From positions 1-39,250 of the forward strand of contig MNXU01000093.1 of the NCBI GenBank assembly GCA_001872285.1: DNA of 39,250 bases. Direction: 5' to 3'. The notes beneath the pieces were generated by a model. That model was not told the DNA's origin, ran no database searches, and worked only from the letters and a program-made list of their open reading frames with translations. Each line of letters begins with the position of its first letter. The first letter of the stretch is position 1. The position numbers and the translations under genes are program-made. This DNA is from Betaproteobacteria bacterium CG2_30_68_42 (GTDB lineage: Bacteria; Pseudomonadota; Gammaproteobacteria; Burkholderiales; Rhodocyclaceae). Positions 1-39,250 of this stretch are shown piece by piece.

Positions 1-1041
1 CGGAAAGACGTTGACGCCACGCACCGTGACCATGTCGTCGGCACGCCCGAGGATGCCGCCCTCGAAGCGCAGGAAACTGCGGCCACAGGCGCACGGATCG
101 AGGTTCACGCGCACCACATCGCCGGTGCGATAGCGCACGACGGGAAAACCCCAGCGGCCGAGGTTGGTGAGGACCAGTTCGCCGCGGCTGCCCTCCGGCA
201 CCGGTCCGAGCGTCGCGGGATCGAGCACCTCGGCGATGTACTCGCTCTCGATCAGATGGATGCCTCCCGGCTGCACCTCGCACTCGAAGGAATGCGCCCC
301 GACCTCGGTCGCGCCAGCGTGGTCGTGGGCGTGCGCCTGCCACAGGGTCTCGATCCGGCGCTTCGTGGCCGGAACGTTGGCGCCCGGCTCGCCCGCATGC
401 ACGCTCGCGCGCAGCGGGATGGTGCGCAGATCGAACCCGGTCTCCGCAGCCACCTCGCCCAGCCTCAGGGCATAACTCGGAGTGCAGGCGAGCACGGTCG
501 CGCCGACTTCGCGCATGAGATCGAGGCGCTGCGGCGAGTCGCGCCCTCCGCCCGGAATCATCATCGCGCCCACCCGGTGCGCGCCCTCCACCGCGGCCCA
601 GAAGCCGACGAAGGGTCCGAACGAGAATGCCATGAACATGCGGTCTCCGGGCACGACGCCCGCGCCGCACAGCACATGACCCCAGCACCGGCCCCACCAG
701 TCCCAGGCCTCGGCGGTATCCGGCACCTTCAGCGGCACACCGGTGGTGCCCGAGGTCTGGTGCAGCCGGACATAGCGCTCGATCGGATAGGTCAGGTTGG
801 TGCCGAAGGGCGGATGGGCGAGCTGATCCTCCACCAGGTCACGTTTGGTGGTCAGCGGCAATCCCGGGAGATCGGAGAGCGCACGGATCGCACCCGGATC
901 GACGCCCGCGGCCGCCCATTTGGCGCGATAGAAGCGGTTCTTCCCGCCAAGCTCGGTGAGCATCGCCCGGAGTTTCCTGACCTGCAATTCCTGCAGTTCG
1001 GTGCGCGCAAGTGTCTCGGTGGAGGCATCGAAAAAAGGCAT
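1..1041 (-). CDS. Phenylacetate-CoA ligase family protein, partial (3' end outside window)
   Basis: The reading frame is open from an ATG at 1041 to the window edge, giving about 347 residues of the N-terminal and central parts. The start MPFFDASTETLARTELQELQ is typical of PaaK-like acyl-adenylate enzymes. An AMP-binding P-loop-like HQTSGTTGVPLK lies near residue 90, and near the edge FPVVRYRTGDVV and GRADDMVTVRGVNVF match the motifs before the C-terminal lid domain. A good ribosome site (AAGGAGA) sits just upstream. The family activates aryl or other carboxylic acids to CoA thioesters using ATP. The true substrate cannot be told from this; no phenylacetate pathway genes are visible. It follows kdsC on the same strand after 95 bases. 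Confidence 0.85.
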   Translation of the reverse strand, partial: MPFFDASTETLARTELQELQVRKLRAMLTELGGKNRFYRAKWAAAGVDPGAIRALSDLPGLPLTTKRDLVEDQLAHPPFGTNLTYPIERYVRLHQTSGTTGVPLKVPDTAEAWDWWGRCWGHVLCGAGVVPGDRMFMAFSFGPFVGFWAAVEGAHRVGAMMIPGGGRDSPQRLDLMREVGATVLACTPSYALRLGEVAAETGFDLRTIPLRASVHAGEPGANVPATKRRIETLWQAHAHDHAGATEVGAHSFECEVQPGGIHLIESEYIAEVLDPATLGPVPEGSRGELVLTNLGRWGFPVVRYRTGDVVRVNLDPCACGRSFLRFEGGILGRADDMVTVRGVNVFP

Positions 1042-1136
1042 GGAGGTCTCCTTGCAGTCCGCGCGCTCAGTACCTGGCGCCCCAGCCACCCTGTCGCCGG
1101 ATGGCTCCGGGCATCATACGCCGCAACACCGGCGCA

Positions 1137-1670
1137 TCATCCGAGCCCGGCCACGATCTCGTCCCACCTGCCCTGCGCCCTCAGGATGTGTTCGGCCACC
1201 TCGCGCACCGCGCCGTGGCCGCCGCGCGCACGCGTGACCCATGCAGCGGCCGCCTTGACCTCCGGCACCGCATCCGCGACCGCCACCGGATAACCTACCC
1301 GCTTCATCAGTGCGAGGTCCATCAGGTCGTCACCGACGTGGCAGACCGCGTTCGCGGCGAGCCCGAGCTGCGCGACGATCTCCTCGTACGGTCCGAGCTT
1401 GCTCGACACGCCGTCATAACAGCGGCGGATGTTCAGGTCCGCGGCCCGCTGTCTGACCGCGGGCGAGCGCTTCGCGCTGACGATCGCCAGTTCGATGCCC
1501 GCCCGCGCGAGCAGCATCAACCCGAGTCCGTCCTTGATGTCGAAGTTGCGCGACTCGACGCCATTGTCATCGACGACGACGCGCCCGTCGGTGAGCACGC
1601 CATCGACGTCGAGGATCACCAGCCGTAGCGCCCGCGCCCGTTCCATCGCCGGGGATTCTGCGCGATTCAT
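1137..1670 (-). CDS. kdsC: 3-deoxy-D-manno-octulosonate 8-phosphate phosphatase (KdsC)
   Basis: HAD-superfamily phosphatase that removes phosphate from Kdo 8-phosphate in the cytoplasm to supply Kdo for lipopolysaccharide. HAD motif I is LVILDVDGVLTDG, motif II lies in ELAIVSAKRS, and motif III/IV is CHVGDDLMDLALMK. The C-terminal VTRARGGHGAVREVAEHIL is the glycine-rich tail characteristic of KdsC, and the size (177 residues) fits this capless family. The start is uncertain: ATG at 1670 or ATG at 1646 are both possible and neither has a clear ribosome site. Its usual partner kdsD is not in the window. It is preceded on the strand by thrH, another HAD phosphatase. Confidence 0.9.
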   Translation of the reverse strand: MNRAESPAMERARALRLVILDVDGVLTDGRVVVDDNGVESRNFDIKDGLGLMLLARAGIELAIVSAKRSPAVRQRAADLNIRRCYDGVSSKLGPYEEIVAQLGLAANAVCHVGDDLMDLALMKRVGYPVAVADAVPEVKAAAAWVTRARGGHGAVREVAEHILRAQGRWDEIVAGLG

Positions 1671-1799
1671 CGACCACGAAGGCATCACGGGACACTCACC
1701 CGGCCATCGGCGAAATTCATCCGCCGGGCAAGGCGCACCCTTTCGCCACACACCTGGTGCACCTTGGTGTCCTGGTGGTTGAAATGCGGCTGTCCGCGA

Positions 1800-2411
1800 T
1801 CATTTGAGTCGTGCGACCGCATCCAGGATCGCTGCCTGCATCTCGCCGTAGTCCTGCGCCACCGGAAACTGCGGGAATTCCGCGACCACGTTGTGCGGCG
1901 GCCGGAACAGGATTCCGGCATCGGCCTCGGTGAGCATGGCGGTGTCATTATAGGAATCCCCCGCCGCGATGGTGCGGAAGTTGAGCTGCCCGAGTGAGCG
2001 CACCGAGGCCCGCTTGTGATCGGGCAGCCTCAGCCTGTAGTCGCGCACCCGGCCCTGCGCATCGACCTCGAGTTCGTGGCAGAACAGCGTCGGCCAGCCG
2101 AGCAGGCGCATCAGCGGCGCGGCGAACTCGGCAAAGGTATCCGAAAGCAGGATCACCTGCCAGCGGGAGCGCGCCCAGTCGAGGAACTCCCGCGCGCCGG
2201 GCAGCGGCCCCATCGCTCCGATGACCTGCTGGATGTCGGAAAGTCCGAGGCCGTGCCGGTCGAGCAGCGCGAGCCGGCCGCGCATCAGCTTGTCATAGTC
2301 GGGTTCGTCGCGCGTGGTCCGCGAGAGCTCCGGAATGCCGGTGCGTTTCGAGAATTCGATCCAGATCTCGGGCACCAGGACACCCTCGAGATCGAGGCAA
2401 ACGACATGCAC
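1800..2411 (-). CDS. thrH: Bifunctional phosphoserine phosphatase / homoserine phosphotransferase ThrH
   Basis: The 203-residue protein resembles Pseudomonas ThrH along its length. It begins with HAD motif [18 protein letters not shown], has [11 protein letters not shown] as motif II, and [19 protein letters not shown] as motif III/IV. ThrH dephosphorylates phosphoserine and can transfer the phosphate to homoserine, linking serine and threonine synthesis; both activities are known from the Pseudomonas enzyme, not shown here. The DLEG form of motif I (rather than DMDG) is diagnostic of ThrH over SerB. The gene stands alone: 129 bases separate it from kdsC and 70 bases from the DUF4255 gene. 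The intergenic stretch after it carries CACCAGG/CACCAAGG-like repeats and no clear terminator. Confidence 0.93.
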
Positions 2412-2481
2412 TGCCTTGCTCCCTTCGCCGGCAGCGCCGGAACGGACTCGGGTTCGGAAAAGCGCGGATTCTACCCGGCGT

Positions 2482-2991
2482 TCAACTCATCAGCACCCGC
2501 GCCACCAGTCCCGCCGAAGGCGGCAGGACGAGTCCGGCCCGCACGAACGCTTCCAGCGCCGGCTCGGGCGGATCGGCGAGCAGCGGCACGCTCTCTTCGG
2601 GACCGAAGGAACCCGGCGAGCACTGATTGAGCAGATCCTCGCCCAGCGAAGCGCAGCGCTCGAAAAAGCGCAGCGTCCAGCCCAGCAGGCCGTGCTGGAG
2701 TTCTGCGCTCGCCGCCCACGGAATGATCAGGTAGTGCAGCTCCAGGGGCAGCGAGCGCGGCACGTTCTCCAGCCCGCGCCGGCGCGGCGCCTGGTCCCGC
2801 TGGACGACATTGAGGCTCACGCGGTGCAGCAGCACGGAGATGCCTCGCTGCGGCCGACGGCGCAGCAGATCGTCCGCCTGCACCAGCACGAAATCGGCTT
2901 CGCTCAGTCCGTACTCCGGCCCCGGCCCGCTTTGCACCAGCAGCCAGACCAGGGTCCTGCTCACCGCGGAAATCGCGTTCTCGCTCGCCAT
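2482..2991 (-). CDS. DUF4255 / Pvc16 N-terminal domain-like protein
   Basis: 169 residues. The pattern [17 protein letters not shown] followed by an Arg-rich turn, then [12 protein letters not shown] and [10 protein letters not shown], matches the DUF4255 (Pvc16 N-terminal) fold known from contractile injection systems and phage-tail-like particles, where the protein helps terminate or cap the tail. The last third is less familiar, ending in VARVLMS. The start ATG has a strong ribosome site (GGAGGGAAG). The gene lies 29 bases after the YkgJ-family gene and is probably cotranscribed with it. No sheath, tube, baseplate or AAA+ ATPase genes are nearby, so its role here is unknown; it could be an orphan of a tail cluster elsewhere in the genome. 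Assigned by eye from the residue pattern. Confidence 0.6.
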
Positions 2992-3020
2992 CGCCTTCCC
3001 TCCGCGGACCGCGGCCGCGA

Positions 3021-3902
3021 TCAGTCGCCCTCGCCGGCCTCGTCCTCGCGGCGCATGCGCTCCGCCGCTTCGCGCTCGATGCGCTCCATCTTCTCGCGCA
3101 CACGGGCGCTGCGCGCTTCGACCGCAGCCGCGTGCATATTGATGCTCGCCTCGCCGAACAACACCTGGCGCAGATAGCGGAAGCCGAACTGCATCAGCTC
3201 CACATCGTCGGCAAGGATGCGGCTGCGCTCGTCCTGCGGAAGATCGTAGAGCGCGTTGAACGCATCGCTCGCGACGAAGTTGCGGAAGCGGTCGACATCG
3301 TAGCAGGTCATGAAGAAGAGCTGGCGGCTGCGCAGCGAGGGCTTGCCCACGGTCGGGCCCGAAGATTTCTTCTTGAGCACGAGCTGGCGCCAGCCGCGGG
3401 CCAGTTCGTCATACGCATCGAGCCCCTGCTCGCTGCGGTACTCGTCGATGGTGAGGCTGCGCGGCTCGACATGTCCGTGACAGTGATCCTCCCTGACCAG
3501 CGCATAGGAATTCCGGTCCACATACTCATCCTGCCTGCGCAGCGAGAGCAGCGCCACCGGATAGTAGCGGCAGGCGGTCGGACGGTCCTCGTAGACCCCG
3601 CAGCCTTCCGGCTTCATGAAGCGGCAGGCCGTGCCCTGGTCCACCGGACGCAGCTTGACCCCGGCGATGCCGTCCTTCTCCAGCTCGTAGGGCACCGTGT
3701 AGTCGGCGAGGAACTGCGTCGAGCTCATCCCGAGGCGGGTCTTCAGCCGCAGGACGTCATAGGGCGTGAGCGAGATGTCGATGTTGCTGCAGCAGGCGTT
3801 CCAGCAGTCGATCCCCTTCCGGCAGCGGAACCGGATGATCTTGGACCCGTCGAGCATCTCGGGCACGACGGGGCTTGTGGGGAAGGGGGATTCGTTCGGC
3901 AT
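3021..3902 (-). CDS. YkgJ-family cysteine cluster protein
   Basis: 293 residues. Two cysteine groups typical of the YkgJ/UPF0153 (CxxCxxCC-type) family are visible: CRKGIDCWNACCSNIDIS near residue 28 and CRFMKPEGCGVYEDRPTACR near residue 95. The family probably binds Zn2+ or an Fe-S cluster; the biochemical role is not established. The C-terminal 45 residues form a charged helix rich in Arg and Glu. The ATG at 3902 gives a conserved-looking start, but no ribosome site is present: a 7-base tandem repeat (CGGGTTT on the plus strand) fills the place where it should be. A later ATG at 3857 is possible but also lacks a ribosome site. The DUF4255 gene follows closely. Confidence 0.8.
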   Translation of the reverse strand: MPNESPFPTSPVVPEMLDGSKIIRFRCRKGIDCWNACCSNIDISLTPYDVLRLKTRLGMSSTQFLADYTVPYELEKDGIAGVKLRPVDQGTACRFMKPEGCGVYEDRPTACRYYPVALLSLRRQDEYVDRNSYALVREDHCHGHVEPRSLTIDEYRSEQGLDAYDELARGWRQLVLKKKSSGPTVGKPSLRSRQLFFMTCYDVDRFRNFVASDAFNALYDLPQDERSRILADDVELMQFGFRYLRQVLFGEASINMHAAAVEARSARVREKMERIEREAAERMRREDEAGEGD

Positions 3903-3903
3903 G

Positions 3904-3934
3904 TCGGTTTCGGGTTTCGGGTTTCGGGTTTCGG
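3904..3934. repeat. Heptanucleotide tandem repeat at the YkgJ gene start
   Basis: About four copies of the 7-base unit CGGGTTT (plus strand; AAACCCG on the coding strand), ending within two bases of the ATG at 3902. Copy-number change by slippage would alter the translation initiation region. A related inverted pair, TTTCGGG at 3993-3999 and CCCGAAA at 4012-4018, lies just upstream. Confidence 0.85.
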
Positions 3935-3938
3935 CCCC

Positions 3939-3979
3939 GTAGGGTGCAACAAGCGAAGCGCATTGCGCCGGGGCCGCAA
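3939..3979. repeat. GTAGGGTG-type extragenic palindromic repeat
   Basis: The stretch begins GTAGGGTGCAACAAGCG and ends CATTGCGCC; GGTGCAA pairs imperfectly with TTGCGCC. This form recurs in intergenic regions of many proteobacteria. It is noncoding and lies between aprA and the YkgJ gene. Family assignment is from memory of the pattern. Confidence 0.5.
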
Positions 3980-4020
3980 CATCGTTCGCGGGTTTCGGGG
4001 TCGAACTGTAACCCGAAAAC

Positions 4021-4060
4021 GCCTGCCACAAAAGCAACCGGGCGCCTCGCGGCGCCCGGT
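4021..4060 (-). terminator. Rho-independent terminator of sat-aprBA
   Basis: A perfect 10-bp inverted repeat (ACCGGGCGCC at 4037-4046, GGCGCCCGGT at 4051-4060) with a 4-base loop is followed on the minus strand by TGCTTTTGTGG. It lies 24 bases after the aprA stop codon, so it closes the operon. Confidence 0.85.
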
Positions 4061-4084
4061 CAGCTTGCCAAGTGCTGGCGCCGC

Positions 4085-6106
4085 TCAGTGCGCCGCGGCC
4101 TTGAACAGCTTCGACTTGTCGACCAGATCGACGTGCTTGCGCTTGAAGCAGGTCCACTTGTGCGACTTCTTGTCGTAGATGGAATTCACGAAGCAGTGCC
4201 AGTTCTTCTCGTCGACGAAGTTCTTGTCGGTGCGATAGTAGAAGCCGGGATAGCGGCTCTCCTCGCGGAACTCGATGTGCTTCATGTGGGCTTCCGCGGT
4301 CAGGATGCGGTGGTAGTTCTCCCACGCGCGCAGCAGCTCGTGAAGATCCTTGGCGCGCATCTTCAGCGAGTCTTCCTTGAGGAACGCCAGCTTCTCTTCG
4401 GCCACCGCCAGCATCTTGTCGTTGGTGTTGTAGTAGGTCGCCACGCCGGCCACGTATTCGTCCATGATCTTCTGCAGGCGAAATTGCAGCATCCGGGGCG
4501 TGATGTAGTTCGGGTTGACGTCGATCGCCGTCGAGTAGTCCTTGTACTGGAGGAAGTTGCGCACCGGATTCCAGATCGCCTCGGCGATCTGCTCGGGGGT
4601 CTCGTCGAACTCCGGCTTGAGATCCTTGTTGTCGAGTGCGTACTTGACCATGCCCTTGGCGGCGATGCGCCCTTCCGCGTGCGAGCCGGAGGAGAACTTG
4701 TGGCCGGAGGCACCCACGCCATCACCGGCGGTGAACAGGCCCTTCACGGTGGTCATCGAGCGATAGCCCCAGTTCCAGCCCTTCGGCAGATGAGCGGGGA
4801 TGTCGCCGTATTCTTCCGTGGTCGGAGCGCCGAGGTCGGTCGGCCCCGACACCCAGATGCCGCAGCAGCCGGAGTGCGAACCGAGCAGGTAGGGCTCGGT
4901 CGGCATCAGCTCGGACATCTTCTTCTCCGGCTCGATGTTCTCGCCGACCCAGACGCCGCACTGGCCGAGGGTCATGTCGAGGAAGTCTTCCCAGGCTTCC
5001 GCTTCGAGGTGCTTCACTTCCTTCGGCGTGAGGGTGTCGCGCAGCCTCGCGAGCGCGCTGACGGTGTCCATGTAGATCGGACCGTGACCGTCCTTCATCT
5101 CCTTGAGCATGAGGTGGTTGCGCAGGCAGGAGGCGGGCACGGCGGCCTGTCCGTAGGGCGGGTAGTCGTTGAGCAGTTCCTTGTTCTTGGCCATGTAGTC
5201 TTCGCCGTAAGCGTTGACCGCTTTGGCCTTGAACAGCAGGAACCACGCGCCGACCGGTCCGTAGCCGTCCTTGAAGCGGGCGGGCACGAAGCGGTTTTCC
5301 ATCATGGTCAGCTCGGCACCGGCCTCCGCGGCCATGGAATAGGTCGAGCCGGCATTCCACACCGCATACCAGGTACGGCCCTGGCCTTCGCCCACCGAAC
5401 GCGGACGGAAGAGATTCACGCAGCCGCCGGCCGCCAGCAGGACGGTCTTCGCCTTGTAGATGTAGATCTTGTTCTCGCGCACCGAGAATCCGGCCGCACC
5501 GGCGACGCGGTTCGGGTCGTTCTTGTCGTTGATGAGATGCACGATGAACACGCGCTCCTGGACGCGGTCGAGCCCGAGCGCCTTCTTGGCCGCCTCGGCG
5601 ACGATCCACTTGTAGGACTCGCCGTTGATCATGATCTGCCACTTGCCGGAGCGCACCGGCTTGCCGCCGTCCTTGAGCGCGGGCAAGCCTTCGCGCAGCG
5701 ACTCGGCGCCGTCGTGGCGCACGCCGTCGGCATCGGTCTTCCAGATCGGCAGACCCCATTCCTCGAACAGGTGCACGGAATCGTCCACGGTGCGGCCCAG
5801 ATCGTAGGTCAGGTCGTCGCGGGTGATCCCCATCAGGTCGTTCGACACCATGCGGGCGTAGTCGGCCGGGTCGAGATCGCCGAGGTAGGTGTTGATCGCC
5901 GACAGGCCCTGCGCCACGGCGCCGGAGCGGTCCATCGCCGCCTTGTCCACCAGCTTGATCTTCAGTTCCCTGCCGGTCTCGGCCTTGACCGCATCGGCCC
6001 AGCGCATGACCTCGTAGGCGGCGCCGCAGCAGGCCATGCCGCCGCCGATCAGCAGGATGTCCAGGTCTTCCTGGACGATTTCCGGATTCTCAAAGGTTCC
6101 AGCCAT
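4085..6106 (-). CDS. aprA: Adenylylsulfate (APS) reductase subunit alpha
   Basis: 673-residue FAD-containing catalytic subunit of dissimilatory APS reductase, acting in the cytoplasm. In sulfur oxidisers it runs in the direction sulfite + AMP to APS. The FAD-binding start ILLIGGGMACCGAA is at about residue 18. Catalytic Arg lies in NRFVPARFKDGYGP and catalytic His in LLGSHSGCCGIWVSG, matching residues known from the Archaeoglobus enzyme. The length is full. A ribosome site (GAGGAA) precedes the ATG. It is the last gene of sat-aprB-aprA, 23 bases after aprB. Neither the membrane partner aprM nor qmoABC is adjacent, so the route of its electrons is not encoded here. Confidence 0.97.
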   Translation of the reverse strand: MAGTFENPEIVQEDLDILLIGGGMACCGAAYEVMRWADAVKAETGRELKIKLVDKAAMDRSGAVAQGLSAINTYLGDLDPADYARMVSNDLMGITRDDLTYDLGRTVDDSVHLFEEWGLPIWKTDADGVRHDGAESLREGLPALKDGGKPVRSGKWQIMINGESYKWIVAEAAKKALGLDRVQERVFIVHLINDKNDPNRVAGAAGFSVRENKIYIYKAKTVLLAAGGCVNLFRPRSVGEGQGRTWYAVWNAGSTYSMAAEAGAELTMMENRFVPARFKDGYGPVGAWFLLFKAKAVNAYGEDYMAKNKELLNDYPPYGQAAVPASCLRNHLMLKEMKDGHGPIYMDTVSALARLRDTLTPKEVKHLEAEAWEDFLDMTLGQCGVWVGENIEPEKKMSELMPTEPYLLGSHSGCCGIWVSGPTDLGAPTTEEYGDIPAHLPKGWNWGYRSMTTVKGLFTAGDGVGASGHKFSSGSHAEGRIAAKGMVKYALDNKDLKPEFDETPEQIAEAIWNPVRNFLQYKDYSTAIDVNPNYITPRMLQFRLQKIMDEYVAGVATYYNTNDKMLAVAEEKLAFLKEDSLKMRAKDLHELLRAWENYHRILTAEAHMKHIEFREESRYPGFYYRTDKNFVDEKNWHCFVNSIYDKKSHKWTCFKRKHVDLVDKSKLFKAAAH

Positions 6107-6129
6107 TTTCGGTTCCTCGATTCGTTGGA

Positions 6130-6603
6130 TTACTTGCGGATCAGTTCAGCGGGATTGCCGGCGCGGAAGCCGCCCATCACGTCCCGGGTGAAGAAACCCG
6201 CCTTTTCGAGATCGGCGAGCTTGGGCAGCGGCTTGCCGCCGAAGGCGTCGATCGAACCCTCGGGGGTGGTGCGGATCGGGAACTTGAAGCGCTTGATGGT
6301 TCCGTTGCGGAACTTGATCGTCCACATGATCGAGTCGGACCCGCGCATCGGCTGCACGGAGCCGCCCAGCGGAACGATGTCGGCATAGTGCCGCGCCTCG
6401 ATGGCACCCTGCGGGCAGATCTTCACGCAGGAATAGCACTCCCAGCACTGATCGGGTTCCTGATTGAACGCACGCATCGGATGGCCGGTTTCGGAGCCGT
6501 CCTTGTCCAGCTTCATCAGGTCGTGCGGGCAGATGTACGCGCAGGCGGTCTTGTCCTGCCCCTTGCAGCCGTCGCATTTTTCGGTACGTACGAATGTAGG
6601 CAT
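6130..6603 (-). CDS. aprB: Adenylylsulfate (APS) reductase subunit beta
   Basis: 157-residue ferredoxin-like subunit carrying electrons from the FAD of AprA. Two [4Fe-4S] cysteine groups are visible: CDGCKGQDKTACAYICPHD near residue 10 and CWECYSCVKICPQGA near residue 49. The C-terminal tail (from about residue 110) is the extension that wraps around AprA in known structures. The ATG at 6603 is chosen because a strong ribosome site (GGAGGAAG) precedes it and because MPTFVRTEKCDGC is the standard start of AprB. It lies between sat (62 bases upstream) and aprA. Confidence 0.97.
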   Translation of the reverse strand: MPTFVRTEKCDGCKGQDKTACAYICPHDLMKLDKDGSETGHPMRAFNQEPDQCWECYSCVKICPQGAIEARHYADIVPLGGSVQPMRGSDSIMWTIKFRNGTIKRFKFPIRTTPEGSIDAFGGKPLPKLADLEKAGFFTRDVMGGFRAGNPAELIRK

Positions 6604-6665
6604 GAGCTTCCTCCAGGAAATTGACCCGGCGGTCGCTTCCCGCCGGTACTGCCGAAACAAGAAAT

Positions 6666-7874
6666 CTAGCGCGCCGAATGGCCAACCAGTTTCACCTCGA
6701 CCTTCTCGGTCAGCCCCGCATAGTACTCGCGCAGGATCGCCATCACTTCCGGGCGCGAGAACTCGGCCGCCACCTCCGCACCCTCGGAAAGTGCCTTGCG
6801 TAGCTTCGTGCCCGAAACCAGCAGGCGCTCCTTGTCGCCGTGCGGACAGGTGCGCGCCGAGGCCATGCCGCCGCACTGATAGCACCAGAACGTCCAGTCG
6901 ATCTTGAGCGGCTGGGTTTCCAGCGATCCCTTCGGAATCTCGTCGAAGATGTGATGCGCGTCGAACGGCCCGTAGTAGCTGCCCACCCCGGCGTGATCAC
7001 GCCCGACGATGAGGTGCGAGCAGCCGTAGTTCTGGCGGAACAGCGCGTGCAGGAGCGCCTCGCGCGGGCCGGCGTAGCGCATGTCGAGCGGATAGCCCGC
7101 CTGCACCACCGTCTTCTTCACGAAGTACTTCTCGATCAGCGTGCCGATCGCCTTCGCGCGCACCTCGGCCGGGATGTCGCCGGGCTTGAGGTTGCCGAGC
7201 AGCGAGTGGATCATCACGCCGTCACAGGTCTCGATCGCGACCTTGGCGAGATACTCGTGCGAGCGGTGCATCGGATTGCGCGTCTGGAACGCGGCGACCT
7301 TGGACCAGCCGTAGGATTCGAACAGCGCGCGCGTCTGTGCCGGCGTCATGAACAGCTCGCCGTACTTCGCCGGAAACTCGCCCTGCGAGAGCACCTTCAC
7401 CGGCCCGGCCAGGTTGATGTCGCCCTGCTCCATCACCATCTTGACACCGGGATGCTCGAGATCGGTGGTCTTGAAGACCATGGCGCATTCGTGCGCCTTG
7501 TCGATGTCGTACTTCTCCGACACCCTCATCGTCGCGAGGATCTCGTCGCTGTCCGGATCGACCAGGGCGATGTCCGCACCGGTCTTGATCGAATCCGCGA
7601 CGACCTCATCGACGGACAGCGTGATCGGGATCGGCCAGAACAGCCCGTTCGCCATCTTCATGCCGTCGCACACGCCTTCCCAGTCCGCGCGCGTCATGAA
7701 TCCGTCGAGCGGCGTGAACCCGCCGATGCCCAGCATGATGATGTCGCCCTTTTCGCGGGAACTCACGCGAATCCTGGGCAGCGTCGCCGCGCGCGCGCGC
7801 TCGGCGGCCAACTCCTTGCCGTGCAGCAACAGCGGCTTGAGCGCCCCACCGCCGTGTGGATTTACCAGTGCCAC
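6666..7874 (-). CDS. sat: Sulfate adenylyltransferase (ATP sulfurylase), dissimilatory type
   Basis: 402-residue homo-oligomeric ATP sulfurylase. In sulfur oxidisers it converts APS and pyrophosphate to sulfate and ATP, conserving energy. Active-site motifs are clear: [13 protein letters not shown] (HxxH region), [18 protein letters not shown], and [11 protein letters not shown] zinc-site-like [15 protein letters not shown] is also present. The start is taken as GTG at 7874 (coding [10 protein letters not shown]), preceded by AAAGGGGGG; longer in-frame extension into the upstream region does not look coding. It is the first gene of sat-aprBA. Confidence 0.95.
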
Positions 7875-7999
7875 GTTCCCCCCTTTGGATGCAACCCGTT
7901 GATCGCCGCCAAAGGTAGCACGCGCGCCGCTTACGAATGATCGTTTTCTTTTATTGACAAATAGGCGTGCCGAATCATTTTCGCGCCGGCACGACCGCT
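7875..7999. promoter_or_regulatory. AT-rich leader/promoter region upstream of sat
   Basis: 125 bases between the M48 protease stop and sat. A strikingly AT-rich patch (about 7935-7980) stands out in GC-rich surroundings. On the minus strand TTGTCA (7960-7955) could be a -35 for sat, but the -10 candidate 17-18 bases on is poor. Treat as a probable promoter region without an assigned start site. Confidence 0.4.
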
Positions 8000-9448
8000 T
8001 CAACGCGCTTTGGAGGCCGTGGCCTCGCGCGCGCGCAGCTCCGCCCGCAGCTCGCGCAGCCTCGCGTCGACCGCGGACAGATCGTAGAAATCCCCGTCGC
8101 CGGCGCGCTGGGCAAACTGGAGCTGCTCGATCGCCGCCCCGGTCTGTCCCTGCAGCGCATAGACCTCGGCCTGGGAGCGATGGCTCTGGAGCCGCTTGCC
8201 GAGCGCGGCGTACGCCTTCGCCTGCAGCGCCCATAATCTGACGTCCGAGGGCGTGAGCCGCAGCGCAGGCGCGACGACCTCCAGCGCGCCCCGCGCAGCC
8301 TTCGCCGCCAGCTCGGCTTCGGCCAGCCGATAGACGAGCACGCGCTCGCCCGGATGGCGGGAGACCGCCGCGCGCAGGAGAGCGGCCGCACCGCGCGCGT
8401 CCCCGACCTGCAGCCGCAGATCGGCATTCAGGGTATCGACCATGACCGAGGCCGCAGCCGCCCCCCGAAGCGAATCGAGTTCGAGTTGCGCCGCCTGCGG
8501 TTGCCCTGCGCGCAGCAGCGCGCGCGCATGGCCGTAGCGGGCGGCGGCCTCCGAGCTGTACTTCTTTTCCCTGAGCTGGGCTTCGAACTCGGCAGCCGCC
8601 TCGCGCGGCGTCCCCTGCCCGGCGCGGATCTTGGCTCGCACGAGCTGGAAGTCGAGCGAATCCGGCACCTGCCGGTACGTCTTCAGCTCGGCGCGGTTCT
8701 CCATGTCGGCGATCCGCTCGGTCGTCAGCGGGTGAGTGCGCAGATAGGCTGGCGCGTTGTTCTCGTAGAGGCGCCCCGCCTGCTGCAGGCGGCCGAAGAA
8801 CGACGCCATGCCATGGACATCGAACCCGGCGCCTTCGAGCGTCTGCAGGCCGATGCGGTCGGCCTCGCGCTCGAACTCGCGCGAATAGTTGAGCTGGGTC
8901 TGAATCGCCGCCGCCTGCCCGGTCGCGAGAGCCGCCTGCGAGAGCTGCGAATTGGAGCGCGCGGCGAGGATCGCCACGATCACCGCGGCCCAGGCCGTCA
9001 GCGCGCTCTGCCCCTGCGTGCTCACCATGCGCGCGATGTGGCGCTGGGTGACGTGAGAGATCTCGTGCGCGATCACCCCGGCGAGCTCGGATTCGCTCTG
9101 TGCTGCGAGGATCAGCCCGGTGTGTACGCCGACGAATCCGCCTGGCATGGCGAAGGCGTTGAGCGTCGGATCGTTCATCGCGAAGAAGGAGAACTCGCGG
9201 TTCGGATCCGGACTCGCGGCAGCCAGCCGCGCACCGAGCGCGTTCAGGTAGCGCGCGATCTCGGGATCTTCGACATACGCGGGATCACGCAGCCGGAGGT
9301 CACGCATGAACGACTCGCCCAGCCGCCGCTCGGCCTGGGGCGAGAGATCGGCCTGCGCCGCCTCCCCGAGCTCCGGCAGCGGCTGGGCCGCGGCCAGCGT
9401 GAGCGCGAGCAACGCGCTCGTTCCGATCAGCCAGCGCCGTGATTTCAT
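8000..9448 (-). CDS. bepA: M48-family periplasmic metalloprotease/chaperone with TPR domain (BepA-like)
   Basis: 482 residues. A signal peptide ([20 protein letters not shown]) directs it to the periplasm. The zinc protease motif HEISH lies near residue 145 and the third ligand is in [10 protein letters not shown] near residue 210. The C-terminal half (from about 290) is Ala/Leu/Arg-rich with TPR-like helices. This is the architecture of BepA (YfgC), which degrades or assists outer-membrane beta-barrel proteins and LptD. The gene symbol is by similarity of architecture. It is divergent from moaC, only 20 bases apart at the chosen starts. Confidence 0.88.
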
Positions 9449-9468
9449 CGGATCATGATAACCTTCGC

Positions 9469-9996
9469 ATGAGGATTGTTCGAGTGAGGGCGGGCGGCTT
9501 GGGTTCCGGATTCACCCATTTCGACGCGCGCGGGCAGGCGCACATGGTGGATGTCGGCGCGAAAGTGCAGACGCACCGGGTGGCACGTGCGGCCGGCAGC
9601 ATCCGCATGAAGCCCGAGACGCTCGCGATGATCCTCGCCGGGGACAGCCGCAAGGGCGACGTGCTGGGGGTGGCGCGCATCGCCGGGATCCAGGCCGCCA
9701 AGCGCACCTTCGAGCTCATCCCGCTCTGCCATCCGATCGCCCTCACCCGCATCGCCGTCGAGTTCGCCACCGACGGCGCGCGCACCGCGGTCGACTGCGA
9801 AGTCACCGCCGAGACCGTGGGGCGCACCGGAGTGGAGATGGAGGCGCTCACCGCGGCATCCGTGGCCCTGCTCACGGTCTATGACATGTGCAAGGCGGTC
9901 GACCGCGGCATGCGCATCGAGGGGGTCCGCCTGCTGGAGAAGTCCGGAGGAAAGTCGGGGCACTGGCAGTCCGGGGATTCGTCCGGCGCTCTCTGA
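9469..9996 (+). CDS. moaC: Cyclic pyranopterin monophosphate synthase MoaC
   Basis: Molybdenum cofactor enzyme that converts the MoaA product to cyclic pyranopterin monophosphate. Family signatures are clear: [14 protein letters not shown] near the N terminus, [28 protein letters not shown], and [19 protein letters not shown] followed by CKAVDRGM with the catalytic Lys/Asp. The start is uncertain: ATG 9469 adds about ten residues before the usual beginning, and GTG 9484 is an alternative; ribosome sites are weak for both. It stands alone, and no moaA, moaE or molybdoenzyme is in the window. Confidence 0.93.
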
Positions 9997-10165
9997 GGGG
10001 GCGCACCGCATCGGTATCCTGCAAGACGTGGATGCGCAAGGGCGGCGGAACAGCGCCGCAGCCCGAAGCCGCGCACGCGCGTAACGCAGCCGGCCGCGCT
10101 CCCACGCGAAACCGGAGCCGGCACCGCGAGAAGCGCCGGAGCGGGGTCGCGCAACCGCCAGGCTT

Positions 10166-10444
10166 TCAATCTGCGCCCGGCGCTGGTCTGCGGTGGATGA
10201 GGTGCAGGTTGCGTGCGTAGATGAACAGTCCCGCGCCCTGGCCCAGAATGAAGACCGGATCGGAACGGTGGATGGCGTAGGCGAAGAGCGTCGCGCCCCC
10301 GGCGATACTCAGGTACCAGAACGACAGCGGCACGACGCTGCGTTTCTTGCGCTCGCTGGACAGCCACTGCACGATGAAGCGCATCGAAAAAAGCGCCTGA
10401 CCGAGAAAGCCGACGGCGAGCCAGACCGGATCGATTTCCATCAT
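10166..10444 (-). CDS. LAB_N (lipid A biosynthesis N-terminal) domain membrane protein
   Basis: 92 residues with three hydrophobic helices. GFLGQALFSMRFIVQWLSSE and VPLSFWYLSIAGG match the LAB_N domain, found free-standing or fused to lipid-A-disaccharide synthase. The free-standing form is usually paired with a polyprenyl-phosphate-sugar glycosyltransferase, as here. The start ATG overlaps the stop of the upstream glycosyltransferase as ATGA, indicating translational coupling, and it has a strong ribosome site (AAGGAGAA). A role in moving or adding sugars to envelope lipid is inferred from the pairing. Confidence 0.85.
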   Translation of the reverse strand: MMEIDPVWLAVGFLGQALFSMRFIVQWLSSERKKRSVVPLSFWYLSIAGGATLFAYAIHRSDPVFILGQGAGLFIYARNLHLIHRRPAPGAD

Positions 10445-11238
10445 TTCTCCTTGCTTCCGGGGTCCGCGGCTGAAGGAGTCTCCGCACACGGGCCTTCGAT
10501 GATCGGGATGCACATGCGCCGCTTGAGCCAGGCGACGCCCGCGAGGTCGACGATGCCGACCCACAGGCGGTTGTACACGCCGTACTTCGACGACCCGCGG
10601 GTGCGCGCCCGGTGCGCCACCGGCACCGAAACCGACAGCGCGCCCTGGCGGCGCACCAGGGCGGGGAGAAAGCGGTGCATGTGGTCGAACTGCGGCAGCT
10701 CGAGGAAAAGCGTGCGCGGAAACAGCTTCAGTCCGCAGCCGGTATCCGGCGTCGCGTCGCCGAGCGCCGCTGCGCGCACCGCGTTGGCGACGCGCGAGGA
10801 AAGCCGCCGCAGCCAGTCGTCGTTGCGCCGGGTGCGCCAGCCGACAGCCATGCGCAATGTAGCGGGTGTCGCGTCATCCTCCAGTGCGGCGATGAGCTTC
10901 GGGATGTCCGCGGGGTCGTTCTGGCCATCGCCGTCGAGTGTCGCGATCCACGGATAGCGCGCCGCACGCACCCCGCTAGCAATCGCGGCGCTCTGTCCGC
11001 AGGCCAGGCGATGGCGCACCACCGTGAGCATCGGCACGGCGCGCGCGAGGCGCGCCAGGATCGCGGGCGTCTCGTCCCGGCTGCCGTCGTCGACATAGAC
11101 GATCTCGAACGGCAGCCTGCCCTCGAGCGCGGCACGGATCTCGCCCACCAGGGGCTCGATGTTCCCGGCTTCGTTCAGTACCGGCACCACCACCGAGAGC
11201 GCCTCGACGTGACGCCCTCCGGTGTTCGCGCGGGTCAT
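10441..11238 (-). CDS. Family 2 glycosyltransferase (DPM1/ArnC-like)
   Basis: 265 residues. GT-A fold motifs are visible: VVPVLNEAGNIEPL at the start, IVYVDDGSRDETPAIL, and TLDGDGQNDPADIPKLI with the metal-binding aspartates. TPDTGCGLKLFPR follows in the acceptor part. The sequence resembles dolichol-phosphate mannosyltransferase-like enzymes that load sugars on polyprenyl phosphate, but lacks the two C-terminal membrane helices of ArnC; the LAB_N protein that follows with a 4-base overlap may supply the membrane part. Start at ATG 11238. Divergent from soxY across 280 bases. Confidence 0.85.
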   Translation of the reverse strand: MTRANTGGRHVEALSVVVPVLNEAGNIEPLVGEIRAALEGRLPFEIVYVDDGSRDETPAILARLARAVPMLTVVRHRLACGQSAAIASGVRAARYPWIATLDGDGQNDPADIPKLIAALEDDATPATLRMAVGWRTRRNDDWLRRLSSRVANAVRAAALGDATPDTGCGLKLFPRTLFLELPQFDHMHRFLPALVRRQGALSVSVPVAHRARTRGSSKYGVYNRLWVGIVDLAGVAWLKRRMCIPIIEGPCAETPSAADPGSKEK

Positions 11239-11518
11239 GACGTCTTCATTAACCGGAAAGGCCGCTACTATACTGGATTTGCCTGGGCCCCGCTGACCCG
11301 GGCAAGCCGCACGGCAATCACCGGCTCGGACACAATCAAGCCGGCTGATGGATGAATAAAGAAAGCACGCTGGCGGGCGGCAATACTTGCCGCTATAGTT
11401 GGCCCGCTGCCGCTTTCGGCCGGCGGCCGAAGCGCAGCCGGCCGGAGGGCCTGGGCTGCGCGAGGCGGGACCACCCAGCCGTCGCGAAGCATACTTTTCC
11501 ACGGAGGAAAACGACGAG
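11239..11518. promoter_or_regulatory. Divergent promoter region between the glycosyltransferase gene and soxY
   Basis: 280 noncoding bases. Two -10-like hexamers occur in similar surroundings: TATACT at 11269-11274 (plus; TATAGT on the minus strand) and TATAGT at 11394-11399 (plus), each preceded by CCGC. No good -35 is found, suggesting activator-dependent transcription; the sox start site could lie just after 11400. No sox regulator gene is present nearby. Confidence 0.35.
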
Positions 11519-11989
11519 ATGGATCATCTGAGGAGGATGCTGTTGAAGGGCGCAGGCGCCTCGGGGGCACTGGCCGTGGCGCTCGCCGCCGGCCTGCTGA
11601 GGCCCTCGCGGGTGCTCGCCGCGGAATGGAACAAGGCCGCCTTCGGCGCGGCCAGCGTCCCCGACGCGCTCAAGGCGGTCGGCGCGTCCGGCCCGGCGGA
11701 CAGCAAGGACGTCGCGATCAAGGCGCCGGACATCGCGGAAAACGGAGCGGTGGTACCGGTCGAGGTGGACAGCCGCATCCCCGGCACGACCGAGATCGCG
11801 GTGCTGGTCGACAAGAATCCGCTTCCACTGGCGGCGAGCTTCACGTTCTCCAACGGTGCGCTGCCGAGCGTCGCCCTGAGGCTGAAGATGGGGAAGACCT
11901 CGAATGTCAGGGTCATCGCCAAGGCGGGCGGCAAGTCCTACGCCACCGCCAAGGAAGTCAAGGTCACGATCGGCGGCTGCGGCGGCTGA
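11519..11989 (+). CDS. soxY: Thiosulfate-oxidation carrier protein SoxY
   Basis: 156-residue periplasmic subunit that carries sulfur intermediates as a covalent adduct on its C-terminal cysteine. The N terminus has a Tat-type signal (LRRMLLKGAGASG) and cleavage is expected near VLAAEW. The C terminus ends in GGCGG, the conserved swinging arm with Cys154. The ATG at 11519 follows ACGGAGGAAA. It is the first gene of soxYZAXB and is followed by soxZ after 18 bases. Confidence 0.97.
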   Translation: MDHLRRMLLKGAGASGALAVALAAGLLRPSRVLAAEWNKAAFGAASVPDALKAVGASGPADSKDVAIKAPDIAENGAVVPVEVDSRIPGTTEIAVLVDKNPLPLAASFTFSNGALPSVALRLKMGKTSNVRVIAKAGGKSYATAKEVKVTIGGCGG

Positions 11990-12007
11990 ACCAGGAGGAG
12001 AGAAGAA

Positions 12008-12325
12008 ATGGCAGATCCGATGAAAATCCGCGCCCGCCTCAAGGGCGATACCGCGGACATCCGCGTGCTGATGAGCCATCCGATGGAAACCGGGCAGCGC
12101 AAGGACGCAGCGGGCAAGCTGGTCCCGGCGCATTACATCCAGAACATCAGCATCACCCTCGCCGGCAAGACCGTGGTGGAGGGCCAGCTCAACACCGCCG
12201 TCTCGCGTAACCCCGTATTCGGCTTCAAGGTCAAGGGCGCGAAGGCGGGCGACAAAGTGGTCATCCACTGGGTCGACACCAACGGCGACCAGCGCACCGA
12301 CGAAACCACGGTCACGGCTGGGTAA
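12008..12325 (+). CDS. soxZ: Thiosulfate-oxidation carrier partner SoxZ
   Basis: 105 residues, no signal peptide; SoxZ is exported in complex with Tat-dependent SoxY. Typical beginning MADPMKIRARLKGDTADIRV, central MSHPMETGQRKD, and the ending WVDTNGDQRTDETTV are diagnostic. SoxZ forms the scaffold that presents the SoxY arm to SoxAX and SoxB. A strong ribosome site (AGGAGGAGAG) precedes the ATG. It is followed by an 88-base spacer with two hairpins before soxA. Confidence 0.97.
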   Translation: MADPMKIRARLKGDTADIRVLMSHPMETGQRKDAAGKLVPAHYIQNISITLAGKTVVEGQLNTAVSRNPVFGFKVKGAKAGDKVVIHWVDTNGDQRTDETTVTAG

Positions 12326-12330
12326 CCCGG

Positions 12331-12381
12331 CGCGCGGGTTACGGCCCGCGCGAGGAAAGGGGCGGCGAAGCGAATCGCCCC
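12331..12381 (+). other. Two tandem RNA hairpins between soxZ and soxA
   Basis: First: CGCGCGGG (12331-12338), loop TTACGG, CCCGCGCG (12345-12352). Second: GGGGCG (12359-12364), 11-base loop, CGCCCC (12376-12381). No T-run follows, so they more likely stabilise or partly attenuate the soxYZ message than terminate fully. Confidence 0.6.
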
Positions 12382-12413
12382 GATAAACGGTCTTTCGAAA
12401 GGAGGATGGAAGC

Positions 12414-13241
12414 GTGAGCAGACCTGCACGCAGCATCATGGCATTGACCGCGCTGGCGCTGGCCGCAGGCGTACACGGGCAACAGCCGCCCGCAGCCAAG
12501 GATCGCGTCACCGCGGATTTCGAGAAGTTCCGGGCGGTGCTCGAGGAAGACAATCCCGCCGAGCTGTTCGAAGCCAAGGGCGAGGAGCTGTGGAAGGCGA
12601 AGCGCGGCCCGAAGAAGGCCTCGCTCGCCGAGACCTGCGACCTCGGCATGGGGGTGGGCGTCGTGAAGGGCGCCTACGTCCGTACGCCCCGCTACTACCC
12701 GGACGTCGATCGAGTGATGGACATCGAGCGGCGCATCGTCCATTGCATGGTTACCTACCAGGGCTTCAGTGAAAAGGAGCTCGCGAAGAAGCCATTCAGC
12801 AGCCTCGACAGGACCCCGGACCCGGTCAGCCTGGTGACCTATGTGGCGGGAGGCTCGCGCGGCATGAAGATCGCCGTTCCGCAGAAGCATCCGAAGGAGC
12901 GCGAGGCCTACGCGATCGGGGCCGAGATCTTCGCGGTGCGCGCCGGCCCCTGGGACTTCTCCTGCACAACTTGCCACGGCGAGGACGGAAAACGCATCCG
13001 GACGCAGAATCTGCCGAACCTGGCCACGCACGACGGCTCGCTGAAGGCCTATCAGGGCTGGCCCGGCTACCGCATGACCGGGGGCGTCATGCACACGCTG
13101 CAATGGCGCATGAACGACTGCTTCCGCCAGCAGCGCTTCCCCGAGCCCGGCTACGTCTCCGATTCGATCACCGCGCTGCTCGCCTACCTGGGCGCGACCG
13201 CGAACGGCCACGTCTACAAGGGCCCCGGCATCAAACGCTGA
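12414..13241 (+). CDS. soxA: Sulfur-oxidation c-type cytochrome SoxA (single-haem type)
   Basis: 275 residues. With SoxX it joins thiosulfate to the SoxY cysteine in the periplasm. A signal peptide covers about residues 1-22 (MALTALALAAGVHG). One haem site, CTTCH, lies at 184-188; the haem-ligating/catalytic cysteine is Cys236 in MNDCFRQQRF. Cys75 and Cys111 sit where diheme SoxA carries its first haem and probably form a disulfide, as in other single-haem SoxA. The start is GTG at 12414 with a strong upstream AAAGGAGGA; soxX follows after 14 bases. Confidence 0.96.
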   Translation: MSRPARSIMALTALALAAGVHGQQPPAAKDRVTADFEKFRAVLEEDNPAELFEAKGEELWKAKRGPKKASLAETCDLGMGVGVVKGAYVRTPRYYPDVDRVMDIERRIVHCMVTYQGFSEKELAKKPFSSLDRTPDPVSLVTYVAGGSRGMKIAVPQKHPKEREAYAIGAEIFAVRAGPWDFSCTTCHGEDGKRIRTQNLPNLATHDGSLKAYQGWPGYRMTGGVMHTLQWRMNDCFRQQRFPEPGYVSDSITALLAYLGATANGHVYKGPGIKR

Positions 13242-13255
13242 AGGAGGCGCACGAG

Positions 13256-13873
13256 ATGAAATCCAATGCAATCCTGTCCGCCGCCGCGGCCATCCTGGCG
13301 GCATCCGCTTTTCTGCCCGTGCATGCCGGCGACTACCGCTCCGAGGCACTCGCGATGATGAAGCGCGACTTCCATCCGCGCGGCATCGCCGGCATCGACC
13401 GGCTCGATCAGGACGCCGTCCAGGCGATCTGCAACCGTACCAGCGACAAGCCGCCCGAGGCACTCGCGAAGATCCTGCAGCGGGACCAGATGGATGCGAT
13501 CCGCTGGCCCTCCGACGGAAAGTATCTCGGCAACTCGGCCGCCGGCGAGAAGATCGCGCAGCGCGGCAAAGGAATGACGTGGAAGGACAAGGCAGGTGCA
13601 CCGGGCGGCGGCGGCTGCTACAACTGCCACCAGATCGGACCGAAGGAGACCTCGTTCGGCACGCTGGGCCCGAGCCTGTACCAGTTCGGCAAGATTCGCG
13701 GCTACGGGATCGAGAACCAGAAGTACGTGTGGGGAAAGATCTGGAACTCCAAGGCCACCAACCTGTGCTCGAACATGCCGCGTTTCGGTCACTCGGGATC
13801 GCTGACCGAGGCCCAGATCCGCGACCTGACGGCACTGCTGCTCGATCCGAAGTCCCCGGTCAACAGCCAGTAA
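13256..13873 (+). CDS. soxX: Sulfur-oxidation c-type cytochrome SoxX
   Basis: 205-residue periplasmic monohaem cytochrome, partner of SoxA and electron acceptor of the first Sox step. Signal peptide about residues 1-24 ending VHA. Haem site CYNCH at 121-125; the distal Met ligand is in NMPRFGHSG near residue 178. The N-terminal insertion (residues 25-110) makes it longer than the shortest SoxX forms but normal for the longer betaproteobacterial type. The start ATG at 13256 has AAGGAGGCG upstream. soxB begins 58 bases downstream. Confidence 0.96.
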   Translation: MKSNAILSAAAAILAASAFLPVHAGDYRSEALAMMKRDFHPRGIAGIDRLDQDAVQAICNRTSDKPPEALAKILQRDQMDAIRWPSDGKYLGNSAAGEKIAQRGKGMTWKDKAGAPGGGGCYNCHQIGPKETSFGTLGPSLYQFGKIRGYGIENQKYVWGKIWNSKATNLCSNMPRFGHSGSLTEAQIRDLTALLLDPKSPVNSQ

Positions 13874-13931
13874 GTTTCCCCGCCGCAGTCACGACGCGGC
13901 CCGGCGCCACGCCGGGCCGCATGGAGTCGGC

Positions 13932-15638
13932 ATGTCGCTCACCCGACGCGAATTCCTGCACATCCTCGCAGCCGGTGCCGCGGCGGGGCTGAATCTCGAA
14001 GGCCGCGCCGGAGAGGACCCGGAGCGCTTCTACGATGCTGCGCGCTTCGGCAACGTGCATTTCCTGCACTTCACCGACTGCCACGCGCAGTTGCGGCCGA
14101 TCCATTTCCGCGAACCCAGCGTGAATATCGGCGTCGGCGCCGCGCGCGGCATGCCGCCCCATCTGGTCGGTGAAGCGCTGCTGCGCGCCTTCGGCATGCG
14201 GCCCGGCACGCGCGAAGCGCACGCCTTCACCTTTCTCGATTTCGAGCAGGCGGCCCACCGCTACGGCAGGGTCGGCGGATTCAGTCATCTCGCCACGCTG
14301 GTGAAGCGGCTGCGCGCCTCGCGTCCCGGCGCCCTGCTGCTCGACGGCGGCGACACCTGGCAGGGATCGGCCACCGCCCTGTGGACCCAGGGGCAGGACA
14401 TGGTCGATGCCGCGAAGCTGCTGGGCGTCGAAATCATGACCGGACACTGGGAATTCACCTACGGTGCCGAGCGGGTGCGCAGAATCGTCGATCACGATCT
14501 CAAGGGGAGCATCGAATTCCTTGCCCAGAACGTGAAGACCGCCGATTTCGGCGATCCGGTCTTCAAACCGTACACGCTGCGCGAGAGGAACGGGGTGAAG
14601 CTGGCGGTGATCGGCCAGGCCTTTCCCTACACGCCGATCGCCAATCCGCGCTACCTGATTCCGGACTGGAGCTTCGGCATCCGCGACGATGAACTCCAGA
14701 AGCAGGTCGACCTGGTGCGCGCCGCGGGCGCGCAAGTGGTCGTGGTGCTCTCGCACAACGGCATGGACGTCGACCTCAAGATGGCCTCGCGCGTGCGCGG
14801 CGTCGACGCCATCCTCGGCGGCCACACCCACGACGGCGTGCCCGCGCCCTCGATCGTGAAGAATGCGGGCGGGCGCACGCTGGTGATCAATTCCGGCAGC
14901 AACGGGAAATTCCTCTCGGTGCTGGATTTCGACGTGCGCGCGGGCCGCGTGCAGGATTTCCGCTACAAGCTGCTGCCGGTGTTCTCCAACCTGCTGCCCG
15001 CCGATCCCGCCATGGAGGCGCTGATCGCGCGCTCGCGCGCGCCCTTCGAGGCCAGGCTCGCCGAGAAGCTGGCGGTGACCGAGGGACTGCTCTACCGGCG
15101 CGGCAACTTCAACGGGAGCTGGGACCAGCTCATCCTCGACGCGATGATGGAAGTGCAGGGCGCGCAGATCGCCTTCTCGCCCGGTTTCCGCTGGGGCACC
15201 AGCATCCTGCCCGGCGAGGCGATCACCTTCGAACACCTGATGGACCAGACCGCCATCACCTACCCGTACGCCACCCTCACGGACTTGACGGGCGAATTCA
15301 TCAAGACGGTGCTGGAGGATGTCGCGGACAACCTGTTCAACCCGGACCCCTACTACCAGCAGGGCGGCGACATGGTGCGCGTGGGCGGAATGAGCTACAC
15401 CTGCGAGCCAGGCGCGAAGATCGGCGCGCGCATCCGCGACATGCGCATCGGCGGCGAGCCGGTCCAGGCGGACAAGACCTACAAGGTCGCCGGCTGGGCG
15501 CCGGTGGCCGAAGGCGCGCGCGGCGAGCCGGTCTGGGAGGTGGTGGCGAGGTGGCTGCGCGCGCACAAGAGCGTCGCGCCGCGCCGCCTCAACCTGCCGC
15601 GCCTCGCCGGCGTGGAAGGCAATCCGGGGCTCGGCTAG
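13932..15638 (+). CDS. soxB: Thiosulfohydrolase SoxB
   Basis: 568-residue dimanganese enzyme that hydrolyses the terminal sulfonate from the SoxY adduct, releasing sulfate. A Tat signal (TRREFLHILAAGAAAG) is at the N terminus. Metal-binding motifs of the calcineurin-like domain appear in order: FTDCHAQ (about 47-53), DGGDTWQG, TGHWEFTYG, LSHNGMDVD and GGHTHDG. The C-terminal 5'-nucleotidase-type domain includes NFNGSWDQL and the substrate loop GFRWGTSILPG. It is the last gene of the sox cluster; soxCD does not follow. Confidence 0.97.
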   Translation: MSLTRREFLHILAAGAAAGLNLEGRAGEDPERFYDAARFGNVHFLHFTDCHAQLRPIHFREPSVNIGVGAARGMPPHLVGEALLRAFGMRPGTREAHAFTFLDFEQAAHRYGRVGGFSHLATLVKRLRASRPGALLLDGGDTWQGSATALWTQGQDMVDAAKLLGVEIMTGHWEFTYGAERVRRIVDHDLKGSIEFLAQNVKTADFGDPVFKPYTLRERNGVKLAVIGQAFPYTPIANPRYLIPDWSFGIRDDELQKQVDLVRAAGAQVVVVLSHNGMDVDLKMASRVRGVDAILGGHTHDGVPAPSIVKNAGGRTLVINSGSNGKFLSVLDFDVRAGRVQDFRYKLLPVFSNLLPADPAMEALIARSRAPFEARLAEKLAVTEGLLYRRGNFNGSWDQLILDAMMEVQGAQIAFSPGFRWGTSILPGEAITFEHLMDQTAITYPYATLTDLTGEFIKTVLEDVADNLFNPDPYYQQGGDMVRVGGMSYTCEPGAKIGARIRDMRIGGEPVQADKTYKVAGWAPVAEGARGEPVWEVVARWLRAHKSVAPRRLNLPRLAGVEGNPGLG

Positions 15639-15648
15639 CCGCTTGGAG

Positions 15649-15685
15649 CCCCCCCCCGGCCGTTACACTGTTTCACTCGGCCGGG
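15649..15685 (+). terminator. Possible terminator hairpin after soxB
   Basis: CCCGGCCG (15655-15662) pairs with CGGCCGGG (15678-15685) across a 15-base loop, just after a run of C residues and 11-47 bases past the soxB stop. No T-run follows, so intrinsic termination would be weak. A -10-like TAGAAT at 15698-15703 lies just beyond and may serve the macA gene. Confidence 0.4.
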
Positions 15686-15763
15686 CCGCAAATCCCCTAG
15701 AATCCGCGCCACACATTCGCCTGCGGGTCCCGGCGGCCTGCCGCCTTCCCGTTCCGCTGCCTG

Positions 15764-17053
15764 ATGAAAAGATCCAACGCCGGCGTCGCCGCCGCCTTCG
15801 CGCTCACCGTGCTGCTCGCCGGCGTCTATGTCTTCTATCGCTTTTCCGGAGTCGATGCAGCGGCGCCCGTCTGGCGGCTGGCGAAGGTCGAGTCAGGACC
15901 GATCACCGCCGCCGTGTCGGCCACCGGAACGCTCAACCCGGTGGTCTCGGTCCAGGTCGGCTCGCAGGTCTCCGGCCAGATCAAGGAGATCTACGTCGAC
16001 TTCAACAGCGTCGTGAAGAGCGGGCAGATCATCGCCCGAATCGACCCGGAGATCTTCCGGTACCGCGTGCGCCAGGCCGAGGCCGACCTCGAGGCCACCC
16101 GCGCCGCCGTCCTCACCCAGCAGGCCGCGATCGCGGCCCAGCGCGCCGAGATCGCCCGGGTCGAGGCCAATCTGCGCGAAGCGCAGCGCGACTACGAGCG
16201 CAAGCGCACGCTAGTCGAGAAGAATTTCATCTCGCCGGCCGACCGCGACAAGGCGCAGGCGGTGTTCGAGGCGGCCGCCGCCCAGCTCGATGCCGCGCGC
16301 GCACAGCTTCGCGTCGCGGAAGCGCAGGCGAAGAACGGGGAAGCCGTGGTGCGGCAGCGCGAGGCCCAGCTCGCGCAGTCGCGTGTCGATCTCGCCCACA
16401 CCGAGATCCGCGCCCCGGTCGATGGCGTCGTGGTCAAGCGCAGCGTCGACACCGGACAGACCGTCGCCGCCAGCCTCCAGGCGCCGGAACTTTTCGTGAT
16501 CGCGCGCAACCTCAGCGACATGCAGGTCGATACGTCGATCGACGAGGCCGATGTCGGGCGCGTGCGCGTCGGCCAGCAGGCGAGCTTCACGGTCGACTCC
16601 TTCCCCGGGCGCAGTTTCAATGGCGAGGTCATGCAGGTGCGCAAGGCGGCGCAGGTGGTGTCGAACGTGGTGACCTACACGGTGGTCGTCTCGGCAGCCA
16701 ATCCCGATCTCGGGCTGCTGCCGGGCATGACCGCCAACGTGCGCATCGTCACCGCCCACGAGGACCGCGTGCTCAAGGTTCCGAACGCAGCGCTGCGTTT
16801 CCGGCCGCCGAGCAACGGCGAGGCGAAGCGCGGCCCCGCCGCCGACGTGCGGCGCGGCGAGGGCAGCGGCGGCGGCCGGGTCTGGGTCCCGGACGGAAAG
16901 GGGCCGCCGCGCGCGCTGCGGGTGCAGACCGGGCTCACCGACGGTACGACGACCGAGATCGTGTCGAGTGAGCTCACCGAAGGCACCGAAGTGATCGTCG
17001 GCAGCGCGGGCCCTGCCACACCGATCCGGCCGGCAGGCCCGCGCCTGTTCTGA
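15764..17053 (+). CDS. macA: MacA-like periplasmic adaptor (membrane fusion) protein
   Basis: 429 residues. One N-terminal membrane anchor (about 8-28), then a lipoyl half-motif ([20 protein letters not shown]), a long alpha-hairpin rich in Ala, Gln, Arg and Glu (about 100-215), the second lipoyl half ([20 protein letters not shown]), and beta-barrel and membrane-proximal domains. The protein would link the inner-membrane MacB-type ABC transporter encoded next to an outer-membrane channel of the TolC type, which is not in the window. The tail (from about 350) carries a Gly/Arg-rich insertion. The substrate is unknown; MacAB systems export macrolides, peptides or haem-like compounds. Confidence 0.9.
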
Positions 17054-17060
17054 GGCGGCG

Positions 17061-17813
17061 ATGGTGCAGGAACCTGTTCGTGCCCCCGAGCCGGCCGCGC
17101 CGCTCGTCCGGGCGCAGGAGCTGGTCAAGGAATACCCCGCGGGCGAGACGGTCGTCCCGGCACTGCGCGGGGTGTCGATCACGATCGCCGCAGGCGAGTT
17201 CGTCGCGGTGATGGGGCCGAGCGGGTCGGGCAAGTCGACCTTCATGAACCTGCTCGGCTGCCTCGACCGCCCGACTTCGGGCCGCTACTGGCTCGGCGGC
17301 GAGGAGATCTCGACACTCTCGGGCGATCAACTCGCGCGCGTGCGCAACCGCCAGATCGGCTTCGTGTTCCAGCATTTCAATCTGCTCGCGCGCACTTCCG
17401 CGCTCGACAACGTCGCCCTGCCGCTGCTCTACAGCGGCTGCGAGGCCGCCGAGCGGCGCGCGCGAGCGGCGCGCCGGCTCGATCAGGTCGGGCTGGCCGA
17501 GCGCATGGATCATCAGCCCTCGCAACTGTCGGGCGGCCAGCAACAGCGGGTGGCGATCGCCCGCGCGCTCGTCAATGACCCGCGGCTGGTGCTCGCCGAC
17601 GAACCCACCGGCGCGCTCGACACCCACACCAGCGTCGAGATCATGGCCCTGCTCCAGTCGCTCAATCGCGCCGGCATCACCATCGTCCTGGTGACCCACG
17701 AGCACGACATCGCGGCCTACGCCGGGCGCATCGTGAGCTTCCGCGACGGGCGCATCACCGAGGACCGGCCCAACGCGGCCGCCGAGGCCGCGCCCGAGAT
17801 CGCCGCGGGCTGA
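17061..17813 (+). CDS. ABC transporter ATP-binding protein (MacB-type, LolD-like)
   Basis: 250 residues. Walker [11 protein letters not shown]-loop FVFQHFNLL, signature [15 protein letters not shown], Walker [13 protein letters not shown] and H-loop VTHEHD are all intact. It is the separate ATPase half of a MacB-like exporter, whose permease is the next gene (24 bases later); in E. coli MacB both parts are fused. It starts 7 bases after the macA stop. Confidence 0.93.
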
Positions 17814-17837
17814 CGCCGTGATGGCCACGGCTACGCC

Positions 17838-19070
17838 ATGAACTTCCTCGCCACCCTGAGAGTCTCGCTCAAGGCGCTGCGGATCAACAAGCTGCGCTCC
17901 GGCCTGACCATGCTCGGCATCGTGATCGGCGTGGGCGCGGTGATCGTCATGATCGCGGTGGGCAACGGCGCGCAGGCGCGCGTGGAGGACCAGATCCGGG
18001 CGCTCGGCTCCAACATCATCATCGTGATCTCCGGTTCCGGACACTCGGGCGGGGCGCGCGGCGGCGCAGGCAGCCAGCCCACCCTCACGGAGGACGATGC
18101 CTATGCCATCGCGCGCGAGATCGGGGAAGTCCAGGCCGCGGCGCCCAGCCTGCGCGGCAGCGGCCAGGTGATCGCGGGCAACGCCAACTGGTCCACCCTG
18201 TTCTACGGAACGACCCCTGACTACCTCGAGGTTCGCGACTGGCCGCTCGCCGAGGGACGCGGCTTCCAGAGCTCGGACATGAACGGCGCGGCGAAGGTCG
18301 CGCTCGTCGGCGAGACCGTGGCGAAGAACCTGTTCGGCGACGAGAGCCCGCTCGACCAGGTCATCCGCGTGCGCAAGGTGCCGCTCACGGTGATCGGCGT
18401 GCTCGCGCACAAGGGCCAGAACATGATGGGCCAGGATCAGGATGACGTCATCCTGATGCCGCTCAGTACGGCGCGCAACCGCGTGCTCGGCGGCGTGCAG
18501 GCCAAGGTGCGCTCGATCGGCGCCATCATGGTCAAGGTGCGCCAGAACGCCGACATGAAGGCTGCCGAGACGCACATCAAGGAGCTGCTGCGCCAGCGCC
18601 ACCGCATCCAGCCCGAAGCCGACGACGACTTCTTCCTGCGCAACCTGTCCGAGATCCTCGATGCACAGGAAGCCTCCTCGCGCGTGCTCGCGCTGCTGCT
18701 CGCAGCGGTGGCCTCGGTGTCGCTGCTGGTGGGCGGCATCGGCATCATGAACATCATGCTGGTCTCGGTCACCGAGCGCACCCGCGAGATCGGCCTGCGC
18801 ATGGCGGTGGGCGCGCGCTCGCGCGACATCCTGACCCAGTTCCTGGTCGAGGCGGTGACGCTGTCGCTGATCGGCGGGTTCGCCGGCATCGCCCTGGGCA
18901 TCGGGGCGGCCGAGGTGATCGGGCGGACCGCGGGCTGGCGCATCGAGCTGTCGGGGGCTGCGATCGTGCTCTCGATGGGCTTTTCCGCCGCCGTGGGCGT
19001 GTTCTTCGGCTTCTATCCGGCGCGCAAGGCCTCGCGCCTGTTGCCGATCGAGGCCCTGCGCTACGAGTGA
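17838..19070 (+). CDS. ABC transporter permease (MacB/FtsX family)
   Basis: 410 residues. A first membrane helix (LRSGLTMLGIVIGVGAVIVM) is followed by a large periplasmic MacB-core domain (about 45-285) and three C-terminal helices, including VSLLVGGIGIMNIMLVSVTE and the conserved RTREIGLRMAVGARSRDI. This is the type VII ABC (mechanotransmission) architecture. It completes the MacA-ATPase-permease operon. The next gene, CYTH-CHAD, begins one base after its stop and may be cotranscribed. Confidence 0.93.
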   Translation: MNFLATLRVSLKALRINKLRSGLTMLGIVIGVGAVIVMIAVGNGAQARVEDQIRALGSNIIIVISGSGHSGGARGGAGSQPTLTEDDAYAIAREIGEVQAAAPSLRGSGQVIAGNANWSTLFYGTTPDYLEVRDWPLAEGRGFQSSDMNGAAKVALVGETVAKNLFGDESPLDQVIRVRKVPLTVIGVLAHKGQNMMGQDQDDVILMPLSTARNRVLGGVQAKVRSIGAIMVKVRQNADMKAAETHIKELLRQRHRIQPEADDDFFLRNLSEILDAQEASSRVLALLLAAVASVSLLVGGIGIMNIMLVSVTERTREIGLRMAVGARSRDILTQFLVEAVTLSLIGGFAGIALGIGAAEVIGRTAGWRIELSGAAIVLSMGFSAAVGVFFGFYPARKASRLLPIEALRYE

Positions 19071-19071
19071 C

Positions 19072-20574
19072 ATGGCCGAGGAGGTCGAGCTCAAACTTGC
19101 GCTCCCGCAGGAGCTCCGCCGCGCGCTCTCGCGCCACCCGCTGCTCGTGGCCGCGCAGGAAATGCCCGCGCGCCGGCTGGTCAATGTCTATTTCGACACC
19201 CCGCAGCAGGAGCTGCGCGCGCGCGGCGTGGCGCTGCGGCTGCGCCGCCAGGCCGGGCACTGGCTGCAGACGGTCAAGTGCGCGGGGCTCGCGGCCGGCG
19301 GGCTGTCCGCGCGGCCCGAATGGGAGCAGCCCTACGGCGGCCGCTTCGACTTCGACGCCATCGACGACCGGCGGCTCGCCCGCTGGCTCGCGCGCCGCCA
19401 CCTCGAGGGGCGGCTGCAGCCGGTGTTCAGCACCGTGTTCAGGCGCCGCACCTGGCGCATCGAGCGGGAGCATGGCGCCGCCCTGCTCGCCATGTTCGAC
19501 GAGGGCCTCGTACGCTGCGGAGAACGCACGAGCCCGATCCGCGAACTCGAACTCGAACTGGTGGAGGGCGAGCCCGCGGAGCTCTTCGCCGTGGCGAGCG
19601 AACTCGCCGCCACGCTGCCGCTCAAGCCCGAGCCGCTTTCCAAGGCCCAGCGTGGCTATCTCCTGGCGAGCGGACCGCGCGCGCCGCAGCGCGCACGGAC
19701 GACGGCGCCACTCGTCGATGCGCACACGGGACTCGCGGAGGCCTTACGGCGCATCCTGCGCTGCCTGCTCGCCGAACTCCAGGCGAACGAGGCCGGCGCG
19801 GCCGAGGGCACCGACCCCGAATACGTCCATCGGATGCGGGTCGCGCTGCGCCGGCTGCGCGGCCTGTTCCGGATCTTCGCGCCCCTGCTGCCTGCCGCCG
19901 GGGCGGCCGGCCTGCTGCCGCGGCTGCGCGAGCTGGCCCGCACGCTCGGGACCGCGCGTGACTGGGACATCCTCTCCGAAGAAATCCTCGCGCCGGTGCT
20001 CGCCGGGTTTCCCGCGGATCGCCGTCTCGCCGATCTCGGTCGCGTGGCCGCAGAGCGGCGCAGCCTGGCGCATGCCGCGGTTGCGCACGCGCTCGCCGAT
20101 CCCGGCTACGGCCGGCTGCTCATCGACCTGGGAGCACTCGCGTGCGATCGCAGCCTCGACGCGCTGGCCTCGTCGCCGGATGCGTTGCCGGAGTTCGCAG
20201 GACGCAGCCTGGAACGGCTGCGCCGCCGCACGCTCGCACGCGCGAAACGGGCGGACGTCGCCGATGCGGCCAGCCTGCACCGGCTGCGCATCGCCATCAA
20301 GCGCTGGCGCTACGCGATCGAGTTCTTCGCGCCGCTCCAGCCCGGCCACGCGGTGCAGGCGCGGCTGCGGCGCCTCACCCGCCTGCAGCGCGACCTGGGA
20401 GCGCTCCACGATCTGGTGAATGCCGCGACGCCGCTGGAACTGTGCGCCGGAGAGGATCCGGCGCTGCGCGAAGCGGTGGCGCTCGCCGGCGGCTGGCACG
20501 GCCCGCATCACCGGCGCATACTGCAACGATTGCCGAAGGCCATCGACAAGCTCGTAAGCAGCGAGCGCGGCTGA
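19072..20574 (+). CDS. CYTH and CHAD domain-containing protein
   Basis: 500 residues. The CYTH domain (about 1-205) opens with the EVELKLAL form of the ExExK motif, which binds triphosphate-type substrates with metal. The CHAD domain (about 220-500) holds paired conserved His/Arg helices, VHRMRVALRRLRGLF and LHRLRIAIKRWRYAIEFF, known to bind polyphosphate. Such fusions have inorganic triphosphatase activity in E. coli (YgiF) and associate with polyphosphate granules. Very rich in Arg, Ala and Leu. It is followed 15 bases later by a SixA-type phosphatase, a common pairing. Confidence 0.92.
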   Translation: MAEEVELKLALPQELRRALSRHPLLVAAQEMPARRLVNVYFDTPQQELRARGVALRLRRQAGHWLQTVKCAGLAAGGLSARPEWEQPYGGRFDFDAIDDRRLARWLARRHLEGRLQPVFSTVFRRRTWRIEREHGAALLAMFDEGLVRCGERTSPIRELELELVEGEPAELFAVASELAATLPLKPEPLSKAQRGYLLASGPRAPQRARTTAPLVDAHTGLAEALRRILRCLLAELQANEAGAAEGTDPEYVHRMRVALRRLRGLFRIFAPLLPAAGAAGLLPRLRELARTLGTARDWDILSEEILAPVLAGFPADRRLADLGRVAAERRSLAHAAVAHALADPGYGRLLIDLGALACDRSLDALASSPDALPEFAGRSLERLRRRTLARAKRADVADAASLHRLRIAIKRWRYAIEFFAPLQPGHAVQARLRRLTRLQRDLGALHDLVNAATPLELCAGEDPALREAVALAGGWHGPHHRRILQRLPKAIDKLVSSERG

Positions 20575-20589
20575 CCGATCGAGGCTCGA

Positions 20590-21036
20590 ATGGAACTGAT
20601 CCTTTGGAGACACGCCGAGGCCGCGGACGGCGACCCCGACGCCTCACGCGTGCTGACGGCGCGTGGCGAGCGGCAGGCACGCAGGGTCGCCGCCTGGCTC
20701 CTGCCGCATCTGCCCAGGCGCACGCGGGTGCTGGCCAGTCCCGCGCGGCGCGCGCAGCAGACCGCGTCGGCGCTCGGCCTGCCCATCGAGACCGATGCCG
20801 CGGTCGCGGCCGGCCCGCTGGAGGCCCTGCAAGCGGCGCGCTGGCCCGAGCGCGCAAGCTGCACGGTGCTGGTCGGACATCAGCCCACGCTCGGACAGAT
20901 CGCCTCCCTCCTGCTCACCGGGACGCAGCAGGAGATCGCGATCCGCAAGGGTGCGCTGTGGTGGTTCGAGCGCCGCGTCCGGGACGGCGCCACGCAGGTG
21001 CTGCTGCGCGCGGTGATCGGGCCCGATCTGCTGTGA
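20590..21036 (+). CDS. sixA: SixA-type phosphohistidine phosphatase
   Basis: 148-residue histidine phosphatase-superfamily protein. The catalytic LILWRHAEA at the N terminus and the second histidine in VLVGHQPTLGQIASLL are intact. It has the compact SixA size. E. coli SixA removes phosphate from phosphohistidine proteins of phosphotransfer systems; here its position after CHAD suggests work in phosphate or polyphosphate handling, an inference only. Its TGA stop forms part of a palindrome shared with the convergent cytochrome gene. Confidence 0.85.
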   Translation: MELILWRHAEAADGDPDASRVLTARGERQARRVAAWLLPHLPRRTRVLASPARRAQQTASALGLPIETDAAVAAGPLEALQAARWPERASCTVLVGHQPTLGQIASLLLTGTQQEIAIRKGALWWFERRVRDGATQVLLRAVIGPDLL

Positions 21037-21056
21037 TCCGCGCAGCGCGCGGATCA
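21034..21056. terminator. Palindrome spanning both convergent stop codons
   Basis: TGATCCGCGC (21034-21043), loop AGC, GCGCGGATCA (21047-21056): a perfect 10-bp stem whose two ends are the TGA stop codons of sixA (plus) and the cytochrome gene (minus). It could act as a bidirectional 3'-end hairpin; no T-run is present. Confidence 0.55.
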
Positions 21057-21512
21057 CATGACGTGGCACTGCGAGCAGAGGTAGCCGCTCGCCTTGTCCG
21101 AGCCCGAGAGCTTGCCGCGCAGGAACAGGTCGTCGGAGGTCTGCCTGTTGTGCGGATCGTGGCAGCTCAAGCATTTCACGGTGGGACCCCGGTAGGTTGG
21201 CCCGATCGTCGGGTAGGGCGTTCCCCCGCCGGTCGCGACTTCGCTCCAGGTGAATGTGCTGGCCGACAGCGTGTGGTTCCACAGCAGCGCGGTGGAGCTC
21301 GCGCTGTGCGGCGTATGGCAGTAGGTGCACAAGCCCACGCCGCCCGGTACCCCGGGTCCGCCAGCGGCAGCAGTCTGCGTTTCCAGGAACATCGTGCGGT
21401 ACGCGAAATCGTGCCGCGTCCCGCTCAGTCCCGCCGCGGGAGTGGCGGCCAGCGCGACCACGTGCACCGCTGCCCCCAGACCGGCTGCCCATGCTTACTT
21501 CCATGCCTTCAT
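21054..21512 (-). pseudogene. Three-haem c-type cytochrome with an in-frame TAA at codon 6
   Basis: From ATG 21512, preceded by a good ribosome site (AGGGAGG, 5 bases away), the frame reads MKAWK, then TAA (21497-21495), then AWAAGLGAAVHVVALAATPAAG, which is a plausible signal peptide. The mature part carries three haem sites: CTYCHTPHS, CLSCHDPHN and CSQCH near the C terminus. It resembles small multihaem cytochromes of the doubled-CXXCH kind. A single C-to-T change of a CAA codon would explain the stop. Otherwise the open part (from GTG 21467) encodes 137 residues with a shortened signal. It may be a recent pseudogene, a sequencing error, or started at an internal GTG. Confidence 0.7.
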
Positions 21513-21577
21513 CACAACCTCCCTGTAATGCGACTGGCCGGTTCAACGGCGTCGGCGCAGCGCGCTTTAGCCACGAT

Positions 21578-21606
21578 TTGACAAACCCGTACGCGCTCAT
21601 TAACTT
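21578..21606 (+). promoter_or_regulatory. Sigma-70-type promoter for dctP
   Basis: A perfect -35 TTGACA (21578-21583), a 17-base spacer and a moderate -10 TAACTT (21601-21606). It lies 30 bases before the dctP start, in the only intergenic stretch ahead of the TRAP genes. Confidence 0.55.
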
Positions 21607-21636
21607 CGGCGCACCCAAACCACGACCAAGGAGAAA

Positions 21637-22608
21637 ATGATGAACAAGCCGAACCTCGTCGCAGCCGCTGCCGCGTTGCTTCTGGCATGGAATGCCGCGG
21701 CCCAGACCAAGTGGGACATGCCCACCCCGTATCCGGCGACCAATTTCCACACCGAGAACATCGCCCGGTTCGCATCCGAGGTCGACAAGGCAACCGCCGG
21801 CAAGCTCAAGATCACCGTGCATGCGAACCAGTCGCTGTTCAAGACTCCCGAGATCAAGCGCGCGATCCAGGGCGGGCAGGCCCAGATCGGCGAGGTGCTG
21901 CTCGCGGCGCTCAACAACGAGGATCCCGTCTTCGGCGTCGATAACGTACCCTTCCTCGCCACCAGCTACGCGGAAGCACGCAAGCTCTGGCAGGTGTCGA
22001 AACCCGCGATCGAGGCGCGCTTCGCCAAACAGGGAATGAAGGTGCTCTATGCGGTGCCGTGGCCACCGCAGGGCATCTACACCAAGAAGGCGGTCGGCGG
22101 CGCGGCCGATCTCAAGGGCGAGAAGATCCGCTCCTACAGTCCGCAGACCGCACGCCTGATCGAACTGCTGGGCGCGCAGCCGGTGACGGTGCAGGCGGCC
22201 GAGCTCGCGCAGGCGCTGGCAACCGGCGTGGTCAATGCCAACATCACGTCCGGGGCGACCGGCTACGACTCGAAGAGCTGGGAACAGCTCTCGCACTTCT
22301 ACGACGTGCAGGCCTGGCTGCCGAAGAACGTCGTCTTCGTCAACGCGAAGGCCTTCGACGCGCTCGACAAGGGTGCGCAGCAGGCGCTGGTCAAGGCCGC
22401 CGCCGCGGCCGAGGCGCGCGGCTGGAAGGTGAGCGAGGAGAAGGCGAAGTGGTATCTGGAGCAGCTCGCGGCCAAGGGAATGAAGGTGCAGGCGCCCTCC
22501 GCCGCGCTGCGCGCCGACCTGCGCAGAATCGGCGAGACCATGACCGCCGACTGGCTCAAGAGCGCCGGCACCGACGGCCAGGCGATCGTGGCCACGTACC
22601 GCAAATAG
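21637..22608 (+). CDS. dctP: TRAP transporter substrate-binding protein (DctP family)
   Basis: 323 residues. Signal peptide about 1-22 (LVAAAAALLLAWNAAAQ). Family features include FHTENIARFASEVDKATAGK, the loop FKTPEIKRAIQGGQAQIGE, the conserved LKGEKIRSYSPQT with the carboxylate-binding Arg, and NANITSGATGYDSKSWE. It delivers a small carboxylate or similar acid to the DctQM permease. The substrate is not evident; the symbol marks the family. AAGGAGAAA precedes the ATG. dctQ follows after 31 bases. Confidence 0.93.
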   Translation: MMNKPNLVAAAAALLLAWNAAAQTKWDMPTPYPATNFHTENIARFASEVDKATAGKLKITVHANQSLFKTPEIKRAIQGGQAQIGEVLLAALNNEDPVFGVDNVPFLATSYAEARKLWQVSKPAIEARFAKQGMKVLYAVPWPPQGIYTKKAVGGAADLKGEKIRSYSPQTARLIELLGAQPVTVQAAELAQALATGVVNANITSGATGYDSKSWEQLSHFYDVQAWLPKNVVFVNAKAFDALDKGAQQALVKAAAAAEARGWKVSEEKAKWYLEQLAAKGMKVQAPSAALRADLRRIGETMTADWLKSAGTDGQAIVATYRK

Positions 22609-22639
22609 CGCCGCGGGGCCGCTGCGGCCCGCGACCCTC

Positions 22640-23161
22640 ATGCTGCGCCGGGTCCTCACCGCCGCCTACGACGCCGCCGGCTATCTGGCGGCGTTGTTCA
22701 TGGTGGCAACGCTGGCGATGGTGCTCGCCGGCATCGTGTCGCGGCTGGAGGGGGTCTACTTCCGCGGCGCCGATGCCTATGCCGGCTACTGCATGGCTGC
22801 AGCCGGCTTCCTCGCGCTCGCCTACACCTTCAAGCATGGCGAGCACATCCGCGTGAGCCTCGTCCTCGAACGGCTCAGCGGCCGCGCCCGGCGCAGCATC
22901 GAGACCCTCGCTCTCGCGCTCTCCACGCTTGCCGGCGCGCTGCTCGCCCTGTACTCGGTGCGGCTCGCCTGGCAGTCCTGGATCATCCACGACGTCTCGC
23001 AGGCGGTGGACGCGAGCCCGCTGTGGATCCCGCAGCTCGCCATGGCCGCGGGCAGCCTCCTGCTGCTGGTCGCGCTCGCCGACGACCTCTTCGCGCGGCT
23101 CTCGGGACGTGAGCCGTCGCGGCTACAGCGGTCCGCGAACGAGGCAGGCCACGCCGAATAG
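22640..23161 (+). CDS. dctQ: TRAP transporter small permease (DctQ family)
   Basis: 173 residues with four membrane helices (about 12-35, 48-66, 88-110, 128-150). The family pattern AYTFKHGEHIRVSLVLERLS follows helix 2. It forms the membrane complex with DctM, whose gene starts 3 bases after its stop. Sodium-driven symport is the known mode of the family. Confidence 0.9.
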   Translation: MLRRVLTAAYDAAGYLAALFMVATLAMVLAGIVSRLEGVYFRGADAYAGYCMAAAGFLALAYTFKHGEHIRVSLVLERLSGRARRSIETLALALSTLAGALLALYSVRLAWQSWIIHDVSQAVDASPLWIPQLAMAAGSLLLLVALADDLFARLSGREPSRLQRSANEAGHAE

Positions 23162-23164
23162 CCG

Positions 23165-24463
23165 ATGGAAGCGCTGATCGCACTCGCCCTGATGGCGCTG
23201 CTCTTCGCGCTGCTCGCGGGAGGGGTCTGGATCGGGCTGGCCCTGATGGGGGTGGCGGCGCTCGGCATGAGCTGGTTCTCGCCGCGCCCGGCTGGCGATG
23301 CGATGGCAATCACGATCTGGGGCGCTGCCTCGAGCTGGACGCTCACCGCGCTGCCGCTGTTCGTGTGGATGGGCGAGATCCTGTTCCGCACCCGGCTCTC
23401 GGACGACATGTTCAAGGGCCTCGCGCCCTGGCTCGAGCGCCTGCCGGGGCGCCTGCTCCATACCAACATCATCGGCTGCGCGATCTTCGCGGCGGTCTCG
23501 GGCTCCTCGGCCGCGACCTGCGCCACGATCGGCAAGATCACGCTGCCGGAGCTCGCCCGGCGTGGCTATCCGGAGCCGCTCGCGGTCGGCACGCTTGCCG
23601 GCGCGGCTACCCTGGGCCTGCTCATCCCGCCCTCGATCATCCTGATCGTCTATGGCGTGAGCGCCGAAGTGTCCATCGCCCGGCTGTTCATCGCCGGGGC
23701 GCTGCCCGGATTGATGCTGGCGGCATTGTTCATGGGCTACGTGATGGTGTGGGCGCTGCTGCACCCGGAACGGATCCCCGCGGAGGCGGTGCGCACCCGG
23801 TTCGCGCAAAAGATCTACGCCTCGCGCCACCTGATCCCGGTGCTGCTGCTGATCGCGCTGGTACTCGGCTCCATCTACACCGGCATCGCCACCGCCACCG
23901 AGGCCGCGGCCCTCGGCGTGACCGGCGCCCTCGTTCTCTCCGCCGGCCAGCGCACGCTCACCTGGGCGAACTTCCGCGACAGCCTGCTCGCCGGCACGCG
24001 GCTGTACTGCATGATCGCGCTCATCCTCGCCGGCTCCTCCTTCCTCACGCTGGCGATGGGCTACATCGGGCTGCCGCGCCACCTCGCCGAGTGGATCGCT
24101 TCGCTCCATCTCGCGCCCTGGGCGCTGATCGCCGCGCTCACCGTCTTCTTCATCCTGCTCGGCTGTTTCCTCGACGGCATCTCCATGGTCGTGCTCACCA
24201 TGGCGGTGCTGCTGCCGACCGTGCAGGCCGCCGGCTTCGACCTGATCTGGTTCGGCATCTTCATCGTGCTGGTCGTCGAGATGGCCCAGATCACCCCGCC
24301 GGTGGGCTTCAACCTGTTCGTGCTCCAGGGCATGGCCCGGCGCGAGATGAGCACGATCGCCCGTGACGCGATCCCGTTCTTTCTGCTGATGGCGATCGCC
24401 GTGGTGCTGGTCTATGCGTTCCCGCAGATCGTCACCTGGCTGCCGGATCGGATGGTGCGCTGA
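23165..24463 (+). CDS. dctM: TRAP transporter large permease (DctM family)
   Basis: 432 residues, hydrophobic throughout with about 12 membrane segments. Signatures include LPLFVWMGEILFRTRLSDDM, VSGSSAATCATIG, LLIPPSIILIVYG and, near the C terminus, MAQITPPVGFNLFVLQG. It is the transport channel of the TRAP system and is complete. The nnrDE gene starts 5 bases after its stop, so the two are likely on one transcript. Confidence 0.95.
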   Translation: MEALIALALMALLFALLAGGVWIGLALMGVAALGMSWFSPRPAGDAMAITIWGAASSWTLTALPLFVWMGEILFRTRLSDDMFKGLAPWLERLPGRLLHTNIIGCAIFAAVSGSSAATCATIGKITLPELARRGYPEPLAVGTLAGAATLGLLIPPSIILIVYGVSAEVSIARLFIAGALPGLMLAALFMGYVMVWALLHPERIPAEAVRTRFAQKIYASRHLIPVLLLIALVLGSIYTGIATATEAAALGVTGALVLSAGQRTLTWANFRDSLLAGTRLYCMIALILAGSSFLTLAMGYIGLPRHLAEWIASLHLAPWALIAALTVFFILLGCFLDGISMVVLTMAVLLPTVQAAGFDLIWFGIFIVLVVEMAQITPPVGFNLFVLQGMARREMSTIARDAIPFFLLMAIAVVLVYAFPQIVTWLPDRMVR

Positions 24464-24468
24464 CGCCC

Positions 24469-25974
24469 ATGGCCCGCAAGCGTTCCGCCACCGACACCGC
24501 CGCCGTGCAGCCGATCCTGCGCACGCAAGAGATCCGCGCGGTCGAGGCGCTCCATGCCGCAAGCCTTCCACTCATGGAGCGCGCCGGTGCGGCCGCATTC
24601 GAGGCCGCCATCCGCATGATCGGCCCGTCCCGGGCACGCGTCATCGTGCTGTGCGGTCCGGGCAACAACGGCGGCGACGGCTTCGTGCTGGCGCGCCTGC
24701 TCGCCGCTCTCGGCCACGAGATGCACGTGGGCTTCGCGGGCGATGCGGCGCGCCTGCCTGCGGATGCGCGCGCGGCCTTCGAAGCCTGGCGCCAGTCGGG
24801 CGGGACGGTCTCCTCCGCCCTTCCCTCCGGCGATCGGCCCGCGCTCGCGGTCGATGCGCTGTTCGGGATCGGACTCGCCCGGCCGATCGGCGCGCCGTAT
24901 GCCGAATGGGTCGCATGGCTGAACGGCGCGCGCTGCCCGGTGCTCTCGATCGACATCCCGAGCGGGCTCGACGCGGACAGCGGACAGCGCCTGGGCGAGT
25001 GCGTGCGCGCGGCCCGCACGATCACCTTCATCGCGCTCAAGCCCGGCCTGCTCACCCTCGACGGACCCGATCAGTGCGGCGAGATCGAGCTCGACGCGCT
25101 GGGGATCGATCTGCCCGAGGCCGCACCGCGCGCGTCCACGATCGCTCCCGCGCTGTTCCGCGCGCAGCTCGTCGCGCGGGCGCGCAACAGCCACAAGGGC
25201 ATGATGGGCGATGCTTCCATCATCGGTGGCGCCGAGGGCATGATCGGTGCTGCGCTGCTCGCCGCGCGGGCCGCTCTCGCGCTCGGCGCGGGCCGCGTGT
25301 TCGTCGGCCTGCTCGCCGCGGGAGCGCCGCGGGTCGACCTCGTGCGGCCCGAGCTGATGCTGCGCGCTCCGCTGCAGGCGATCGACGCGGCCGGCTCGCT
25401 GGCGGTCGGGCCCGGTCTCGGCCAGGGCGACGAGGCACTCCGCCTGCTCGAAGCCGCGGCGGCGCGCGAGGTGCCGCTGGTACTCGATGCCGACGCGCTG
25501 AACCTCTTCGCCGCCCACCCGGTGCTCGCCCACCGGCTCGCGCGGCGCGCGGCCCCGAACCTGCTCACGCCGCATCCGGCCGAGGCCGCGCGGCTGCTCG
25601 GCACAACGACCGATACGGTGCAGCGCGACCGCGTCGGCGCCGCGATCGAGCTCGCCCGCCGGCTCGCGAGCCACGTCGCACTCAAGGGCTGCGGCACCGT
25701 CCTCGCCGAGCCCGGCGGCCGCTGGCGGATCAACACCTCGGGCAATCCCGGCATGGCCAGTGCCGGGATGGGAGACGCGCTCACCGGCATCGCGGTTGCG
25801 CTGCTCGCACAGGGCTGGCCACCCGCCGCCGCGCTCGCCGCCGCGGTGCATGTACACGGCGCCGCCGCCGACCGGCTCGTCGCCCGGGGCGAGGGTCCGG
25901 TCGGACTCGCCGCCTCCGAGCTCATCGCCCCGGCGCGCGCGCTGCTCAACGAATGGATCGCCGCACCGGGCTGA
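24469..25974 (+). CDS. nnr: Bifunctional NAD(P)H-hydrate epimerase / ADP-dependent NAD(P)H-hydrate dehydratase
   Basis: 501 residues repairing damaged nicotinamide cofactors. The N-terminal epimerase (YjeF_N, about 15-220) shows VLCGPGNNGGDGFVLARLL and SIDIPSGLDADSG. The C-terminal dehydratase (YjeF_C, about 230-495) shows LVLDADALNLFA, LLTPHPAEAARLLG and NPGMASAGMGDALTGIAVA. The usual GSGD is GMGD here; the Asp is retained. Placement between a TRAP operon and nadC gives a nicotinamide-cofactor theme with the latter. Confidence 0.94.
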   Translation: MARKRSATDTAAVQPILRTQEIRAVEALHAASLPLMERAGAAAFEAAIRMIGPSRARVIVLCGPGNNGGDGFVLARLLAALGHEMHVGFAGDAARLPADARAAFEAWRQSGGTVSSALPSGDRPALAVDALFGIGLARPIGAPYAEWVAWLNGARCPVLSIDIPSGLDADSGQRLGECVRAARTITFIALKPGLLTLDGPDQCGEIELDALGIDLPEAAPRASTIAPALFRAQLVARARNSHKGMMGDASIIGGAEGMIGAALLAARAALALGAGRVFVGLLAAGAPRVDLVRPELMLRAPLQAIDAAGSLAVGPGLGQGDEALRLLEAAAAREVPLVLDADALNLFAAHPVLAHRLARRAAPNLLTPHPAEAARLLGTTTDTVQRDRVGAAIELARRLASHVALKGCGTVLAEPGGRWRINTSGNPGMASAGMGDALTGIAVALLAQGWPPAAALAAAVHVHGAAADRLVARGEGPVGLAASELIAPARALLNEWIAAPG

Positions 25975-26009
25975 TAGAATCCACGAACAGCAACGCCGGG
26001 GAGAACGAC

Positions 26010-26858
26010 GTGTTCAGCCGTGAGCAGTTCCGGATCGAGATCCAGCGCAACGTCGCGGTCGCGCTGGGGGAGGACGTCGGCACCGGCGACCTCACCGCGC
26101 GCCTGGCGCCGGCGGGAAGGCGCGCCCACGGAGCCGTGTCGAGCCGCCAGGATGCGGTGCTGTGCGGCACGGCCTGGTTCGAGGGCTGTTTTCGCACGCT
26201 CGACCCGCGCGCGGCGATCCGCTGGCAGGCGCGCGACGGCGAGAGCATCCGTAGCGGGCAGATCCTGTGCGAGATCGACGCGGACACGCGCGCGCTGCTC
26301 ACCGCGGAGCGCACGGCGATCAACTTTCTCCAGCTCCTCTCCGGCACCGCGACCACCACCCGGCGCTACGTCGAGGCAGTTACCGGCACCGCGGCCCGCG
26401 TCGTCGATACCCGCAAGACCCTACCCGGGCTGCGGTTCGCCCAGAAATACGCCGTGCGCATGGGCGGCGGAACCAACCACCGCATCGGGCTTTATGACGG
26501 CATCCTCATCAAGGAGAACCACATCGTCGCCGCAGGCGGCGTGGGCGAGGCGCTGGAAGCAGCGAAGCTCATTGCGCCGCAGGGCGTCTTCATCCAGATC
26601 GAGGTCGAGACGATCGCCCAGCTGCGCGAGGCGCTCGCGGCCGGCGCGACCATGATCCTGCTCGACAACATGACCCTGGAACAGATGCGCGAGGCGGTCG
26701 GGATCGCGAAGGGGCGCGCGGTGCTCGAAGTGTCGGGCGGTGTGGGGCTCGACCAGGTCCGGCGGATCGCCGAGACCGGCGTCGAGCGCATCTCGATCGG
26801 GGCGCTGACCAAGGACGTGCGCGCCGTCGATCTTTCCCTGCGCCATTTCGAGAAATGA
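26010..26858 (+). CDS. nadC: Nicotinate-nucleotide pyrophosphorylase (quinolinate phosphoribosyltransferase)
   Basis: 282 residues. Converts quinolinate and PRPP to nicotinate mononucleotide with CO2 release, in de novo NAD synthesis. Motifs are clear: ALGEDVGTGDLTARL, VDTRKTLPGLRFAQKYAV, RMGGGTNHRIGLYDGILIKE and LEVSGGVGLDQVRRIAETG. The start is GTG at 26010 with GGGGAGA upstream; in-frame codons further upstream belong to nnr in another frame. A -10-like TAGAAT lies at 25974-25979. nadA and nadB are not seen. Confidence 0.95.
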   Translation: MFSREQFRIEIQRNVAVALGEDVGTGDLTARLAPAGRRAHGAVSSRQDAVLCGTAWFEGCFRTLDPRAAIRWQARDGESIRSGQILCEIDADTRALLTAERTAINFLQLLSGTATTTRRYVEAVTGTAARVVDTRKTLPGLRFAQKYAVRMGGGTNHRIGLYDGILIKENHIVAAGGVGEALEAAKLIAPQGVFIQIEVETIAQLREALAAGATMILLDNMTLEQMREAVGIAKGRAVLEVSGGVGLDQVRRIAETGVERISIGALTKDVRAVDLSLRHFEK

Positions 26859-26880
26859 CGGGTGCAAGCGCGCGCCGCGA

Positions 26881-26909
26881 TTGCCTGCCGCGGCGAAAGG
26901 AAGTATAAA
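26881..26909 (+). promoter_or_regulatory. Sigma-70-type promoter upstream of the small membrane ORF and ppc
   Basis: -35 TTGCCT (26881-26886), a 17-base spacer and -10 TATAAA (26904-26909, 5 of 6 matches). The transcript would begin near 26916 and carry a 5' hairpin: CCGATGCC (26912-26919) pairs with GGCATCGG (26933-26940). Confidence 0.65.
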
Positions 26910-27033
26910 CGCCGATGCCTCACCGCACCACGGGCATCGGGAAGCGCCAGGCTCGATCTCCGAGCCGTGCGGCGTCACCGGGCGGGTGGGTCGCGCGTAC
27001 CCCGATCATCGCAGCAAACCGGAGCAGCGTTCG

Positions 27034-27171
27034 ATGTGGTTCATCGTGTACTACGTTGTCGCGATCGCGATCCTGATCCTGCATTTCACCGGGTTCCTCG
27101 CCCGGCACAACATCGAATGGCTGATCTTCGTACTGGCGCTGACCGTGTTCCCGGCAGTGATCTATCTGTAG
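27034..27171 (+). CDS. Small 45-residue membrane protein (hypothetical)
   Basis: The ORF starts MWFIVYYVVAIAILILHF and continues with a short turn (TGFLARHNIEW) into a second hydrophobic stretch ending PAVIYL. Two membrane helices with a positively charged loop are predicted. The ATG has GGAG eight bases upstream. It sits directly after the promoter at 26881-26909 and overlaps the presumed ppc start by 55 bases in another frame. No family is recognised. It may be a true small protein or a leader ORF coupled to ppc translation. Confidence 0.5.
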   Translation: MWFIVYYVVAIAILILHFTGFLARHNIEWLIFVLALTVFPAVIYL

Positions 27172-29936
27172 CCACGAACGACACACCGGGCGCCGCGGAC
27201 AAGGACTCGCCGCTGCGCGAGGACATCCGGCTGCTCGGCCGGATTCTCGGCGACACGCTGCGGCTGCGCGAAGGCGAAGCGGTGTTCGAGGCGGTGGAAG
27301 GCATCCGCCGCACCTCGGTGCGTTTCGAGCGCGATCAGGACGGCGAGGCGGGCGCGCGGCTCGCCGCGCTGCTCAACGCGCTGCCACGCGAATCGGTGAA
27401 CGCCGTGGTGCGCGCGTTCAGCTTCTTCCTCCAGCTCGCCAATCTCGCCGAGGACCAGCATCACATCCGCCGCCGCCGCGCGCATGCGATCGCAGGATCG
27501 CCCCCGCGCGAAGGCAGCCTCTCGCATGCCCTGGCCCGGATGGCCGCGGCCGGCGTATCCGTGCCGGTGCTGCACGATCTCCTCCATCGCGCGCTCGTCT
27601 CACCGGTGCTCACCGCCCACCCGACCGAGGTCCAGCGCCACAGCATCCTGCTGTGCCAGAAGCGCATCGGCGCTTGCCTGGATGCGCGCGACCGGATCGC
27701 GATGACGCCCTCGGATAGAAGCGCGAACGAGCGCGAACTGCGCCGCGCCGTGCTCGCACTGTGGGGCACCCGCATCCTGCGCCCGACCCGGCTTGCGGTG
27801 GTCGACGAGATCCGCAACGGGCTGCGCTATTTCGAGGAGACCTTCCTCGTCGAGCTGCCGCGCCTGTACTGCGAGTTCGAGGACCTGCTCGCGAGCCGCA
27901 TGCCGGAGGAGCACTGGAAGCTCCCGGCCTTCTTCCGCATCGGAAGCTGGATCGGAGGGGACCGCGACGGCAACCCGCACGTGGGTGCGCCGATGCTCTC
28001 CGAGGCGGTGCGCCTGCACTCCTCGGCGGCCTTCGACTTCTACCTCGACGAAATCCATGCGCTCGGCGCGGAGCTGTCCCTCTCGGAGCTGCTGGTGCGG
28101 GTGAGCCCGGAACTCGCCGAACTCGCCGCGCGCTCGCCCGACCGCTCGCCCCACCGCGCCGACGAACCCTACCGGCGTGCGCTCACCGGCATCTACGCGA
28201 GACTCGCGGCGACCGCCCGCGCGCTCGACCACCACGAGGCGGTGCGCCACGCGGTGGCCCGCGCCGAGCCCTACCGGAACGCAGCGCAGTTCCTCGCCGA
28301 AATCGAGGTGCTCGCCGACTCGCTCGGCCGCGACGACTGCGCGCTGCTCGCGGGCGGGCGGCTGCGCCGGCTCGTGCGTGCCGTGCAGGTGTTCGGTTTC
28401 CACCTCGCCGCGCTCGACCTGCGCCAGAACTCCGAGGTGCATGAGCGCACCGTCGCCGAACTGCTGGCGCGCGCCGGGCGCTACGCGGATTACGCCGCGC
28501 TTCCCGAAGCCGCGCGCATCGAGCTGCTCGCCGAGGAGCTGGCGAGCCCGCGTCTGCTGCATTCGCCCTACCTGGAATACAGCGAGGAGACGGCAGGCGA
28601 GCTGGCCGTGTTCTTCGCGGCGCGCGACATCCGCGCCCGCTACGGCGAGGAGGCGCTGCCGAACTGCATCGTCTCCAAGACCGACGGCGCCTCGGACCTG
28701 CTCGAGGCCGCGCTGCTGCTCAAGGAGGCGGGGCTTGCGGGAACGCGCCCGGCGCCGCGCCTCGGCATGAATCTCGTGCCGCTGTTCGAGACCATCTCCG
28801 ACCTGCGCCGCTGCGCGGAAACCCTCGGCATCCTGCTCGATCTGCCGGCCTGGCGCACGATGCTGGCCACCCGCGGCAACGTCCAGGAGGTGATGCTCGG
28901 CTATTCCGACAGCAACAAGGACGGAGGCTTCCTGACTTCCGCCTGGGAGCTTCACAAGGCGGAGAGCGCACTGGCCGCGGCCTGTGCGCAGCGCGGCGTC
29001 GCGCTGCGGCTGTTCCACGGGCGCGGCGGCACGGTCGGCCGCGGTGGCGGGCCGAGCTACGAGGCGATCCTCGCCCAGCCTGCGGGTGTCGTCTCGGGGC
29101 AGATCCGCATCACCGAGCAGGGCGAGGTCATCGCCAGCAAGTACGGCAATCCGGAGATCGGGCGGCGCAATCTCGAAATCCTCGCGGCAGCGGTGATCGA
29201 GGCGAGCCTGTGCCACCCCGAGCGCGCGCTGGCCTCCCCGCAACGCCACGAGAGCGTGATGGAGCGGCTCTCCGAGCTCGCCTTCCACGCCTACCGTGCG
29301 CTCGTCCGCGAAACGCCGGACTTCGAGCGCTATTTTCGCGAATCGACGCCGATCGCCGAGATCAGCGAACTGAACATCGGCAGCCGGCCCGCCTCGCGCA
29401 AGCTCTCGACGGCGATCGCGGACCTGCGCGCGATCCCCTGGGTGTTCTCCTGGAGCCAGTGCCGGCTCATGCTGCCGGGATGGTACGGCTTCGGCTCCGC
29501 GGTGCGAACCTGGCTCGGCGAGAATCCGGACGGACTCGCCGTCCTTCAGGGCATGTTCCGCGGCTGGCCGTTCTTCCGCACCCTGCTCTCCAACATGGAC
29601 ATGGTGCTCGCCAAGACCGACCTCGCGATCGCCTCCCGCTATGCCGGGCTGGTCGCCGATGCCGGACTGCGGGCACGCGTGTTCTCGCGCATCCGCGCAG
29701 AGTGGGAACTGTCCCGCGAGATGCTGTTCGCGATCAACGGGGCGAAGGCGCATCTCGCCGACAACCCCCTGCTCGCGCGCTCGATGCGCAACCGCTTCCC
29801 CTATCTCGATCCGCTCAACCACCTGCAGATCGAGCTCTTGCGCAGGCACCGCGCCGGGGCGAGCGACGAGCGGGTGCGCCGCGGGATCCACCTCACCATC
29901 AACGGCATCGCGGCCGGGCTGCGCAACAGCGGCTGA
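27117..29936 (+). CDS. ppc: Phosphoenolpyruvate carboxylase
   Basis: 939 residues with this start. Carboxylates PEP to oxaloacetate, replenishing the TCA cycle. Catalytic and binding motifs are intact: VLTAHPTEVQRHSI (catalytic His), GSWIGGDRDGNPHV, VMLGYSDSNKDGGFL, LFHGRGGTVGRGGGPSYEAI, and the C-terminal LTINGIAAGLRNSG. Clear homology begins near DSPLREDIRLLGRILGD (about 27207). The only in-frame ATG before this is 27117, with no ribosome site and inside the small membrane ORF; no GTG or TTG lies between. The true start is therefore uncertain, and translational coupling with the small ORF is possible. Confidence 0.93.
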   Translation: MADLRTGADRVPGSDLSVATNDTPGAADKDSPLREDIRLLGRILGDTLRLREGEAVFEAVEGIRRTSVRFERDQDGEAGARLAALLNALPRESVNAVVRAFSFFLQLANLAEDQHHIRRRRAHAIAGSPPREGSLSHALARMAAAGVSVPVLHDLLHRALVSPVLTAHPTEVQRHSILLCQKRIGACLDARDRIAMTPSDRSANERELRRAVLALWGTRILRPTRLAVVDEIRNGLRYFEETFLVELPRLYCEFEDLLASRMPEEHWKLPAFFRIGSWIGGDRDGNPHVGAPMLSEAVRLHSSAAFDFYLDEIHALGAELSLSELLVRVSPELAELAARSPDRSPHRADEPYRRALTGIYARLAATARALDHHEAVRHAVARAEPYRNAAQFLAEIEVLADSLGRDDCALLAGGRLRRLVRAVQVFGFHLAALDLRQNSEVHERTVAELLARAGRYADYAALPEAARIELLAEELASPRLLHSPYLEYSEETAGELAVFFAARDIRARYGEEALPNCIVSKTDGASDLLEAALLLKEAGLAGTRPAPRLGMNLVPLFETISDLRRCAETLGILLDLPAWRTMLATRGNVQEVMLGYSDSNKDGGFLTSAWELHKAESALAAACAQRGVALRLFHGRGGTVGRGGGPSYEAILAQPAGVVSGQIRITEQGEVIASKYGNPEIGRRNLEILAAAVIEASLCHPERALASPQRHESVMERLSELAFHAYRALVRETPDFERYFRESTPIAEISELNIGSRPASRKLSTAIADLRAIPWVFSWSQCRLMLPGWYGFGSAVRTWLGENPDGLAVLQGMFRGWPFFRTLLSNMDMVLAKTDLAIASRYAGLVADAGLRARVFSRIRAEWELSREMLFAINGAKAHLADNPLLARSMRNRFPYLDPLNHLQIELLRRHRAGASDERVRRGIHLTINGIAAGLRNSG

Positions 29937-30024
29937 TGCGGCCGCGCCGGCGCCTGCCGGAAGCCACGCCGCGGTACACTGATGCCGTCATCCGATCGAA
30001 CCTTCCAACCACGAGGACAGGAAA

Positions 30025-30201
30025 TTGGCCAAACCCAACTACCAGTACGAGAAGCGCCAGCGCGACCTGGCCAAGAAGAAGAAGCAGGAAGAGAAGCGGC
30101 AGCGCAAGCTCAATCGCACCGGCACGGCGCCCGAAGCGGCTCCGCAGCAGACTCCTGGGGAACCGGCCTCGGAAACGCCGCCTCCCGCCGGACCGGTCTG
30201 A
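30025..30201 (+). CDS. Small lysine/arginine-rich conserved protein (TTG start)
   Basis: 58 residues starting with TTG, preceded by AGGACAGGAAA. The first half is strongly basic and helical (KPNYQYEKRQRDLAKKKKQE), the tail is rich in Pro, Ala and Glu. Similar short proteins with a KPNY..EKR.R.LAKKKK start are common in proteobacteria; function unknown, nucleic-acid or ribosome contact is a guess from charge. It is 88 bases after ppc. Confidence 0.65.
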   Translation: MAKPNYQYEKRQRDLAKKKKQEEKRQRKLNRTGTAPEAAPQQTPGEPASETPPPAGPV

Positions 30202-30575
30202 CTGACGCGGATCGCCTCGTCGATCGCCCCGGAGGCATCGTCAGCGAAGTCGATGCGGCGCGGAAAGGCCTCCCACTCGATCTGCGGCCGCACCCCGTCC
30301 GCATACGCATAGGCCAGCGCACCCCAGCCACCGCGGTGGCGGTCGAGGAAGGCGCCGCGCAGGTCGAACCGGCGCTCGACGGGCGGGCGGACCGGCCGGA
30401 GCATGAAGGCCGGCACCGGCGCCCTGTCGGCCGCGGCCAGGACGTGCGGCGGCCGGTAGTACAGCAGCATCAACTCGTGGACCAGGTTCTCGGCGGTCTC
30501 GTTGACCGCCACGTTGAGCGCGTCGGCGAACAGCCGTCCGTTGCCCGCAATCCAGTCGGCGGCCGGCGCGGCGGG
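30039..30575 (-). pseudogene. 5'-truncated gene of unknown function next to an IS91 remnant
   Basis: The minus-strand frame encodes a coherent stretch including DWIAGNGRLFADALNVAV, NETAENLVHELMLLYYRPP and GGWGALAYAYADGVRPQIEW, with codon use like a real gene from about 30575 down to about 30215. The N-terminal part is missing: upstream of 30575 the frame runs antisense through transposase sequence. The final 50 or so codons run antisense through the small basic protein gene and look non-native (Cys/Phe/Arg-rich). No family recognised. Confidence 0.45.
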
Positions 30576-30764
30576 GCCTTCATCACCGAGGCGGCGGTTG
30601 TGCGCGACATCCTTGCGCACTTGGGCGAACCCACCGCGGCACCGCCCATGGCGCCGGCCCGTGCTCCGCCGCTCTGGGAGATGCCGGCGGCCGGGCACGG
30701 CGAGTTCGACCCTCACGCTCAGCCGGCGCCGCACTACGACTTCGATCAGCGCATCGCCTGGTAG
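30576..30764 (+). mobile_element. IS91-family transposase remnant (C-terminal 62 codons)
   Basis: The frame reads AFITEAAVVRDILAHLGEPT, then APARAPPLW, and ends in HYDFDQRIAW before TAG. This matches the C-terminal end of IS91-type (Y2, rolling-circle) transposases, which end in ITE..VV..ILAHLG.PT...PARAPP and a DFDQRIAW-like tail. The catalytic part is absent; the sequence 5' of 30576 belongs to the opposite-strand gene fragment. Confidence 0.75.
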
Positions 30765-30804
30765 CGCGAAAACGCTCCGACTTCGCCCGTCATGTGGCGA
30801 CTCG

Positions 30805-30856
30805 TGCCTGGGGTCGCCAGACTGGCCAGGGATGTCCACTCTGGTGGCCCCAGGCA
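30805..30856. repeat. Large imperfect inverted repeat after the transposase remnant
   Basis: TGCCTGGGGTCGCCAGA (30805-30821) pairs with TCTGGTGGCCCCAGGCA (30840-30856), 15 of 17 positions. It begins 40 bases past the transposase stop, where the oriIS-end structure of an IS91-type element would be expected. The rest of 30765-31020 shows no gene. Confidence 0.6.
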
Positions 30857-31024
30857 GTGATCGGGCAGCGATTGCGCTCGCTTCTCAGGGCCTCTCGGCA
30901 CAAAAATCCCAAATTGACTGCACCTGCCAGACTCGGAGATACTCCAAAGGTGCCGTCGAATTTCCTATCCTCGGGAGGCCATCGCCGCGCGTTTCGAACA
31001 GGTATTGCGGCAGACGTTGCCCTC

Positions 31025-31047
31025 GTAGGAGCGGGCTTGCCCGCGAT
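31025..31047. repeat. REP-like palindrome (GTAG type)
   Basis: GTAGGAGCGGGCTTGCCCGC followed by GAT: a GTAG tetranucleotide followed by a GCGGGC/GCCCGC stem with TT loop. This matches the REP sequences served by RAYT transposases, as in Pseudomonas. Located nine bases past the stop of the 81-residue gene. Confidence 0.6.
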
Positions 31048-31055
31048 TGTGCCGC

Positions 31056-31301
31056 TCAATCCTCGCCTGGCTCGTTCACGTATTTTTGCAGACGCCGCGC
31101 GAACACATGGCGGTCGAAGCGCCATTCTTCGAGCAGGTTGATCGCCAGCTCGAATGGCTTCTTGTCCAGGTTATAGAGGTATCCCAGGTCGAAGGTAGCG
31201 GATGACTCCAGCGCCATGCAGAGATCTTTGAGGTCGGAACAGGCTTTGTCATCCGGATTCTTGCGGATGAATTTGGCGATGTTTTTGACTGCGTTGGCCA
31301 T
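31056..31301 (-). CDS. 81-residue helical protein cotranscribed with pyruvate kinase (hypothetical)
   Basis: Starts MANAVKNIAKFIRKNPDDKA and ends EWRFDRHVFARRLQKYVNEPGED. Predicted mostly helical and soluble, with a balance of charged residues; no signal or membrane segment. The ribosome site AAGGAAG overlaps the pyruvate kinase stop codon, and only 13 bases separate the genes, so both are expected on the Pho-box transcript. No family recognised. A regulatory or stabilising partner of the kinase is a guess from position. Confidence 0.7.
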   Translation of the reverse strand: MANAVKNIAKFIRKNPDDKACSDLKDLCMALESSATFDLGYLYNLDKKPFELAINLLEEWRFDRHVFARRLQKYVNEPGED

Positions 31302-31314
31302 GATGTTTGCTTCC

Positions 31315-33147
31315 TTACCAATGTAATGCCCGCAAGCGAGCGGATTTCTTGTGCTGATGCGCGCGCATGCGGCGGGCGATGTCATCCAGCATGGCGATCG
31401 CGTGCAGCACGAACGGGCCCTTGTTCAACATCACGCACTCGGCGCGCTCCGACATGGCGGCGTCGGTCATTTCCGCGCGCGAGGGCAGGTTTTCCTTGAT
31501 CAGTTGCTCGAACACCTGGGTGGCCCAGACGACCGGCACATGCGCCGCTTCCGCCAGCCACAATATTTCTTCCTGAATCTCGGCGAGCCGGCTCCAGCCG
31601 ATTTCCACCGCCAGGTCGCCGCGCGCGATCATCAAGCCAAATGGGCCACGGCTTGCGCCATGAACCACGATCTCGGGCAGATTAACCACCGCGCGCCGGG
31701 TTTCGATCTTGGCGATGCGGCCCAGATTGCCGGCGCCGCGCGCTTCCACTTCGTCCGCCAGGCGATCCATGTCCGCCGCCGACTGCACGAAAGAATAGCC
31801 CACGATATCCGCTTCGCGGGCAACGAAATCGAGATCGAGCAAATCCTTTTCGCCCAGCGCGGGAAGCGCAATGTCGCTGTCGGGAAAATTCAGGCCCTTG
31901 CCGGGGCGGATCTTGTCGCCCTCGGGGCGGGCACGGGTGATGCGCAGACAGGCGCCCGCCGCGTCGAGCCGCTCTACTTCGGCGCCGATCTGGCCGTCGT
32001 CGATGAACACCCGCTCGCCGACGCGCAGGCTGTCCAGAACTTCCGGCTGTGCGCAGGGAATGCGGCCGGCGTCGCCGTCCTCGCCGCCCGCCTCGCCGGG
32101 CGCGGGATCACGCGACAGCAGCAGGCGGTCGCCGACATGCGCCAGCAACGCCTCCGGTGTGCTTTCCAGCGTACCCACACGGGTCGCTCGCTGTTTTCCT
32201 TCACCGGCAAGATGCTTCAGGGCGCAGCCCTGTTCCAGCCAGACCGAATCGGCGGCGCAAGCGAGTACGTGCGTCTCACCCATCCGCTCCAGCACGTTGA
32301 AGATGCGCTTCTTGCCGCGGGTGTCGGCCGCCTCCACCAGGTCGCCCGGACGCAGGCGGTCGAGCCAGTCGCGCGCCACGCTCAGGCGCGGATAGCTGGC
32401 CAGGCCTACGGCACCGCGCAGCCCGGGGCCGCCGGGCTCGCCGCTGGCGTCAAACAGGAAGTAGGCTGGTGCGCGGGTGTCGCCGCGTTCGTCGCGCTTC
32501 GGTTTAAGGCGCAGGCGTCCGGGCGTTTCCGCCATCTCGCCGGTACGCAGTTTCGGGCCGGCGAGGTCCATGTGGATCAGGCACTCGCGCCCGGCGGCGC
32601 CGGCGGCGGAACGGACATTGGCGATCATCGCCATCCAGGTGTCGGCGTCGTCATGGGCGCAATTGATGCGGGCGATGTCCATGCCATGTTCGATCAGGTC
32701 GCGGACGAAGCGAATCTCGCCGGCCGCCGCCGTCGGCAGGGTGACCATGATGCGGACGCGCCGCTGTTTCGGCTCGCGTCCGAGCAAGGCCTGGGTGTTT
32801 TGTTTGAGGCGGTTATCGCCCTGGCGATTGGCCCGCCCCGTTTTCATCAACACCGCTTCGCCAACAGCGGCCCCGGCCAGCGCGTCCAACGCCAGCGCGA
32901 CGGCATCCAGGGTGGCGACCACATGGCCTTCGCAGCGGCCCAGCGAGGACAGCCCAAGCTGGCTCAGGCGCTCCTGCAAGCCGCGATGATCTTCCCGGCG
33001 GAAAGCGATGTAGGCGGCCAGATTGGCGGCGTCCTGGTCGTGGCCCGTCGCGAGGGCGCCCCAGCCCGCCAGCAAGGCCTGCTGGCCAGCGGCCACCCTG
33101 GCGCGCAGCGCGTTCAGTTCACTTTGAATTTCTGGCAGGGTTTGCAC
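31315..33147 (-). CDS. Pyruvate kinase family protein with N-terminal extension
   Basis: 610 residues. The first 130 are an Ala/Leu/Arg-rich helical extension not found in standard pyruvate kinases. The barrel domain then shows IMVTLPTAAAGEIRFVRDLI, IARINCAHDDADTW, HMDLAGPKLRTGE, KIETRRAVVNLPEIV, IARGDLAVEIGW and VVWATQVFEQLIKENLPSRA. These match the pyruvate kinase order of motifs, but the C-terminal allosteric domain is absent and several residues differ from the norm (e.g. CAHDD for the usual FSHG). GTG start at 33147. A Pho box lies directly upstream. It may convert PEP and ADP to pyruvate and ATP during phosphate starvation, or have another phosphotransfer role. Confidence 0.8.
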   Translation of the reverse strand: MQTLPEIQSELNALRARVAAGQQALLAGWGALATGHDQDAANLAAYIAFRREDHRGLQERLSQLGLSSLGRCEGHVVATLDAVALALDALAGAAVGEAVLMKTGRANRQGDNRLKQNTQALLGREPKQRRVRIMVTLPTAAAGEIRFVRDLIEHGMDIARINCAHDDADTWMAMIANVRSAAGAAGRECLIHMDLAGPKLRTGEMAETPGRLRLKPKRDERGDTRAPAYFLFDASGEPGGPGLRGAVGLASYPRLSVARDWLDRLRPGDLVEAADTRGKKRIFNVLERMGETHVLACAADSVWLEQGCALKHLAGEGKQRATRVGTLESTPEALLAHVGDRLLLSRDPAPGEAGGEDGDAGRIPCAQPEVLDSLRVGERVFIDDGQIGAEVERLDAAGACLRITRARPEGDKIRPGKGLNFPDSDIALPALGEKDLLDLDFVAREADIVGYSFVQSAADMDRLADEVEARGAGNLGRIAKIETRRAVVNLPEIVVHGASRGPFGLMIARGDLAVEIGWSRLAEIQEEILWLAEAAHVPVVWATQVFEQLIKENLPSRAEMTDAAMSERAECVMLNKGPFVLHAIAMLDDIARRMRAHQHKKSARLRALHW

Positions 33148-33175
33148 GGTTCAGGCGGACCACGTTGAAGCCGGA

Positions 33176-33220
33176 AGTGTAGCCACACCAGGTGACAGAA
33201 TGATGAAGGAAATGTGACAT
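33176..33220 (-). promoter_or_regulatory. Pho box and PhoB-type promoter of the pyruvate kinase gene
   Basis: On the minus strand three 7-base units occur with an exact 11-base period: ATGTCAC (33220-33214), CCTTCAT (33209-33203) and CTGTCAC (33198-33192), each separated by four A/T-rich bases. The PhoB consensus unit is CTGTCA(C/T). A -10-like TACACT (33181-33176) lies exactly 10 bases after the last unit, the arrangement of PhoB-activated promoters that lack a -35. The transcript would start about 20 bases before the GTG. Confidence 0.75.
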
Positions 33221-33259
33221 CGGTACCCCCTCCACCCCCTTTTCTGATTAACAAGGAAG

Positions 33260-33295
33260 CGCAGGTTGGGCAATGCGCAGCGTGCCCAACCTGCG
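33260..33295 (-). terminator. Extragenic palindrome, probable 3' end of the pst transcript
   Basis: CGCAGGTTGGGCA (33260-33272) and TGCCCAACCTGCG (33283-33295), a perfect 13-bp stem with a 10-base loop. On the minus strand it is followed by CTTCCTTGTTAATC. It lies 53 bases past the pstB stop. The GGTTGGGCA...TGCCCAACC form also resembles a dispersed extragenic repeat. Confidence 0.6.
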
Positions 33296-33348
33296 ACTGA
33301 ACGCCGGCCCCCCTCAATCACCCTTTGGAAAAGGGGGAGGTGTCCTGC

Positions 33349-34176
33349 TCAGCCGAAGCGGCCGGTGATGTAGTCCTCGGTCTGCTTCTGCCCGGGCTTG
33401 ATGAAAAGGGTGTCGGTCTTGCCGAACTCGATCAGTTCGCCCAGATACATGAAGGCGGTGAAATCGGAGATGCGCGCCGCCTGCTGCATGTTGTGGGTGA
33501 CGATGACAATGGTGTACTTGTCCTTCAACTCGTTGATCAGCTCCTCCAGTTTGGCGGTGGAGATCGGGTCCAGTGCCGAAGCCGGCTCATCCAGCAGCAA
33601 CACTTCCGGCTCCAGGGCGACCGCGCGGGCAATGACCAGGCGCTGCTGCTGACCGCCGGACAGGCTCAGGCCGCTTTCGCTGAGCCGGTCCTTGACTTCA
33701 TCCCACAGGGCGGCGCCGCGCAGGGACTTTTCCACCGTCTCGTCCAGCACCTTCTTGTCGTTGACGCCAATGATGCGCAGGCCGTATGCGACGTTTTCAT
33801 AGATGGTCTTGGGGAACGGATTGGGCTTCTGGAACACCATACCGACCCGGCGGCGCAAGAGCGCCACGTTCACGTCCGGGTCGTACACATTCTTGCCGTC
33901 GAGCAGGATCTTGCCCTCGACGCGGCAGGCATCCACCAGATCGTTCATCCGGTTGAAGCAGCGCAGCAGTGTCGATTTCCCGCAGCCGCTGGGGCCGATG
34001 ATGGCCGTGACCCGGTTCCTGGGTATGGTCATGTTGACCCGCTTCAGCGCGTGGCTTTCGCCATAGTACAAGTCGAGGTTTTCCACGCGCATGGCCACCT
34101 CGTCGGTGTGTTCCACGTCTTTACGCGTCAAATCGCCCATCTTCATCGCGTGGGTCGGAGTCGTCACAGCGTTCAT
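33349..34176 (-). CDS. pstB: Phosphate ABC transporter ATP-binding protein
   Basis: 275 residues. Walker [13 protein letters not shown]-loop [20 protein letters not shown] (a PstB hallmark), signature [15 protein letters not shown], Walker [17 protein letters not shown] and H-loop [14 protein letters not shown]. It powers high-affinity phosphate import. The ATG at 34176 is chosen for its upstream AAGGA; an ATG at 34191 is possible. It is the last pst gene; phoU, often next, is replaced here by the pyruvate kinase operon. Confidence 0.95.
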
Positions 34177-34216
34177 TTCGTTTTCCTTCATACCGGATGA
34201 TGTTTGCATATCGTGT

Positions 34217-35872
34217 TCACACACCTTCGAGGCCGCGCATCGTTTCGCGCAAGCGGTTGCGCAAGCGGATCGCGAACATATTGAGCACGATGATGATGAT
34301 GACCAGCAACAAGGAAGTGGCATAGACCAGCGGACGCGCCGCCTCGACGTTCGGGCTCTGGAAGCCGACGTCGTAGATGTGGAAGCCCAGGTGCATGAAC
34401 TTGCGTTCCAGGTGCAGGAACGGGAAGTTGAGGTCCAGCGGCAGGCTGGGCGCGAGCTTGACCACGCCGACCAGCATCAACGGCGCCACCTCGCCGGCGG
34501 CGCGGGCCACAGCCAGGATCAACCCGGTCATCATCGCCGGACTGGCGATGGGCAGGACGGTACGCCACAAGGTTTCCGCCTTGGTGGCGCCGAGCGCCAG
34601 GCTGCCTTCGCGGATCGAGCGCGGTACGCGCGACAGGCCTTCCTCGGTGGCCACGATGACCACCGGCAGGGTCAGCAGCGCCAGGGTCAGCGACGACCAG
34701 AGGATGCCGGGGCTGCCGAACACCGGCGCCGGGTGCGCCTCGGGGAAGAACAGCGCGTCAATGTTGCCGCCCAGGAAGTAGACGAAGAAACCCAGGCCGA
34801 ACACACCGTAGACGATCGACGGCACGCCGGCCAGATTGTTGACCGAGATGCGCAGGACGCGGATCAGCGGCCCCTGCTTGGCGTATTCACGCATGTACAC
34901 CGCCGCCATGATGCCCAGCGGCGTCACCATCGCCGCCATCAGCAGCACCATCATCACCGTGCCGAAGATGGCCGGGAAGATGCCGCCCTCGGTGTTCGCC
35001 TCGCGCGGATCGTCGACGATGAATTCGTAGAACTTCGTCAGGTAGTAGCCGACCTTCTGGATCACGCTCATGTCGTTCGGCTGGATCACGTCGGCGATCT
35101 TGGCGAACGGAATTTCAATGACCTTCCCGTCCTGGACCTCGGCGGTCAGGCTGTCGCGCTGGTTTTCCGCCCGCAACGCGTCCAGCCGGGACTTCAGCTT
35201 GGCGAACTGGGCATCGTATATCGCCCGTTCTTCATCGATCTCGGCCTGGACCGCCTCGGTCAGATCGCCCTTCAGTTCCAGCTTGCGCTGCTTCAGGCGC
35301 AGACGCTCCAACTGGTAGTTGACCTTGCCGATATCGTGTTTCTCGATGCTCAGTATTTCATCGAACAGTTCGTTGGAACGCAGCAGCCGCTTCTGCACCT
35401 CGGCCCAGGCAGCCGCCCCTTCGGCGACGACCTTGCGGTTTTCCTTGACCGACTTGAGATAGCCGAAAAAACTACCCCATTCATGACGCTCGATGGAGAT
35501 TACGTCCTTCGGGTACTTGAACTCGCTGAGCAGGGGCGCGGGAATCCACTTGAAGTCGATCCCGTAGACATCCCGGTTGCCCTGCTTGAACAGGTAACGG
35601 GAGGTGTACTTGTCTTTGCTATCGATGGTGTAACCCGACTCGCGCAGGCGGTGCAGGGAGATTTCCTCGCTGTCGCGCAGCTCGCCGACCACACGCTGGC
35701 TACTACCGTCGGGGGCGGTGATGGTCGTTTCGACCAGGGGCTTCGGCCACCAGTGGCCCAGGCCCTGGGCCGCCGTCATCCACACGACACCATAGACCGC
35801 CAGCAAGGACAAGGCAACCGCCCCGCCCGTCATCCATATCCAGGGCTCGCCGCCCTTGAACCAGTTACGCAT
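34217..35872 (-). CDS. pstA: Phosphate ABC transporter permease PstA, long form
   Basis: 551 residues, nearly twice the E. coli length. After an N-terminal membrane helix (about 12-34), a periplasmic insert of some 230 residues includes a Lys/Glu/Leu-rich coiled coil (around 140-235, e.g. [20 protein letters not shown]). The canonical permease domain follows (from about 290) with [30 protein letters not shown] and [20 protein letters not shown] (the EAA loop contacting PstB). Long PstA of this kind is known in Pseudomonas and relatives. GAGGA precedes the ATG; pstC ends 11 bases upstream. Confidence 0.94.
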
Positions 35873-35883
35873 GGCTTGAGTCC

Positions 35884-38163
35884 TCAGATGGAGCTGTATT
35901 TTTCGCGCAAGCGCTGACGCACCAGCTCGGCCAGGGTGTTGATGAAGAAGGTGAAGACGAACAACACCAGGGCGGAGAAGAAGAGCAGCAGGTAATGGGT
36001 CGAGCCCAACGCCGCTTCCGGCATTTCGACGCCAATGTTGGCCGACAGCGTGCGGAAGCCGGTGAAGATGGACAGATTCATCACCGCGGTGTTGCCGGTG
36101 GCCATCAGTACGATCATGGTTTCGCCGACGGCGCGGCCCATGCCCACCATGATGGCGGAGAAGATGCCCGGGCTGGCGGTGAGCAGAACGACGTTGAACA
36201 GGGTCTGCCAGGGCGTCGCGCCCAGGGCCAGGGAGCCGCTGGTCAGGTGCTTGGGCACGCTGAACACCGCATCTTCGGCAATGGAGAAGATGGTCGGGAT
36301 CACCGCGAAGCCCATGGCGATGCCCACCACCAGCGAGTTGCGCTGTTCGTAGGTCCAGCCCAGTTCGTTGCTCATCCAGCGGGGCATGTCGCCGCCGAAC
36401 AAGGCCGCCTCGACGGGGTGACCCAGGGCAACCGCCAGCCACACCACCAGGACGATCACGGGCAACAGCAGGGCGGCCTCCCAGCCCGGTCCGATCCGAT
36501 CGGTGAACTGCCGCGGCAGCAGATGCCAGAGATAGGCGGCAATGAGAAAACTGAACGGCAAGAAGAACAGCGCCATCAACGTGCCGGCCAAATTGCCGTC
36601 GACGAAGGGCGCCAGCCACAGACCCGCCAGGAAACCCAGGATGACGGTGGGCAAGGCCTCCATGATCTCGATCGACGGCTTGACCACGCCGCGCATCTTG
36701 GGCGACATGAAGTAGGCGGCGAAGATCGCGCCCATCACCGCCAGGGGCACCGCCAACAGCATGGCGTAGAACGCCGCCTTCAAGGTGCCGAAGGTCAGTG
36801 GTGAGAGGCTGAATTTCGGCTCGAAATCGGAGCTGGCGGCGGCCGACTGCCAGAGGTAATCCGGCTTCTCGTAGCTCTCGTACCAGACCTTGCCCCACAA
36901 TGAGCCGAACGAGATTTCGGGGTACTCGTTCTCGATGTGGGCCACCCGGATGTCGCCCTTGGCCGTTTCCAGGACGACGGCATTGGCGCGCGGCGCGAAT
37001 GCCGCCAGGCGCACCGGCGCCGCGCCGGTGGCACGCTCGAGCAGCAGGCGTTCGGAGGTGGCGTAATAGAGATTCACCGCCCCTTTCTCGTCGGCCGACA
37101 CGAAGCCCTTGCGGGCATGCTCCGGGGCGACCGAGGTGATCGCCCCGGCCATGGGCTTGAATTCACGGATGCGGGTAAAGGTGTTGTGATTGTTTGCGTC
37201 GCGTACCTGGAACCATTGGCTCAGCCTGCCCTTGTCGGAACCGACGATGATGGAGAAACCACCCGAGAGCAGGGCCGCGGCGGTGACGCGCTCGCCTTCC
37301 GGCACGACCGCCACGGTCTGCTTCAGAACCGGATTGTCCTTGTCCTGGACATTGAAGTGGCTGATGAAGCGGCCGCCGTGGAGCACATACAGATCGCGTT
37401 GCTTGACTTCCAGCAGGAGCTGGTCGACCCCACCATCCAGCTTGCGCAACTCGTGCAGCGCCGCGCGTGTAGTCGTCGTCGATTCGCCGGTGAAATCGTT
37501 CTCGCTGGTGTAGTAGGCCAACAGCAGGCGACCGTCCTCGGTCAATGCCACGGCGGTGGTGCCGTCGCCGTCGTGCTGTATGGCCAGCTTCTTCAATGGC
37601 TGCCCCGCGTCGTCCAGCACCAGGGCGTCCTTTCCCAGCGGGTAAACCAGACCTGGGGCGATGGCGCGGATATCCTTCTTCGGATCCTTGGGGTCCTGGG
37701 TAAAGGACACCTTGTAGTCGTCTTTGAACAGCATCAGGCGTCCGTCGGCGAGGCCATAGGCCATGGTCCGCTTGCGCGGATCACCGGCCGCGAAAGTACT
37801 GGCCGGAACCGATTCCGGCAGGCCGACCCGTTCCTGTAGCAGCGGCCTGCCATCGGCAAGGCTGAAGAAAGTGACATCACCCTGATCGGCAACCCGAGCG
37901 CCAATCTCGACCTGTTCTTCCATGGCGAGATGTACTGACTTCTGGCCATTGACAGCCGGAACCGGCAACGGCTTGAGGTCATCCATATGGGCTGGCATGA
38001 ACAATGGCATGACAACGCCAGCCAGATAGAAAAAGATGGTGCTGATCGCGATGATCACGCTCAAGCCGCCGAAGGTCATGACGTATTTGAACAGTTTGTC
38101 CTTCGCCATTCTGCGGCCGGTGTGGCCGCCCGCGCTGGTAATGCTGGCCTCAATCTTTTCCAT
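35884..38163 (-). CDS. pstC: Phosphate ABC transporter permease PstC, long form
   Basis: 759 residues. One N-terminal membrane helix (about 28-55) leads into a periplasmic domain of about 400 residues with beta-propeller-like repeats (e.g. GLADGRLMLFKDDYK, LTEDGRLLLAYYTSE, VGSDKGRLSQWFQVR, SADEKGAVNLYYATS). The permease domain (from about 465) has VPLAVMGAIFAAYFMSP, MEALPTVILGFLAGLWLAP and [20 protein letters not shown]. The propeller may sense or gate substrate delivery from PstS; its function is unproven. Start ATG at 38163; the ribosome site is weak. Confidence 0.93.
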   Translation of the reverse strand: MEKIEASITSAGGHTGRRMAKDKLFKYVMTFGGLSVIIAISTIFFYLAGVVMPLFMPAHMDDLKPLPVPAVNGQKSVHLAMEEQVEIGARVADQGDVTFFSLADGRPLLQERVGLPESVPASTFAAGDPRKRTMAYGLADGRLMLFKDDYKVSFTQDPKDPKKDIRAIAPGLVYPLGKDALVLDDAGQPLKKLAIQHDGDGTTAVALTEDGRLLLAYYTSENDFTGESTTTTRAALHELRKLDGGVDQLLLEVKQRDLYVLHGGRFISHFNVQDKDNPVLKQTVAVVPEGERVTAAALLSGGFSIIVGSDKGRLSQWFQVRDANNHNTFTRIREFKPMAGAITSVAPEHARKGFVSADEKGAVNLYYATSERLLLERATGAAPVRLAAFAPRANAVVLETAKGDIRVAHIENEYPEISFGSLWGKVWYESYEKPDYLWQSAAASSDFEPKFSLSPLTFGTLKAAFYAMLLAVPLAVMGAIFAAYFMSPKMRGVVKPSIEIMEALPTVILGFLAGLWLAPFVDGNLAGTLMALFFLPFSFLIAAYLWHLLPRQFTDRIGPGWEAALLLPVIVLVVWLAVALGHPVEAALFGGDMPRWMSNELGWTYEQRNSLVVGIAMGFAVIPTIFSIAEDAVFSVPKHLTSGSLALGATPWQTLFNVVLLTASPGIFSAIMVGMGRAVGETMIVLMATGNTAVMNLSIFTGFRTLSANIGVEMPEAALGSTHYLLLFFSALVLFVFTFFINTLAELVRQRLREKYSSI

Positions 38164-38218
38164 GCTTCACCACTTTATCCATCGTCGTCGACTTGCGCGC
38201 GCCGCGCGCACTAATTCT

Positions 38219-38283
38219 TAAAAAGAAGCGGGCCGAACCATGCCCTGGTTCGGCCCGGTTCGCGGTCCGCACTGAAGCGGACC
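38219..38283 (-). terminator. Tandem hairpins with terminator between the lipoprotein gene and pstC
   Basis: First stem after the lipoprotein stop: GGTCCGC/GCGGACC (38264-38270 and 38277-38283). Second: GGGCCGAACCA (38230-38240) with TGGTTCGGCCC (38246-38256), an 11-bp perfect stem, followed on the minus strand by GCTTCTTTTTAAG. This is a convincing intrinsic terminator and would make pstS and the lipoprotein more abundant than pstCAB. Confidence 0.85.
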
Positions 38284-38286
38284 GGC

Positions 38287-38874
38287 TTATTTTACTTGAT
38301 GCAACCGATTGAACTGCTCGATCAGGGCCACCGGACGACCGTGCTTCTTGGTCTCCTTGTTCAGGGCATAGATCACCGTCTCGCCCTTGGGACCGGTGCC
38401 GATCTCGGTGTAGGTGAAGGTGATTTCCTTGTGGGCGAGGTAATCCTGGAAATCCTTCCACTCGCCGAAGACGTGGTAGCGGCCATTGCGCACCACCTCG
38501 CCGTAGAAGGCGCCGACATCCTTGGTCCGGCCGTCGAAGATGTCCTCGGCGGCGGTGGGCTTGCCCAGGTGCTTGCCGTCGGCCTTGGTGATGCCGAAGA
38601 TCACGGTCTCGCCATCGGGACCGCCGCCAATGCGGGTACGGGTCAGCGGCACTTCGCCATGCGCCATCAAACCCAAATATATCTTGGGCTCGGTCATGGC
38701 GTAGATGCGGCCGTTGTCGTGATAGACCATGAAATAGGTCTGCTTCTGGACCGGGGCCTCGGCCTTGGCCGCCGGGGCGGCCGTGGTCTGGCTGGTGGTG
38801 CAACCGCTCATGCCGCCGAGGGCGAGCAGGGCGGACAGCGCGGCCACCAGTTTGATCTGCTGGGTGTTTCGCAT
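38287..38874 (-). CDS. Lipoprotein with duplicated domain in the pst cluster (hypothetical)
   Basis: 195 residues. Signal peptide II with lipobox GGMSGC (Cys25), then an Ala-rich linker (26-44). Two copies of one domain follow: residues about 45-114 and 122-189. Both share the core RxGxGPxGETVI (TRIGGGPDGETVIFGITK and TEIGTGPKGETVIYALNK), a preceding G-R-Y/I-x-x-F/M turn, and a following HxG(K/R)P helix. No known family is recognised. The position between pstS and pstC suggests a periplasmic role in phosphate uptake or sensing. The ATG at 38874 has GGAG upstream. Confidence 0.75.
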   Translation of the reverse strand: MRNTQQIKLVAALSALLALGGMSGCTTSQTTAAPAAKAEAPVQKQTYFMVYHDNGRIYAMTEPKIYLGLMAHGEVPLTRTRIGGGPDGETVIFGITKADGKHLGKPTAAEDIFDGRTKDVGAFYGEVVRNGRYHVFGEWKDFQDYLAHKEITFTYTEIGTGPKGETVIYALNKETKKHGRPVALIEQFNRLHQVK

Positions 38875-38942
38875 GATTTCACTCCATCTGGATTGTTCCC
38901 GCACGCCCGGTCAAGGGCGCGCGGCGGATTAGCAAGCGAGGA

Positions 38943-39250
38943 TCAGTTGACACCCAGGTCGCGCCGTGCCTTCGAAACCATGGCGGCGGGCATCGGCACG
39001 AAGCCGTCCTTGACCACCACTTCCTGGCCTTGCCTGGACAACACCATCTTGAAGAACTCGCGCTCCAGCGGCGACAACGCCTGGTTCGGGCGCTTGTTCA
39101 CATAGACGTAGAGCACGCGGGCCAGGGGGTACTTCTTGCTGAGGGCGTTTTCGGGCGTGGCCGCGTAGAACGGTTCGCCGCTCTTCTTGGCCAGGGGCAC
39201 GGCGCGCACGCCGGAGGTCAGGTAACCGATGCCGGAATAGCCAATGGCGC
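38943..39250 (-). CDS. pstS: Phosphate ABC transporter substrate-binding protein PstS, partial (5' end outside window)
   Basis: The last about 102 residues. It enters the window as AIGYSGIGYLTSGVRAVPLA and continues ARVLYVYVNKRPNQALSPL, EFFKMVLSRQGQEVV and a closing VPMPAAMV. These are the typical C-terminal features of PstS-like phosphate binders, with IGYSGIGY as the phosphate-site loop. The frame is open to the window end. The lipoprotein gene begins 68 bases after its stop. The promoter, where a Pho box would be expected, lies outside. Confidence 0.9.
   Translation of the reverse strand, partial: AIGYSGIGYLTSGVRAVPLAKKSGEPFYAATPENALSKKYPLARVLYVYVNKRPNQALSPLEREFFKMVLSRQGQEVVVKDGFVPMPAAMVSKARRDLGVN

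Follow-up and report, generated by a model that had tools for sequence, protein, structure and literature searches.

The window, by which we mean the whole stretch of 39,250 nucleotides that was analysed, carries on its minus strand, in this order, the end of pstS, a gene of 205 codons, pstC, pstA, pstB and, after a gap of 201 bases, the gene for a second pyruvate kinase (PK) and a small gene. Between pstB and the PK gene lie a hairpin and a putative Pho box with its -10 hexamer. The features are:

38943..39250, minus strand: pstS, C-terminal part only, truncated at the end of the contig (TIGR02136, partial matches)
38287-38904, minus strand: lipoprotein-like gene, 205 aa, between pstS and pstC
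35884..38163, minus strand: pstC, long form (TIGR02138, 187.1 bits, below the cut-off of 196.45)
34217..35872, minus strand: pstA, long form (TIGR00974, 245.3 bits, over the cut-off; start by inspection)
33349..34200, minus strand: pstB (TIGR00972, 413.6 bits, over the cut-off)
33261..33294, minus strand: hairpin of 12 pairs between pstB and the Pho box, without a good T-run
33214..33220, minus strand: putative Pho box unit 1, ATGTCAC (from the letters and the matrix score)
33203..33209, minus strand: putative unit 2, CCTTCAT, the weakest unit (C at position 2)
33192..33198, minus strand: putative unit 3, CTGTCAC, in the -35 place
33176..33181, minus strand: predicted -10 hexamer TACACT, 10 bases past unit 3
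31315..33147, minus strand: second PK, 610 aa, GTG start (PF00224, NF011314)
31056..31301, minus strand: small gene, 81 aa, 13 bases 3' of the PK gene

At E 0.001 the 205-aa gene matched nothing in Pfam or NCBIfam, with sub-threshold Pfam hits only, and no phoU was seen in the interval between pstB and the PK gene. The hairpin is possibly the end of the pst transcript; the surrounding 81 nt fold at -35.3 kcal/mol (z -2.1), and a terminator scan did not call it. On the plus strand, an open reading frame that by eye resembles PEP carboxylase (26862-29936) is convergent with the PK operon, placing two PEP-using enzymes next to each other.

The second pyruvate kinase and the small gene

In a profile search the PK scored 685.4 bits against NF011314/PRK14725, for which the curated cut-off is 642, and the Pfam barrel domain PF00224 was matched. 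None of the Pfam or NCBIfam profiles matched a C-terminal PK domain. Residues R160, N162, D194, K480, E482, R509-G-D511 and T543 are invariant in 13 aligned PK sequences; among them we take R160, N162, D194, K480, E482, D511 and T543 to be the catalytic residues. Judged by the curated score and these invariant positions, the protein belongs to the NF011314 type of pyruvate kinases, so that the preliminary description, which had called it a pyruvate kinase from the letters, was right at the level of the family. One other PK is present in the genome, on contig C45, where its upstream neighbour looks by eye like phosphoglycerate kinase.

NF011314 was matched over the cut-off in 20/297 genomes of the family, 45/399 of the order and 27/369 of the class (the genome of the window is counted all three times, and a few genomes were drawn twice). 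A shorter form of about 500 aa, in which the match splits in two pieces with the middle stretch missing, was seen at loci L021-L026 (genus g8), L043, L044, L048 and L050-L056. Short copies on plasmids lie near lactate, oxidase or metal-transport genes.

Corynebacterium glutamicum was one of two control genomes that matched NF011314 at E<=1e-60; one of these two genomes, not necessarily C. glutamicum, was over the cut-off. Pyk2 of C. glutamicum very likely belongs to the family of the window PK. Like the window PK, Pyk2 is large, lacks a C-terminal effector domain and is extended at its N-terminus by about 120 residues. We had considered that the window PK might be independent of K+, as its K199 presumably aligns to the place of rabbit E117. 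This idea was dropped, the Corynebacterium homologue (L047) having the same lysine, and it is also contradicted by what is reported for Pyk2. In the available text of that report Pyk2 is a working pyruvate kinase that is activated by FBP, dependent on K+ and unaffected by AMP and G6P, and pyk2 shares a transcript with ldhA and is induced when cells are deprived of oxygen (PMC5112673). Unlike what is proposed here for the window PK, no control by phosphate is reported there, as far as that text goes.

The small protein is predicted to be all-helical, with a mean pLDDT of 70 in a single-sequence fold. No NCBIfam or Pfam family was matched, and a comparison of the predicted fold with the PDB gave nothing better than E 2.5. 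A small gene lies 3' of the PK gene in both of the closest relatives, with 61% identity at L242 and 98% at L240, where the gene is cut by the contig end and the identity covers 60 residues. Within the family, 17 other genomes encode distant relatives (18/297 with its own; loci L132-L148), and these 17 do not overlap with the 20 family genomes that have NF011314 over the cut-off. Further relatives lie on two plasmids carried by a single Comamonadaceae strain. Together with the small protein they form an unnamed family with a motif around ALE...FDL...L...F..A....EWR.

The putative Pho box in the window and its genome

In classic PhoB promoters the box replaces the -35 element and the -10 lies about 10 bases downstream. 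The box itself is made of 11-base direct repeats, each with 7 conserved positions and 4 that are less so, according to the available part of a review (PMC4415409). The site in the window resembles the PhoB promoters of Escherichia coli pstS and phoA in its 11-base repeats, its box at -35 and its -10 at 10 bases, and differs from classic E. coli PhoB promoters in that its gene is a glycolytic enzyme. At 33220-33192 there are three 7-base units with a period of exactly 11. All three units that the preliminary description had read on the minus strand are at their places, and the TACACT that it put 10 bases past the last unit is exact (33181-33176). The transcript is predicted to start near 33169.

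A scan with a PhoB matrix had been proposed as a check. With a hand-written half-site matrix that was not trained on this lineage, the three-unit site scored 31.4 and the second best in the window (both strands) 9.4. Third-order Markov simulation of 4 Mb produced no site reaching 31.4. A pattern derived from the site and allowed up to 3 mismatches was found at this single place in the 3.1 Mb genome, with 0 for the reversed control, a search that is partly circular since the pattern was modelled on the site itself.

The genome encodes PhoB at C18:86444-87121 (TIGR02154, 330.7 bits; cut-off 296.2), together with six other PhoB-like regulators that score 131-201 bits to the PhoB model. In 50.5 kb of loci from this genome, searched on both strands, a score of about 10 or more together with TANNNT at gap 10 occurred at two sites only. 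One is the putative PK promoter at 33220-33176. The other lies before phoU on contig C45 and reads CCGCAAT-GAAA-CCGTCAT, 10 bases, TACGAT (a moderate score of 9.99). The examined flanks of a second pstS (C46) and of phoB (C18) had no box above 7.6, the upstream region of the window pstS being beyond the contig, and the examined flank of the ordinary PK of C45 had no site above 5.0. A two-unit pattern gave 14 matches in this genome against 3 for its reversed control, and by eye none had TANNNT at gap 10; this pattern was set aside as evidence (for L116 a site other than that of the pattern was inspected). The second pstS is followed by a permease gene (L244), and phoU lies in a pair rpiA-phoU (L247) on the same contig as the ordinary PK.

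Orthologous upstream regions and gene neighbourhoods

Is the arrangement conserved? We scanned a stretch of 320 bases that spans the PK start and the sequence before it at 60 loci (L184-L243) from the family and order draws, of which G310 and G569 supply two each. A sense two-unit Pho box with a shuffle p<0.05 was present in 31/60 (about 3 expected) and a three-unit box in 24/60. An antisense box was found in 11/60, likewise above chance (about 3 expected). An earlier, partly overlapping set of 47 loci had given 12 two-unit, 11 three-unit and 4 antisense boxes. Loci L001-L026 come for the most part from the same genomes as L184-L203 and were kept apart from them, and two rows were left out, L035 (contig shared with L226) and L274 (genome shared with L243).

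The spacing was addressed at 81 loci, these 60 and 21 named ones, by picking the best box blind to the downstream sequence and then examining gaps of 0 to 25 bases from its last unit. TANNNT stood at gap 10 in 27/81 loci and in at most 3 at every other gap; NANNNT stood there in 44/81, with at most 7 at any other gap. A score of at least 10 with TANNNT at gap 10 was found before 21/81 PK genes compared with 11/460 other open reading frames of the same loci (Fisher p=1.5e-11 with relatedness ignored, a value that is too small since related sequences are not independent). Nine of the 11 other hits were located (L052 and L054 left out). Of the eight that were scanned with Pfam, two were PhoU and one matched nothing; the remaining five were RpiA, PhoH, PhaC, a glycosyltransferase and a phytase-like protein. 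The ninth, at L238, lies by eye before an rpiA frame. The presence of PhoU, RpiA and PhoH indicates that the rule of score plus spacing tends toward Pho genes. The PstS-like gene of L243 has a box scoring 22.9 but CAAAAT at gap 10. The scan also picked out boxes of four units at L036 (1475) and L243 (near 2364), before a glycosyltransferase and a phytase-like gene, which are possibly members of the Pho regulon.

Conservation of the units before orthologues was the point at which the preliminary description had opened its reading to refutation. The reading withstood this test: both the 11-base units and the -10 spacing recur in several families, although they are not universal. A score of at least 10 with NANNNT at gap 10 occurred in 4/20 loci of the window's own GTDB family, in 20/40 of the rest of the order, and in 3/21 of the named loci of many phyla. 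In a class-wide draw of 28 new loci, 15 reached a score of at least 10, and 5 combined such a score with TANNNT at gap 10. NANNNT was at this gap in 10/28 and in at most 3 at other gaps. Eight of nine named plasmid loci were scanned (L280-L286, L288). The Marinobacter plasmid (L280) had NANNNT at gap 10 of its second-best site, with a score of 11.2, the Skermanella plasmid (L284) had a TA hexamer without the final T (score 10.6), and the other 6 had neither hexamer type at gap 10. Most of the scanned plasmid loci are thus without the promoter.

In the closest relative, L240 (PK 86% identical), pstB is followed by CTGTCAC-CCTTCAT-CTGTCAC, 10 bases and TATGCT, and then by PK and the small gene. 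Its PstB shares only 67% identity with that of the window, compared with the 86% of the PK. The next closest, L242 (PK 62%), keeps the window's gene order of pst, PK and small gene, and has no box in the 700 bases before PK, with the interval from pstB to PK included. At L243 (PK 44%) pstS-pstC-pstA-pstB is divergent from PK, and the putative PK promoter there has four units followed after 10 bases by TAGAAT. For a tree, rows were labelled by a permissive rule (score of at least 8, hexamer with A at position 2 and T at position 1 or 6). Under this rule a box is present in 17 and absent from 7 of the 24 rows that form a supported set with the window, and all 110 rows divide into 50 with and 60 without, with 26 changes on the tree compared with 36.5 in shuffles. 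The promoter is therefore recurrent and clustered, yet it has often been gained or lost. L224, L231 and L241 lie beside Pho or polyphosphate genes, yet have no box.

The neighbourhood of the PK gene was compared in loci of about 11 kb. Among 81 loci, PhoU was encoded in 8, CYTH-CHAD in 8, Ppx in 7, SixA in 7, PPK2 in 4 and PstB in 3. Any of PhoU, CYTH-CHAD, Ppx, SixA, PPK2 or Pst was near PK in 18/81 and in 0/57 comparison loci (L057-L113, lower-scoring hits and mostly ordinary PKs, L057 perhaps being another type), a contrast that is overstated since the species mix of the 57 differs. On a plasmid of Hymenobacter canadensis (L282 3427-3632) PK is divergent to pstSCAB, and on a plasmid of Candidatus Thiodictyon syntrophicum it lies directly before pstS; neither plasmid locus has a box with the right -10. 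The PK and pst pairs of the Hymenobacter plasmid and of L243 are separate cases of the link between this PK and phosphate. The PK copies of Marinobacter and Nostoc lie beside PHB or lactate and glycolytic genes.

A proposed place for a glycolytic enzyme in the phosphate response

The comparison of genomes thus establishes, at the level of sequence, that the site exists, that it has the geometry of a promoter, that it is conserved before many orthologues, and that this PK is linked with pst, phoU, ppx and polyphosphate genes. That 33220-33176 is a PhoB-activated promoter of the second PK, as the preliminary description had proposed, is the reading that we favour, with a probability of about 0.85. 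It draws support from the recurrence before orthologues, the presence of PhoB in the genome, the site before phoU, and the position of PK beside pst. Counting against it are the boxless L242, the low share of such loci in the window's own family, the 60 tree rows and the three loci beside Pho or polyphosphate genes that have no box, the raised antisense rate, the untrained matrix, and the flanks of the second pstS and of phoB, which gave no box above 7.6. Under this reading, when phosphate is short, phosphorylated PhoB would bind the three 11-base direct repeats in the -35 place and recruit σ70 RNA polymerase to TACACT. The promoter would then transcribe the second PK and presumably the small helical protein gene that follows it.

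A chance match is scarcely credible. Short degenerate motifs are common, but the 4 Mb of simulated sequence held nothing of equal score and the position and spacing recur in orthologues, a comparison by which this explanation is already contradicted. It is quite unlikely that a regulator of the OmpR/PhoB family other than PhoB drives the promoter through a similar direct-repeat site. The genome has many PhoB-like regulators, among them the six noted above, and no box was found beside its second pstS or phoB. However, the same architecture stands before phoU, rpiA and phoH in related loci and before phoU in this genome, and PK lies beside pst in the window, L240, L242 and L243. Very unlikely, in our judgement, is an inert or relic box, with PK expressed by read-through from pst. 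The PK and small genes do follow pstB on the same strand across a hairpin without a good T-run, and many intragenic PhoB sites of E. coli leave transcription unchanged, according to the available part of one study (PMC10294691). Against this, the -10 stands at the PhoB spacing, and the arrangement recurs before orthologues without an adjoining pst gene; read-through from pst would, moreover, itself be controlled by phosphate.

What would a phosphate-controlled PK be for? With PhoB activation of the second PK as the preferred reading, the most likely answer is an isozyme switch that keeps lower glycolysis running in phosphate shortage, which we put forward tentatively and at somewhat less than even odds. 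The PK step makes ATP without free phosphate, and the added isozyme is without the usual C-terminal effector domain. Phosphoenolpyruvate could then still phosphorylate ADP as sugar-phosphate activators and phosphate-dependent ATP formation fall. The activation of Pyk2 by FBP means that a missing effector domain is not missing control, and this activation and the induction of Pyk2 by oxygen deprivation count against an effector-free enzyme and against phosphate as the sole cue of the family. The same promoter might instead serve polyphosphate or energy storage, or fermentation under energy stress, rather than glycolytic ATP as such, a role that we take as a real possibility though we would bet against it. 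It is favoured by the 18/81 loci with Ppx, PhoU, CYTH-CHAD, SixA, PPK2 or PstB, by the PHB or lactate genes near PK in Marinobacter and Nostoc, and again by oxygen deprivation as the inducing condition in C. glutamicum. On the other side, no polyphosphate gene was seen beside PK in the window, and the neighbours of PK vary between lineages.

Pho regulons are usually described as consisting of transporters, phosphatases and lipid changes. The available text of the review contains neither 'pyruvate' nor 'glycoly' (PMC4415409). Our results support the view that the second PK would be a new member of the Pho regulon and an unexpected gene there, the promoter type itself being ordinary, and they suggest that the way in which bacteria respond to phosphate shortage may include an enzyme of glycolysis that has been overlooked. 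More broadly, and with confidence a little below one half, PhoB may switch on a dedicated second PK across much of the class of Beta- and Gammaproteobacteria, as an unlisted branch of the Pho regulon that would supply ATP without free phosphate, with a small helical partner in the lineage of the window. A recurrent PhoB promoter on a PK isozyme would, if true, connect central carbon metabolism directly with the phosphate signal and explain why many bacteria retain a second, divergent PK.

The closest parallels are partial. Plants under phosphate stress go round pyruvate kinase. Their glycolytic bypasses, which are treated in PMC5516115, are like the proposed system in that phosphate starvation remodels glycolysis, and unlike it in that the window system would add a PK. 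A search on PK with Pho or phosphate starvation, covering mostly abstracts and few subscription journals, found no PhoB-controlled PK of the NF011314 family. Genes of this kind may be among those for which Yuan et al. (2006) reportedly predicted a PhoB promoter in proteobacteria. In Streptomyces, the transcript of the PK gene SCO2014 is higher in the wild type than in a phoP mutant, a positive effect of a phosphate regulator (PhoP) on a PK like that proposed here; its authors found a half box only and no canonical Pho box, and SCO2014, which is named there as the pyruvate kinase of Streptomyces, is apparently not of the second, NF011314 type (PMC7244524).
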